From positions 62,001-126,000 of the forward strand of contig BPQB01000021.1 in the NCBI GenBank assembly GCA_019973155.2: DNA of 64,000 nt, read 5' to 3'. The position numbers and the translations under genes were made by a program. The notes under the pieces are model-generated. The model was not told where the DNA came from, did not search any database, and saw only the letters and a program-made list of their open reading frames with translations. Shown piece after piece: positions 1 to 64,000 of the stretch; position 1 is the stretch's first letter, and the number at the start of each line of letters is the position of its first letter. Source of the stretch: Phanerochaete sordida (Eukaryota > Basidiomycota > Agaricomycetes > Polyporales > Phanerochaetaceae).

Positions 1-49
1 GACGAAGTGAGGTGGTTGCGCTGCCTCGACACGTTTTGTGATGACTCAC

Positions 50-555
50 GTTGGAAGACGTTCCCGGACACGGGATCCACGAGGTACGGCCCCGGGGGAA
101 GAGGCGTGGAGGCCGGGGTCCCGGAAGACGTCAGGACTACCGCAGAGCTGTTGGAGATTGACGCATTGCCGGTGGTGTTGATGTAAAGCCCTGAGTTAAG
201 TTTAGCGAGATCCTGGAAACCAGATTTTAGAAAAGGCGTCACCTGCCATGAACGCCGTATCCCAGACGTCATCAGTGGCCTGATACGAGGTAATCGCCGC
301 AGACAAGTCGCTATCGTTGAAGCCGGTACTATTTGCGACCACCACAGTGAATGGCACGAGCCCGGTGTGGTTCTGCAGCGCAGAGACCTCGCTGGAGTTA
401 CCCAGAGAAAGTTGTGACGCAGGAGTCGGCGAGAGCCAGTATGTCGCGTTGCCGAGTGTGTACGTCGAACCGGTGAGGGCCGGGGATTGCGCGCGCGCGC
501 ACGCGGCGCCAGCGACCAGGACGAGGAGTGCCGTGAAGAGCATGGTTGGTCGCAC
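50..555 (-). CDS. Secreted glycoprotein, 5' part; possible amidase-family protein (runs off left edge)
   Basis: Exons 555-243 and 190-50, joined over a 52-base intron (191-242, GTGACG...CTCAG). A second donor (GTGAGT) begins at 49 and its acceptor lies outside the window. The N-terminus is a clear signal peptide (Met-Arg-Pro-Thr then a Leu/Val/Ala-rich core ending Ala-Arg-Ala-Gln, cleavage near residue 22). The mature part is rich in Asn-X-Ser/Thr sites, so it is probably secreted and N-glycosylated. The blocks LVPFTVV, DDVW..AF.AG and PPGPYLVDP.SGNVFQ resemble, from memory, the N-terminal extension of secreted fungal amidase-signature proteins. The amidase domain itself is not in view, so the family call is tentative. 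Two in-frame ATGs (555 and 543) could start it. A TATA-like element lies about 40 bases upstream. Confidence 0.6.
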
Positions 556-591
556 ACCACACCTCTGCCGTATCGCGTCTTCTCCTGCTAG

Positions 592-598
592 CCTTATA
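592..598 (-). promoter_or_regulatory. TATA-like box for the left-edge secreted protein
   Basis: TATAAGG on the minus strand, about 37 bases upstream of the first ATG (555). Spacing and sequence fit a fungal TATA box; function is inferred. Confidence 0.4.
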
Positions 599-739
599 TG
601 TGCGCGGGGCCGGCGGAGCGCACCCGAACACGTCGCGACGGAAGACCGCTTCCACTGGCCTGTCTGCAGCCGTGGGCGAAAAATCGACTACTGGAGGCGA
701 GATGGGCGCGCGCTGCGTTTCATGGCTGCGGCACCGCGG

Positions 740-1150
740 GCGTGCGTGAGTACTAGACGGTGCCGTTATCGTGGCCGACGCGGTCTGGAAATGCATCGGC
801 ATGAGGAGTTGGGGTAGATACGCCGAAGACAGGTAGCACTCACCAAGTCTTCGCTGAAAATCCAGCCCCGTAGAACTCGGAGCGCATCGTGTGACCGTGG
901 CGCGCGAACTCGATCCGCGCACTCAGCGAGTCGTGCCGGGGAGGTGAATCTCGGCATCGTGCTGATAGAATTCCTCGGAACGCCACCAGGCCCAGGAACG
1001 ACCGTCGAAGGGCCGAAGAGACATTATTGCGTTCGGCAGCGCTAGTGGGCGGTCGGCACGCCCACGGACAGAGTAGATGAGCGGAGGCACCGTCGATAAG
1101 GCAATGGGTTTGACCATGGAGGTGGCGCCAAGTAGGGCTACAGGGGCTGG
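740..1150 (-). pseudogene. Possible decayed gene fragment, family unknown
   Basis: A minus-strand frame opens after a possible acceptor (exon from 1146) and reads about 70 residues that look like protein: MVKPIALSTVPP, then SLRPFDGRSWAWWRSEEFYQ and DAEIHLPG. It hits TGA near 923. A frame offset by one base continues with ARIEFARHGHTMRSEFYGAGF and ends at a GTGAGT donor (843). A well-formed 59-base intron (785-843, ending TTTCCAG) follows, but splicing it creates TGA across the junction. This reads as a gene with a one-base indel and later decay; it could also be chance open sequence in GC-rich DNA. I do not recognise the family. Confidence 0.3.
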
Positions 1151-2482
1151 CGCACCGTATCACAGCGATAAGAGCTGGAGATAGCGTCGGGCATGGGTGG
1201 CGAGGTGGGACGTTGTTGTCACAGCTGTATCGCAGTGCCGACCCGGACTAAATGGCACTGTCAGCCTGTAGGGTGTAATTAGTCAATGCGATGAGGCAGA
1301 GCGATAGCTGGACCCACAAAAGCAGAGGGGCGGCATATGGCGCGCGTTCTGCACGAAGTGCCCAATCATTGCACCTACATCATTCACCCATTACCTCAGT
1401 TCTGCAATGCAAAGCCTTCACCCAATAGCATGGCGGCAGCGAAGGGATACATGCAACCCAGTGTGGCACCTGGCCGCTGGCGACGTCTCGTCGTCCCACA
1501 AAGCGTAGGTCGTCTATGCTCATTCAAAGCCGGCGGTGAGGATGGGCTAATACAAGGCAAGTAAATCCGATGTGTCTCGCGTGAGACTGACGGTACATAC
1601 TATGCAGTGCCGCGTACCGCTGCTTCTCTCACCAGAGTCAAGAGGCGGTCATAGACCTTAAGCTGCCGCGCGCCAGCAGTACTTGGGGGACGGCGATAGT
1701 AGAGGTGAGCAGTCGTCACCTGCGTGCGCGTCATATTACGCTCGCTTTTATACCGTCGCGCATCCCGAAACGCGCGTCGCGTCGCCTCTGTCGAACGCGT
1801 CTCGAATTCGTAGAATTCCACTTGGCAGCGTGACATGCCGCTACCTGAATGACTCAGTAGTTCTTGGCCCGTCGTGCTGCACAAGCGTCATGCGAATTTA
1901 TGAATTTTTAGCTGCAGCGTCTTGTGAGCTAACGTTTCGGCAGAAGCATGAACTGCAAGTGCTCACCAATCTCCACGACGAAGTTGAAGGTGGGCGGACG
2001 CCAAGCCGCGGATGCGCCGGGGCGCACTGGCGCTTATAGCTAAGCGCTGCCACGTGGAGTGCTTGGAACCTGCATGTTTCAAACCACTGTTCTTCTGCTC
2101 GATACTAGACCACCGACGTTCTCTTCGCGCGAGGGATGGCTGCATTTCATGAATGGTTCGTAGTACGGTTTGAAGCGTCAAATCTGTTGTCGGCGACAAC
2201 AAGCCTGGGCGGGTGTCTCATTTAAAGTTCGGATCAGGGACGTTGAGGTTCCTGTCAGTTCAGCGTCCGCATGAATCGTTAGACTTTCTTGGTCTCCTAC
2301 TCCCACCTGCCCCTGGTCGTTCACGCGATACCCTGGTGAGCCTGCAAGCTATGCTGTGTGGTGCAGCTCCTAAGCTCTGCCTACAGATACCTCTACGACG
2401 CGGAGATCGTTGTACTATACCCCGAAGTCCGCTCGCTTGACGGACCGCGATCCTTACCCAGACACTCCTTTTATGATCAACC
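1151..2482. other. Intergenic, no gene recognised
   Basis: Contains only short overlapping open frames without family motifs. One minus-strand frame (1600-1884) is Arg/Glu-rich and protein-like, but lacks a supporting splice structure. The last 150 bases presumably carry the promoter of the SUR7-like gene. Confidence 0.5.
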
Positions 2483-3322
2483 ATGCCAACTATCATTGTT
2501 GACGAAGACGATGGGTACGGTGGACATCATCATCATCGTCATCACCATCGGCGGCACGGTAGCCACCACAGTCGTTGGCACGCGTGCTTCCCCTGCCTCG
2601 CCTACCGCAAGCCGCGCTTCCACTCTACCGCGCGCTACCACTTCACGGCGGTGCTCACGTTCGTCGCGCTGCTCTTCGCGTTCGTGCTGTACCTGCTGCC
2701 CGCGCTCTCGCTGCCGATCATCAAGGCTGTCTACCTCATGCAGATCAACTTCGCGACGCCGCCAGACCAGCCGCCGACGAGCGTCGCGACGAACCTGCGC
2801 TTCGGCGTGTGGGGCTTCTGCGCGTCGAGCGTCGTCGACCTTCCCACGATCTTCACGAACCACGGCGAGTGCACGAAGCCCGAGCTCGGGTACGACGTCC
2901 CTCCCGACGTCCTCAGCCTCATCGGCTTCCCCGTCGCCGTCTCGCAGGACCTCCTCGACGCGCTCAAGGTGCTCCTCGTGCTGCACCCCGTCAGCGCCGG
3001 GCTCTCCTTTGTCACGCTCTTCTTCAGCGTCTTCGTGCGCTCCCAGGCGATGACCGTCCTCGCGCTCATCTTCGCTGTTGTCGCCGCCATCGTCGGCAGC
3101 GTCTCGCTTGGCGCGGACCTCGCGCTCATCATCGTCGCGACAGACAAGGTTCACGACGAGCTAGGAAGCCTCCTCTCGGTGACCTTCGGCCCAGCCGTTT
3201 GGATGGTCGTCGCTGCCGTCGCGCTGTCGTGGATAGGTGTCATCACACTCAGCGCAATAGCGTGCAGATGTTGCGGCATCAGGCGAAAACACGGGTGGTA
3301 TGGAGATGGTTACTATGGCTGA
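2483..3322 (+). CDS. SUR7/PalI (Rim9) family four-span plasma-membrane protein
   Basis: Single-exon gene of 279 residues. SUR7/PalI proteins are claudin-like membrane proteins: SUR7 marks eisosomes and PalI/Rim9 helps ambient-pH sensing at the plasma membrane. Visible here: a cytosolic N-terminus with a histidine-rich run (residues about 13-28); TM1 at about 54-78; an extracellular loop with the family hallmark G-x-W-G-x-C (FGVWGFC, about 108-114) and a second Cys (GEC, near 129); then three further hydrophobic segments (about 162-188, 190-215, 235-262); and a short Cys-rich, Gly/Tyr C-tail. Length and topology match the family. The start is the first ATG before the His-rich run and no in-frame alternative precedes TM1. 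Whether it acts in pH signalling or eisosomes cannot be told from sequence. Confidence 0.9.
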   Translation: MPTIIVDEDDGYGGHHHHRHHHRRHGSHHSRWHACFPCLAYRKPRFHSTARYHFTAVLTFVALLFAFVLYLLPALSLPIIKAVYLMQINFATPPDQPPTSVATNLRFGVWGFCASSVVDLPTIFTNHGECTKPELGYDVPPDVLSLIGFPVAVSQDLLDALKVLLVLHPVSAGLSFVTLFFSVFVRSQAMTVLALIFAVVAAIVGSVSLGADLALIIVATDKVHDELGSLLSVTFGPAVWMVVAAVALSWIGVITLSAIACRCCGIRRKHGWYGDGYYG

Positions 3323-4090
3323 GTTGAACACCATAGACAATCTGTAACATTATCTGTGAGTGTATAATCCTTTCTCTCGAATCTTCGCTGACGACATACG
3401 TAGTGCTGAATCTGATCATGAACCTGACGACTCTTTTTATTCTCTCATATTCCTGCATAGCACTGACCTGCTTCCTTTACTGGCTGTTGTGTCTCTTGTG
3501 GACTTCTCGCTTCATTAGGCTGTTGATATCAACAACAGGCTCTGCTGTACGTCTCACCTGTCTCGCTTTTGTACGAACGCTTTACCAGCAGAGTTGTAAC
3601 GACTCTTACGACCGCAACACCATGCGAAGCCACTCGTAGTTGCATTCCCATACTGATTCTGGGGAATGTCAATTTTTAGAAGGGCTCAATGACGTACCTC
3701 GCATCTTTGTCCATGATATTTGCGGCTTGGGGCGAAGCGAGCTTTGTGGCGCTGGAAGTTCCAGTTTGGTTACATATCGTCAGGCAGGCCGCACTGCTGC
3801 GCTTCGTATCTGACTCTCGCATTTATCGTGGCCTGGTGCACAACCTGTGCACGGCAGTTGTCCAGGCTGATCAAAAGCCGACTCCGCAGCCCTTGTACGC
3901 CGCGAGTGTCCGTATGTTTACTGCCCAGTGCGTGGCGTATGCTCCATTCGGGCCTCTCGCGCGGAACGGGCGGCGGACATCATCGGCTTTCAAAGCGAGC
4001 GCTCGCGGATTTCCCCGCCTCTTGGCCTCCGTTCCGTTCTTGCGGGTTACTCACAAACTACCACCAGCTAGAAGACTCGGAAAAATTAGA
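3323..4090. other. Intergenic, no gene recognised
   Basis: Terminator of the SUR7-like gene and promoter of the FSH1-like gene. A 78-residue hydrophobic frame at 3403-3639 has no homology I recognise and ordinary base composition for an AT-richer 3' flank. Confidence 0.5.
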
Positions 4091-5304
4091 ATGGCAACGA
4101 AGAAAGTGCTTGTACTGCATGGGTAGGTACAGAACCGCCTGGACAGCTCTCCGCGACTTTCTGTGACGCTGGCTAATTATGACGCACGTCTAGATACGCA
4201 CAAAGTGCCACCATCTTCAGCAAGCGGGTACGTACGCGGTTCCCCTCTGCTTCTCAATGAGACTCATTCGATACGCACAGCTAGGCGCGCTGCGAAAGGC
4301 GTGCAAGGGCATCGATTTCGGTGCGCACATCCGCGCACAGAGGCACTCGTGCGATCGCTGACACACGCCCGCGCCAGTGTTCCTTGACGCCCCGCATGTG
4401 CTCTCGCCTGTCGACCTCGCGGAGACCTTCAACACGCCCGAGGAGCTCGGCGCGCCCGAAGCCGCGGAGAGCGACCCCGCCTTGCAGCCGCGCGGCTGGT
4501 GGAAGGTCGACCGCACTCGCACGAAGATGACGGGCATCGAGGAGACCTTTGCGCTCCTGCGGGACACCTTGAGTAAGGATCACTATGATGTGGGTCTTTA
4601 TGTCGGATTTGCGTAATTTTGGTTGTACTAAGCAGGATTCTAGGGCGTTTTTGGCTTCAGGTACGTCACACGAGTGCGAGACGCGGCATCTGCTGATCTC
4701 CTGCGTACAGCCAGGGTGCTGCTATGGCTGCAATGCTGGCTGCACTGGTACGATTGAACGATCTGTGTTCTCTTGATTTACCTCAGTGTGCTCCATTCTC
4801 TAGCTGGAGAAACCGCATGTCTTTCCCGATTTCCTGATTGATGGCAAGCCCCCACACGAGCCTCTGTAAGTACACACACGCTCAGCAGCATTCGCACCAC
4901 TGACACGCAGTCTCCAGGAGTTTCTGCATCGCCGCGGCAGGGTTCCGGCCCCGCGGGGAACTCAGTGACGCTCTGTTCCTACCGTCATACTCTACGCCAA
5001 CTCTACACGTCTTGGGAAGGAACGACGTCATCGTGGTCGAAGAGCGGTCGAAGACACTGCTGGACGTATCGAGCAACAAGCGTGTCGAGTGGCACGACGG
5101 CGGTGCGTGCTTTGTCCCTGGCTTCAGGGCCGTCAGCTGAAATGCGCTCGCCCCGCAGGACACTTTGTGCCGTCGAAGGCGAACTGGCGCAACTTCCTCC
5201 GCGACTACATAAAGAACCCAGGCATGGACGTGCCGTCACCAGGAGGCGCCGCCGTATCTGAGCCTGCTTCTGGTGTGGCCACGCCGTCAGAACCAGCGTT
5301 GTAG
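4091..5304 (+). CDS. FSH1-like: FSH1-family serine hydrolase
   Basis: Nine exons (4091-4122, 4194-4227, 4281-4320, 4378-4589, 4644-4660, 4711-4747, 4804-4865, 4918-5102, 5159-5304) give 254 residues. FSH1 proteins are small cytosolic alpha/beta hydrolases, active as esterases on short acyl substrates; physiological substrates are mostly unknown. The start VLVLHGYAQSA is the first beta strand plus oxyanion loop. The nucleophile elbow GFSQG places Ser112, and GRNDVIV and DGGHFVP supply Asp181 and His208, completing the triad. Length is typical of the family. A Pro/Ser/Ala-rich tail of about 30 residues follows the fold. Exon 5 is only 17 bases and carries most of the nucleophile motif. Neighbours give no functional hint. 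Confidence 0.93.
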
Positions 5305-5992
5305 GAAGACAGGGGAGCGCGGCAGAGACGAGATCGGATCGATATGGCGGAGTTACTCGACGTACGGGGAAGCTGATCCCCCAGGATACACGGCATGGTG
5401 AGCCCCCGGTTAGGTAGCGTCTTCTTAAGCGCAAACTCTGAATGCTACCCCGCACCGCAGATCATCGTAGACACCCAGCGCGGGAGGCTGCCTGGCATGC
5501 CCGCCGTGCCTCGTGTCTTGGCTCTAGGACATTGCTGGAATACGATGTTCATATCGATAATCTACTCATCTCCGGGTTGAGGAAGGCGAGGTCGAGACTG
5601 CAGAACTCTGTGTCGCCGGCAAGCAACGAGGTCCCTAAGCGGTCAGGCAGCGGTATCCGTCCAATGGCGAGGAAGCGCCGCGGGTTGCGGGACCGGCGCA
5701 GCTGGGGAGTGACGCTCTTGGCTGGTATAATATTTGCGCGCGAAAACAAAAGAATATTTGAGAGCGTGTGCAGCGGCCAAGGCTCGGTTCGAGGCTGGCG
5801 AGGACAAAGACCTGGCTGAGCGCGAGGAACTGGATCGCGGGCGTGATTAGCAGTTGCCTTATAGGGGGTTTACGTAATCGTTAGCTTCAACAAGCCCAGT
5901 TAACTTTCGGGCTGGTCAGAAACTCTCCCTACACTCATCCTCCCTACGCGTCGCTGCTGCCCACGACGTCGAACGCGTATTCCTCATCGACG
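5305..5992. other. Intergenic, no gene recognised
   Basis: Lies between two plus-strand genes. A TATAATATTT stretch near 5725 is too far (about 265 bases) from the transportin ATG to be assigned with confidence. No supported coding frame. Confidence 0.5.
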
Positions 5993-8900
5993 ATGGCGAC
6001 GTGGCAGCCCCAACAAGCAGGCCTCCAGGAGATCCTGGAGACGATTCACAAATCGACCGACACCAACACCACTGGGGTGCAGACCCAGGTCACCCATGTA
6101 CGCCGCTAATTGCCCTCCAACAGCCCAGGCTAATCCCCGCTTCATTTCTCGCTCGCCCATGATTGACTCCGCCATACCAGAAATTAAACAGCTTCACGCG
6201 AGTTCCAGATTATATTGCCTATTTGGCATACATCCTGGCCCACATGCAGCAAGAGGAAGATCGCATTCGCACCATTGCCGGATACCTGCTCAAGAACAAT
6301 GCCCGCCTCATACTGCGCTCCGCCCCGGAAGTCGTGGCGTTCGTCAAGACGTCCGTTCTCCAGGCCTTCGTCGACCCATCAATCATGGTGCGGAATGCCG
6401 CCGGTCAAGACATTGTGGCCTTCCTAGGCATCCTCGAGCCGCGAAATTGGCCCGAGTGCCTGCAGCAGCTCGTGCATACGTTGGATTCGTCGAGTGTGGA
6501 GCAGCAGGAGGTGAGTGCACACTTGCCAGCATCGCTGCGCACCGGTTCTGTACCATCCGCACATATCGTACCCCAGAAGACGAAGCACGCACGCTGCCTC
6601 TGGGCCCTCCCTTTGCATCTCCAGGCCCTTCGAGGGCCTGTCTCGTGTCGCTGACGCGAGCGCCACCGCGCCAATGCCGCCGTCGGGCTGTCTATATCCT
6701 CCGCGCGTGCCGTTGGCCTACTTGTTGGCTATTCGTCACGACTCTTACGACTAGGCATCGCTTTGCGATACCTCCTCTCAACCGCAGCGCATGCTGAACG
6801 TGCGGTGCCACATGTCTTGGAGGCCGAAACCCCGATATGCACTGGATCATATTGTTACATTTCCTCCTTCTGTGTCGGATGATCGCCACTGCAGTCCGTT
6901 AACCTCAATCTTCTAACCATGATGTGTCCCATAGGCCGCGTTCAACGTTCTGGAAAAAGCTTGCGAGGACTACCCACGGAAACTCGATGTCGAGATTAAC
7001 GGCACTATGCCCCTGGATTACATGATCCCCAAGTTCCTCATGCTCACCGAACACCCAAGCTCGAAAATGCGCGCACACGCGATCGCGTGTCTGTCGTATT
7101 TCGTCCCGATCACCTGCCAAGCACTCTTCGCGCATATCGACGCCTTCATAGCCGCCCTGTTCAAGCGAGCGTCGGACGACGATCCCCAGGTGCGGCGGCA
7201 CGTCTGCCAGGCCCTCGTCCTCCTGCTCGCGTCGCGCCCGGAGAAGCTCATGCCCGAGATGGCGAACGTCGCGGAGTACATGCTCTACTCGACCAAGGAC
7301 AAGAACGAGAACGTCGCGCTCGAGGCCTGCGAGTTCTGGCTTACCTTCGCCGAGGACCCTGACCTGGCCCCGTGGCTGCACCCGCTTCTTCCGCGCGTCG
7401 CTCCCGTGCTGCTCGACTGTATGGTCTACGGCGAGGACGATCTGCTCTGGCTCGACGCGGATGCCGATGACGCAGCCGTGCCTGACAAGGAGACCGATAT
7501 CAAGCCGCGGCACTACGGAGGCAAGACGCACGGGTTCGAGCACGACAGCAATGGCGACGCGTCGCAGCGCAAGGTCGGCGCGTACGGAGAGGAGCTCGAG
7601 GACGACGTGGACGACGAGGATGAGGGCTTCGATGAAGACGATGACGACTTCGCGGACGAGATGACGACGGAGTGGAACCTGCGCAAGTGTGCGGCGGCCG
7701 CGCTCGACGTGTTGGCCGTTCGCTTTGGCGCGGACTTGCTGAACCACCTTCTGGAGCCGTTGAAGACGAAGTTGTGGAGTGAGGACTGGTTGCAGAGGGA
7801 GAGTGGGATCCTTGCGTTGGGTGCGATGGCGGAAGGTGCGTGTCTATTTCTCAGGACACTGACTGCGGAATTAACGAGAACCTCCAGGCTGCATCGATGC
7901 TATTGAGCCACATCTGCCGACCCTGATTCCCTACCTCATCAACACCCTGAACGACCCAAAGGTGAGACGTCATAATCCAGCCTAACCCTGTCAGAATACT
8001 CACCGCCGTGTGTAGCCTCTTGTGCGGTCTATCACATGCTGGACTCTGGGTCGGTATGCGAGCTGGTGCACCCAGCCGGTATCGGATGATCACAAGAACC
8101 AGTTCTTTGTGCCTACGCTCGAGGGTGTACGTACATCTATGCTGCGCGGCGGGATAAACGCTCATGTCCTCTCCACAGCTGCTGCGCATGGTACTGGACA
8201 ACAACAAGCGCGTCCAGGAGGCCGGATGCAGCGCCTTCGCCACATTCGAGGAGGACGCCGGACCAGAACTCGCGCCTTACCTCGAACCGGTCCTGCGAAA
8301 CCTAGTGTTCGCCTTCGACAAGTACCAGCATAAGAACATGCTCATCTTGTACGATGCGGTCGGTACTCTGGCAGATGCGGTCGGCAGCGCTCTGCAGAAC
8401 CCAACGTTCGTCGAGATCCTCATGCCGCCATTACTCAAGAGATGGTCAAAGCTGAAGGATGATGACGAGGATTTGGTTCCATTGCTTGAGGTGCGTTCTC
8501 CGTTCTCGAAATTTATTGGGATTGTGCTGACTTTTCCCGGGAATCATAGTGCCTGGCCTCGGTTACCATTGCAATGGGACCTGCTTTCGTGCCATACGCT
8601 GGCCCGATCTTCGAGCGATGCCAGAGCATCGTCCACTCATCACTACTCCAGTACCAGGCTTACCAGCAGAACCCGGAGATGGATGAGCCCGACCGTTCCT
8701 TCCTTGTCGTCGCGCTGGATCTTCTATCTGGCCTGACGCAGGGATTGGGCATGGCGCTCGAGCCGTCGATTTCGCGCAGCCAGCCCAACCTCCTCACGCT
8801 CTTGACGGTCTGCCTCAAGCACCCGCAGGCACCCGTACGCCAGTCGGCGTATGCGCTCGTCGGCGACCTCGCAATGAACTGCTTCCCGATCCTGCGACCA

Positions 8901-9587
8901 CACATGCCTTCGATCATGCAGGAGCTGATCGTGCAGCTCGACCCGGAGCCCAAGGTCGAGTTTGTCAGTGCTTGCAACAACGCAGCGTGGTCCGTGGGTG
9001 AGGTCGCGCTTCGCTACGGCAGAGGTATGTCATACTCTCTCCGCCAGACCCTAGCAGTGTGCTCATGTTATGAGCAGATGAACCCGAATTCCAGCAATGG
9101 GTGCACCCGCTGATCTCCCGCCTTATTCCCATCCTGCTCCACCCCAAGGCGCCCCGCAGCCTGCACGAGAACGCCGCCGTCTCAATAGGGCGGATCGGTC
9201 TCATGCATCCGCAGATGGTCGCGCCTCTCCTGCCCGAGTTCGCGCAGGCCTGGTGCCAAGCACTGTACGAAATCCGGGACAACGAGGAGAAGGACTCGGC
9301 CTTCCGCGGTCTCTGCACGCTTGTGCAGACGAACCCGGCCGGCATCGCCAAGGTGCGTTTCGCGGCGTGCTCATATCTTGACTTGTATGACTGACTCGGC
9401 CCCGCAGAGCCTCCTGTGGTTCTGCAACGCGATCGTCAAGTGGAACAACCCGTCGGCGGAGCTCAACGCGATGTTCCAGCAGCTCCTGAGCGGCTTCAAG
9501 CAGCACGACGCGCAGGGCTGGGCCGCCCAGGTGTCGACCTTCCCGCCCATCATACAAGAGAAGCTCCGCATGCGGTACGGTGTATAG
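5993..9587 (+). CDS. KAP104-like: Transportin / karyopherin beta-2 (Kap104-like nuclear import receptor)
   Basis: Nine exons (5993-6097, 6181-6510, 6935-7835, 7888-7961, 8016-8126, 8179-8490, 8550-9024, 9078-9352, 9408-9587) encode 920 residues, the usual size. Transportin carries cargo with PY-type nuclear localisation signals (hnRNPs, mRNA-binding proteins) through nuclear pores and releases them on binding Ran-GTP. The whole chain is helical HEAT repeats. The diagnostic feature is the long acidic loop of HEAT repeat 8, seen at about residues 360-393 as a run of Asp/Glu; in known transportins this loop couples Ran binding to cargo release. Conserved blocks include [28 protein letters not shown] and the C-terminal LLSGFKQ. 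The second intron (6511-6934) is 424 bases, about eight times the local norm, while the exons either side join in frame exactly where homologues are continuous. Confidence 0.95.
6511..6934 (+). other. Unusually long intron of the transportin gene
   Basis: GTGAGT donor, CTAAC-type branch site near 6914 and ATAG acceptor. At 424 bases it is an outlier against neighbours of 50-60. I see no open frame with a family signature, and no convincing box C/D or H/ACA pair, so any embedded RNA or regulatory element is speculative. Confidence 0.7.
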
Positions 9588-11905
9588 ACGGTCCCCTCCT
9601 TTCCAAATGCAATGTCAATACGTTCCTCGCGCTTCGATGTTCTGTGATTGCTTTTGCTCTGTGGCCGCGTCCGCGCGCACGGCACGCAGCCCACCTGCGT
9701 GCCGGCGCCGTGCGACGGCCTCTGCTCGAAACCGAATCTCGCTGTACCATCGCCTGTCAATGTTTCCTCTGCATTTTTGCTTGTTTGTTTGGATCCTCAG
9801 TAGTAGTAGCAGTACCACCATTCTTCGCGTCCCGTCTTTCATTGATCCATCTCAGTAGCACATCGTAGTTAGTCATTCTTCCCAAGTAGCACAATCTCCA
9901 GTAGTCGTAGTAGTAGTATCACATTTGTTCCGTCCAGTAGCTAGTAGTAGTAGTACACATGTCTGCATCACAGAGGTTACAATCAACAAGACGCTTTGCT
10001 GTCGTGCGGCGGAGGGGCGCGACGGAACGGAGCCCATGAACCTCCGGCTTCGCCTCTGCCCCAGCACCATTTCCGTCGTCCGTGCCGCCACGCGAGACAG
10101 AGTTGGCACCTCTGGGACCGCCGCCGCAGACCCGCGCAGGCGCACAGGCTTCTAGCGGCACGAAGCCCCAGAGGCGCGCCGCGCGTGCGAAGGCGGATCC
10201 GCGCCGACGCGATGCGGGCCGCATTTGGAGCTGGATCGTCCACGGATGTGCTGCGGACATGGGCCCGTCCGCGGCCAAGGCGCGGGGGTGGTGTGTGGCG
10301 GTGGTGGCGCACACGCCGAGGTGCTGCGGCGTCCGTAGCTGTGGACCAGTTCTCGATTCCGAGGCGATGTCCGGGCTGGTGCGACGTTCGGCGGAAAAGT
10401 GCGCACGTAGGGAGAAGCTGAACTGTCGCTGGTGACGATGTAAGTACTCTGTTGGCCGCAGAGCCCCGCAGGGTCATTGGGTGCGCGAGGAATAAAATCC
10501 GGGGCAAAGCGGGCTATATTAGCAGAAAAAAAGATACGGGAGCGCAGGTAAAATTTGATTACTTTCACCCAGTGACAAGTCATGCTGTCTGCGCTGGCCA
10601 CGTCGCGCTGGCGAGAGCGAGCCAAGCTATGCACACTGGCAGAGCGTATCTTCACGTGGACCGCGATTACGGACTCCGTTGAGTCCCCGCGCTGGGCGAC
10701 CAATGAGCTGTCGAGCAGATGGTCAGGAGGTGCTTGTGACGATAGTTGGCCGAGCCGCACCCATGCGTATTTGGTAGCGTTGCTCGGGCAGGGCTCTGTG
10801 CTCTGAAGGCCGCAGGGTGCATCCGCTGCAATTGAACTGGCTCCACAGGGTGAGATTGTCTTCAGCTCTCTCACGTGTACTGCTTCGGCAGACTAGAAGC
10901 CGCTGCATGCCGTCGAGGACAAGTCTCGGCTACAAGGGCGTGCTGCAGAGCTGAGGACGGCGGGTGCCTCTCTGCGTGAGCCCGAAATGAAGGACGCAGG
11001 TGAGGGTGTGCCCTGTGGCGGAGGACGCGACGTCGTGCCTAGATCGGCCGATGCGCGAGACAACATCTCTGGAGCTGGAGCTGCGGAGCGTACGAGATGC
11101 CTCCGCCAATAGAGGGCGCGCCGTGCGTGTGCCCCGCGCGGCAGACGAAGGCTATTGCCACCGGGTCACGGCTGGGTGGAGTGCGCGATCGGCGAGGCCC
11201 AGCGGGGACGTCCCGCGCGGCGCGCTGCTGGACGGTGTGCGGGCGACGCACGGCGCAGGCCTGGCTGGCGGCCCAGGTACGGGTGGGCTAGAGCGGGCGT
11301 GTGTGCTGTCAGCGGGGACAGCGGGCGTTGTCCGAGCGTCCCTGGCGTGCGGCAGGCGTTGCGGGCGTCGAGATTTGCTTCCGCAGCGAGGACGACCGGA
11401 CGATCTGTCTCGGATGAGTGCAGCGGCTGACGGGGGACAACCTGCAGCGCTGTGTGCGTCCGCTGGCGTCGCAACGTCTGCGGAGGCCTGCTGGCTGCTC
11501 CTGGGTGCAGTGAGTGCAGGGGACATCGAGGGCGGGGATGCAGTGGGAAGCCGAAGGCTCAAAGCGTCGTGCCTTGGCGTCCCACCAGCGGCTTGCCTGA
11601 GCGGGCTCCCAGGCGCGGTGTCCCGCGGTGGCAAAAATCGCGAGAAATGCAGCGGAAATTGTGGGAACACGTTGTCGTCGTGCGCGGCGTGCTCGGCGTG
11701 GGCCTGGCTGCGCATGTGTGTCGCTTGAGGGCGAGGAGAGGACGACAGATTGGGCGCTTGCCTGGCGAGCGATCACCAAAAAGGGGAAGTTGTACCTTTG
11801 GGTGATGGGTGCCTGAGTCTGCTCTCTCTTCTCACCGACTCCCCTTCACTCTGCCCGTCGTCGTATCCCCCTCCTCGCCGCCGCGCGAGTCCCGCCCTCG
11901 CCACC
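9588..11905. other. Long intergenic region, no gene recognised
   Basis: Starts with the transportin 3' flank and an imperfect TAG-repeat tract (9798-9956). The stretch 10000-11750 is GC-rich with many long overlapping frames on both strands, none with recognisable motifs or consistent splice structure; such frames are expected in GC-rich DNA because stop codons are rare. The last 150 bases are CT-rich and form a typical fungal pyrimidine-rich leader before the oligopeptide transporter ATG. Confidence 0.5.
9798..9956. repeat. Imperfect TAG/GTA trinucleotide repeat tract
   Basis: Several clusters of AGTAGTAGTAG interrupted by short unique sequence, within the 3' flank of the transportin gene. 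Non-coding microsatellite-like sequence. Confidence 0.75.
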
Positions 11906-14900
11906 ATGGCCCGGCCCTCCACGTCGTCGAGACCGTACACCTCCTCGGGCCGTCCTCTCTCGGCACGTCCCGACACCTCCAGAGCTGGCCATCCGGATTA
12001 CTTCGACCGTGATCAGCAGTATACCGCCTACTCGCAGGACTATTCCGTCGACGAGGAGGACGAGGACTCAGAGGCGGAAGATGTCTTCGCGTTTGGTCCC
12101 CCTGGTACCGCAGACTCGGAGCCCCACGCTGTCTCTACCACCCTTCCCCCTTCGTTCGTCCACCAGCCCGTGTCGCTGCCGCAGCCCACCTTCGACCCTC
12201 ATGCAGCCTATCCCAACTTCGCCATGGCGGGCCCGTCCTCGCTACACACACGGCATCCCTACCCTCTCAGCCCACAGGTGGAAACCCCGCCCTCGACCGA
12301 CTCCCAGTCGGGTGACGATCCTTATCGCATGCGACGCGTGGTACCGGCTGATTCGGTGCCAACGACGACGACCAACACGGGGACAGCGCACACGACACAC
12401 ACTGGCAGGCGCTCTGCGGTCAGCTCCGCCGTCAGCTCTAGAGAGGTACACATCTCTCTTCCCCGAGCAAAAGATCGCATTGAGGAAGAGCAGCCGGATG
12501 ACCCGCAGAAAAGTCGACCGCCGTCCTCCGCGACAAGCTTCCCCAGCCTGGGTTCGGGCGCGGAATCTATCAAGTGCGTTGTAACCTCCCCTCTCTCGGG
12601 CCCGCAGACTGACCCGCACGGTTAGGATGGAGTTCGACTTTGATGCGATAGAAGAGGAAGACAGTCCATACCCGGAAGTCCGCGCTTCAGTCTCCAATAT
12701 TGACGATCCGGAGATGCCTTGCTTGACGTTGCGGATGTGGGTCATTGGGCTGTTGTTGATCATGGTCACAGGGTGAGTAGCTCGTCCTGTTTGCCCTGTC
12801 TCAGGGCTAAACACTTGTGCATCCCCATCTCCGCTGACCTCCTGGTTCCGTGAAGATCGGCGAACCTCTTCTTCAATTTCCGACAACCTGCCCCGTCAAT
12901 ATCCACAAATGTCATTATGCTTCTCGCACATCCTCTGGGGAAATTTCTTGCATTAACACTACCCATCACAACCTACCGTCTCCCCCGCTGGCTCGGCGGC
13001 GCCGAGTTCTCCTTTAACCCTGGACCATGGAACATCAAGGAGCACGCCTGTGTGTTCATGATGGCAAACGTCGCATCTGGCGCGCCGTACGCGATCAACG
13101 CCGTCGTCGTCGCGGAGCTGGACTACGGGAAGAGCCTCTCTTTCGGTTTCAGCGTGGTCCTGGTCATGGCTACGCAGATGACCGGATTTGGCTTGGCAGG
13201 GCTCTGCAGGAGGGTGCTCGTGTGGCCTGCCAGCATGATCTGGCCTCAGAACCTCGTGACTTGCACCGTTCTGAACACACTGCACGCCGAAGAAGACGAG
13301 GGTCGCGGAGGCATTTCACGATACCGCTACTTCATGTACGTGATGCTTGGATCGTTCTTCTTCTTCTTCCTGCCAGGTAAGCAGCTATTCCGCTAGCAGT
13401 TCAGGCACATCCAGCTCACCGCCTTCCGTAAGGGTACCTCTTCACCGCCCTGTCCATATTCTCCTGGATATGCTGGATACGCCCCGACAATATCCCGCTC
13501 AACCAGGTCTTCGGAGTTGCATCTGGTCTTGGCTTGAGCGTCGTGACCTTCGACTGGACGCAAATCACATGGGTCGGTAACCCCCTCATGATCCCATGGT
13601 GGGCAGCGATCCAAACCTTTTTGGGTTTCGCGCTGTTCTATTGGATCATCCTGCCCGCGCTTTATTACACGAACGTGAGTTCATTTCATGGAAGTTTAAT
13701 GCATGCGTGCCCTGACGTGCCTCTGCCTCAAGGTGTGGCACCTCGCGCACCTACCGATGATGGCCGCCACGCCGTACGATCGCTACGGCCTGCCCTACGA
13801 CGTTTCGCGCGTGCTGAACTCAGACCAAACGCTCAACCTCGACGCGTACAACCAGTACTCGCCACTCTACCTGCCAGGCGCGTACGCCATCACGTACCTC
13901 ATCGCGTTCATCCTCTCGTCGTGCGTGATCGTGCACACGATCCTGTACTACGGCCGGAACGTCCTGAACGCGTTCAAGCGCGTCAAGATCGAGAAGGACG
14001 ACATCCACGCGAAGCTCATGCGCTCGTACCCCGAGGTGCCTGACTGGTGGTACCTGGGCGTGTTTGCGGTGTTCCTGGCCCTCATGATCGTCGCGCAAGA
14101 GGTGCGTCCTAGCGTGTGATCGGCGAGCGGCGTGTTGATGCCTTGCGTACCAGGTGTGGAAGACGGAGCTGCCTGTCTGGGCGTTGCTCCTCTCCCTTGC
14201 TCTTCCGGTGCTGTACACGCTTCCGGCAGGATTCATCTTCGCGACCTCGGGACAGTCGGTGCGTTATCCCGCTTTGCCGCGACAAGTGCCTCTTTCCTCA
14301 ACGACTCGCAGGTGGCTTTGAACCTTCTCGCGCAGATTATCCCTGGCGGTCTTCTCCCCGGGAAGCCCATCGCGAACATGGTGAGCGCTGATCGTGCCAC
14401 GAGTGCACCAATTTGTCTGACAGTAGTATCACAGATTTTCAAAGGTTACACCATCCAGACGCTCGCTGAAGCATTGTCATTCGTTCAAGATTTGAAGCTG
14501 GGTCACTACATCAAAGTGCCACCGCGTGCGACGTTCATGGGTGCGTTGTTTATCATGATAGGCGGGAATGCTTGATTGACATAATGCTGCCATGACAGTG
14601 CAATTCGTCTCGACTCTCTTCGCAGGGATCATCCAGGTCGGCGTGAAGCAGTGGATGTTCTCGAGTATACCAGACATCTGCGACCCTCACCAGTCCAGCC
14701 AACTCACGTGTCCGCACAACCAAGTGTTCTACACCGCGTCGGCAATCTGGTAAGGTGCATGCGTACTTGGGCTCGGACTGGCACTGACTTGACATTGCGC
14801 AGGGGCCTCATCGGTCCAAGTCGCCAGTTCGGCAAGAGCTCCATCTACTACCCGCAGGTGTACGCTGTCATCGTTGGCGTGTTCCTGCCGCTACCGTTCT

Positions 14901-15375
14901 GGTACTGGCAACGCAGATACCCTAATAGCTGGAACACGTACATCAGCACGCCGATCGCGCTCAACGCGGTCACGTACGTCCCGCCTGCGACCGGCATCAA
15001 CTACTCGTCCTGGATCACCGTCGGCTTCGTCTTCCAGTACTGGATCCGCCGGCGCCATTTCGCGTGGTGGAGCAAGTTCAACTATGTCACGAGTGCGGCT
15101 TTGGATATCGGTACGTGGCGCTACGTCTGGGGCAGGGGACGGATGCTGACGTGGCGCGCTGCAGGTACCCTAATATCGCTCCTGTTTATCTTCTTCACTC
15201 TGCAGTTCCCTAGGAACGGGACGATCCAGGTGAACTGGTGGGGAAATAATGTGTGGAAAAACAGTACGTGCTTTGCGCTCCTCTGTCTTCTGTGTGGAGT
15301 ATTCACGCCGCGCGCCCGCCAGCCATGGACTACGCGAACCCTCCACTAAAGACGACCGGCCCTGAAGGCTTTTAG
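11906..15375 (+). CDS. Oligopeptide transporter, OPT family
   Basis: Twelve exons (11906-12573, 12608-12772, 12856-13376, 13433-13674, 13733-14101, 14154-14258, 14312-14380, 14435-14540, 14599-14759, 14813-15110, 15165-15263, 15323-15375) encode 951 residues. OPT proteins are proton-coupled importers of tetra/pentapeptides, glutathione or metal chelates at the plasma membrane. The first 225 residues are Ser/Pro-rich and acidic, a cytosolic extension longer than in yeast Opt1. The OPT signature SPYPEVRA...DDPEMP precedes TM1 at about 255-275, followed by FNPGPWNIKEH, ten or more hydrophobic spans, and the late motif KLGHYIKVPPR. The ATG sits in an ideal context (CCACCATGG). Substrate (peptide, glutathione, siderophore-like) cannot be predicted. 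No nearby peptidase or siderophore genes help. Confidence 0.95.
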
Positions 15376-16288
15376 GCTCGCGTCGGCCTGTACAAGATCT
15401 TGTATTTTAATATGCCCCCACTCCTTCGCAGCCGTGTCCGCGCGGCACACGGACTAGGTGCCCAGACGGACAGTGCGGCTTATATTCCGCCTACGTTTAG
15501 CTGCCCGCGCATCACGCCCACATACCACCCCGACCCTCAGCTCGTTCCTTGCGCGTTTCCTCCCCTGGCCATCTCGTTCTGTGATCTAGCTCGCCCTCTG
15601 GTCGTGTGTATGTGCCCCTCGGGCGTCCCTATCCCCCCGCACTGTGGCCCGCGAAGCCGACAACTCTACGTTCGCACACCCCTTCGTTTTAGATACCGTA
15701 TATTATGAGCCTATATTCCCCCGCCTCCCCATCTTCTGGAATCTCGGTCTGTCCGCCAATGTTCCCCCACTTCTTATATTCGTCGGGTCATGACAGTGTT
15801 GGTTCTCGGTCGGTTCCCCAGCTTTTGCCCCTATTTTTCCTCGATTCTTTTGATGATGTAGGCCTTCTCGTGTGGTATTCGTAGCAATAAAGTGTACAGG
15901 CATGCGTGGAAAGAAACGCGACGTTGTAACCTACCAACGAGATGCCGTGGGTCGAAGCGAGCGCAAGTGTCGGTGCTGGTGCAGCTGTGGCCGTCGTCCG
16001 ACGAGACCGTCTGTTCAACGGTATATCGTACGAGCAGCTCGACTCAGTCACAGGGTAAAGGAATGTCACCTACTCCTCCGTCTCCGAGTAGACTGGAGAC
16101 GAGTCTAGGCCTTTACCTTAGGTCTGTGGTCACGACCGGATCCAAATGACGAGCCAGTCCTTCGAGGCCCTTCGGTTCGAGGATGAAGACCATCGATCTC
16201 TAGCACTGTTCCCGAGCACTAAAAACACTAAAGATTACTCGAAAATAATAGCCTACCAGTCTAAAATAGCGTCGAGCGGGCAATGTAT
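15376..16288. other. Convergent intergenic region
   Basis: Separates the 3' ends of two converging genes, so it should hold both polyadenylation regions. Pyrimidine-rich on the plus strand until about 15860. No gene recognised. Confidence 0.55.
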
Positions 16289-19200
16289 CTACGGCCCTGG
16301 TGCCTTGCCCACCGTCGGGCTCGCCGCCTTGGCGTGCTTCTTATGGTCCGACACGAGCTGCGCAAAGCGCGACCTGATCCGCTCCTCCTTCGACTTCCTG
16401 CTGTCGCCGCCGCCGGCGTCCGCGCCGCCCGCGTGGTGGTGGTGCCCGCGCTTCTCGGGGCTCGTCGTGAGGAAGTTGACCATGAGCTGCCAGAGGTTGT
16501 TCCCGCTGACGACGACGTCCTCGTCCGCGAGCACGGCCTGGTCCGCGATGCGCGCGAGCTCGACGGCCTCGCTCGTGTCGCGCCGCGCGACGATGCTGCT
16601 CGGCGGCGGGCGCTCGTCCGCGTCGAGCGCCCACGCCCAGCTCCAGCTCCCGCTGCTCTTGAGCCCCTCCGCGATCCCGCGCGGCGCGCCCGCCGCGCCG
16701 CCCTGCCCGACGTAGTGCTGCAGCTGCGCCATGTTCCGCACCGCGTCGCGGTGCGCGATGTCGAGGTTCCGCCGCCGGTGCTTCTCGATCGTCTTCACCG
16801 TGCTCGAGAACTTCTTGTCGAACTTGGCCTTCGCGTCGTGGTACCGCCGGACTGCGAGCTCGGAGACGACGCCGATGAGCTCTGGCGGTAGCGAGAACGC
16901 CGGGAGTTCGCTCTCAGGCTCGAGCGGGCGGATGATGCCGTGGGTAGAGACACGTTCACGAATCATCGTCTCCTGTGCAGTTGTGAGTGTCTGGGCAGTG
17001 ACAGTAACTCCAGCCCAGCGACTCACAAGACCGTTCTGGTACACCTCCTGTTCACCTGCTCTCCGCTCGCTCCCGCTGTCCTTCATACCAGAGCCGTAGA
17101 ACCGCGGTCCAGCGACGTCAGAGTCTTCCCTAGGGTGCGCAGTCCCATCGGGCGGCGGTGTCGGCGACTGGCGCGAGGGTGGCTGAGACGACGAAGGCGG
17201 CGACTCTACGATAGTCGACGACTGCTGCGACGCGTGTACAGAGCCGCCCCTGAACAGCACGCCCGCGCGCGAGACATGCGCGCTAAAGGCGCGGCGGAGC
17301 GACGTTTTCCGTGGAGGCACAGCAGAATCGTCTGCAGGCTTCTTCGCGAGCGCGAAGAGCGAGGGACCGCGTGGGCGAGGACTGGGCTCGCGTGACGCAG
17401 GTGTCGAGCGGACGTCGAGGTTCGACGGCCGTGTCAGACGTTCGTCCTCCGGGATGGGGACAGAGAACGGGCTGCCTGGTGGCGGTACACCAGGGCTTGT
17501 GGGCGGGGAGAGCGTGATCGGAATGTTGCCGACAGAGTCAGACGCGCTCGGAGGCAGCATGCCTGTAACGTGGCGGATGAACGTGGCGGTGGCCCTGAAG
17601 CAGTATTTCGCGGGCGTGGTGAACGAGAAAAGGATCGGAAGAACATGGGCAGCATCTGGTGAAATGTCAAGCAGACGCTTGGTGCGGTGGACTCCGACAC
17701 GTACCATCATAGACTTGAAGATGTACTTGAGTAGGGCTGTACCGCTCTTCGATGCCGTTCAAGACTGGATACAAATCTTTGACCTCCTGCGTGACTGGGT
17801 ATTTCGCAGGATCAGCAGCTTTGTGTGCGCTGTATATCGGGGTAAATACAGTATGTCAGCGCAAGTGCACTGTTCGACTTACGCGTAGATGATCTCGTCC
17901 CTCAAAACCTCTGCATCTCCAGCAATCACAAACAGCGGACACAGACCACCCAGGTATGATACCACGGGGCTGATCAACGGATGTGTAAGTAAATAATTCG
18001 GCGCATACAGGTGGATCTGCTGGTTGATGGTGAGCGTCTCGCCGTCCTTTGTTGTGCAAGTGACGGTCTGGTCGGTGTAGCCCGATTGGATCGTCGGCAG
18101 CGACGCAGTGGACCCAAGGTGCAGTGTCCGCCCAGTGTCAGGGAGGCGGAGATCGTGTTCGCCCTGCGCGGCAGGCTTGTTCCGGTCGCGCTCGCCCTCC
18201 TTGTTGTCGGAGCGTAGCGAGATGGCTTGACGGATGCGCGTGCGGAGCCGCTCGCGGACGGCGGTGTTCAGCTCGTCAGAGGGTGGCGGCCATAGTGTAC
18301 TCGGTTTGTAGAAGGAGAGACCATACGGTGGTAGCACGTCCTATAACGTTAGAATTTGTGAGGAGCTATCGCAAGCAGTGATGATCGCAGGAAGACAGAC
18401 CGTAGCAGTGTTCGTGTGGATGCTGGGGAAGGAGTGCGTCAGATCGCACCAGGGCGAGACCAGCACTGCACCAGCAGGCATCGGCAGCCCGCAGTCGCGA
18501 ATGACCTGCAGCAATGCAAGGGTCAGGCCTCCTCCGGCGGAATCCCCGGCCACTACCAAGTGAGCCGGATTGACTGGTTGATGCGAAGCATCCTCGGGTG
18601 GTCGGATCAGGAAGAGATCTGCGGAGGTTCAGCACCTATTTTGACAGGACCTGAAGATCGCGTACATGCTGCGATGAGGTCTTGCAGAGCGCAGGGGAAA
18701 GGGTATTGCGGTGCTAGCCTGTAGTTTATAGCTGTGATAGCGGTCAGGACCGAATTGACGAGCACGAGATTTGACTTGACACACCGAACACCCGACCATT
18801 AATCTTCCTCGCATATCTTTGGATCGAGTATCTCTCCTGATCGACACTGCCGAAGTAATAACCGCCTTACATCTCAGATGCGGACCGATGCTCCAAGGGG
18901 TTACACCGCGACTCACCTCCATGCGCGTACAATATACACCGCATCTCGTCCATTTCGGGCTGATAATGCGGGGAAGAATCTGCTGGGACGCCATTCTGCG
19001 AGGGCTGGGAGGACGCCTCGCTCGGCGCAGTCGTCGGCGCGCGGCTGTGCTCGCCAGAGCTCTGCCGCTCGCGCTCCTGCGCCGCCTTGTACCGCCGCTT
19101 CGCCTCCCGCCAGTCCTTCTTCGCGGCGATCCACTCGGCGTCGACACTGCCGATCCGTCAGACGGCGCGGGGGACCGTGAAGGCGGGGAGCACGCACCCT

Positions 19201-19698
19201 TTGACGCCGCGGACCTGCCACCACTTCGTGCCGCCGACGATCTTCTTCGTCATTTCCTCGCCGCCGAACGCCTGGATGAGGATGCGCGCGGCCTCGTCGC
19301 AGGAGGACATAGGTACGAGCAGCCGCAGGACGTGCACCGAGGGAGGTGACGGCGTGCGCGTATTCGAGAACTTCTGGAGTTCCTCGACGGTGTGTCTAGA
19401 TCGTCGCTCGTTAGGAGCGTATCGCGACGCGCGCGATCCCGGTGTGCTCACTTGGTAGAGGCCTCGAGGAATGTCTAACGGCGGACATCAGAGTCTTGGC
19501 TGGGAACTTGGCAGGTGGACACACCTTGACCACATTGAATGCCTCATCGTACAGCAGCTCCTCCTGCCGCAGCTTGGTCATGGCCCGTCCTTGTGATTCA
19601 TCCTCATTCACGAGGCGGTCAAAGTAGTGCTTCACGAGGGTCTCCAGGAGCAGTGGTCCGAGCTGAATTCCGGCCTGTCGTGTGAGGGCGTTCACCAT
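16289..19698 (-). CDS. HSL-type alpha/beta hydrolase (fold-3) with long C-terminal extension
   Basis: Ten exons, read downward: 19698-19525, 19474-19452, 19395-19198, 19146-18917, 18865-18785, 18731-18666, 18618-18401, 18340-17883, 17829-17705, 17655-16289; 979 residues. Hormone-sensitive-lipase-like hydrolases cleave acyl or acetyl esters of lipids, sterols or xenobiotics. The HGGG oxyanion motif is at 207-210, GDSAGG gives the nucleophile Ser284, GDAE gives Asp472 and the DAAH block gives His528, so the triad is complete. A long polar insertion (about 345-430) lies between strands. Beyond about residue 560 there are some 420 residues outside the hydrolase fold: a Ser/Pro-rich linker, a helical charged block (about 750-860), and a Gly/Ala/His tail. 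This tail is unusual for a lipase and suggests a scaffold, targeting or regulatory role. Exon 2 has only 23 bases. A TATA box lies 42 bases upstream of the ATG. Confidence 0.9.
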
Positions 19699-19750
19699 GG
19701 TGGGGTAGCGTCGGAGAGTCGGTGGAGGTCTAGAGGGCGTGTATCTTCGG

Positions 19751-19756
19751 TATATA
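19751..19756 (-). promoter_or_regulatory. TATA box of the alpha/beta hydrolase gene
   Basis: TATATA on the minus strand, just over 50 bases before the ATG at 19698. Position typical for fungal core promoters. Confidence 0.45.
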
Positions 19757-20350
19757 TGGGCTTCGGAGGGGCCAAGCCAGACTCATAAGTCAGGACACAG
19801 GTCTATGGTGATGGTATCGAGTCGCACTGTGCTGCCGCGCCTGATACCGTCTTACGGGTGCATGTAAGAGGGCCTTAGTAACTCGGGAGCGCGACGGAGA
19901 CTTCGGGCGAAGGCGACCGCCAGGACACGGGTGCGCGGCGAGGCTGGTGGGTGCGCCGAGCGTGCTGCTGCGGCGGGCGATGTGTGGAAGCGAGGACAAG
20001 GTTGGGAGGCATGGCTCGAGGTGGTCGGCGCGACGAAGCGGTGCCATGCCAAGCGTCATAGGCCTTGCCACGTGGCCCGGCCGCCCTCCCGAGCGTCCGC
20101 ACGACACGTCCGAACGGCAGGCAGCGTGCAAAGAGTGCACAGTGCACGACGCCCAGAGTGCTGCCGTGCGGTCGCGTGCAAAGCTCACGGGTGCGCGACG
20201 GACGGCGTGGTGGCACTCATCAAAGATGATCAGTCTGAACGGTCGGCGTCCCGGGCGAAAATCCAAATGATAATTTAGAGAGTATAATCCACGAAGGTGT
20301 TGAACGCAAGTGTCGCAAGAGCCTTCGCAGACGGGAGAGTGGAGGGAAGT
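19757..20350. other. Intergenic with an isolated helicase-like motif on the minus strand
   Basis: Lies between the clathrin light chain 3' end and the hydrolase promoter, both minus strand. A minus frame (20266 downward) includes RLIIFDECHHA, matching the Walker B/DExH motif of Dicer-like helicases, but no other helicase motif is found near it. Probably coincidence or a tiny relic. Confidence 0.4.
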
Positions 20351-21338
20351 CTAGTAGCCAGCAGCACCCGGCGCAGCCTCTCCTTCCCTCTTCAAGCGCA
20401 GCAGCACCTCCCGGAAGCGCGCCAGGTCCGTGGTATTGGGGCCGGTGCGCGCGATGGTCTTGCTCTGTGAGTTCTCGAGCTCGACGAGCTCGGTGATGCG
20501 CTCCCAGGTCGTGCCCGCAGACAGTCCGTCCTGCATCTTCTGGAGGAACTCTTCTTCGTGCTCCCTGGACGCGCGTTCAGTATACCACGCGGGGATGCGT
20601 GCGAGCTCGGAACTCACTTGTTCTCCCGGATGTTGCGTTCCTTCTTTGCGGAGTACTCTTCGTAGAACTGGTCGATGGCGCGCTCGGCCTTGCCAATCGT
20701 TTCGTCGCGCTTCGCTTTAGAGCGTTCGTCGCGGGCTTTGATCTCCTCCTGCTGCTTCTCGCGCCATTCCCTGCGCATACGCGTCAGTATACCGCAGTGA
20801 GCAGGCGTGGCAACGAGGCTCACCGGATGACATCAGGCTCCTCCTCCTCAATCTGCTGGCTCAGAAGAGGTGTAGAGGACAGCGCTGATGGCTGTGGGCG
20901 GGGAGCAAAGGTGGGCGTTGTGCCAAAGGTGGGTTGGGGCGGTGGCGAGGTGAAGCTGGGGGCCTGCTCCAAGCCTCAGCGATGAGGCCTACAGATACGC
21001 GTTCGGGTACTCACAGAGGGCACCTCAATCTCAGGGAACTCGCTCTCGAACTTCTCAATCTCGTCATCCCCGGTGACCTTCACCTCTGTTGTCCGCTCGC
21101 GTGGGGGCTCAAAGTCGTCGAAGGAGAAGCTCCGGTTTGGCGCGGCGACGGGCGGGGCGGTCGACACGGGGACGCTGGGGATGTCTCCGTCTAGCGAGAT
21201 GTCGGGGAAGGCGGACGCTGCAGCGTCGAAGTCGATCTCCTCGCCGGTCGCGGTGGCGAAGGAGCCACCGGTGGTGGTGGGGGCGGAAAACTCGTCTCCG
21301 AGAAGCTCGCTCTCGCGCGAAAGGAAGTCGTCGCTCAT
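20351..21338 (-). CDS. CLC1-like: Clathrin light chain
   Basis: Exons 21338-21015, 20963-20824, 20770-20618 and 20564-20351 encode 276 residues. Clathrin light chain binds the heavy-chain hub and regulates coat assembly in endocytosis and Golgi traffic. The N-terminal half is acidic and disordered with the conserved light-chain motif near the end of exon 1 (EKFESEFPEIE). The middle holds the heavy-chain-binding helix rich in Arg/Glu (IREWREKQQEEIKARDE through IDQFYEEYSAKKERN). The C-terminal part contains the conserved TWERI.ELVEL block found in fungal light chains. An in-frame upstream ATG at 21386 exists, but the shorter start (MSDDFL) matches the family. It shares a 323-base divergent promoter with the LRR gene. 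Confidence 0.95.
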
Positions 21339-21661
21339 CGTTGTCGTCAAGTACGTCGGCGTCGGCGACGTGACGGGGTCATACATGGGCGGCTGCGCGC
21401 GAGCGCCTGAATTGCCCCTAACCCTATCGCGCCCGTAAACACCGCCAAATATGGGCCGCGCCCCTTGTCATTGACCATTGTTCTGCCTCAGCGACGGCCG
21501 ACAATACAGCCCTCAGGGAGGAATGCAGCCTGCCTCTTCATCTTGGAACATCCAGGCCATTGTCGACACCATGCACAAAGGGTCCCGCAGCACAATGGCG
21601 ACGCACTTGAACATCGACCACCACCTTCCGCTCGTTACCCGCCCGCGCGCCCGCAGGACCC
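21339..21661. promoter_or_regulatory. Divergent promoter: clathrin light chain / LRR membrane protein
   Basis: The two start codons face away from each other across 323 bases, so core promoters and leaders of both genes must lie here. No clear TATA box on either strand. Specific factor sites were not identified. Confidence 0.6.
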
Positions 21662-23488
21662 ATGTCCACCTCAACTCCCTCCACACCTCGCCAGTCAACT
21701 GAGTATTCCTCGCGATTCAAGGAGCACCTCTCCATAACCATCCCGCCACCCGGCTTTGCAGTAGAGTCCTCGCGTTTCTCGCCCGACTCCGAGTCCCCGC
21801 CGCCCCGGCCCTCGCGCACATTGTCGGACTGGACGAACGCCAGCACGGTGCGCTCGTTCACCCCGACGCGCCCTGCGCCGATACACACGACCTCCAAAGA
21901 CTCGGACGCACACTCCGTGCCGCCGAGCGTCGCCCCGTCGCACAAGTCGCGCATCGGCAGGCTCTTCTTCGACATCCGCGCGCTCACGCGCGACCGCGAG
22001 CCCGAGATCGTGCCCATCGACGAGCCCGCGCTCCACCCGTGGCCGCCGCTGCATATCGAGAAGCGCGCCTGCTGCCACGACTGCCCGTGCCACACGCAGT
22101 CCCCCGCGAGGAAGAAGCGGAAGCAGCGCCGGCGGCGCATCCTCACCGCGCTCCTCGTCCTCGTCCTTCTGTATCTCCTCGGCAACGTCGCCGCGCTGAA
22201 CACGCGTGTCTTCGCGCCATCGCGCATGATTATGGTGAACGGCACCGTGCCTGCCACGCCAGGCCTGTCCGCAGCGGCGCAGCAGTGCCTCGACCAATTT
22301 ACCGTGAACGCGCCTGCCGACCCCGCGGGCTACCCCTGCTCGACGTGCCTGCCGACTCTACAGGCTGTGCCGTCTGGTGCCTTGAGTAGTGGTGACTCGC
22401 AGGATAGCCAGTCACTGCTGAACGCTGTCCAGTTCTGTGGCTTGCGGGCTATCTTTGAGACGAGCGACAGCAGTGGACAGGCTGCTCTGAAGGGTGGCAA
22501 CTGGGACCAGGACGTCAAGTTCTGCGCATGGTCTGGTGTCTCTTGTGATGGATCGGGCCGCGTGTCTTCTTTGTAAGTTGCAGAGTATTCGTCGCAAGCT
22601 TGATATTGACAGTTGCTCGCTAGGTCTCTGACATTTCCGGGAGTACCAGCTGCCTTGCCAAACGAGCTAGGTGCGCTCAGTGGTCTGCAAAGCCTGACTG
22701 TCGTTGGCAACTCTGTTATCCCTGGTACGCGCTGCAATTGTGCTTTGTTGAGCTCGACCGTTGACATGCTCTATTACAGCTGGCTCTCTGCCGAGCAACT
22801 TCACTGCTTGGACCTCGCTGGGCACTCTTCACCTGGAGTCGACAGCCATCACTTCAGTCCCAGACAACATCTTCTCCGTGGCAAAGTCGCTGTCGACCCT
22901 GACCTTGGTCAAGAACGGTCAGATGAGCACTAACCTGCCTTCGAGTATCACAAGCTCATCTCTGCAGAACCTGTGCGTCCTCGCCGTCAGCATGTGCTGA
23001 TTCATTAAACTTATTTAATGCACAGCATCGTCAATAATCAGGACCTGGCCAACGCTCTGCCACAAATCACGTCGTCCAGCTCTCTGCAGGCGTCCTTGAA
23101 GCTGCTGTACGTTCACTATGACAAAGCTAATCACGACCATCTGACGGATATACTCAGTGACCTCTCCTCAACATTTATATTTGGAGCCATCCCCTCATCG
23201 ATATCCTCATTCTCCTCGCTGGTCGAGCTCCATCTGGATTCCAACAACCTCGCGACGCCAATTCCGGCAACATTCCCCGGGTCGCTGCAGGTGCTTTCAT
23301 TGGCGAACAACACGGGCCTCGTAGGCAACGTCTTCGGGTCGTTCTGCGCCCTCGGAAATCTGCAGACCTGCAACATGCAGAACACAGGCCTCACTGCCCC
23401 TAGCGGATGCGGGGTGTGCCAGTTCCTCTCTGCTCCCGTTTCCGCTCTGCCTCCTGCGCCGTCTTCTCCGACCACTGTCTCCTCATAA
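21662..23488 (+). CDS. Type II membrane protein with extracellular leucine-rich repeats
   Basis: Exons 21662-22572, 22624-22724, 22780-22972, 23026-23106 and 23158-23488 give 538 residues. The first 155 residues are cytosolic, Ser/Pro-rich, with two Cys pairs (CCHDCPC) and a basic stop (RKKRKQRRRR) before one TM segment at about 160-178. The outside part starts with paired cysteines and the plant-type LRR cap (FCAWSGVSCDGSGRVSSL), then about eight LRRs (LPNELGALSGLQSL, IPSSISSFSSLVELHLDSNN). It ends with a Cys cluster and a Pro/Ser tail. This is the layout of plant receptor-like ectodomains but with inverted orientation and no kinase. Likely a cell-surface recognition or wall-interaction protein; the ligand is unknown. 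Related single-pass LRR proteins occur in agaricomycetes. Confidence 0.85.
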
Positions 23489-24177
23489 GCCGATGCTTGC
23501 TCTGACCGAACTCTGCATACTCATCCCTCGTTGCTCACGGACAACCACATGCACCATTGCACTCTTGACGATCCTTATGCCTACCTTGACGCCGCGTAGT
23601 CCACTCCTCCAGCTGTGTATTTTGACACTCTTGTAGCCATACGCTCCTTCCAAGCTTACTCAGACATTAATGCATCTCTTGCCCCGTGCCTTCGCTGCCC
23701 CCGTCTATTCCCGCTCGTCCGAATTTCTGTCCCCTGTGGTCCACGGAGTTCCCCTCGCTCCTTTCGTACCAGATTGCTGACAGGCGGCCACTGACTAAAA
23801 TACACAGGCTAGCGCGTCTGCCGACGCGACGCGTGTCGCGGTACGTCTCCACCATGCGTTGCCGGCGTAGTGCTGCCCAGGCTGCTGACCAAGCTCGCTC
23901 TTCTTCAGATTGCTGGGCAGCGTGCTTGTCGCAAATTGGGACAGTCGATAGATCCAGCCGCAACCGGCATCGTTCGAAGCACGGATCGTGCGCGAGTGGT
24001 CCTCCGGTCAAGAAGATCGCAATCGCGGAGCTCACGCCGCGTCCACGTCGTCTGCGTTGCCGTTGATACCGGCATCGTGGAGTGGGGGTGCAAACCTATA
24101 AGAAGGGCGTGGGTTAGCTGCAGTGGGAGACTCTCAGCCCGCATCCGCGTCTCCTCTTCACCGTACAGGAAACCTCA
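23489..24177. other. Intergenic, no gene recognised
   Basis: LRR gene 3' flank and aldo-keto reductase promoter. Short frames only. Confidence 0.5.
24097..24103 (+). promoter_or_regulatory. TATA-like box of the aldo-keto reductase gene
   Basis: TATAAGA about 75 bases before the ATG at 24178. Confidence 0.45.
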
Positions 24178-25729
24178 ATGGCGAGCCCGGCAGATACATC
24201 TACGAAGAAGATGGAGTATGGTACGCAGCAATATCGGTGCGATTTGATGTACAACCAACTGAACCCAGTCTCCAGTCCGCTTGGGTAACTCCGGCTTGAA
24301 GGTCTCCCGCATCATCATGGGCTGCATGTCGTACGGTCACAAGGGGTGGTACCCCTGGGTCATCGACGACGAGGACGAGGCATGTAAGCACATCAAATTT
24401 GCGTAGGGGCATCATACTCGTCTGGAGCTATAGCCGCTGCTCAATCGATGCCGTAGATACGACGCAGGTATCAATACCTTCGACACCGCGAATGTGAGGC
24501 GCGCTCCGAGTCGCTCTGGTCGGCACGATTTGTTCTTACAGGAGATGCACGCAGATGTACTCCAACGGCAAATCTGAGGAGATTCTCGGGCGGGCTATCA
24601 AGAAGCTTGGCCTCCCTCGCGAGGAGCTGGTGATAATGACCAAGGTACTGCAGGAGATCATGCCGTGAGTGGGAAAACACTCTTTAACCTGCGGCACCGC
24701 CTATAGCTGTTCGGCGTTGTGGGGCCAACTTACGACTGCAACTTCGTCACGGGGCCCAAGACCGCAGAAGACTACGGAATCATCAACCAGCGTGGCCTCT
24801 CTCGAAAGGTACGCCACCAAGCGTCATGCGCCCCAGGCCGCAGTGGTCCTCATGTATGTCTTAGCACATATTCGACTCCGTCAAAACGAGCCTCAAGCGG
24901 ATGCAGCTCGAGTACATCGATGTGCTGCAGTGCCACCGCTTTGACTACAACACGCCTATCGCGGAGACGATGCAGGCGCTGCACGACGTCGTCCAGGCCG
25001 GCCTCGTCCGGTACATCGGCATGAGCGCGTGCTGGGCGTACCAGTGTGCGTCGCCTTCACATTTGTCCTGCTCTAATACCCTCGCTGACGACCCGTCTAG
25101 TCCAGCAGATGCAAAACTATGCCACCACGCACAAGCTCACGCCCTTCATCTCGCTTCAGAACCACTACAACCTGCTCTACCGCGAGGACGAGCGCGAGGT
25201 GTACCCCACTATCAAGGTGCGCACCCATACCCACTTCGGTACCCGCTATGTTCTCATGCACGGTCAGATGCTCGGCGTCGGCTCGATCCCGTTCTGCCCT
25301 CTCGCGCGGGGACTCTGCTCGCGGCCGCTTGGCGCGCAGTCCGCGCGCGGCCAGCTCGACGACTACCACCAGGGCTACATGGGCTTCGGCTCCGAGGCGA
25401 TCATCAACCGGTGCGTTCCCATCCTACATTCCTATGACGCAGCTCATGGCTCGGAATGCAGAATCGAGGAGCTCGCGGGCAAGAAGGGCGTGAGCATGGC
25501 GCAGGTGTCCATCGCGTGGCTGCTACACAAGGGCGTGACCGCGCCGATCGTCGGCACGACGAACATGGCGAACCTTCAGGACATCATCGGTGCGTCTATG
25601 CGTGCCTTCGTATTATTTGCGGGAGGGCTGAAATTGCGCACAGGTGCCATCCATGTGTCGCTCTCCGACGAGGAGATCAAGTTCCTCGAGGAGCCGTACG
25701 TCCCGAGGCCTATCAACGGCCACGCTTGA
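24178..25729 (+). CDS. Aldo-keto reductase
   Basis: Ten exons (24178-24220, 24276-24402, 24457-24493, 24555-24644, 24707-24808, 24865-25045, 25101-25216, 25268-25410, 25462-25589, 25644-25729) encode 350 residues, normal for the family. These cytosolic NADPH-dependent enzymes reduce aldehydes and ketones in a TIM barrel. The tetrad is visible: Asp66 and Tyr71 in NTFDTANMYSNG, Lys99 in VIMTK, His157 in LQCHRFD. The NADPH-binding C-terminal block IVGTTNMANLQDI is intact. The second exon runs past a decoy GTAAGC donor (24384); using it would break the conserved HIKFAYDAG block, so the true donor is GTAGGG at 24403. It is closest in feel to the yakc/versiconal-reductase-like fungal group that detoxifies lignin-derived or endogenous aldehydes; the substrate is not determined. 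Confidence 0.94.
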
Positions 25730-26921
25730 CGTGGTTGGTGTACGAGTTTCACGGCATGCAAATGTTATAAAGTCGATGAACTCAGTGCTATAACTGCCGA
25801 GCTGCCTGCCATCATTGCGATGTGGCGTTGACGCCACGCCGGGCTACCCGACGAAGGCCCTACTGGTGCGTCTTCGTTAGGCTCCTGATGGAGCATGACA
25901 TGCTTTAGGCTAGCACGGACGAGCTGCACCTCCGTGAAAAAAGGTCGGGGGAGCAGAGCATGCCGCGGCTCCCTGACGCCACCCCCACTAGTACACGAAA
26001 TTCAAGTACGGGCATACGCTGGTACTCTCTCCAACATTTGCTAGAAAAGTTGGCACAGGTGCTATCCTTTCCTCAATAGCCTGACACGCAAGCGTCAGAT
26101 TCAGTAGGTTGGTAAGCAGTGTGCTGCAAAGCTGTAAGTCCACAGCGGCACATTACACAAGCTGGGGGCTGCTTGCGAACGTACCGATAGTGCGGCAACC
26201 TGGCCATGCGCATACGCTTACAGAGGGATCCGCGGGCTAAATGATAGAATTAATGACTACTATCCTCGACCACAAGTGAGGGGTGAAAAAATTGTGCGCG
26301 TGATATAGTAATGCCTGCTCTGACTGCGAGTGGCGGCGAACAGTATCAATAGGGGGCAATAAAGTCACCGAAGCAGAGGATATATCACTCACAGTGAGCG
26401 AGATCCTTTGAGTTGGTTACCAATGCCAGGACGAAGCGATTGGAAGTGAAAGTTTTGCGATGAGTGCAAAATCATAGCGAGTTACAATATTAATCTGGTG
26501 GCATAGTACTGCGATGAAATGGCAATCATCATACGGTGTAGCGCTGTGCAAAAGTTTCAGCGCGGCGATGCGAGATGTCGGAGGTCCGAAATCGCCTTCA
26601 GGAAACGTCGCTGCCAATAGCCACGATTGCCTATTGGATTACCTGTACTACATGAACATGGGCCGCCGTCTGGATAGCGCTCACGCAAAAAAAAGGCCGA
26701 AACATTCGACCTCTTTTCGAATAGAAGATCTTTGAGGCAAAGAGCAGACCGGTTACGATGTGAATGATATTGTTGCCGCGTCACATGGATGGGCCAAGCG
26801 CCACATTTCCGTGCTTCTACATAGATGCTGCAGTGATGCGCCGAGGTCTACTGTATCGAGCTGAGCGGTCAGCTATCAGACGCGCATGTCAGAAGAATGC
26901 GCTCACAAGCTTCCGTCGAGG
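25730..26921. other. Intergenic, no gene recognised
   Basis: Convergent region of about 1.2 kb between the reductase and the methyltransferase. AT-richer than its surroundings from about 26000 to 26750, with no recognisable coding, RNA or transposon signature. Confidence 0.5.
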
Positions 26922-27697
26922 CTAGTATATACCGGGCACGAGGCGACACGGCGTGCGGCTCGCCCATGCGAGCCACTCGTCCCGGAACTCTTCTCTCAGC
27001 GCTGCGTCCTCCTTCTGCACGCGGAGGAAGATCGTGAGGCCGATGTAGAGCACGAACACGAGCTGTGCGACGCCCGCGACGGCGCCGATGGGGTTTCCCC
27101 AGAGGCCGAGCTCGGCGTAGAGCGAACGCGGGCCGAGGTGGCTGACGACGACGCCGAGCATGTAGATCCACGCGCCGGTGTAGCTCGGGTGTCGCACGAC
27201 GGCGTACGGGCCGCTCGTCACGAGCTGGTGGTCCTTGCGGATCGCGAGGTGGAAGGTGAAGTAGCGGCCAAGGTACTTGTACGCGGCGACGCGGATGAGC
27301 GCGCCGAGCGCCATGAGGAGCGTGCCGGCGACGAAGGCGGGCGGGATGGCGAGCGGGTCAACGGGCGCAGGGAGCCAGTAGTGGATCTTGTGCGCGATTG
27401 GCACGCCCGCCGCCGAGAGGACGGCAAGCATGTCCAAGGCGTTCACGATGTGGGTGAGGGTCTGGCCAGCCGTGGTGAGCACAGGCGATGCCTTTGGCAG
27501 GAGGCATAGCTGACCTTCATCGACGATGCTGCGTGCACGGCGGTGAAGCCCTTCTCGCCAACGTGCGACACCTTCTGCTCTTCGTATTTCGACTGCTCCT
27601 GCGCCTCAGGCTTGGGGTTGGGGGACGTGTAGGCCATGTGGCTCGCGATCGAATTCGCGACGAGAAGAACGGCTCGAATGCAGAGTGCGGTGTCCAT
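26922..27697 (-). CDS. ICMT-like membrane methyltransferase
   Basis: Exons 27697-27572 and 27509-26922 give 237 residues. ICMT enzymes methylate C-terminal isoprenylcysteine of CAAX proteins in the ER membrane using S-adenosylmethionine; many fungi carry several small relatives of unclear substrate. Visible: a short hydrophobic N-terminus (about 3-20), TM segments at about 55-75, 86-108 and 145-170, the family core LVTSGPYAVVRHPSYTG (SAM site, RHPxYxG), and the C-terminal helix EDAALREEFRDEWLAW...TPCRLVPGIY. The intron uses a weak donor (GTGTCG), so the residues around the junction (near 42) are uncertain. It lacks the extra N-terminal spans of yeast Ste14, so it is probably an ICMT paralogue rather than the Ste14 orthologue. 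Confidence 0.85.
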
Positions 27698-28183
27698 GGC
27701 TGGCGTGAAGGCGTTGGTATGAGGAGACGTGCCCTAGCGTCCCTTATGTACTGACCCCTGGGGGACGCGCGAGCATGCTAACGATGACCTACGCCGGCCG
27801 CCGAGACTTGGTACCGCCCATGAAACTTCCACAACTCGGAGCGATCGAGACAAGACAGCGCCAGAAGCTGATGTTCGGGGCACATGCTGGGCAACGTAGA
27901 GCGTTGCTTGCTTGAAACAGCAGGTGGTCAATGCACCTAAAACGAGACGGAGCGGAGGCCGGCGGTTACACTCACCTGCGTAGACGCGCTTGCGCAGACA
28001 CGGGCACAGCACGCGCCAGGCGGTATGGAGCCCGCGGCTTCGGAGCCGCTGGGTGAAGCAGGAATAGTGTATAGTAATAGTAGCACTAGATCATACAAAG
28101 CAGTCCACAACTAGATACCCAAAGCACTGACAAAGTCCGAATAACACAACATAAAAGCTAGAGTACGATAGATCTACAGGCCT
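27698..28183. other. Intergenic, no gene recognised
   Basis: Promoter of the methyltransferase gene plus the 3' flank of the CSC1-like gene. A small AT-rich TAG-containing tract lies at 28065-28095. Confidence 0.5.
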
Positions 28184-31100
28184 TCAGTAGTTCCTGAAAG
28201 CCCCACGGCCTGCCATGTTGACTTCCCCTGGTGGCGCATTACCGGATGCTTGTTGCCTCGGAGGATACGGACGATGGAGGGAGGCTTCCCGGTAATCTTG
28301 ACCCGGCGTAGTCGCAGGGAGAGGAGGAACCTGAGGAACATGTGGAGGGAATTGCGGCGAGCCGCCGAGCGGAGGTGTATGGTAGGGAGAATACGTAGTC
28401 GACAAACTGACGTTACTCCGACTGGCCGCAGGATCAAAGTACCCTGGAACTTGTGGAGCGGTGAGCAGCGGCACCTGGTCGACGTTCAGCCGGCTCATCT
28501 CGATCTCTTGCTGGGAACCCTGCGCAAGGTAGCGGTCATAGCCAGAGAACTTCGACGGCGCGGGGGATGCCCGGCCAGCCATGGGGTAGTCGGGTTTGCC
28601 GCTCGCCAGAAGGTTCGCAGAAGAAACGGAGCGGGCGTCCCAGTCGTCGCCCCGATCGCGTTGATACAAAGCGGGGTCATACTCCAGGTCATGCTAAACG
28701 AGCCGTTAGCGACCGGCGGAGACAAAGCCGCCCGAACACGCACCTGCTCGATACCAGAGAATTTGATGCCACCCGCGATGTCGACGGTGCTGCCCGCGTA
28801 TTCTCCGAGCTTGTTGTCCTTGCTGAGCTTGCCCTTGTAGACCTCGCGAAGGAGAGCCGTCATGCTCGCATGGACCATAGGTGTGAAGAGCTCCTGGTGA
28901 AGGGCAGGGTGACCGAAACGCTTTCCTAGACGACTGCTGGCGTTCTCGCCGCGATGCGCCTGTGCATGTGCCATGCGGAGCTCTTCCTCGGTAGGAATGT
29001 AGAAGTTGAACTCCGGGTTGTAAGTCCGAGTGCAGTAGATCTTGAAAGCCAAGATCATGAAGACAGGCGGTATGGGCGCTATCCAATAGAAAGACATAAA
29101 GCCGAAGTGGAAACCCATGGCTGCGGAAGCAGTTAGAAGAGCTTGGTCGAACGGCGCAGGATTGACGTACTGAGCGTTATCAGCACCTGCATGAGCGCAA
29201 CCGACACAAGCAGACGGTTGATCACCACGTTCCAGAGGCGCTACAGGACAAGGCATCGTCAGTGAGCGCACGCGTGACGATCGTGACCTGCGACTTACCC
29301 CGCCAGTCTCAACGCGCGAGACGAATACAAACATGAGCTGGTACTTGTACACCCAGGAGCTGATCCAGAAGACAATGGCGGCGGCGACAACTACAAGGGG
29401 CGCCAAGGGCGCGAACACGAAGCCGACAGCTCCCATGAGTAATATATTAGAGCTACAAAACGCGCTGGTTGAGTACGCCTTCAGCGACGGTTGAATGATC
29501 ACACTCACAAATAGATAGCGTATTGAAAGTCGGGTGGCTGTGTCCATTCGCGAATTTCGCGAGGGGTTCGGCCGAGGAAACTGTGGGCGGCTCTTAATGA
29601 GCTACCGTGGAACTCCGAGGAGCACAAACGTACTGTTTCTTGAACGAGATCCAAACCAGGTTGAGAATCTGCGCAAGATCAAAGAGCACAAGGAATCCTC
29701 GCAAACTGAGAATAAGTCAGCGACTGAGCCAGTTTCGAAGAAGTATCCGCATGGCGTACGGAAAGTAGGTTAGCCAGTACGACGACTGGTCAATATACGT
29801 CTTGTGGATGTTCCCAGGAAGTTCTACGAGAGGGTAAGACAGCTTGAAATCATCCGTGCAAGTGGACACCTACTGTTGAGATTCTGCAGGATTTGATGGA
29901 TGTTCTGGTGCTGGCCTATTTGTTTAACGATCTCCTTGACGCAGTCTATGAATGACACATGAGACGGCGATCAAAGATGACTAGGCTGCGAACTTACTAA
30001 ACACGACACCGATCAGGGTGAAGATGATCAGTTGCGAGATGACCAAGAACGCGAAGTACCGAGCGATGACAGCACGGTCAAGCCGCGAGTGTGTCAGAGC
30101 ACCTTGGTACTGTGACAACCATCGCATAACGATGGGCAAGAAGAAGCCGAACAGAGCCGAAACCGCCGGAGGCAGGACACCAGAAATGAACGTGAAAGAT
30201 CCCGGGGATGAATCGGACCAGTCTTGTAGGAAGGGAACGAAGGTCGTCAACTGAACGAGCGTAGAGGAATCAGCAAGTGAGATGTCAGCGCGAAGGAGGT
30301 ACCTACCGAGGCCAAGTTGGCAAGGATGGAGATAATGAACAGCGGGATGGTGTTGAAGAAGCAGACTGCAGACAGGAATATCCATCCCATAGACTTCTTC
30401 GCCCGGATCTCACTGGGAGTCTTGTTCAAGTTTTCCCAGATCTAGTTCCAGGTCAGTAGACGGTATGCGGAAAGATCGGTAAACGTACGATATCTTTGGG
30501 GTTGGGTGCCAACGTGATCGTCGTGCTTTTAACCCGTTTCCTCCTGAGCATGTTGGCGACTATGTGGGCGTACGGGACAGCAGCCATAGACGCGAAACCA
30601 TAGTTCTCCGCTTTGCGAGTGTCAATCTGGCCGCGATAATCCTCAACGTCGCGCTCGGTTTTCTGGAGCTTGGCACTGTGGCGGCAATGTTGAGCTCTCC
30701 ACATAGATACAGACGCCAAAGCAGTACATACGTGTAATAATCAATGGCATCAACTTTGCGCCCGCCGCAACACATCCAACCGCCAAGGCGTCGCGTAGGC
30801 CGCTCTTTAGCGATCTTGCCGTCCTTCAAGTATCGCACGAGGACAGCTTCCAGCTCGCGCACCGCTTCGTTGTGATTCTCGATGAGCTCCGGCAACCGAC
30901 CGACGTGGCGGCCAATGTGCACAGCGGTGGTGGGGTACGGCGCACCCGTGCTCTCGAATATCGCACGGAGACCTTCGTCGGATTGGTACTTCTTCGGCAC
31001 CTGGGTGATCATGAGAGTCCGTGCGTAGAAGGACCGGACGTATTCCGGTGAGCGGAACCACTGCTTGCGGAGGCTAATGACCTCCTGCCAATTCTTCCAG

Positions 31101-31742
31101 ACGAAGGCCATGACTAGGAAGGATATGACGTAGGTGGCCGCGACATGGACGAAGAGCACCCTGCTGTTCACGTCGCGGATGGTCAACATGGAGAGAACGT
31201 CTCTGTCCGCGGACTTGACGTTTCGGATGTTGTATACGACATTGATCGGGATGAGCACAGCGCAGGTGAGGAGGGCAACGGCGGTGAAGAGCCACCGCAT
31301 CATGCGGAGGAAGCGCAAGAATACGGCTGCGTCCAGTCCTATCTTCTCGACGAGGACGGGCTCTTTGGTGTGTAAGAGAGGGGACACCCAGCCGAAGAGA
31401 GAGTCGGAAATTGGTGGAGGTTTCTTCTCGCCGTCGTGATACTTCACCTTTGGCTCATAAACAATCTGCAGCGGACCACTTAGTATGACCGTACGGTAGC
31501 TATACCTTGCCTCGAGGCGGGCGAGGACTACTCTGCATACCTTGTTCCGCGGCCGAAGAACATTAAACACGACGATAGTAGCAGCCTAGGCATCGGATGC
31601 ATGAGATTCGTAATCACGAGAGCCACAGTGGCCTGTAACACACCGAAACGACCGTCATTAACGCAACCTGGGAACCAACCGCGGCGGGCGCCAGCGTCCG
31701 CAGGTTGGTACTTTGGTCAATGATGTCCCCGAAGCCAGACAT
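28184..31742 (-). CDS. CSC1-like: CSC1/OSCA/TMEM63-type osmosensitive cation channel
   Basis: Fourteen exons, read downward: 31742-31644, 31585-31541, 31465-30732, 30675-30489, 30441-30307, 30250-29998, 29945-29874, 29823-29760, 29705-29634, 29580-29509, 29452-29299, 29240-29171, 29120-28744, 28693-28184; 947 residues. The family forms hyperosmolarity- or stretch-gated calcium-permeable channels. Seen in order: extracellular N-terminus and TM0 (ending FNVLRPRNK, near 47); the N-terminal block YHDGEKKPPPISDSLFGW; TM1-2; the long cytosolic domain (TLMITQVPK to WENLNKTP); the pore-region helices (about 415-700); a conserved YNPEFNFYIPTEEELR segment; and a Pro/Ser-rich tail. Many exons are under 100 bases. 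The start was fixed by matching exon 1 (VGSQVALMTVVS) to exon 2 (AATIVVFNVL) over a 58-base intron. It is divergent from the IMPACT-like gene. Confidence 0.94.
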
Positions 31743-32121
31743 GGTGTGAAACCACGAAGGAAAGGACGGTGACGGTCAGTAGGAAGATGAAGGAGTGGAG
31801 AGCCGTCGAGGGAGAGCCAAAGGATGGATGAGCGCTCCCAAGTGGAAAACAATACAGTTGCCATCAGAGAGCTATTGTAACGATGGTAAGTAAGCCTTTA
31901 CCTGTTCGGTCTTACCTCCGCTTACCAGCATACAAATGTTTCTTACCTTGCTCCCAACATTGTTTTCTCCTCTCGGCGTTGTCTCCACCCGATGCACTGC
32001 CCTTTGTACTTGCGGCCTTCTCTGACCCAATGACCTGTCCCACGCATTGTGTCACGTCGGCGTAGGAGTGGGACGATTTGTTAGACGGACAGCCGCGAAC
32101 TGATCTTGTGCATTGCCGATC
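31743..32121. promoter_or_regulatory. Divergent promoter: CSC1-like channel / IMPACT-like protein
   Basis: 379 bases between opposed start codons. Pyrimidine tracts occur on both strands; no clear TATA box. Confidence 0.55.
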
Positions 32122-32877
32122 ATGGCGACACTGGAGTCGTTCGTGCGGATGTCCAAGCCCCCGCCAGCGCCGCTGGCGACGTCGCAGGAAGTCCGGGACC
32201 GCGGGTCCATCTTCGTGGCCAACGCGTACCGCGCCAGCAACGAGGACGAGGCGCGCAAGGCGGTGACCCACCTCAAGAACGTCGTGCACGGCCAGAAACG
32301 CGCGACACACGAGATGTACGCGTGGCGGTGCATGGTGCTGAAGCCGGGCAAGACGGGGCTGGGGGGCGAGGACGACTTTGAGGTGAAGCAGGGCAACGAG
32401 GACGACGGCGAGAAGTTTGGGAGTGCGAGGATTCTGAAGATTATGCAAGCGGAGGGGGTAATCGATGCAGTGGTCGTCGTTAGCCGATGGTACGTACCAT
32501 GCCAAATATACCACGGGCTTCGCACCCTCATTCTGTATCCTAGGTATGGGGGAGAGATGCTCGGTCCGCTCAGGTTTACCCACATCGAGATGTGCGCTCG
32601 CGAGGCTTGCCGAGCCTTCAGGCTGCAAGACGAGATGGAGGAGGAAGTCACGGCCTTGCGCTCACTAGATGACATCCTTGCCACTCTGCGGTCCGAGCTC
32701 TCCTCATTGAGACCCCTGCCTAGTGAGTCGAAGGCGAGTTCCAAGAGGCCTGACTACGATGCCCTGCTCGCTTCCTCCGACGTGAGCAAAGTGAAGCGTT
32801 TAGTCGCTGCCCGCGAGAAAGCTATCCAAAGCGTCAAGGCCTCGATCCAGAGAGCGAAGGAGCAGCTCGAAAAGTAA
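32122..32877 (+). CDS. IMPACT/YIH1-like UPF0029 protein lacking the RWD domain
   Basis: Exons 32122-32489 and 32544-32877 give 233 residues. YIH1/IMPACT proteins restrain the Gcn2 kinase by competing for Gcn1 through an N-terminal RWD domain, followed by an ancient UPF0029 domain. Here the UPF0029 part is clear (RGSIFVANAYRASNEDEA, RATHEMYAWRC, DGEKFGSARIL, VVVVSRWYGGEMLGPLRF), but it starts at about residue 28, so no RWD domain fits in front. The C-terminal 90 residues form a charged helix, probably a coiled coil. The intron length is a multiple of three and stop-free, so a retained form would still be in frame. An ATG nine bases upstream (32113) is an equally in-frame start. The function may resemble bacterial YigZ-type stand-alone proteins rather than Gcn2 control. 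Confidence 0.88.
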   Translation: MATLESFVRMSKPPPAPLATSQEVRDRGSIFVANAYRASNEDEARKAVTHLKNVVHGQKRATHEMYAWRCMVLKPGKTGLGGEDDFEVKQGNEDDGEKFGSARILKIMQAEGVIDAVVVVSRWYVPCQIYHGLRTLILYPRYGGEMLGPLRFTHIEMCAREACRAFRLQDEMEEEVTALRSLDDILATLRSELSSLRPLPSESKASSKRPDYDALLASSDVSKVKRLVAAREKAIQSVKASIQRAKEQLEK

Positions 32878-34427
32878 TGGTGCAGGTCGTGGTCTGTGTA
32901 AAGGTGAGTGTGGAGCTCAATGCGCGAGCGACTGTCGAATAACATTCGGGACGTCCAAGGAGCTGCGCGCTGTGCACGTCACGCTGCGATCTGGCGCGAG
33001 CAATCCCGCTGCCGGCAGCATCGTCCTTTGACGCATTCCCGCTACACATGATGCATACACCAAGCGTTCAACGTTCAAGACGCTACGCGTGCCATACGGA
33101 TCGGTGCGCAGGAAGTCTACGTTCGTCTCGACGCTATTTTTGTATGTAGAGTTTCGTCGCCGACCGGAGGTAGGACTTTGTCGGACACTTACATCTTCTC
33201 TATCGACAGGTGCCCACCCACTGCACCCCTCAAGATCCGACTTTGCCGTATCTTTTCGTGTACATCGACTGTCTCTGGTTCTTGGTGTTGTGTCGCATCG
33301 TCAAGCCTCCAGCAGCTCCCCAACACTTCTTTGCGCGTCGCAACTCAGACTGCCGATCTCGAGTTCCTGTCTTGTGGACCACTTTTCGCTGCCTGTGGAC
33401 CGTGCGTACTCTGGATTGACATCCTCCCTGTCTTATTTGATTACGGTCATACACACACCTCTACATCATACCAAATGACACAGAATTCTAATGACGTTTT
33501 CCTCGCAGTCTTGCGCCAGACTCTTGCGAACTCAGCCTCCCATGTGGATGCCAGTAAAACACTGACAGGGCTCCCAAAGTTGATGCCCACCGGCGAGCAC
33601 ATGTACATCGACATCGGGCCTTTGACGTCCGTGGCGGCTGTTTTAGGTCTTATTGTACATCCTGGCGAAGAATTTGCATGGGCGGAGCTCTGCTCATGCT
33701 CCGGAGGCTTCGTCGCGGATCTTATCCTGGACGAATATTCGCCATTCGACGCTGCATGTCGTTGCACGCTGCCACACCTCCGCGGTCTACGCCTATGCTC
33801 AGTTTGGCATACGGGCGGGCGCGTCTCATCCTTATCATCGTGCCTGTGACGATACGAGGATGCAAAGTCCCCTGGCACTCTCGTTCGTCTTTACTCGGGT
33901 GCTTGCCTGCTGTGTGCTTCGGCTTTGTGGCTGGGCGCTGCGAGCTCGAGAAGGCGCGTCTTCGTGGCGCGTCGGACTGGATAAAATACCTCATCTTCGA
34001 AGCAGCGCGTTCCTGAGGGCCTGCGACCATACGTACGTTCTGGACGCACAGCCTTGCATTGGAAATCGGATAGAGGCAGTCCGTTCCGAGGGCGCAGCGC
34101 TTGGCTGCCGCTGCCGGCCTGAGGAACGTTGGGTCTGTCGTCCGCAGAAGTCTACGCAGGCTCATCTCAAGAAAACGTTCGCATTGCACGCGCATTGAAG
34201 CTGAAGAATGTTGAGGCTGGGAGCAGGAGCCTGCAGGCGCGGATTGGCTCGCCCAAGGCAGAGAGCGGAGGGGCGACCCCAGGCACCGCCCACGTGGGCG
34301 CCTTGCGGGTCCAGACAATTTGCTTACTCCGGTAAAGCCGCCCTTGGAGAGGACCGTACGGTCGCCGCGATCTTTTATAAAACTTGTGCTGTATGTCGGG
34401 ATTCCGCTCCTGCCCCCTCCACCGTCC
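32878..34427. other. Intergenic, no gene confirmed
   Basis: About 1.55 kb upstream of the arrestin gene. A plus-strand frame from ATG 33475 to 33849 reads 124 residues of balanced composition (MTQNSNDVFLAVLRQTLANS at its start), but I know no homologue and see no splice or promoter support. Confidence 0.45.
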
Positions 34428-37096
34428 ATGCCGTCCACAAAGAACTCGCTTTCGATACGCCTGACCGAGTCCGTCGTCTTCCTCCGCACCGGCGATGGCA
34501 CAGGTCGTTCAAGACAAGGCTCGCAGACGGCGTCCCCTCCGGCGATGGTCAGAGGACTGCTAACACTGAATGTGGCCAAGCCCATGAAGATATCCAGCAT
34601 TGAGGTGGAACTGGTGGGGAGGACGAGTACAGCCTGGCCAGAAGGTACGTTGCTCGCGTGGTCCCCTCTGTGACCCGCTTCAAGCCAACGTTCCCCGCGC
34701 TTTATGCTCACTGTGTCCCAGGTATCGGAGCGCGACGTGTCGAGATCAGCGAAGACCACAAAGTCTACTCCCAGTCCTGCGTATACTTTAAGGCAGGCTG
34801 TACCCCTACCTCCTCGCACCGGCGAACCCTGTCTGTCGGTCCCGGCTTGCATCTTGATCATGAGCAAGACGTCGAACACGAATATGAGGAGGGGGAAGAC
34901 TCGGATCACTTCAGCGAGTGGCACTATGAGGAGCGACGCGGCAGGCATCCCGTTCGAGGCGAGCGAGGACGTGCACCGATCCGACGCCTCAGTGCAGACC
35001 AGACGCACTACCACACCGGCATCGTCTCACAGCACAACGAGCAGCTCCCCACCCCTCCCTACTCGCCGATGTATTCCCCGGCTATGACTCCCCTGCGCCG
35101 GAGCCCCGCACCCTCCCGCGCCCCGTCAATAATCACGCCCATCCATCCCGAACATTCGCCCCAGCTGAGCCATGAGGACTTCCGGCGCATGGAGCGCGAT
35201 CAGTCCAGTGAGTCCCTCGACCATGCTGTTCCCCCGCGAGAATGCTGATTTATGGGAGGTTCTAGGTTCGCGTGATCCCTCTACGCCCGGGCACGAGTCA
35301 TCCGGCTTCTTCTCTCCGCGCGACGGCTCGCTCTCGCGGCGCGTGAGCTTCGATGAGCAACAACCCGAGTTCGTGCTCGGCAGCAGCACCGGCCGCTCGT
35401 CGTCGCAGCTGCCGTACAGCCCGAGCAGGAACGCGAGCCACGATTCGCACTCGCCGCACCCACAGTCGCCGCACCTCGAGGACACTCGCGGGCGCAGCAA
35501 GGGTAGCCGGCTGAGCAGCATCGGCATGTTCTTCGATGCGGTCAAGGAGCGCGTCCGCTCTGTGTCGCGCGCCGAGCGGGACATCACGCCGTCGCATAGT
35601 CTGAGTCGCTCCCGCGATGCCCGAGATTACAGCCCGGACAGGCGCGAGTCGAGCACGCGACGAGGACGTACGCGTGAGCCTAAGGAGCGATCTACCCTGG
35701 AGCGTGTCACCGAGGTCTTGGGACTCGAGAGCGACGAGGATGACACAAAAGACGACTGGAAGGAATTCCGAAAGGGTACGTCACAACGACTTGCTCACTA
35801 GACAGCCCGCTCACATACACGCAGGCGTGTACACCTACCCGATATCCTTCGCAATACCCCCAAGTGCCCCGCCTACGCTTCACTGCGAGTTCGGCTCAGT
35901 AGTTTGGCGGCTCAAAGCGACGGCTCACAGGCCAGGAACGTTTACGACGAAGCTCTCTGCGGCGCAAGAGGTGACGGTAGTGGCCTGCCCGAGTGAGGAC
36001 GACACGGAGGAGACGGAGAGCATCATCGTAGAACGGCAGTGGGACACGCAGATGCAATACCTCATTGCGATCTCTGGGCGGAGCTTCCCTATTGGCGGCA
36101 CTATTCCCTTCAGCATCACCTTCGTGCCATGGACGAAGATGAAGGTCTTCCGGCTTTCACTAGTTATTGAAGGTACGTCTGTCATTATCCATACGAAACC
36201 GAGTCTCATTTTGTTTGCAGAGCGCATCGAATATTACACAGACTTCAAGCGCTTGGTCCGCACGGACCCACTGAACCGTGTCGTCCTGCTGTCGCTGAAG
36301 GATCCGCATAAGGAGCATCCGCTTCTCCCGCTGAACTCTGACAATATCGAAGCCTTCAAGAACTCCCCGCTGCACGGCACGTTCGACTCAGACGATGACA
36401 ACCTCTCCGAAGTCGTGTCGCAGCTCATGGGCCCCGGCCCGTGGTCAATAACCAAGGATATACCCCTGCCGAGGTCGTGCAACGAGCTCCACTTCACGAA
36501 CAAAAATAAGAAGAGCAACATCATCATATCGCACACCCTCAAGATTATCTTCCGAGTACAGCGCGGCGACGACCAGGAGATTGACCCGTCGACCGGCAAG
36601 CGCAAGATGTTCGACATCGTCGTGCAGACGCCGATCCACATCCTTTCTGTGAGTGCACCCCCTACTCTTCCTTGTCTATCAACGCTGACATGCACGGCAG
36701 TGCCTATGCAGGCCCGACTTCACCGCGCTGCCGCCATACTCGGAGTCGACGACCGTGACGGCCTCGCTCGTGTCGAGCCCGCTCTGCGCGTGCAGCTCGG
36801 GGCACACGCCGCACCACGGCTCGGGCGACGCGACGCCCGTCGACGGCGGCCTGCTCGACATCCCGTTCGCGCCGCGCAGCGGCTTCCACCGGCACGCGTC
36901 GGGCTCGGGCACGCACACGCCGACGTCGCTCGAGACCGTGCAGCGCGCGCCGAGCGCGAGCCGCCCGCCGCCGCAGCGTATCGAGAGCCTGCTCGAGCGC
37001 AGCTCGCACTTTGAGCGGCTCCTCGCTGGACACGAGAGCGAGGCCGGTGAGGCGCCGCCGGCGTACGACGACGTGGTCGGGCAGCACACGCACTAG
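34428..37096 (+). CDS. Alpha-arrestin (ART/PalF-like ubiquitin-ligase adaptor)
   Basis: Six exons (34428-34644, 34722-35207, 35266-35775, 35825-36172, 36221-36648, 36701-37096) encode 794 residues. Fungal alpha-arrestins recruit the HECT ligase Rsp5/Nedd4 to plasma-membrane transporters and drive their endocytosis. The arrestin-N fold starts at the first residues (LSIRLTESVVFL, GLLTLNVAKPMKISSIEVEL) and resumes after a Ser/Pro/Arg-rich insertion of some 260 residues (about 110-390) with VYTYPISFAIP and LKATAHRPG. Arrestin-C follows (IPFSITFVPW, RSCNELHFTNK). The tail has a PPAY motif near the C-terminus, the expected WW-domain ligand. The large insertion is where phosphorylation usually controls these adaptors. 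An in-frame upstream ATG (34320) exists; the chosen one starts the fold. Possible clients in this window are the OPT and TRK transporters, as inference only. Confidence 0.92.
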
Positions 37097-38846
37097 ATTC
37101 GCATGGCCCGTCTATATCTCGGGACCCTCGTTGAGCTGGTGTAGCCTTCATAGGCTGGTTTTATTGATTGTAGCAAATGATACCTAGAATAGTATGGTAC
37201 AGCCTTGCGATAGTGCATAGAATACCAATACCTTATTGCGCCCATGCAGAGACCGGAGCGTGATTCTGAATCGACGCAGCGTGTACCTTTCCAGACTGTC
37301 ACAAATCCACAAATCCAGTGTTCGAAGGCTGCGTCGCTGTGCGGGTCATGGCTTTCTACAGCCCATGAGTGCATGTTGTTAACTGTGCACGGGGCGGCCT
37401 AGTAAGATGAACGTGAGGCTCGACATCGACAGGGGAGAGACACGTGCCATTTGCTGCATCCTGCAGTTTTCGCACGTTGACACACAGAGCCCTTTGGCTA
37501 GGCAGCCGGGCAGCGCTGTTCGACCTCATGTTGAGAACTCACGGCTGTTGGACTGCTTCTGTAGTACAATCAGGTGTCATGCAGGGCTGCAGCAGCATGG
37601 TCACGTATGAACAGGCCTTCCACAGTGCCTGGCAGACATCACTGAATGAATGCCAAGAACGCGGAAATGATCCTGCGACAAGTTCGAATGCCGTAGTGAG
37701 AGACAGCGCGAGTCGCGCGTGGGGTGGTCTGGACGCAAATGTCAGCCGTTCCGAAGGGTCCAAGCCCGCTGCACATTTCGGCGAGGACTGCTGACATGAG
37801 TTTGAGGACACTGGGCCAGAAAAAGCACATGAAAAGAACGACGTACCTGTGGCTATCGGTGGTGCTACCCTCTGATCATGGTGCACAGGATCGATAGCTG
37901 CGCGCTGTAGATAGTCGGACGAGGGGTGCGTCGACCGAACAGCCGTAGACAAAAATACGCATCCCGGCGGGGCCGAGTCGTCCTACACGGGTGCTCTAGG
38001 AAGTTGGTCATGTAGTCGCACGCTGTTACTTACAGCACTTCTGAGGCCTCACACACATTCAAGTGTCAGGTCTTTCACTTGCACTTGAGAGGATGGGATG
38101 CCATGTCCGGGCCAGTCCCGAGGGACCCGGCTAGAGATACTCTCGACTCGGAGTCTCGGGCATCGATAGCTTGTCGGCCAACGGGGTTTCACACTTGTAT
38201 GAAAGCGCGGAGGGCAGCCGACTTCTAGATCTGTAAATATGTCCAATGTTCAGCACCATGGCTCGTATGAACCGCTCGTTCGTGACCTGTGCTCACCACA
38301 TCGATGCGACCGCTGACCTGCAATGGCACACGATTTTCGGCGTAGATATGAAAGAGCCAGAGTCGCGTTGCAAAATAGTTCTCCTGGCTGCAACTAGAGG
38401 AGGGTTCGTGAAGATTATCTCCCGAGACTGTGACGCAGCAGGGAACGTTCTGGCGGGATGGGCGTTCGCCAAGTGTTCTCACCTTGTTACATCTTGGCCC
38501 TAGAAATGATCATGAAAGCCCCTTGCGACTGTGTCTCGTCCACACCTGTCCCTCTGCACGAACCCCTTGCTCGACAGCAGCGTACGCTGTGTACGCCGCT
38601 TTGCTGCGCGGGAGCCATTTTAGGGACGTCGATCGGGTAAGGAAGATCTGAGATTTGGGAGGAGTGCGCACTCCGAGAGCCAGCTGTAAGCTTTTGCCGT
38701 CCCTCCCTCACGCTTTGAAGCCTCTGGGATTCTAACTCCTACTCGATGAAAGGCCAACAAGCCAGGAGACCACGCCGCACCTCAATTACCGCCGTCTGCT
38801 AGCATTATTCCCTCACCCACCCCTCTCCAAGTGGTCAACAACGCGC
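37097..38846. other. Intergenic, no gene recognised
   Basis: About 1.75 kb between two plus-strand genes. Only short frames, no motifs; CT-rich leader in the last 100 bases before the TRK start. Confidence 0.5.
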
Positions 38847-41800
38847 ATGTCCCTGCTCTCCCAACAGCGAAAAGACCTCTGGAAAGACCGTCTCGACAGG
38901 CTAGGACGCTACACCAGGAGACACCTCAACTTTTACCGTATCCACATCCTCTTCTTGTGAGCGCCGATTTCACTGGCTCCCCGCGAGGGTCCACGCGAGG
39001 TCCACCGGCTGACCTTTACCGCACACAGCACCTTTGCCCCCCTTATCGCCTCCGGCATCTTCTATGCGAGCAACGGAGAGTACCACATCAGCTACATAGA
39101 CGCACTCTTCAACTGTGTCAGCGCGGTCACCGTCTGTGGCCTGGCCACCGTCGACCTCAGCAGTCTCACACCATGGCAGCAAGTCATTCTGTTCCTCTTG
39201 ATGTGTATGGGCAGCCCGGTGGTCGTGTCCTGGGTGATGGTCTATGTCCGTCGCGAGATCTTTGCAAGCAAGTTTCGCCATGTCGTCGAGTCGGAGCTCG
39301 CGCGGCGGGTAGCGCAGAAGGTCGACGCGCCGGTCGAGATTCACCTTGTGCCCTGGTGGAAGCGGGCAGCGCAAGTCTTCACCGGCCCCAAGCTGCCAAC
39401 AATACACGAGGCCACCAATAGCACTGACAGCACTGCGCGGGAACGCGAGAAGGAGAAGGACCGGAGCCGCGCTGCAGCAAACCGCCTGAGGCCAGACATG
39501 ATTCGGCGCATGGACGACGCCCCGAAACTCGTGAACCCGAGCGGGTACATCAGCGAAGGGCACACGCCACAGGTCTCGTCCGCAGGCCTGCCTCGGGATG
39601 AGAGCCCCCACCAGCCACGACTTGGGGCCATGCAGTTTGAAGAGCTGGCGGAACACATGCTGGAGGAGACGGAGGAAGAGGCGAGGAGACAGGTGGAACA
39701 TCCCATTGAATCGGGCTCGGAGGATAGCATCGACCGTGAAAAGTGAGTCCACGGTTCTCCATTAGCCAAGAATCCTCCTGACTTCCTTGCCCAGGAGGGA
39801 GCACAGGCTCACGGAGTCTCCCGCCGAGATCCATGTCCCGGGTACAGGTGCGTACTCTTTACACTCGATTTGCGCATGCTTTGCTGACCCTCTTCCCAGA
39901 GCGGCCACTGATGCAGCGGCTCCGACATGCTATGAACGAAGAGGGCTTGCCACGAACGCAAACCATCGAGTTCGCGCTGAGCCCGCGTCCAGACCGGGAG
40001 TACGACGATCGCCCGCGGATGGAGCCCATCGAATCTCGCGTGCCAAGTCCAGGATCTCCGCGCATGCGCAGAACGTCCATGCCCCGTATCGGGACACTCC
40101 CTCGGACGACGACGATGCCGCGCTCGGGCACGCTCCCGCGGACAACGACAATGCCACACACGCTGACGATGCCATACACGAATACGATGCATACGCATCA
40201 CTCGATGCGGACGAAACACCGCGGGTTCGGCGGGTTCCCGATGCCGCACGAGATCGCGTCGCGCGTCGTGAACTACTTCTTTCCGACCTTCCAGCGGCAG
40301 CTCACTCGTACAGTGACGATGCCGCGCACACAGACGATTATCTCGCAGCGCGCAGGCAGCATGGCCCCGGGTGTGCGACCCGTGCCGTACATCTCTTTCG
40401 AGGCGGTCGTAGGCCGGAACTCTGCGTTTCAGCAGCTCACGCAGGACCAGATCGAAGAGCTTGGAGGTGTGGAGTATCGTGCGTTGAATGCACTGCTTTG
40501 GATAGTCGGCGGGGTGAGTCTGCATTACTAGCCCTTGAAATGGTTACTAATGTGAGAGCAGTATCACATCGGCTCTCAGCTCATCGCATTCACTGTCATT
40601 GCACCGTACATGACCCTCTCCAGATGGCAGTACGCATTTGTCCCCCCGGCAGAGCACAGGAAGGTCTCATCTACATGGTGAGTCGGTTCGCTCGTTTATA
40701 CCTCGCCCATGGTTTGACTAATGTCTGTCGCGTAGGTTCTCGTTATTTCAAGTTGTCTCCTCATATACCAACACTGGCATGTCCCTGCAAGACGAATCAA
40801 TGGTCCCGTTCCAACAAGCATATCCCATGATTGTATTTATGGTTTTCCTAATCTTAGCTGGTAACACAGCATTTGTGAGTTTTTATATCACGTTTTGAAT
40901 ACGATGATACTGACCTTCGCCGTGCAGCCTATATTGTAAGCTTACAGCATACATATATTTGCATCTGACTGACCTATCCGTTATTTCAACCAGCTTACGA
41001 TTTACGATGTAAGCCTCGCTTTCTTTCCATTGGTTATGAGGCATGGCTGACCTTTTCTCAGCTGGATTATCTCGAAACTAGTCCCACGACGCTCACGTGT
41101 AAACGAAACGCTACACTTCCTCCTCGACCATCCGCGTCGGTGCTTCATTTATTTATTCCCCTCTCATCAAACATGGTTCTTGTTTACCGTCGTCCTATTT
41201 TTGAAGTAAGCCTCGCCGTCTTTCTCCGAAGATGACGTCTCTGACGCAACGCAGCCTTACAGACTGGTTCTTCTTCTTGGTGCTGGACCTGGGTAACCCC
41301 GCCGTGACAGTCATTCCGGCCGGCGTCAGGGTTATCATTGGCCTGCTCCAAGCCTCCGCTGTCCGTGCGGCGGGCTTCGCGACAGTAACGCTGTCCGCGC
41401 TGGCCCCGGCAGTGAAGGTACTGTACGTCATCATGATGTATGTCTCCGTCTGTAAGTAATCCCTTCGCCACCGTCCGAAATCCGCCGCTGACTGGCGACA
41501 GATCCTATCGCGATGAGCGTGCGGTCGACAAACGTATACGAGGAGAAGTCGCTTGGTGTCTTTGACGACGAGTCCGTCGACGAGGAGAACTTCAAGCCGA
41601 CCGGAAGCCGCGCGACCATATGGAGTAGCTACCTGGCGATGCACATGCGCAAACAGCTGTCCTTCGACATGTGGTGGCTCGGACTCGGGCTGTTCCTGGT
41701 GTGCATCATCGAGGTAAGCTTTGGACCATATTTCGTCTCGCTTTTGACTGACAAACATGTCGCAGAGGGGCAACATTAATAACCCGGACAACCTGGCTTG

Positions 41801-42312
41801 GTTCAATATTTTCACCATTAGTGAGTGCTGGCGATCCAGTATTGTAAGGCCTTGCTAATAGCCGGATAGTCTTCGAGCTGGTGTCCGCCTACGGAACCGT
41901 AGGCCTCTCGCTTGGCGTGCCATACGTAAGTCTCGTACACCTCTCAAGTGAACGTACGCTCACGTTTCTCTTTTAGGCCAACTACTCTTTCTCTGGCGCC
42001 CTCCACCCGCTCTCGAAGCTCATCGTCTGCGCCGTCATGCTTCGGGGCCGGCACCGCGGGCTGCCCGTCGCGATCGACCGCGCGGTCATTCTGCCGTTCG
42101 AGTTCCGCGACCCCGCGCCGGACGACTACACGCCGCCCGACGGCGCGTCGCAGCGCCGCGGCTCGCAGGACTCGTCGTACGGGAACGGCACGTTCAACGA
42201 CGCGGGGCGCGCGCCGTCCGAGAAGCTCCAGCGCCGCTCGTGGCGAACCGCGAGCCCCGACAGCGCGCAGCTCCGCCGCGCGAGTAGCCGCGCACCCACC
42301 GAGGCGGCGTAA
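38847..42312 (+). CDS. TRK1-like: TRK-family potassium transporter
   Basis: Fourteen exons (38847-38956, 39029-39742, 39795-39847, 39900-40513, 40562-40677, 40736-40874, 40928-40935, 40994-41008, 41062-41205, 41255-41451, 41502-41713, 41766-41820, 41870-41925, 41977-42312) give 922 residues. TRK proteins import potassium across the plasma membrane with four pore-loop (M1-P-M2) repeats. Seen: pore loop 1 around SAVTVCGLATVDL; a long cytosolic loop (about 130-440) with acidic, Ser-rich and short tandem repeats (PRTTTMPRSGTL type); pore loop 2 at SSYTNTGMSL; pore loop 3 at SAVRAAGFATV; pore loop 4 at SAYGTVGLSLG. The C-terminal cytosolic tail is Arg/Ser-rich. Two microexons of 8 and 15 bases encode the FPIFLRFTI stretch after pore loop 2. 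Sequence around them joins perfectly in frame. Confidence 0.95.
40060..40200 (+). repeat. Short tandem coding repeat in the TRK cytosolic loop
   Basis: Repeated units of the form Pro-Arg-x-Thr/Gly-Thr-Leu/Met (for example PRIGTLPRTTTMPRSGTLPR), continuing as PHTLTMPYTNTM. The DNA shows ACGACGATGCC-like reiterations. Low-complexity, Thr-rich and basic: probably a flexible, phosphorylatable segment. Confidence 0.7.
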
Positions 42313-42791
42313 CACTGCCCACCCGGAAGCATTTTTCACCTGCCCACGGACTGCCCAACATTGTACTGCCCTATATAATTGTATTATCACCATCATCTCA
42401 TTTGTTCTATCTCATCACATATAGATGGATCTTCCCCTTTGTTTTATCCACTGCTCTTGAGACTCACCCTTAGACTGCTGATTGAGACTCGACTTTGAAT
42501 ATCGACACTAGACAGTTTTACTAGTATTTTCGTCATTAGATGCGGTCCGCCTCGCCTTTATGGATTCTCTGGCCATCGTCACAGATAGTTGCATGCGTAG
42601 GGTCAAGGAGAACTGTGCGCAAGCTGTACATGGCAGTACACAGGCCCCACGACGTCCTCGGACGCTGCGTCATGGAGCGCGTACCTCGCGGGAAGTCGTT
42701 TAGTCCCATCAAACGTCGGATTAGCTACAGCCTATATATAACGGGGCACACTGCCCAGTCGCGAGGCGGTCCAGCCTTCTTACAGCCAGCC
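42313..42791. other. Intergenic with TATA box
   Basis: TRK 3' flank and promoter of the next gene. No coding frame supported. Confidence 0.5.
42733..42740 (+). promoter_or_regulatory. TATA box of the four-helix membrane protein gene
   Basis: TATATATA about 52 bases upstream of the ATG at 42792; the strongest TATA element in the window, suggesting regulated rather than constitutive expression. Confidence 0.55.
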
Positions 42792-43897
42792 ATGACAACC
42801 ATGTGTAAGTGCAGCTCTTGTTTCATTGTTGACATAGCGTCGGGCTCATGCGTGCAGTCACTACAGCGGCGCCAGGGAGCGCCAGGCGCAGAACCTCCGA
42901 GGAGCACGTGCCGGGCGAGGTGCGCTACACAGACTACGCAGAGCAGGATGTCTACGTCGCGACGCCGAAGGAGCTCTCGCGCAGCGGCACCGGTGCCTCT
43001 GCAAATGCGCCCGGCGGGCCCAGCGGCACACGGAGATGTGCGTGCCCACTCTTGAGGCGGCATAATGGGCTCTCGGGCTGACATCGGCGCAGGGACGCAG
43101 GAGGACCAGAATCGCAAAGACGAGGAGGCGCGGAATAAGGCCGTGAAGGAGCTCGTGAACTCGTGGATGGAGCGCCTGCAGCTGATCTCCGTGATTGTGC
43201 GTGGATCCACGTCGCCGCTGCGAGGAGGTCCGCGCTGATGCGTTTGCATGTAGACGACGTTCTTTGCGGCGATTGAGGCGCAGCTATTGGGCATCGTGAC
43301 GCCGTCTGGCGACGATGGTGTCTCGGGCATCACCAAAGCCTCTGCCGCGACGCTCTCCAGCGCGCTGGTGGTGCATAGTTTCGCAGGTGAGTAGTGCTGC
43401 AGGATACGATGTGCGATCTCTCTGAAGTAAAGTCGCTGATTACCACGATCGCGCACCTAGCAATTCTGTCGTTCATTGCGGCCTTCTTCCTCGTGCGCTT
43501 CCGCGTGCACGAAGCAAATAAGCAAGAGACGAAGGCCGAGCAAAAATTGGAGGCGGGCCCCAAACCCGGACAGAGCGCAGAGAAGCCGGGCCCGACGGTC
43601 CCGCCGGAGATCTGGTCGGCAAACCCGCGCCTCGAGCAGGTCGGCCCGCTGCGCAGGGGCAAGCCACCGGTGCACCTGCTCGAGAACTGCCACACGCTTT
43701 GCATGGTGCTCTCCCTCGTCGGCTTCGTGCTTGCGATGGTCGGCATCATGTGCTATGTCTGGGCGATGCTCCCCAGGAGTTCGATAGTGCTGTCGACCGT
43801 CGCGATTGGCCTGTCGGTCATGTTGTCAGCCATGGCGTTGTCCCTGCCGCAGAGTGTATCGTTGATGGCCCCGAGCCATGTCGTCGACTCCTCATAA
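42792..43897 (+). CDS. Agaricomycete-type hypothetical transmembrane protein
   Basis: Exons 42792-42804, 42858-43037, 43093-43196, 43254-43386 and 43461-43897 encode 288 residues. The first exon carries only four codons plus one base. After a polar N-terminus (about 1-65) comes an Arg/Glu-rich amphipathic stretch and the block WMERLQLISVITTFFAAIEAQLL, which I associate with a large, uncharacterised family of small membrane proteins expanded in mushroom-forming fungi. Hydrophobic segments lie at about 90-110, 130-160, 222-245 and 250-275, with a Pro/Lys/Glu-rich cytosolic loop between the second and third. No enzymatic motif is visible. Function unknown; it may be a membrane organiser or a cargo-type protein. 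The unusually strong TATA box hints at conditional expression. Confidence 0.8.
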
Positions 43898-44396
43898 CTG
43901 TCTATATCTACGGAACGGATACCACTTCCATTTGATACCTACCGATGCAGCATATACCATGTAATATCTCCTAGTACTTGTGCATATCATCCCAAGATTG
44001 ATGTCCAACGCAGGTGATGCACCAAGAGCTAGCAGTGGCTAGGCAACCTATAATCGTAGACCTGCTTGAATACTATACGCCGACGTGGCCTACGCAGTCA
44101 AACTTACTTAATCAAAATTTGACACCTCGTGAGCACCATATATGGCTCAAGAATCGCAGGGAGGCGAAAGCTCACTACGGTCATACAACAAAGGACGACT
44201 CTCTAAGTTGACTCTAACCTGCTCAGAACATCAGATACGGAGAACCGGGAATTGCATAACATGTGGAGTCGATAATTATACCACTGAAAATGTGTTATCC
44301 AAGTTTTCGAGAAGGACAATGATAGTAAGATACATGTCGGGCACGGTACCGAACGAGAAGGGGAAGCAAGACGCGCACGGAACTCGGTAGCAATGC
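43898..44396. other. Convergent intergenic region
   Basis: About 500 AT-richer bases between converging 3' ends; polyadenylation regions expected. No gene seen. Confidence 0.5.
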
Positions 44397-46454
44397 TTAC
44401 AGCTTGAGCTTGGTAATCTGCAGAGGCTGATCTGTACGCTCGAGTTTTTAGCGCATGAACCAGATGCCATGTAACTCGACTCACATGTCTGCTCGAACAG
44501 GTTGTCCCTCGGGACGGACACAATGTGCTGGTTGAGTGCTGAAGCATCCACCATCTCGGGCCGCAGCTCGTCCAGAGTGCGTACGCCAAGCAGACGCATA
44601 TTCATCTCGAACTCATCCTGATGCGCGCATCAGCCATCGTGTCTACCAATGCACGGCATCAACGCACCCGGAAGATCTGGATTGCCCGCTCGACGCCGGC
44701 GTCGCCGTACGCGCAGAACGCATAGAGGAAGGCGCGGCCGACACCAACCGCCTTCGCGCCGAGCGCGAGCGCCTTGAGCACGTCGCTCGCGCGGCGCACG
44801 CCGCCGTCGACGTAGATCTCGAAGCGCGGGTCTGGGTGGTAGCCCTTCGCGCGCAGCGCCGCGACGACCTCGACGAGGATCTCGATGCCCGAGCGCGCGG
44901 TGTCGAGCTGCCGCCCGCCGTGGTTCGAGAGCACGATCCCGCGGACGCCCGCCTCGTATGCGAGCACCGCGTCCTCGGCCGTCGCGATGCCCTTGAGGAT
45001 GATCGGCACTGGAAGAGGTCAGATGATGATGATGGGGAGAGCTGGGGTGCGTACTGCTCGTGATGCTCTGGAACCACGGGATGTCCTTCCACGAGAGGCT
45101 CGGGTCGATGAACGACTGCGCCTGGTCAGCATGTCGCGGCGAGCAGGCGACGGCGTGCACTCACGCTGATCGCGCGCGCGACACCCTGGTCCTTCTTGAC
45201 GCCCGCCTGTCCTTTCTGCACCTCGGCGCCGGCGTCGTCGTCGACCTGCTTCATGCGCATGTCCTTCTCGCGGCGCCCGAGCTGCGGCGCGTCGACGGTG
45301 ATAAAGAGGCCCTTCACGCCGCGCGCCTCTGCGTGCTGCACGTACCGCCGCGTGATCTCGCGGTCGCGGTTCACGTAGAGCTGCAGGAAGAACGTCTGTC
45401 CGTTCGCCTGCGCGTTCAGGATGTCGTCGAAGGAGCACGAGGCGAGCGTCGCGATCTGCAGAGCGTTACGAAAGATGGAACGGAAGGAATGAAGGGGCCC
45501 ACCATCTGGATGACGCCGTGCTTGGCCGCGGCGCGGGTTATGCAGAGTTCGCCATCGGGGTGTCCGAGCTTGCCAAGTGCTGTAGCTGACTGTCGAGTCG
45601 TAAGCAAAAAGTTGGCCTGGATCCAATGCAGGCCTTACAATGTACAGGGGAAGCGAGGACTTTTGTCCCAGAATAGTCGTGGACCAGTCGACGACTGAAA
45701 CGTCGCGCAGAATCCGCGGGCGGAACCACACGCTGGGATCTGAGGTCAGTGCGGATGTCCGCCCCGTCTGACAGCAATGACGGACCGCTGGAACGCCGTT
45801 CGGTTCTCGCGGATGGTGATCTCGTCATCGGAGCCGGACGAGTAGTAAGCCTGATGCTGCGTTAAGTCCGCTGTCGCCCAGACACGGCAACGCACGCACC
45901 CATGCTTTGGCCGGGATGACGGCCTTGGCGACGACCTCGAAGTCGTGCATGTTCAGCACGTTCTCGAGCGGCGGCCGCGCCGCAAGCGCCGCCTGGCGCG
46001 CCGTCTCCTCCGCGGTGACCTCCTTGACGGCTTTCGCGACTGTGCTCGCATCGATGGCGCCGAGGCTGCAAACGGGGCGTGAGCATGCCGCGATGCAGAC
46101 GTGTCACGGAGCGGCGTACTGCTTCTCCACGGGCAGATTGGTGGTGATCGCATCGGGCGGGTGGATCGGCTCGTAGGCCTCGCTGAGCAGCGGTCAGACA
46201 GGAGCAGCGGGGACTGGGGTTGTTACAGGTGTCACTTACGTCGCGTCTTGACCGGCGTACTTGAGGATGATGCGGCTGCCTCCGGGGTGCTCTGCGGTCC
46301 CATCGTCAGGCAGGGTAGACGAATACAGGCGGCTCGGCGTACCGTCCAGGAAGTCAGTCACATCGTAGACCTTGCCGTGCACGATGATCCAGCAGCTGTC
46401 TCTGCCGTTGTGCTTGGCGACCTCGGGGCCTGTGAGGATCTTGATATCCGACAT
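44397..46454 (-). CDS. Flavocytochrome b2-type dehydrogenase, copy 1 (candidate glyoxylate or L-lactate dehydrogenase)
   Basis: Twelve exons, read downward: 46454-46343, 46291-46240, 46182-46120, 46065-45900, 45850-45786, 45732-45639, 45589-45503, 45455-45165, 45115-45055, 45008-44668, 44617-44485, 44431-44397; 499 residues. A cytochrome b5 domain (about 5-85, haem ligands His39 in EHPGG and His62) is fused to an FMN alpha-hydroxyacid dehydrogenase barrel. The FMN/substrate motifs LQLYVNRDRE, VDAPQLGRRE, SNHGGRQLD (active-site His and Arg) and VDGGVRRASDV are intact. Yeast Cyb2 oxidises L-lactate in the mitochondrial intermembrane space, but this protein starts directly at the b5 domain with no presequence. 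Brown-rot glyoxylate dehydrogenase, which makes oxalate, belongs to the same family. The C-terminus ends Lys-Leu-Lys-Leu, not a standard PTS1. It is transcribed away from the oxaloacetate-hydrolase-type gene. Confidence 0.92.
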
Positions 46455-48820
46455 CTTGAGGGGTTTTGCCTGGCGGGCTTGGAAGCGCTACGGACCCGTC
46501 TAACCACCGCGCCATTTTTATTGATTGCAGGGCGGAAGAGACGGAGTCCGCTGGTGTCGCTTGGCGCAGAAGGAGCGAGGAGCAAGAGCGCACCGCGGCG
46601 CGCGAGGAAGGACGCGGAGCGACGCATCAGGCGCGGTCGGCGGAACGCGCAGCGGGCTATAGGGTCCGGTGTTAGACCGGCTGCGGGTGGTGGGTGTACT
46701 TCGATGGGAGGTGTCCGACAGGTACTGAAGGCATGCCAGCGTTGGGAAAAGTGCGCGTCTCGGTCCAAACCTCAGTGGGGAGCCGTGGCGGTCTAGGCTC
46801 CAGTCAAGAACTTTGTGAAGGTGCTGACAGGTCTGCTCCTGCGACGCGGCGCCACGTATCGGAGTAACATCGCCATCTAGACCATGCAAAGCGGTAGGTA
46901 TCTCATAGGAACGGATTGCAGAGAGTGCTTCCCCTCTATCTCCGCGCTCGGAAAACGAGACGAGAAATCTTCGTCGGTGAGCAAAGTCATATAGGGGCTA
47001 TGTGTGTGCTCTTATCAGTCGCTCGCAATGCACGTTGAAAGTTGCATGTCAGGACCAGAGTACTCACCTCATGGTCAGCGAACATGGAGCTCCCACATAC
47101 AATGAGAGGCTCAACGCTCATAACAGCAAGTTCATTCTGACATCTTCTATAGAATAGAATTGTCAGTACTGTCATATATGATAATAGACATAAGCAGATC
47201 AATAAATCTCGTTAGCGTGAAATGCGTACCATTACACTTTCCACGTATATATCGGCTTTGAATTTGAACAAGCGTCGAATGGGAGGCAGGCATTACTCCC
47301 GCTGTGTCACATGACGTAGCCAAATAAGCATCAACAATCAGCGCGTTGATGTGAGGCGCCGTCGCTCCTGGCTTTGACCACGACCATGACCAGTACTTAC
47401 ATCTCGTGCAGAAAAGTATCGCGGATAATGGGCTGCCGCTGCTGAAGCGCTGAAGTAGCAAAATTGGCGAACTTGCGCCGCCGTCATCCGATACATTGCA
47501 TGCTGTGCGGCTCAACTGCTGTCGTGCCCAAGCGGCATCTGTTGTGCAGTTGCATACATTCGTACCCTTCGCATGCTCTGGACCATATTTACGTGATTTT
47601 ACCCTATGATATGCGTGCGAGGCATTATCTGACCTTTTACTAGTGAGGCCGTGACGCATTATCCAAAAAATCGGACGGGATCCGTGCCACGTAGTCATAA
47701 ATCTGGTAACTGCTGCACGACAGACTTCGGTTATCTATGCAAAGGATAGTGCACGGCCCAAAATACGTCAGCTTGCTTGCTGCTCCTCGCGTGCCAAGCT
47801 CTTCCATACCATGTCTGCTCGCTCGCCAAGAGTCGAAGCGCGAATTGATCCGACTCCATGGAGTTGAATGCCCTTCGCTACTACCCTCTTGGTAAGTCGA
47901 CACCCGAGATCATCGCCGCATAGCCACCTATCCCCTTCAAGGATAATGTGGGCATGAGACATACTGAATACCTTGCTCATTTATTCCCCAGTCGTCCGCT
48001 GTGGGCTTCTTGCCGCAGTGCGCCAGCACAGCGCAGGTGGGAAGCTTCGGCGGTCTTTCGACGACCATTGCAATCTTCACCTTCACACCGAGGTCCAGCA
48101 ACACCAGCTCTGGCTACATTGAAATGGCGCTCTCTGTAGTACGACTATTGCCAAATCGTGGCTCTCCTCGCCTAAGCCCGATCAAACGCCGCCGAGGCAA
48201 TCTCAAAGTGTCCCACTCTATCCCAGCGTCTCCCCATACCCAGCTGCGGTGCGCCAAGTTTCTGCCAAGTGCACCTTTGTGGCGTTGTCCAGGCGTATGC
48301 TATTCCCAGCGACGACTGTGCACGCCTGCGGAGCATGAAACGCTTGGCACTCAGAGCTCGCTTCCCCACTCTTATTGCTCGTAGTCGTGTGTCTGCTCAC
48401 ACGATCGCAGCACGACAGCTGGCGACGTCGCGCGACATCCGACGGCTATTTTCACTGGCAGATGATCCAGACCCGCTAACGCCGCATCATCTCCCCAGTT
48501 CTTGCGCGTTCCCATCCGGAAGAGACCCTGCCCCGGTGCGTCTTCCTCACCTCGTACCGACAAGCGTAGCACCGCACGCGCGGCGGGCCCACGATCTAGA
48601 AAATTTCGAATGATGTCTGACAGACGTCGTGCGTCTAGGTCACCAGGATTACGCGCCTTGTGGGAGCCCTCCGAGCCAGCGGAGGAGACGAAGCAGATAA
48701 ATACATCCCAGCGAGAGCCAACCGATCCTCAGCCCGCTCATCGACGAGCTTCCCCAACAGCCAGCGCCCTCGCTCACACTTCTCCCGCGACCCTTTCTCC
48801 TCCTACCACATCCCACAAAC
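46455..48820. promoter_or_regulatory. 2.4-kb divergent intergenic region between dehydrogenase copy 1 and the OAH-type gene
   Basis: Opposed start codons make this the presumptive promoter region of both genes. An AATAAAAA element on the minus strand (46515-46522) lies about 60 bases before copy 1, and an ATAAATA element precedes the other gene. The middle (about 47000-47800) is AT-richer and empty of recognisable genes; small frames there lack motifs. Such a long divergent spacer is unusual in this compact window and may hold shared control sites. Confidence 0.5.
48697..48703 (+). promoter_or_regulatory. TATA-like box of the OAH-type gene
   Basis: ATAAATA about 120 bases before the ATG, followed by a CT-rich leader typical of highly expressed fungal genes. 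Confidence 0.4.
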
Positions 48821-50170
48821 ATGCCAGGCCTTGAGCTCTACGGATCCTTCGAGCCCGTTGCTGTTGCTCACGCACCCGCACCCATCATGGTCGACGTGTC
48901 TGAGCCGGTGACGCCTGTCGAGGAGCTGCTCCCGCGGAACCCCACCGTCTACTACAACCCGCGTCTCGACCCGAAGAACTACCTCGAGGGCCCGTTGTCG
49001 CTCAATGCGGCGACGCGCCTGCGCCAGATGCTCGCACGGCCCGGCATCGTGGTACGCACCACTCTGGACCTACAGACCCCCACCGCTCACATAGAGTCGC
49101 GTAGGTTGCGCCTGGTATCTGCGATGGCATCAGTGCCCGCTGTGCGCTTGAGGCTGGCTTCGAGTGCCTCTACCAGAGGTGCGGCCGATGCTCAGTTCGC
49201 GGAAGACCCTGATTAACGTTCCAACTCTGTAGCGGCGCTGCCACGACCGCCTCTCGCCTTGGCATGCCCGATCTTGCGATTGCGACGCTCAACGACTTCG
49301 TCGAGGCGGGCTCCATGCACGCTTCGCTCAACCCGTCGGTGCCTGTCATCGCGGATGCGGACACAGGGTGAGCTTCTCTGCTTTACCTAGTAGGAGTGGC
49401 ATGACGCTGACAGCGCGCGCACAGATTCGGCGGCCCGGCGATGGTCGCGCGCACGGTGACGAAGTACATCCGCGCGGGGCTCGCGGCGTGCCACATCGAG
49501 GACCAGGTGCAGACGAAGCGCTGCGGGCACCTGATGGGCAAGCAGGTCGTGTCGCGCGAGGAGTTCGTGACGCGCATCCGCGCGGCGGTCATCGCGCGCG
49601 ACTCGGTGCCCGGCGGCTCCGACTTTGTCGTCATCGGCCGCACGGACTCGGCGCAGGTGCTCGGCATGGACGAGGCGGTCTACCGCCTCAAGCTCGCGGC
49701 CGACGCCGGCGCGGACGTGTGCTTCATCGAGGGCGTCAAGACCGCCGAGCTCCTCACGAAGACCGTCGCCGCGCTCGCGCCGAAGCCCGTCCTCGTCAAC
49801 GTCATCTCTGGCGGCCTCACGCCCTCGTTCACCTGCCAGGAGGCGGAGGCTCTCGGTGCTAAGATCATCAGTACGTCTGCAGCTCTGGTGCGCGCTGGAG
49901 TGTAACTGACGCGACGCGCCCAGTCTTCTCTCTCGTCTCTTGCGTCGCTGCCGTACATGGCATCCGCGCTGCGATGCGCTCGCTGAAGAAGACCGGCACG
50001 GACTTCAGCTCCGCGCAGGGCATGGACCCCAAGGCGTTCTTCGAGGTCATGGGTACGTGCTGCCTCATGTCTGTACACACTCGGGTCCCTTATCTGGCGA
50101 TTCTCTAGGTCTCAACGAGGTCGTCAGTCTCGACGCGCGCGCAGGCGGCAAGGCCTTCGAGGAGATCTAA
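48821..50170 (+). CDS. Isocitrate lyase/PEP mutase family enzyme, probable oxaloacetate hydrolase
   Basis: Six exons (48821-49051, 49105-49178, 49233-49367, 49425-49870, 49924-50052, 50109-50170) encode 358 residues. Oxaloacetate hydrolases split oxaloacetate into oxalate and acetate in the cytosol and are the main oxalate source in many acid-secreting fungi; relatives include 2-methylisocitrate lyase and carboxyphosphonoenolpyruvate mutase. Visible: PGICDGISARCALEAGF and LYQSGAATTASRLG (early barrel strands), the metal/substrate site VIADADTGFGGP, the catalytic-loop motif KRCGHLMGK with its Cys (KKCGH in true isocitrate lyases), IGRTDSAQVLGMDEA, and VNVISGGLTPSF. It is far shorter than true isocitrate lyase (over 500). 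A family-diagnostic active-site Ser separates OAH from relatives; I could not place it securely. Its position between two flavohaem dehydrogenases supports an oxalate role. Confidence 0.88.
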
Positions 50171-50987
50171 GCACTCCTGGCAGGCCCTCACGCTCCGCCG
50201 ACGCGCATATTCTGTACCATATGCCCCTGCATGGATTCCGCATACTAGAAGGGCTCATCTTGCATCTGTATCCACACCCGCATCTTTAGACTAGGCCCTG
50301 TAACCTTTATGTCCTTTTCTGTACTCTGCATCGTCTGAGCAATCAAATTCGCTCAAATTCGCCCGTCGCGGTGCCTGGCTCCTGTGTCGTCCCCACGGGG
50401 GAGCACTTCGAGTGTTTTAGCTGCAAGATTGTGCTAAAGATATCCAGGTTTGACCACGGCTTCAAATTTGGCATCTTCTTGAGGAAACTTGCGTCATAAC
50501 GTGAGATTTTTCTACGCCCACTTACCTGCATATTTACCACTGCCTTGTAGGCTCAGGGGGATGCCTGCCCTCAGTCTATGTTACCATGGTGCCAGCATTA
50601 TTTATCGAGTCAAGGCCAAACCTCGAGGCGAAATTCAGGCTTTCTGCCATAAACACTACCAAAAGCAGGGACTTTTGCAGCCATTCGGCAGAACTTGCGA
50701 CGCGCTATCCGGGCCGTTTCTGGGAGGGCTGCGCCACGAGGAGGGCCAATGAAACGGCGCGCGTTGGATCGGCCGGACGCCGATTGGGGTCACGCGTGGG
50801 GGCGGCCGGGGTCCCGGGTGTCCTGTGACGGGCGTCCGAGGCTCCTATTGCAGGACAACCTCCGCGGGACGGAATACCTGCGGCAGCACGGGGAGAATAC
50901 AAAGTTCTTACGTCCACGAGTCCTCTGCTCTCACCACGCTTGACCTGGTTTGCTCTGCGTTTCTTGACTACCTGCCAGCAGCACAAG
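50171..50987. other. Intergenic, no gene recognised
   Basis: OAH-type 3' flank and promoter of dehydrogenase copy 2. The 250 bases before copy 2 are GC-rich; no clear TATA element. Confidence 0.5.
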
Positions 50988-53608
50988 ATGTCCGGGAAAG
51001 TGTTCACTGGCCAGGAGGTCGCCCAGCACAACACGCGCGAGAGCTGCTGGATCATCGTGCACGGTGAGTGACGTGTGGACGCGCAGGTGGACACAGGAGA
51101 TACGCCGAGCGCGTCTTGTACACCTACGTGCAAGTGTAACGAGGAGGGATGCTCATGAGCGGACGCTAGGCAAGGTCTACGATGTCACAGAGTTCTTGCC
51201 AGGTGCGTCTTAGCCCCGTTCACGATGCAGCCTGGAACTTACACGCTGGACAGAACACCCCGGTATGTTTTCAGTCTGAGTCTGTCGATCTCATCCCTTA
51301 CTGAGTGGTCATGCAGGAGGGTCGAAGATTATTTTGAAGTACGCGGGCAAGGATGCGACGTATGTCCCCACCGTTATTACCGTACTTTACCCTCTCAGTT
51401 TACGCTACAGCGCGGAATACGACCCGATCCACCCGCCAGATGCCATTACCAAGAATCTTCCTCCTGAGAAGCAGTACGTTCTCGTTCCTCTTCTCGTCAA
51501 ACCGACGTTCAAGCCAATGATCTCAGGCTTGGCTCCGTTGACCTCAACACTGTGGAGAAGGTCGAGATCGTAGTCCGGGAGGAGGACAAGCTTCGTCAGG
51601 AACGCTTTGCTCTGCGGCCGTCGATGTCAGAAATTCTGACGCTGCACGACTTTGAGGTGCGTTTCGGAGTGACAGCTCTTCCACCTTCCGCTTGAGATAC
51701 GCCCGAAAGTCTTCTTGCATTCGCCAGTGAGCCTCGCTCTCCAGCCTGGCAGGCTCGGCTCTATCGAGCTGGGACGCTTGTCACTGCTAATGTGCGGCGG
51801 GGGTCTCAAGCGCCATTGCTGGAGAACAGGGAAATTCAGGCGGCAGGAACAGTCCCGGTAGGGCAACTGCCATACGAGGGATGGGGAGCGTCGGGAAATT
51901 ACCTCGCTGCTAAATTTCCCTATCGTCGATGTCCATCGTTCTGTGTACAGCTATGACGAGAGCGGGGCAGCGCTGACAATAACTTCCGCAGGCCATTGCT
52001 CGGCAAATCATGAACGAAAAGGCGTGGGCGTACTACAGCTCAGCTGCCGACGACGAGATCACCATCCGCGAGAACCACGCTGCGTACCATCGGTGAGCAT
52101 CATAAAGTTACGCTTGCCAAAGGTTAGCTGACCGTCGTTTGTTTTTCTTCTTCAAGTATCTGGTTCCGCCCACGAATTTTGAAGAACGTTACCCACGTCG
52201 ACTGGTCGACCAAGATTCTGGGCTTGCCCTCGAGCATGCCAATCTATATCGTGAGCCTTGCATGGTATAAAGTGCGCCGCAGCGTACCGATGGCTCGCCC
52301 TATCTCAGACTGCGACCGCCCTTGGGAAGCTCGGTCACCCGGACGGCGAGCTGAACCTGACGCGGGCTGCTGCGAAGCACGGCATCATCCAGATGGTAGG
52401 TTTTGTCGTAGACTCGCGCGTGGAGACCGGCTACTTACACCATCTCACTATATGCGTAGATCCCGACACTCGCGTCGTGCTCTTTCGACGAGATCGTCGA
52501 TGCTGCGGCTCCTGGTCAAAATCAGTTCCTCCAACTGTGAGTGCACAGCACCAGTCGTGCGCATGACACCGCTAACTGTTGCCTAGGTACGTGAACAAGG
52601 AGCGCGAAATTACGAAGAAGTTCGTGCAGCACGCCGAGAAGCGCGGCATCAAGGGCTTGTTCATCACCGTCGACGCACCGCAGCTTGGTCGTCGCGAAAA
52701 GGTGACGCCAGTGCACTTCTCACGGAGAAGCCTAATTGAACGATTCACATGCAGGACATGCGTCAAAAATTCGAAGCGGAAGAGCCAGATGAAATGGAGC
52801 GCAACAACGAGAAGGTCGACCGTTCACAGGGCGCGGCCCGTGCGATCAGTGTACGCACCTTCGTTCCGTCTTTGCCAGCTTATTCTCATGTTATCGCCAG
52901 TCGTTCATCGACCCAGGCCTGTGCTGGGAAGACATGGCGTGGTTCAAGAGCATCACGAAGATGCCGCTGATCCTGAAGGGCGTGCAGTGCTGGGAAGACG
53001 CGCTGCAGGCGTACGACGAGGGCCTCGCGGGCGTCGTGCTTTCGAACCACGGCGGGCGGCAGCTGGACTTTGCGCGGTCGGGCATCGAGGTGCTCGTCGA
53101 GGTCGTCGCGAAGCTCGAGGAGAAGCGCGGGCTGCGGTTCCCGAACGACAAGTTCGCGCTGTTCGTCGACGGCGGCGTGCGGCGGGCGACGGACGTGATC
53201 AAGGCGGTGGCGCTCGGGGCGACGGCGGTCGGAATCGGACGGCCGTTCCTGTACGCATTCTCGACGTACGGCCAGGAGGGCGTCGAGAAGGCGCTGCAGA
53301 TCCTGCATGTGCGTATGCGCCCGGCGCGGGCGAGCGTGAGCGCTGACTTCCTTGGCAGGACGAATTTGAGATGAACATGCGCCTGCTCGGCGCCCCGACA
53401 CTGAAGGACGTCGTGCGAGACATGGTCGACGCGTCGTCGGTGCACCAGCACATCGTGGCCGTCCCGGACGACCGGCTGTTCCACCAGAACTGTGAGTCGG
53501 GTCTAATGTCTCTGTCATGTCGGCGGGACTGATTGGGCGCGCGTAGACGAGGGCATCGCCGGCGCACAGCTCCGGGCTGCTGCGAAAGAGCAGAAGGCGC
53601 GGATGTAG
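50988..53608 (+). CDS. Flavocytochrome b2-type dehydrogenase, copy 2, with PTS1-like C-terminus
   Basis: Fifteen exons (50988-51063, 51170-51202, 51254-51262, 51317-51359, 51411-51473, 51527-51656, 51992-52092, 52157-52250, 52309-52395, 52460-52536, 52587-52701, 52755-52850, 52901-53308, 53359-53491, 53547-53608) give 508 residues. Domains match copy 1: b5 haem domain (His38 in EHPGG, His61), then the FMN barrel with LQLYVNKERE, VDAPQLGRRE, SNHGGRQLDFARSGIE and VDGGVRRATDV. It ends Ala-Arg-Met, a good PTS1 peroxisomal signal, and has no mitochondrial presequence, so peroxisomal glyoxylate oxidation to oxalate is the favoured role; L-lactate dehydrogenase is the alternative. Exon 3 is a 9-base microexon carrying the first haem ligand. 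The sixth intron (335 bases) is much longer than normal. Several introns are shared with copy 1, others are unique. Confidence 0.93.
51657..51991 (+). other. Long intron in dehydrogenase copy 2 with internal inverted repeats
   Basis: GTGCGT donor, CCGCAG acceptor, 335 bases against a local norm near 55; the matching intron of copy 1 is absent (its reading continues through). Contains short complementary pairs (GGGAAATT near 51895 with AATTTCCC near 51915). It could be an inserted small element, but terminal repeats and a target-site duplication were not demonstrated. Confidence 0.6.
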
Positions 53609-54227
53609 GCTGGTTTGATGGTGCATGCTGTGCATCTCTGTTGTATCTGTATTCCGACGTGCGCTTGGATTCTGTATCTAACCTGGACTGTGTCGCATTA
53701 CCGCGCGGCGTACACGCTTTGCTGGCAGCCGTGGGTGTGTATAGCGGCTGCGCCGGGCGACAGGGGCGGTCAGAGATTATGTTATGGGCCCCTCGAGGCG
53801 TGGTCGGTGCCAGAGCTGGAGTCACGGATATGATGTCAAGTACGGACCCGGCGGGGACCCCGGGGAGCAGCCCACTTGCGTAATGGTTTCCGGGGTCTCC
53901 CCCACACCGGCCCATGATTTTTTGTGCCGCTCCTGCCTGAGCCCTGCTGTCTGCTACTGTCCACGACGAGGACAAGACTCACGGATCGCTGTTCCAGCCA
54001 GCATCCGACTCCTCCGCATCTTTCTTACCTCCAACTCGCGACCATTCGTTCGCCTGCAGGCAGGTCATCTTTCACGACCGACCTTCACGCGACCTCCCAG
54101 TCCCAGTTATCGCATCTCGCTTTCACGAGACATATCGCTGCAATTCGTGCGTCTTGAGCAAGCTTACGAATCCCCATAATCGTTCTCATACCCGTCTGGT
54201 CTCGTCCCCCCGTAATCGTCACCAAGA
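53609..54227. other. Intergenic, promoter and 5' leader of eIF4G
   Basis: CT-rich for the last 250 bases, as expected for a strongly expressed translation gene. No TATA box and no gene recognised. Confidence 0.5.
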
Positions 54228-57200
54228 ATGAGCAAGTCTTCTACAGCCTCTGCACCAAAGCTTTCGACGCCGCTTCCCTCACGGTCAGCTTGGTCAAGGG
54301 GACCTCCGCAGAATACGTCTTCGGCACCCACCCCGAGAACACAATCTCCTGCGCCGGCTACACCTACGTCAGCTACCGCCCCCACCCACTCTAGACGACC
54401 TAGTACCCTTCAGCAAGGAGTAGTCTTCAAGGATGGCGTCGGTGCCCGCAGCCCAGTAGGCGCCCCAAAATCAGGTACGCTCGCCGTTCTTGACCCATGA
54501 CATGGGAGTCGTGCTTTTGTTGTGCCTCTGGCGGCCTTGTCGGGGGCGCTGAGGGTGTCATCGGGTGCGGCGACCGAGCCTAGTCGGCCTTGCACCGGTT
54601 CTGTACCGACCTACGCGCGCATTCGCACGATGCGGCATGATGGAAACGCGTCCGCCATGCATGGCGATGCCGCCGGTCGCATTGCCTGCCTGTAACGTCC
54701 CCTCTCGCCCACCCGCATATCTGATCGAGGCCTCGCTTTGCTGACCTTATCGATTTTTGCAGGCCCAGTAACCTTTGGTTCAATAGACGATGCCTCCGCA
54801 CCTTTATCCTCCTCGCCTGCGTCGGTCCCTCCAATTAAATCGGAGGCCCCCAAGACGTTTGGCTCCGTTACTGCGCAAACCACCACCCTCACGGCCGTGA
54901 ACGGTAAGCCATCACCCTCACAATCGGCGTCGACTTCAGTGTCAGCATCTGCAAAGCCATCGACGTCCACCGCAAAACTCGACGTCAAAAAACTGTTCCA
55001 GGGCTCAAATAGCAGCGGAGCATCCTCTTCCTCGCAACCACCTTCGGATCCTGTTTCGTCTCCCTCGACACGGCAGGCCCCTCTCCCTCAACACTCGACA
55101 TCCCCGCCTCAACCCTCCGCCTCGCACACGCCGCAATCATCACAGTTCGGCAGCCACTCCTTCCCAACGTTCGTGCCTGGTAGCGGCCTGCGGCCCTCCC
55201 CGAACGGCACCAACGGAAGCGGACCACCGCGGTCACCTGTATATCCCCGCCAACAACCTAATGGCGCTGCTCCTCCTGCAAACGTGAATGGCCGCCCTCA
55301 GGGCGCGCCAGGCGCGTCTCCCGCTCCTTCGACGCCCATGTCTGCGGGCATGCCATCCCCACGGATGGGCCCGCCGCATCCAGGACAAGCACCAGCGATG
55401 CAGCCCGGTCAGCCTGTAGCTTGGAATCCATACTACGTACGTACACATGCCTCTTCCCAACGAGCTGACTAATTCATACGTCCGTAGTATGCATACCCTA
55501 CCGTGCCTCCGGAATACATGTACGCCCCACCTACATGGCAGATGCACCCTCATGTTGTCCCTCCACCGCACCAAGCACCGCACACACCCGGCGGTCAACC
55601 TCCTCACCAACCTCCGCACCAGCATCAGCAGCCTGGGTTGCCAATGTCGCCACGCCACCCTCCATCATCGTTACACCCGCCGGGCACACCAACGATGACC
55701 CCTGCCGCTCCCGTCCCCACTGCCTCTCCTCTCGTCCAGACCGCCAACCTCAGCTCTGTCACATCCCCTCCATCCACCCCGTCCTCCACCTCCGGCCCCG
55801 GCGCGGCTGGTGCACACATGAACCAGAACGCGAAGCCGTTCGTCCCGTCGGCCCGCAGGATCACCATCAAGAACCAGTCTGGTGTTGAGGTTGATCTTGA
55901 GAGCATCAAGAAGGGCCACACGCCGACGGGCAGCGTGAGCGGCGTCGCCTCGCCCGTGGCCACTGTCCCGGGCTCGCCAGCACGGAAGGTAGTGCGGATG
56001 GAAACGGAGGAGGCCAAGCAGAAGCGTCTTGCGGAGGAGGAGAAGGCCAAGAAGGAGAAGGAGGACCAGGAGCGCCAGAAGCGCGAGGCCGAAGAGAAGG
56101 CTAAGCGCGACGAGGAAGAGCGCAAGCAGAAGGAGAAGGAGGCCGCCGAGCGCGCCCAGAGGGAGAAGGAGGAGGCCGGGCGGAAGCTGAAGGAGGAAGA
56201 GGAGAAGGAGCGACTGCGCAAGGACGAGGAGGAGAAGGAGCGTATCCGGAAGGAGGAGGAAGAGAAGGAGCGGCTACGCAAGGAGGCCGACGAGAAGGAA
56301 CGCAAACAGAAGGAGGAAGCCGAGCGCAAGCAGAAGGAGGAAGAGGAGCGCGTAAAGCGCGAGGCCGAAGAGGCTGAGCGTGCGCGCGTCGAGGCTGAGG
56401 CGAAGGCCGAGGCTGAAGCGAAGGCCGCCGCTGAGGCGCAGGCCTCCGAGAAGACCGAGGTTCCCGAAGCCAAGACCGCGGAGCCAGAAGAGATGAAGGA
56501 GACTGAGGAGGGCGAGGTCGAGGAGCAGAAAGACGATGCTGAGGCTCGCGACAAGCTCCAAGACAAGCCTCCTTTGCGCCTCGACACGACGCTTGACAAG
56601 AAGCGCCCTGGGCCGCTCGATCTCTCCGGGACAAAGGGCCTCATTCAGCCACCACTCCCGTCTGCCTTGGCCACTGCGCGTATCATCGAGGATATCTCCG
56701 AGATCAGCTACCCAGAGGGCATCAAGAGCCCGCAGGTTGAGCTCAATGTAAACGCTAAGCAGGGCAAGTTCCGGTCAGTTTTCCATCTTGTCTTCAACGT
56801 GCCTTTGTCGTGACTGACTATAAATCCTTTGACAGCTACGATCGCGACTTCCTTCTTCAGTTCATGGCTGTTTGCAAGGAGAAGCCCGACTCCCTCCCTC
56901 CTCTCGACGCTATCGGTCTCGAGCCCTCCGATCAGCACTTCACTATGTCTCGCGGTGGCTCTGGTCGTCGTCAGCCCTCCATGTCTGGCATGCCCCCGCC
57001 GTCGGCCACAGCCCGCCAGGGCAATGTTGGTCTCGGCATCTCTGGCTTCAAGCAGTCCGGCTTCACCATGGGCCAATTTGCCACGGCCGGCAACAAGATG
57101 TCCAGCGAGGAGCGGTTCGCCCTAGCCAGCCGTTCTGCGAGCATGTCTGGCAACGGCCCTGCAGGCATGCCCTTCGGTCGACCCTCGCCGATGGTCCGCT

Positions 57201-59335
57201 CTTCCAGCCAGGGTGGCCCCGGCGCGGTGCCCATGGGCAGCAACCGCACCCGCAGCAAGCGCGGTGAGAAGCGCGGTGCGAACCCCCCTCCCCAGCAGTC
57301 GTCCGCCTTCGGCAACAATTCCGCTCAGATGGGCATGCTCGAGCCCGTTGCGCCCCTTGAGGTCTCCGCCAACCGCTGGACACCCGGCAGTCTCGGCCGC
57401 AAGCCCCAGGTCGACGAAGACTCGCCCGAGGTCGTCGAGCGTAAGGTCAAGGGTCTCCTCAACAAGCTCACCATGGAGAAGTTCGACTCCATCTCCGACC
57501 AAATTATTGCCTGGGCAAACAAGTCTGAGAAGGAGAAGGACGGCCGCACCCTCATTCAGGTCATCAAGCTTGTCTTCGAGAAGGCGACTGACGAGGCGGC
57601 CTGGTCCGAGATGTACGCTCGCCTTTGCCGCAAGATGATGGAGCAGATCTCCCCGAAGGTCCAGGATGATGGCATCCGCAACCCTGAGGGCAAGCACATC
57701 ACCGGTGGCCACCTCTTCCGCAAGTACCTCCTCAACCGTTGTCAGGAGGACTTCGAGCGCGGCTGGGCCTCCAAGGAGTCTACCGCTGCCGCTGCCGTGT
57801 CGAAGGCCGGCGAGGACGAGGCCGCCAAGGCTGCTGCTGAGAACAGCGGTGATGGCGAGGCGGCGCTGTACTCCGAGGAGTACTACGCTGCGCAGAAGGC
57901 CAAGCGTCAGGGTCTCGGTCTCGTCAAGTTCATCGGTGAGCTGTTCAAGCTCCAGATGCTCACGGAGCGTATCATGCACGAGTGTGTCAAGAAGCTTCTG
58001 GGCAACGTCGAGAACCCCGAGGAGGAGGAGATCGAGTCTCTCTGCAAGCTGCTGTCGACCGTCGGCGCTCTTCTCGATACCCCCAAGGCGCGCGCCCACA
58101 TGGACGTCTACTTCTCGCGCATGAAGGAGCTGTGCAAGAGCCAGAACGTCACTTCTCGTATGCAGTTCATGCTTCAGGTATGTGCTTATGACTGTCTTTC
58201 GGCATGTCTTAGATGACTTACATTGTCTCTTCTAGGATGTCATTGAGCTCCGTGAGCGGAAGTGGATCCCACGTAACGCAGCCGCTGCACCAACGACGCT
58301 TGCCGCAGTCCACGAGCAGGTGTGTTTCCCCACTGATCTACTTCCGTGCCTTGATCCTCATCTGCTGTATTACAGGCTGCCAAGGAGAAGGCCAACGTCG
58401 ACAAGGAGTCATACCAGCGGACCCTCAGCATGTCGCGCGGCGGGTCAAGGCGTGGTGGCGAGCGTGGTGAGGCTCAGGTCGGCCCCGATGGCTGGGCTGT
58501 CGCTGGTGGCTCTACTCGCAGCGTCCCTCCCAAAGCCGGTGACTTGTCCAACTTCGGCAAAATTAGCAAGGGCGCGGCTCCTATGACCTTCGGTCCGAGC
58601 AGCGTCTTCTCTGCCAGCAAGAAGGAGAGCAAGCGCGATTCCACGATCTCCCGCCAGGGCTCCGCCAACATGTTCTCCATGCTCGGCAACGCCGAGGTCG
58701 CCGTCGAGGGCCCACCAATCACCAAGGGCAGCCGTCCACCAAGCCGGAAGGCGTCCATCGATCTCGGCTCTGCCGGTGCCCCTGAGGCCCCTACCCAGCG
58801 TCGCAAGCTCAACCTCCTCCCTCGCTCAGTACCCAAGGCGGACGAGAAGGACGACACCCCGGCCGCGTCGACCGTCGGCTCCGAGGACGAGGGCGGCGAC
58901 GCGAGCGCGCCGACGATGTCGGACGCGGAGGTGAAGGCGCGCATCGAGGAAGACACGAAGGAGTTCTTCAGCATCCGCGACCTCGGGGAGGCCGAGGTGT
59001 ACTTCACGAAGCTGCCCGCCGAGCAGCGGCACAAGCTCGTCGACAAGCTCGTCGGGCGCGCGCTCGAGAGCAAGGAGGCGGACGCGACGCTCGTCACGGA
59101 CCTCTTCGCGCGCGCGGCGCAGAAGAACCTCGCGTCGCCCGCGACGTTCGAGCAGGGCTTCGAGGGCATCGCCGAGTTCCTCGACGACATCGCCGTCGAC
59201 GCGCCCAAGGCGCCGCAGTACTTCGTCGCGATGCTCAAGGGCGCCGGCCTCGACAAGGACGAGGAGCGCTGTACGCGGCTGCTCAGCAAGTCTATGGACA
59301 GCGAGAAACTGCTTGGCATGCTGCAGTCTGCTTAG
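54228..59335 (+). CDS. eIF4G (TIF4631-like): Translation initiation factor eIF4G
   Basis: Six exons (54228-54474, 54763-55436, 55488-56773, 56836-58177, 58236-58319, 58376-59335) encode 1530 residues. eIF4G is the scaffold that joins eIF4E, eIF4A, PABP and the 43S complex for cap-dependent initiation. The first 450 residues are Ser/Pro/Ala-rich and disordered, likely covering PABP and RNA contacts. A highly charged Lys/Glu coiled-coil stretch spans about 478-645. The eIF4E-binding motif YxxxxL-phi appears as YDRDFLL at about 736-742, right after an exon junction. The MIF4G domain (eIF4A binding) is at about 940-1190 (VKGLLNKLTMEKFDSISDQI opens it). A C-terminal MA3 domain spans about 1390-1530 (EVKARIEEDTKEFF). 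Yeast eIF4G lacks MA3, so the layout is the longer, metazoan-like form seen in filamentous fungi. The first intron is 288 bases. Confidence 0.95.
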
Positions 59336-60486
59336 ACACATTCACTCCTTTCCTCCCCTGATTCTTCCTTCTTGTCCATAGTTGCATCTCTCATGGTTTT
59401 ATGTATTGCGTCCATTGTCTCACTTATTCATCGGCATTTCTGTAATTATTACACTAGTACGCTATATCGATCCCATGATCTGCGCATCCTGACTACGTGC
59501 GGGAGTGCAAAGATGCTTAGAGGAAGTCAATGTGTAAGATGTAGCTTACTGTAGGGATTATATTCTTGTCACGATACATACGTACCCGTACGAATCCACG
59601 AGCATCTTAGAAGGCTCCATGCTAGCTAGTATGCGCTTCTCCACCTAGTCTTTCAGCTTCAGGTCGAGCACGGTAATGACGAGAGGAAGAGGGGCAAATA
59701 TTTTTCTTAATGCTTGTGATGGGCTGAGGCGATGTCTCTGAAACTGCTTGATGTCTCGCCGACGGGCGAGGACTGCGACTGCGGAGCCAGCGTGCAGCAA
59801 AGAGCTCGTCATTGAAGCGGCTGCCTCCCGAATCCCGGCCGATAACAAACCAGGAGACCTTCCCCTTCTGGACTCGCTGGGAATAGACGCTTTGACTCTG
59901 AGGCTGACCACGACGATTTCGAGGACAAAATCGTGGCGTCGAGACATCTGCCTGTTTTTCGCATTGTCTCGCATTCAAACTGGACTGACACGCAGAGTGT
60001 GCTGACTCAAAGATTTTTTGCGCTGTATTGAGCGGGATGGACCTCAGCGAGACCACAGGCCTCAGGCTCTCTTGGCCTCGGAGCCTCGGACGAGCAGCGT
60101 CCAGTTCGCGCCGTCGAAGGGCTCGTACGAACGTCACAAGACCTAGCTGACATATTTCACGCTGTTTGCGCTTCTGCGGACGGCGCTGGCTTGAGTCGCT
60201 GACAAACGGGATGCTTGGCAGACGAGCGCCGTCGCATCCCACTGGCGGGAACCACGACGCCTTCCTCGTTCTGCGTCAGCACAGGGAGCACCTTCGCGCC
60301 GCGTTCGCGAAGACCGTCATTCTTAGCCAGTCATACGCCATCTCCAGCAACTGACAGCAAGCTTGCACTTGCAGGTTATTCATTTGCGTTCGCAGTCGCG
60401 CGCAGGGTACCGGTATAAATACCATTCGCCACCAGGATGCAGGCTCTCACGCCCTAGCGCGACTTTCACTCTACTCCTTGCCGAAG
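59336..60486. other. Intergenic, no gene recognised
   Basis: eIF4G 3' flank and GST promoter. AT-rich at 59380-59640; no supported coding frame. Confidence 0.5.
60414..60420 (+). promoter_or_regulatory. TATA box of the glutathione transferase gene
   Basis: TATAAAT, 67 bases upstream of the ATG at 60487; canonical sequence and spacing, consistent with an inducible stress gene. Confidence 0.55.
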
Positions 60487-61418
60487 ATGTCATCCTCCGA
60501 CGCGCAATTTTTCCCTCACGCTACCGGCGAGGCTGCCAAGACGGTTGAGAAACATCAAGCTGCGCAGGACCTCATCTTCTACTCTGGCTGGGTGCGTGCC
60601 GACCGGTGCGCCCTGGCGTTCTACTTGCTGAGACGTGAAGCCCTTGGTAGTTCTGTCCATATGTCCATAGGACGTGGATCGCGCTTGAGGAGCGAGGCAT
60701 TCCCTACCAATACGTCGAGGTGAACCCCTACAAGAAAGAGAAACACTTCCTCGGTAAGCTCTCCACACACTCATCACAGCGCACGATCCCATGATGCACG
60801 CAGAAATCAACCCGAAGGGCCTCGTCCCCGCAATCGAGTACAAGGGCCGCGCACTGTACGAGTCGCTCATCCTCTGCGAGTTCCTTGAGGACACATATCC
60901 GGCCGCGACACCGCGCCTGCTCCCCGCCGACACCGCCGAGCGCGCGTACGCGCGCATCTGGGTCGACTTCGTCACGAAGAACGTCGTCCCGAACTTCATG
61001 CGCCTCATCCAGGCGCAGACGGTGGAGAAGCAGGACGCCGCGCGCGCGGACCTGTACAAGGGCCTGCGCACCTTCGCGGCGCAGGCGCGCGGGCCGTACT
61101 TCCTTGGCGACGAGTTCAGCCTCGTCGACGTCGCCATCGCCCCGTGGATCATCCGCGACTGGGTCGTCGCCGAGAACCGCGGGTACGACCGTGCTGCGGT
61201 CAGCGACGCGTGGAAGAAGTACGCGGATCTCGTCGAGCAGCGTGACAGCATTCGCAAGACGTCGAGTGTGCGTACCTTCGTCATTTGTAGATTTTGGCTC
61301 CTTGCTGACTTCATCACAGGAGAAACAGCACTACTACGAAATTTACGGGCGGTACTTGCGCGATGAGGCCCAGGGCGAGGGTGCGAGGGCGGTCCGTGAG
61401 GGACGCGTGATTCCTTGA
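60487..61418 (+). CDS. Omega-type glutathione transferase
   Basis: Exons 60487-60591, 60651-60753, 60804-61267 and 61320-61418 give 256 residues. Omega-like GSTs are cytosolic enzymes with a catalytic Cys that perform thioltransferase and deglutathionylation reactions; fungal members act on glutathionyl-phenacyl or wood-derived compounds. The thioredoxin-like N-domain has GWFCPYVHRTWIALEERGIP with Cys37, and NPKGLVPAIEYKGRALYESLILCEFLED supplies the cis-Pro and glutathione-binding Glu-Ser. The helical C-domain contains GPYFLGDEFSLVDVAIAPW, with the conserved N-capping Asp. Exon 2 must start at 60651, because a nearer-looking acceptor at 60686 would lose the catalytic Cys. A second in-frame ATG lies nine bases upstream (60478). 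Confidence 0.93.
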
Positions 61419-61599
61419 AGGGCTGATTCTGTAGGAAGTCTGGCCTGAAATCTATCTGTATTTTGACCATACCTATGAACTTTCTTGAAGTTCGCCGAAT
61501 CGTGTAGCGCAGAACGAAGGAGATAGGCATAGCTGGTATCATTAATGCAGGGTATATAGCAGGATTTGGTAGCAGAATGTTGACCATGTCTGACGAGTC

Positions 61600-62400
61600 T
61601 CACCGCTGCTGTGCTGCTGCTGAGCTCGGATCTGGCTGAAAGCGCGAATAATACGACTTTGTCATTGCCTCTACCATCTCCTGCGTCGACTCTGGCATGT
61701 CTTCAACGAAATGACCTGAAACGCTGTGTCAGTGCCTACATTTACGCCAGGAGCTAAGCACGCACCTGGGGAACCCGCAAACAACGACAGCGCAGGGATA
61801 ACCGTGTTCGGCGGAATTACCGTGTTGTCCGCGATCTTCGCGCAGTCTTTTATGATCGTGAACTTTCCCTGCACACGCCGCGTCAGCACACCACAACGCG
61901 CTGGAGGCGTGCCCGACTGACGATGACACAGTTCTTCCCAATCTCGACGTGGCTCCCGATCTGCGCGGCCTCGACGACCGTGTTCGCGCCGATGTGCACG
62001 TGGTCGCCGATCTTCATGGGGTAGTAGTTGAAGTTTCCGCGGTACGTCTTGTACGGCGGCCTGCGTGGGATGAGCGGCGCGCACGCGCGGGACAGGCGGG
62101 CGAACGCACCGCATGATGCAGCCCTCGCCGACGAGGCAGTATCGCCCGAGCGAGATCACGACGGCGTGCCCCGGCCCTGTGCGCCGCAGGTCACCGCGGA
62201 TGATTGCGCCGTTCGCGATGACGGTCTTGCCTCCGAGGATGATGTTCTGCGGGCCCGCTATCGTCGCGCGGCGCGAGACCTTGTTACCCGTGTCCTGCGC
62301 GCTGGCTGCGTCAGCAGTGCCAGAGGCGCAATGAGGAGACGTGCTAGATACCGACTGTCTCGATGTATTCCGACTTCGGGTAGTAGATTGGGTGGTCCAT
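61600..62400 (-). CDS. Dynactin subunit p25 (DCTN5-like)
   Basis: Exons, read downward: 62400-62356, 62294-62110, 62060-61922, 61868-61766, 61715-61600; 195 residues. p25 is a left-handed beta-helix protein in the pointed-end complex of dynactin, needed in filamentous fungi for dynein-driven transport of early endosomes. The N-terminus (YYPKSEYIETDTGNKVSRRA) and hexapeptide turns (NIILGGKTVIANGAIIRGDL, MKIGDHVHIGANTVVEAAQI, VEIGKNCVIGKF, CAKIADNTVIPPNTVIP) match the family in order and length. The C-terminus SYYSRFQP precedes an Ala/Gln-rich tail longer than the animal form. The first donor (GTCGGT) is weak but is the only one that restores the conserved sequence. Confidence 0.92.
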
Positions 62401-63411
62401 GGCGGTGGTGGAAGCTGGAAGCAAGAGTGGGCGTCTCACGTCCTGCCTGCACAGAGCTGGCGCTCGAGGGAATTTGTGTTCTTGTTTCCTACCATCCCCT
62501 TCTCTGTCCTTTCTGTTTCCTCACTGTACCGAGAAATGTGACGCTGCACTTGCAGTGTCAGCTCAGTGCACTCTTCATAGACCAGATGAGCGACGGTGGA
62601 CACCGTCCGCACAGTCGCACCCGACTCTCGCGTCGTCGCTGGCTAAATGCGCTTCGAATCCAGTCTTTCCTGCTTGTGACCATCTGCCGCGCGAGTGTGC
62701 GACCCTCGCCGCAGATTTAGCGTCCATGGGATCCTCGTCTGTGCTTCGACGAAGCACGTCACTTCAGGGGAACTTCCGGATGGCGCAGCAGGAGCAGTGC
62801 GCCGCGCACGGCGCACTCACCGCAAAGGTACGTCTCTCTTGCCCGGTTCTACTCTAATCTTCGGGCTGTCGGGTTGCCCGGAGGCCCTCTTTGACTTCGC
62901 GCCTACGATGAAACTAGATGTATCGACTAGTATACCTTGACGAGGGGCTGGCTCCGTCCCGCGCCCTCGAATGACCATGCCGTCGACCTGTCGGCGACAC
63001 TATCTTCTCTCTGAGCTTTCTGCTGTCTCTTCCTTTCCTTTTCCACTATGGTCCCGATCGTCTTCTCACGCTGATTAGTTGTATATCCGTATAGCTCCCG
63101 GACGCCGAAACATGTCCAATGAGGCGGATATACGACTTGTATTGGTCGCTGTTGGGATATCTGTCTGTAAGAACCCATCCAAGCTCTCCGCATACGTCTC
63201 CCGGGACGTCTAGGGAAGGTTTCTGGTCCAGGGCGCGGGTGACGACTACAGTGCCCTGGTAGTTTGCTAGCTTGATCAGATGTTAGTCGCCGAGATTGGA
63301 TGGGTCTGCTGCGCTTCTAGCCTGCGGCAGTGCGGCCTCGAGGGAGCCATGCGCCGGCTGGTATAACTAGCCCACAACGCGGTTTCGACCCGGCTGCCTG
63401 CACGCAAGTGC
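62401..63411. other. Intergenic, divergent promoters; no gene recognised
   Basis: About 1 kb between the p25 start and a gene reading off the right edge. Short frames without motifs. Confidence 0.5.
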
Positions 63412-64000
63412 ATGCCGCAAGAGCAGCTACATAACCTTCTCCAGGCCGCCGCGGGTCCGCCAACAGATCTCTTTCCTACTCCCACCGCCTCGCACTCTAT
63501 GAACGCATCGACCAGCCTCGTCACCACCGACGTGAGCAACGCCCCTGCCCCGATCTCTGACGCAGGCTGACGTCGCGGACCCTGTCCAGATGATGGACTT
63601 CGACCAGCAGCTGGCGCAGCTTCTGGGGGGCATGACCCTCCAGAACACCTGGAACGTCGTCCCGGACGTCGTGAGTGCTCCCGATCTCGGCGATGACGTG
63701 CGCGATCCCCTGACGCTGCCCCGAGGAAGGCACCGCACGACGCGAGCGCGCCGCACACGCCGCCGGCCGCGCAGGACGCCTTCATGTCCGACTCGTCCGA
63801 CACCGAGGACGCCGCATACCCAGCACGTTGCCCGTCCCCCTTGTTCTTCTCGGCCCCCCTGCTTACCTTTGACGATCTCGACGCGCACTTCGGCGGTGCA
63901 GGCAGCAAGGGCAAGTCGCGGCGCGGCGGGGGCGAGCGCAGGCAGCGCAGCGGCGGCGTGCACGCCGTGCGGCTGCGGACTTCTGCAAGCCATGCACGCC
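63412..64000 (+). CDS. Unrecognised Ser/Pro/Ala-rich protein, 5' part (runs off right edge)
   Basis: Model: 63412-63531, 63566-63670, 63730 onward. The first intron would be only 34 bases (GTGAGC...ACGCAG), shorter than any other here, so the true start could instead be the ATG pair at 63590. The second intron (63671-63729, CTGAC branch, GAGGAAG acceptor) is well formed. The protein begins MPQEQLHNLLQAAAG, has the helix-like MMDFDQQLAQLLGGMTLQNTW, an acidic Ser cluster MSDSSDTEDAAYP, a hydrophobic patch LFFSAPLLTFDDLDAHFGG, then a basic Gly/Arg/Ser run. Disordered with short amphipathic motifs, as in transcription-factor or regulator N-termini. No family assigned. Two long minus-strand frames here are more likely shadows. 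Confidence 0.5.

Follow-up and report, generated by a model that had tools for sequence, protein, structure and literature searches.

A recurring neighbourhood of an oxaloacetate hydrolase-type gene and two flavohaem dehydrogenase genes in Phanerochaete sordida and other Agaricomycetes

In the DNA analysed here, a window of 64,000 nucleotides from contig BPQB01000021.1 of Phanerochaete sordida, a gene of the oxaloacetate hydrolase (OAH) type lies between two genes for cytochrome b5-FMN dehydrogenases, and this neighbourhood recurs across Agaricomycetes. The recurrence suggests that oxalic-acid production is held together as a genetic unit. With a probability of roughly 0.7, we regard the locus as an oxalate cluster of three genes that is conserved in Agaricomycetes, in which the middle gene (M) would encode a cytosolic OAH, the left gene (L) a peroxisomal glyoxylate dehydrogenase (GLOXDH) and the right gene (R) a paralogue of L. 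Among the titles and abstract openings listed by searches of the open-licence PMC literature (in two cases 15 of 2,118 and 10 of 23 hits, otherwise every hit), none deals with this cluster.

Three intact genes and their families

The initial annotation placed two cytochrome b5-FMN dehydrogenase genes around a gene of the isocitrate lyase/PEP mutase family. All three are present, spliced and intact, and the limits given at that time are exact, as 44397 is the stop of L and 53608 that of R. Gene L (44397..46454, minus strand) has a spliced model of 12 exons with GT-AG introns and encodes 499 residues ending in LKL. Gene M (48821..50170, plus strand; 6 exons, 358 residues) is divergent from L, and the gene models leave 2,366 bp between them (46455..48820). 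Gene R (50988..53608, plus strand) has 15 exons and encodes 508 residues ending in ARM. Judged by their alignment (64.6% identity across 497 positions), L and R are paralogues.

A 14-exon, 505-residue model of R lacked the HPGG motif, as if the haem ligand had been lost. This reading was overturned by a microexon of 9 nt (51254..51262, plus strand), which supplies the E-H-P of HPGG, the haem-binding motif, and thus the first axial haem ligand. It lies between two GT-AG introns, one of 51 nt and one of 54 nt, and no other in-frame candidate within the 114-nt stretch satisfies the limits that were set. In 20,000 shuffles, some candidate appeared in 5,402 and a candidate with HPG in 5. The 335-nt intron of R was considered as a repeated element and set aside, as a genome search returned only the intron itself.

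Over its full length, L is identical (100%) to P0121, which bears the name 'glyoxylate dehydrogenase [Phanerochaete sordida]'. It shares the b5 and FMN domains of yeast flavocytochrome b2 (1fcb; E 5.7e-147): yeast positions 43, 66, 373 and 376 are kept, which accounts for the two axial histidines of the b5 domain and for the FMN dehydrogenase domain. Because 17 of 18 checked positions equal those of the yeast L-lactate dehydrogenase, the substrate of L is unreadable from its sequence. R, once its microexon is included, keeps the same 17. Together with a sequence identity of about 50% between L and R and the yeast enzyme, these positions favour a different account of the locus, namely a cluster for L-lactate or glycolate, with L and R as flavocytochrome b2 dehydrogenases of the ordinary kind and OAH present for some other reason. 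The tree speaks against it, as do the protein termini discussed below, and we consider this account improbable.

The tree was built from 62 of 344 hits that we selected, together with L, R (505-residue model) and the yeast enzyme. The L group sits on a long stem (0.36) with a support of 100/100. It is the group in which public records, including P0154 of Fomitopsis serialis, carry the name glyoxylate dehydrogenase, and the putative orthology of L to the F. palustris enzyme (FpGLOXDH) is drawn from these member names. Glyoxylate is the putative substrate of L. R falls into a group separate from this clade, again with a support of 100/100, and for that reason we do not file it as a GLOXDH. Among the R matches listed, none bears that name in the names as shown. 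R is probably a paralogous flavohaem 2-hydroxy-acid dehydrogenase, with glycolate, L-lactate or glyoxylate as candidate substrates. The earlier proposal that two oxalate-forming routes are kept together therefore stands for M, with the marker serine described below, for L, with its GLOXDH-named group, and for the neighbourhood, which recurs; a second flavohaem glyoxylate dehydrogenase in the form of R is not borne out.

M belongs to the isocitrate lyase/PEP mutase sequence family, as its match to the OAH structure 3lye of C. parasitica (E 1.7e-84) shows. A structure-sequence search returned 2,3-dimethylmalate lyase (3fa3) and OAH (3lye) as the nearest solved structures. M contains KRCGH from residue 178, an instance of K(K/R)CGH, which we take to be the catalytic loop motif of OAH; KRCGH is found in 120/120 M homologues among the matches listed. 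A single alignment column has serine in both 3lye and the petal death protein 1zlp yet not in 3fa3, where it is proline. M has serine in this column (S298, numbered by the alignment made in this analysis), as do 120/120 homologues among the matches listed. A passage of PMC8224569 ties an active-site serine to OAH activity.

A lyase acting on 2,3-dimethylmalate or methylisocitrate, in a cluster unrelated to oxalate, would fit the slightly higher overall identity of M to 3fa3 (52.2%) than to 3lye (50.2%). It would also fit the top NCBIfam model, methylisocitrate lyase, which scores below its cut-off (225.1 vs 354.4 bits) and comes from a set built for prokaryotes. The marker serine argues against such a lyase and makes action on methylisocitrate, which the initial annotation had named as counter-evidence, unlikely. 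An excerpt of a review states that F. palustris OAH activity was confirmed by cloned cDNA, and a T. versicolor homologue is 88.1% identical to that enzyme at a coverage of 86%. We thus regard the lyase reading as very improbable, and M is predicted to hydrolyse oxaloacetate. Fold family, KRCGH and marker serine are common to M and known OAH enzymes (3lye, FpOAH). M differs in its clustering with flavohaem dehydrogenases and in having about 60 additional residues at the N-terminus, as the match to 3lye starts at residue 62.

A second OAH elsewhere in the genome was considered and rejected. Besides M, a search scoring the best candidates only gave PEP-mutase matches on three contigs: the OAH-like gene on C13 has proline at the marker position, the match on C9 is in our reading isocitrate-lyase-like, and that on C70 is sub-threshold.

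Linkage and expression across Agaricomycetes

Among the matches listed, OAH lies on one contig with L in 23/28 species named in both hit lists and with R in 23/32; L and R lie together in 21/35, and all three in 8/11. The species with all three genes on one contig span four orders. The lists comprised the best 120 of 4,050, 7,818 and 7,047 hits, with organism and contig compiled by hand. Rows lacking an organism or a contig were omitted from the count, as were the rows for Calocera and Tulasnella and the Pisolithus row P0196, which is mixed. Genes were judged to share a contig by equal size of the longest contig, and some of the different-contig cases set different strains against each other. 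Chance, taken as contig size over an assumed 40 Mb, would give 0.8-1.2 species per pair, a figure that describes random placement and not the retention of unrelated neighbours.

Running locus tags give the order L-OAH-R in Hermanssonia (g4476, g4477, g4478) and Leucocoprinus (005488, 005490, 005491). Near-adjacent OAH and GLOXDH numbers also occur in the accessible portions of published tables for T. versicolor (XM_008045015/016), I. lacteus (0811.539/538) and R. placenta (FPRL280_17_43/17_38), and those portions of the Trametes, Irpex and Rhodonia papers carry no comment on the adjacency. The absence of a conserved neighbourhood in close relatives would have told against the initial annotation; as read from shared contigs and neighbouring tags alone, the neighbourhood is kept well past them.

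JGI draft-type numbers need not follow position, and such tags were therefore left out of the count. They are close in P. carnosa (259725/259730), far apart in Gelatoporia (160722/118222) and adjacent in Agaricus bisporus (112846/112847).

The linkage could also be passive: ancestral neighbours were never separated, their common pathway is a coincidence, and L and R adjoin through duplication. The paralogy of L and R agrees with this, as do the nine Mycena species listed for both genes, in all of which (9/9) L and R lie on separate contigs and both persist without visible linkage. Five species have OAH and L on separate contigs, one of them Fomitopsis serialis, which belongs to the same genus as the model species F. 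palustris. OAH, on the other hand, is no paralogue, yet it shares contigs with L and with R at the above frequencies and across four orders.

Expression bears on the same question, and the published tables are mixed. In T. versicolor, OAH and GLOXDH both show reduced expression on wood (-1.88, -2.37). In R. placenta, both go up in a single phase comparison, and a second study of this fungus has both up at its first harvests. Between day 3 and day 6 on glucose, the I. lacteus pair increases about 26-fold (7.83 to 207) and 33-fold (5.21 to 174). Elsewhere the two genes part: on lignocellulose the I. lacteus pair diverges (OAH 103 and 77.2, GLOXDH 6.35 and 7.59), OahA is delayed in two furfurylated treatments of the second R. 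placenta study, and the excerpt on acetylated wood names OahA as up and not GlyD. Two OAH genes rose on F. radiculosa wafers, with no GLOXDH rise reported alongside in the portion available, and the OAH and GLOXDH genes of G. trabeum respond differently on cedar. The co-expression proposed as a check in the initial annotation is thus seen in part of the data only. Mixed co-expression suits passive conservation, whereas joint expression that is at least partial in three species does not. On balance, we think passive conservation unlikely and infer that selection rather than inertia holds the cluster together.

Surroundings, compartments and the predicted routes to oxalate

The stretch between L and M could contain a shared control region. 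It contains 8 copies of GCCARG, presumably a PacC-type pH site motif, and only 6 of 500 mononucleotide shuffles contained as many. The window as a whole is rich in this motif (120 vs 85.9 expected), and 61 of 617 equal-length stretches have as many sites; for these reasons a PacC enrichment between L and M was dropped.

Among 20 open stretches scanned around the cluster, the nearest domain-matching neighbours are a TrkH potassium transporter, eIF4G and a glutathione transferase, with an arrestin, an OPT transporter, an aldo/keto reductase and others further left. The stretch adjoining L has no Pfam match, and no organic-acid transporter or regulator was recognised in the 20 stretches. Cupins of the oxalate-decarboxylase type gave 11 matches, none of which lies on the contig of the cluster. 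Given such flanking genes, a larger cluster was rejected.

Compartments were approached through the strict peroxisomal C-terminus pattern [SAC][KRH][LM]. Among the matches listed, it terminates 68/99 L-group, 76/125 R-group and 0/120 OAH proteins, and its internal rate is 0.0003 in L and 0.0029 in R proteins. In P. sordida, the ARM of R fits the pattern and the LKL of L falls outside it, which sets L apart from the FpGLOXDH type. The b5 domain (SCW-type start) begins at most 23 residues from the N-terminus in 97/97 L-group proteins and at most 24 in 123/125 R-group proteins. Yeast flavocytochrome b2 is mitochondrial. The L and R groups differ from it: they lack a long N-terminal extension, and most of the relatives listed end in a peroxisomal signal. 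Both points argue against the L-lactate or glycolate cluster described above. As the signal is present in most L and R relatives listed and in none of the OAH proteins listed, the cluster probably brings together one route to oxalate in the cytosol and another in the peroxisome, and R probably resides in the same compartment as L.

In the oxalate cluster that we favour, M would work in the cytosol, where it would hydrolyse oxaloacetate and release oxalate together with acetate. L would oxidise hydrated glyoxylate to oxalate in the peroxisome via its FMN and pass the electrons on to its own cytochrome b5 domain, with isocitrate lyase as the glyoxylate source. The two routes would interlock: acetate released by M could become acetyl-CoA and, through the glyoxylate cycle, supply both precursors anew. 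A wider version appears doubtful to us. It would make the locus a class-wide ancestral oxalate cluster with a cytosolic OAH, a peroxisomal R that converts glycolate to glyoxylate for oxidation to oxalate by L, and a control region common to L and OAH, so that one locus would govern oxalate in wood-rotters and mycorrhizal fungi alike.

As in fungal metabolic gene clusters, non-homologous enzymes predicted to serve one end product adjoin here, and their order recurs in the few species in which it is readable. This cluster differs in that the product would be an organic acid of primary metabolism and not a secondary metabolite, in that two routes would run in parallel, probably in separate compartments, in its spread over four orders, and in having no recognised organic-acid transporter or regulator among the stretches scanned.

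Oxalate plays a central part in brown rot and in the ways in which fungi attack lignin, tolerate metals and weather minerals. If the two routes are a conserved unit, the cluster would offer a single locus at which to ask how fungi balance cytosolic against peroxisomal oxalate formation. R would then be predicted to belong to oxalate metabolism, and the question would arise of which electron acceptor serves a cytochrome b5 dehydrogenase inside the peroxisome.

The three gene models and their surroundings

The models of the three neighbouring genes were built by hand, spliced from GT-AG sites and homology. Gene L, a dehydrogenase of the glyoxylate dehydrogenase (GLOXDH) group, lies at 44397-46454 on the minus strand (12 exons, 499 residues) and shows 100% identity to P0121, a row of our protein homologue lists (each the best 120 of thousands) named glyoxylate dehydrogenase from Phanerochaete sordida. 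This match identifies the window as DNA of that white-rot species of the Phanerochaetaceae (Polyporales). Gene M, of oxaloacetate hydrolase (OAH) type, occupies 48821-50170 on the plus strand (6 exons, 358 residues), and gene R, the second flavohaem dehydrogenase, 50988-53608 on the same strand. The spliced models bear out the initial annotation in its observation of two dehydrogenases around a PEP-mutase-family gene.

The initial 14-exon model of R was without the haem-ligand histidine, which is found in 118 of the 125 R-group proteins among the matches listed. A 9-nt microexon at 51254-51262 (plus strand), which codes for E-H-P and is flanked by a 51-nt and a 54-nt intron, was the sole in-frame candidate under the limits set (an exon no longer than 30 nt, with introns of 40 nt or more), and its addition brings R to 508 residues, the length of P0241, its nearest relative among the matches listed. 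With 20,000 shuffles as a control, a candidate of any kind arose in 5,402, one with HPG in 5. It is this microexon that encodes the first axial ligand of the haem. The database models of three R relatives (P0326, P0331 and P0335) read EFLDGGSK and lack three residues here, as though gene prediction had passed over a conserved microexon. The R intron at 51657-51991 is unusually long (335 nt, the remaining ones being 50-106 nt), and a search of the genome returned no copy of it besides itself.

The unit appears to consist of three genes, because the closest domain-bearing neighbours among 20 open stretches scanned (a TrkH potassium transporter on the left, eIF4G and a glutathione transferase on the right) have no evident oxalate connection and none of the 11 cupin matches in the genome is on this contig. 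An open stretch beside L (43391-43897) resembles part of a membrane protein and has no Pfam match.

Predicted activities and location signals

The top solved relatives of M are a 2,3-dimethylmalate lyase (3fa3, 52.2% identity) and the C. parasitica OAH (3lye, 50.2%), so that overall identity is not decisive. OAH activity has been associated with a serine in the active site (PMC8224569). A single alignment column holds Ser in 3lye and in the petal death protein (1zlp), which has OAH activity, and Pro in 3fa3. M has Ser there (S298), as do 120 of 120 M homologues among the matches listed. An OAH-like paralogue elsewhere in the genome (contig C13, 13046-13833, locus L014) has Pro at this position and is presumably not an OAH. 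M is thus the only predicted OAH among the genome's best-scoring PEP-mutase matches.

L aligns along its length with yeast flavocytochrome b2, to which it is 49.4% identical; R is 50.1% identical to the same enzyme. Of 18 yeast positions checked, 17 are identical in L; in R, position 228 differs and position 43 was a gap until the microexon was added. With such yeast-like positions in both proteins, the sequence therefore cannot separate glyoxylate from L-lactate or glycolate. In a 65-protein tree, made from 62 hits selected out of 344 together with L, R in its 505-residue model and the yeast enzyme, L-type (30) and R-type (34) proteins form two groups split with 100/100 support, several orders being represented in each; R is therefore no recent duplicate of L. 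The root, a very distant yeast sequence, is unsure; nearest to the L stem are R-like proteins of Calocera and Tulasnella. Many L-group proteins are labelled glyoxylate dehydrogenase, a name absent from every R-group row among the matches listed.

Among the matches listed, the b5 domain has its SCW-type start at most 23 residues from the N-terminus in 97/97 L-group proteins and at most 24 in 123/125 R-group proteins. The peroxisomal C-terminal pattern [SAC][KRH][LM], applied strictly, occurs in 68/99 L-group, 76/125 R-group and 0/120 OAH proteins listed; its protein-internal rates are 0.0003, 0.0029 and 0.0044, respectively. The P. sordida proteins end in LKL (L) and ARM (R). An excerpt of a review describes GLOXDH as peroxisomal and oxaloacetase as cytoplasmic (PMC11045627). 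P0124, filed under Pleurotus ostreatoroseus, shows 87% identity to L of P. sordida, and its ending ITKLKL is otherwise found only in Phanerochaete and Hermanssonia rows among the matches listed; the record may be mislabelled.

Linkage in other Agaricomycetes

Linkage elsewhere was judged from shared contigs and running gene tags in species present in two match lists. Among the matches listed, OAH and L lie on one contig in 23/28 species versus 0.81 expected, OAH and R in 23/32 versus 1.24, and L and R in 21/35 versus 0.95, the expectations assuming a 40-Mb genome. All three are on one contig in 8 of 11 species listed, for example in Hermanssonia (Polyporales), Dentipellis (Russulales), Imleria (Boletales) and Pluteus (Agaricales), and one or more of the pairs is linked in 51 listed species. 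Synteny, which the initial annotation had named as a check, is thus seen as shared contigs in most of the species listed for each pair.

Thirteen species had tags visible in at least two lists (Hermanssonia, Cerrena, Taiwanofungus, Steccherinum, Stygiomarasmius, Leucocoprinus, Antrodiella, Psilocybe cf. subviscida, Panaeolus cyanescens, Agrocybe chaxingu, Fibroporia, Meripilus and Ganoderma adspersum), and at least one pair was 1-5 numbers apart in all 13, counted by eye. The order L-OAH-R is readable in Hermanssonia and Leucocoprinus and compatible with the tags of Steccherinum; one unseen number separates L and R in Fibroporia and A. chaxingu, and R is located elsewhere in Stygiomarasmius.

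Separate contigs carry OAH and L in five species (Auriscalpium, Fomitopsis serialis, Lentinula edodes, Moniliophthora and Scleroderma), OAH and R in nine, and L and R in fourteen of those listed, nine of them Mycena, although some of these cases compare different strains or involve small contigs. In Mycena, L and R are apart in 9/9 species present in both lists, which would fit a single break-up of the cluster.

Published expression and standing of the cluster

Co-expression, as far as the accessible parts of published tables go, is mixed. Joint changes were reported for T. versicolor, where GLOXDH (XM_008045016) and OAH (XM_008045015) both decreased on wood (PMC10512323); for I. lacteus, where oxaloacetase (0811.539) and GLOXDH (0811.538) both increase on glucose between day 3 and day 6 (PMC5833081); and for R. 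placenta, where GlyD (FPRL280_17_38) and OahA (FPRL280_17_43) are both up when the two phases of decay are compared, apparently in the oxidative phase (PMC10512373), and at the first harvests of unmodified and lightly treated wood (PMC6606883). We infer that the near-adjacent numbers in these three species reflect gene position. However, the I. lacteus pair diverges on lignocellulose (PMC5833081), OahA alone is named for R. placenta on acetylated wood (PMC10512373) and is delayed in two further wood treatments (PMC6606883), on cedar the responses of OAH and GLOXDH genes differ in G. trabeum (PMC7735643), and in F. radiculosa two OAH genes are up in wafers, where the portion available mentions no rise of GLOXDH (PMC10608345). 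The accessible parts of these papers carry no remark on gene neighbourhood.

Both the enzymes concerned and gene clusters in fungi as such are already known; among the titles and abstract beginnings listed in searches of open-licence PMC literature, no widespread gene cluster for oxalate as a primary acid was found. The initial annotation is right in what it observed, and its proposal that two oxalate routes are kept together is mostly supported: a predicted OAH and a GLOXDH-group gene are recurrently clustered, joined by R, a third predicted dehydrogenase that falls outside the GLOXDH-named group and whose substrate may be glycolate, L-lactate or glyoxylate.
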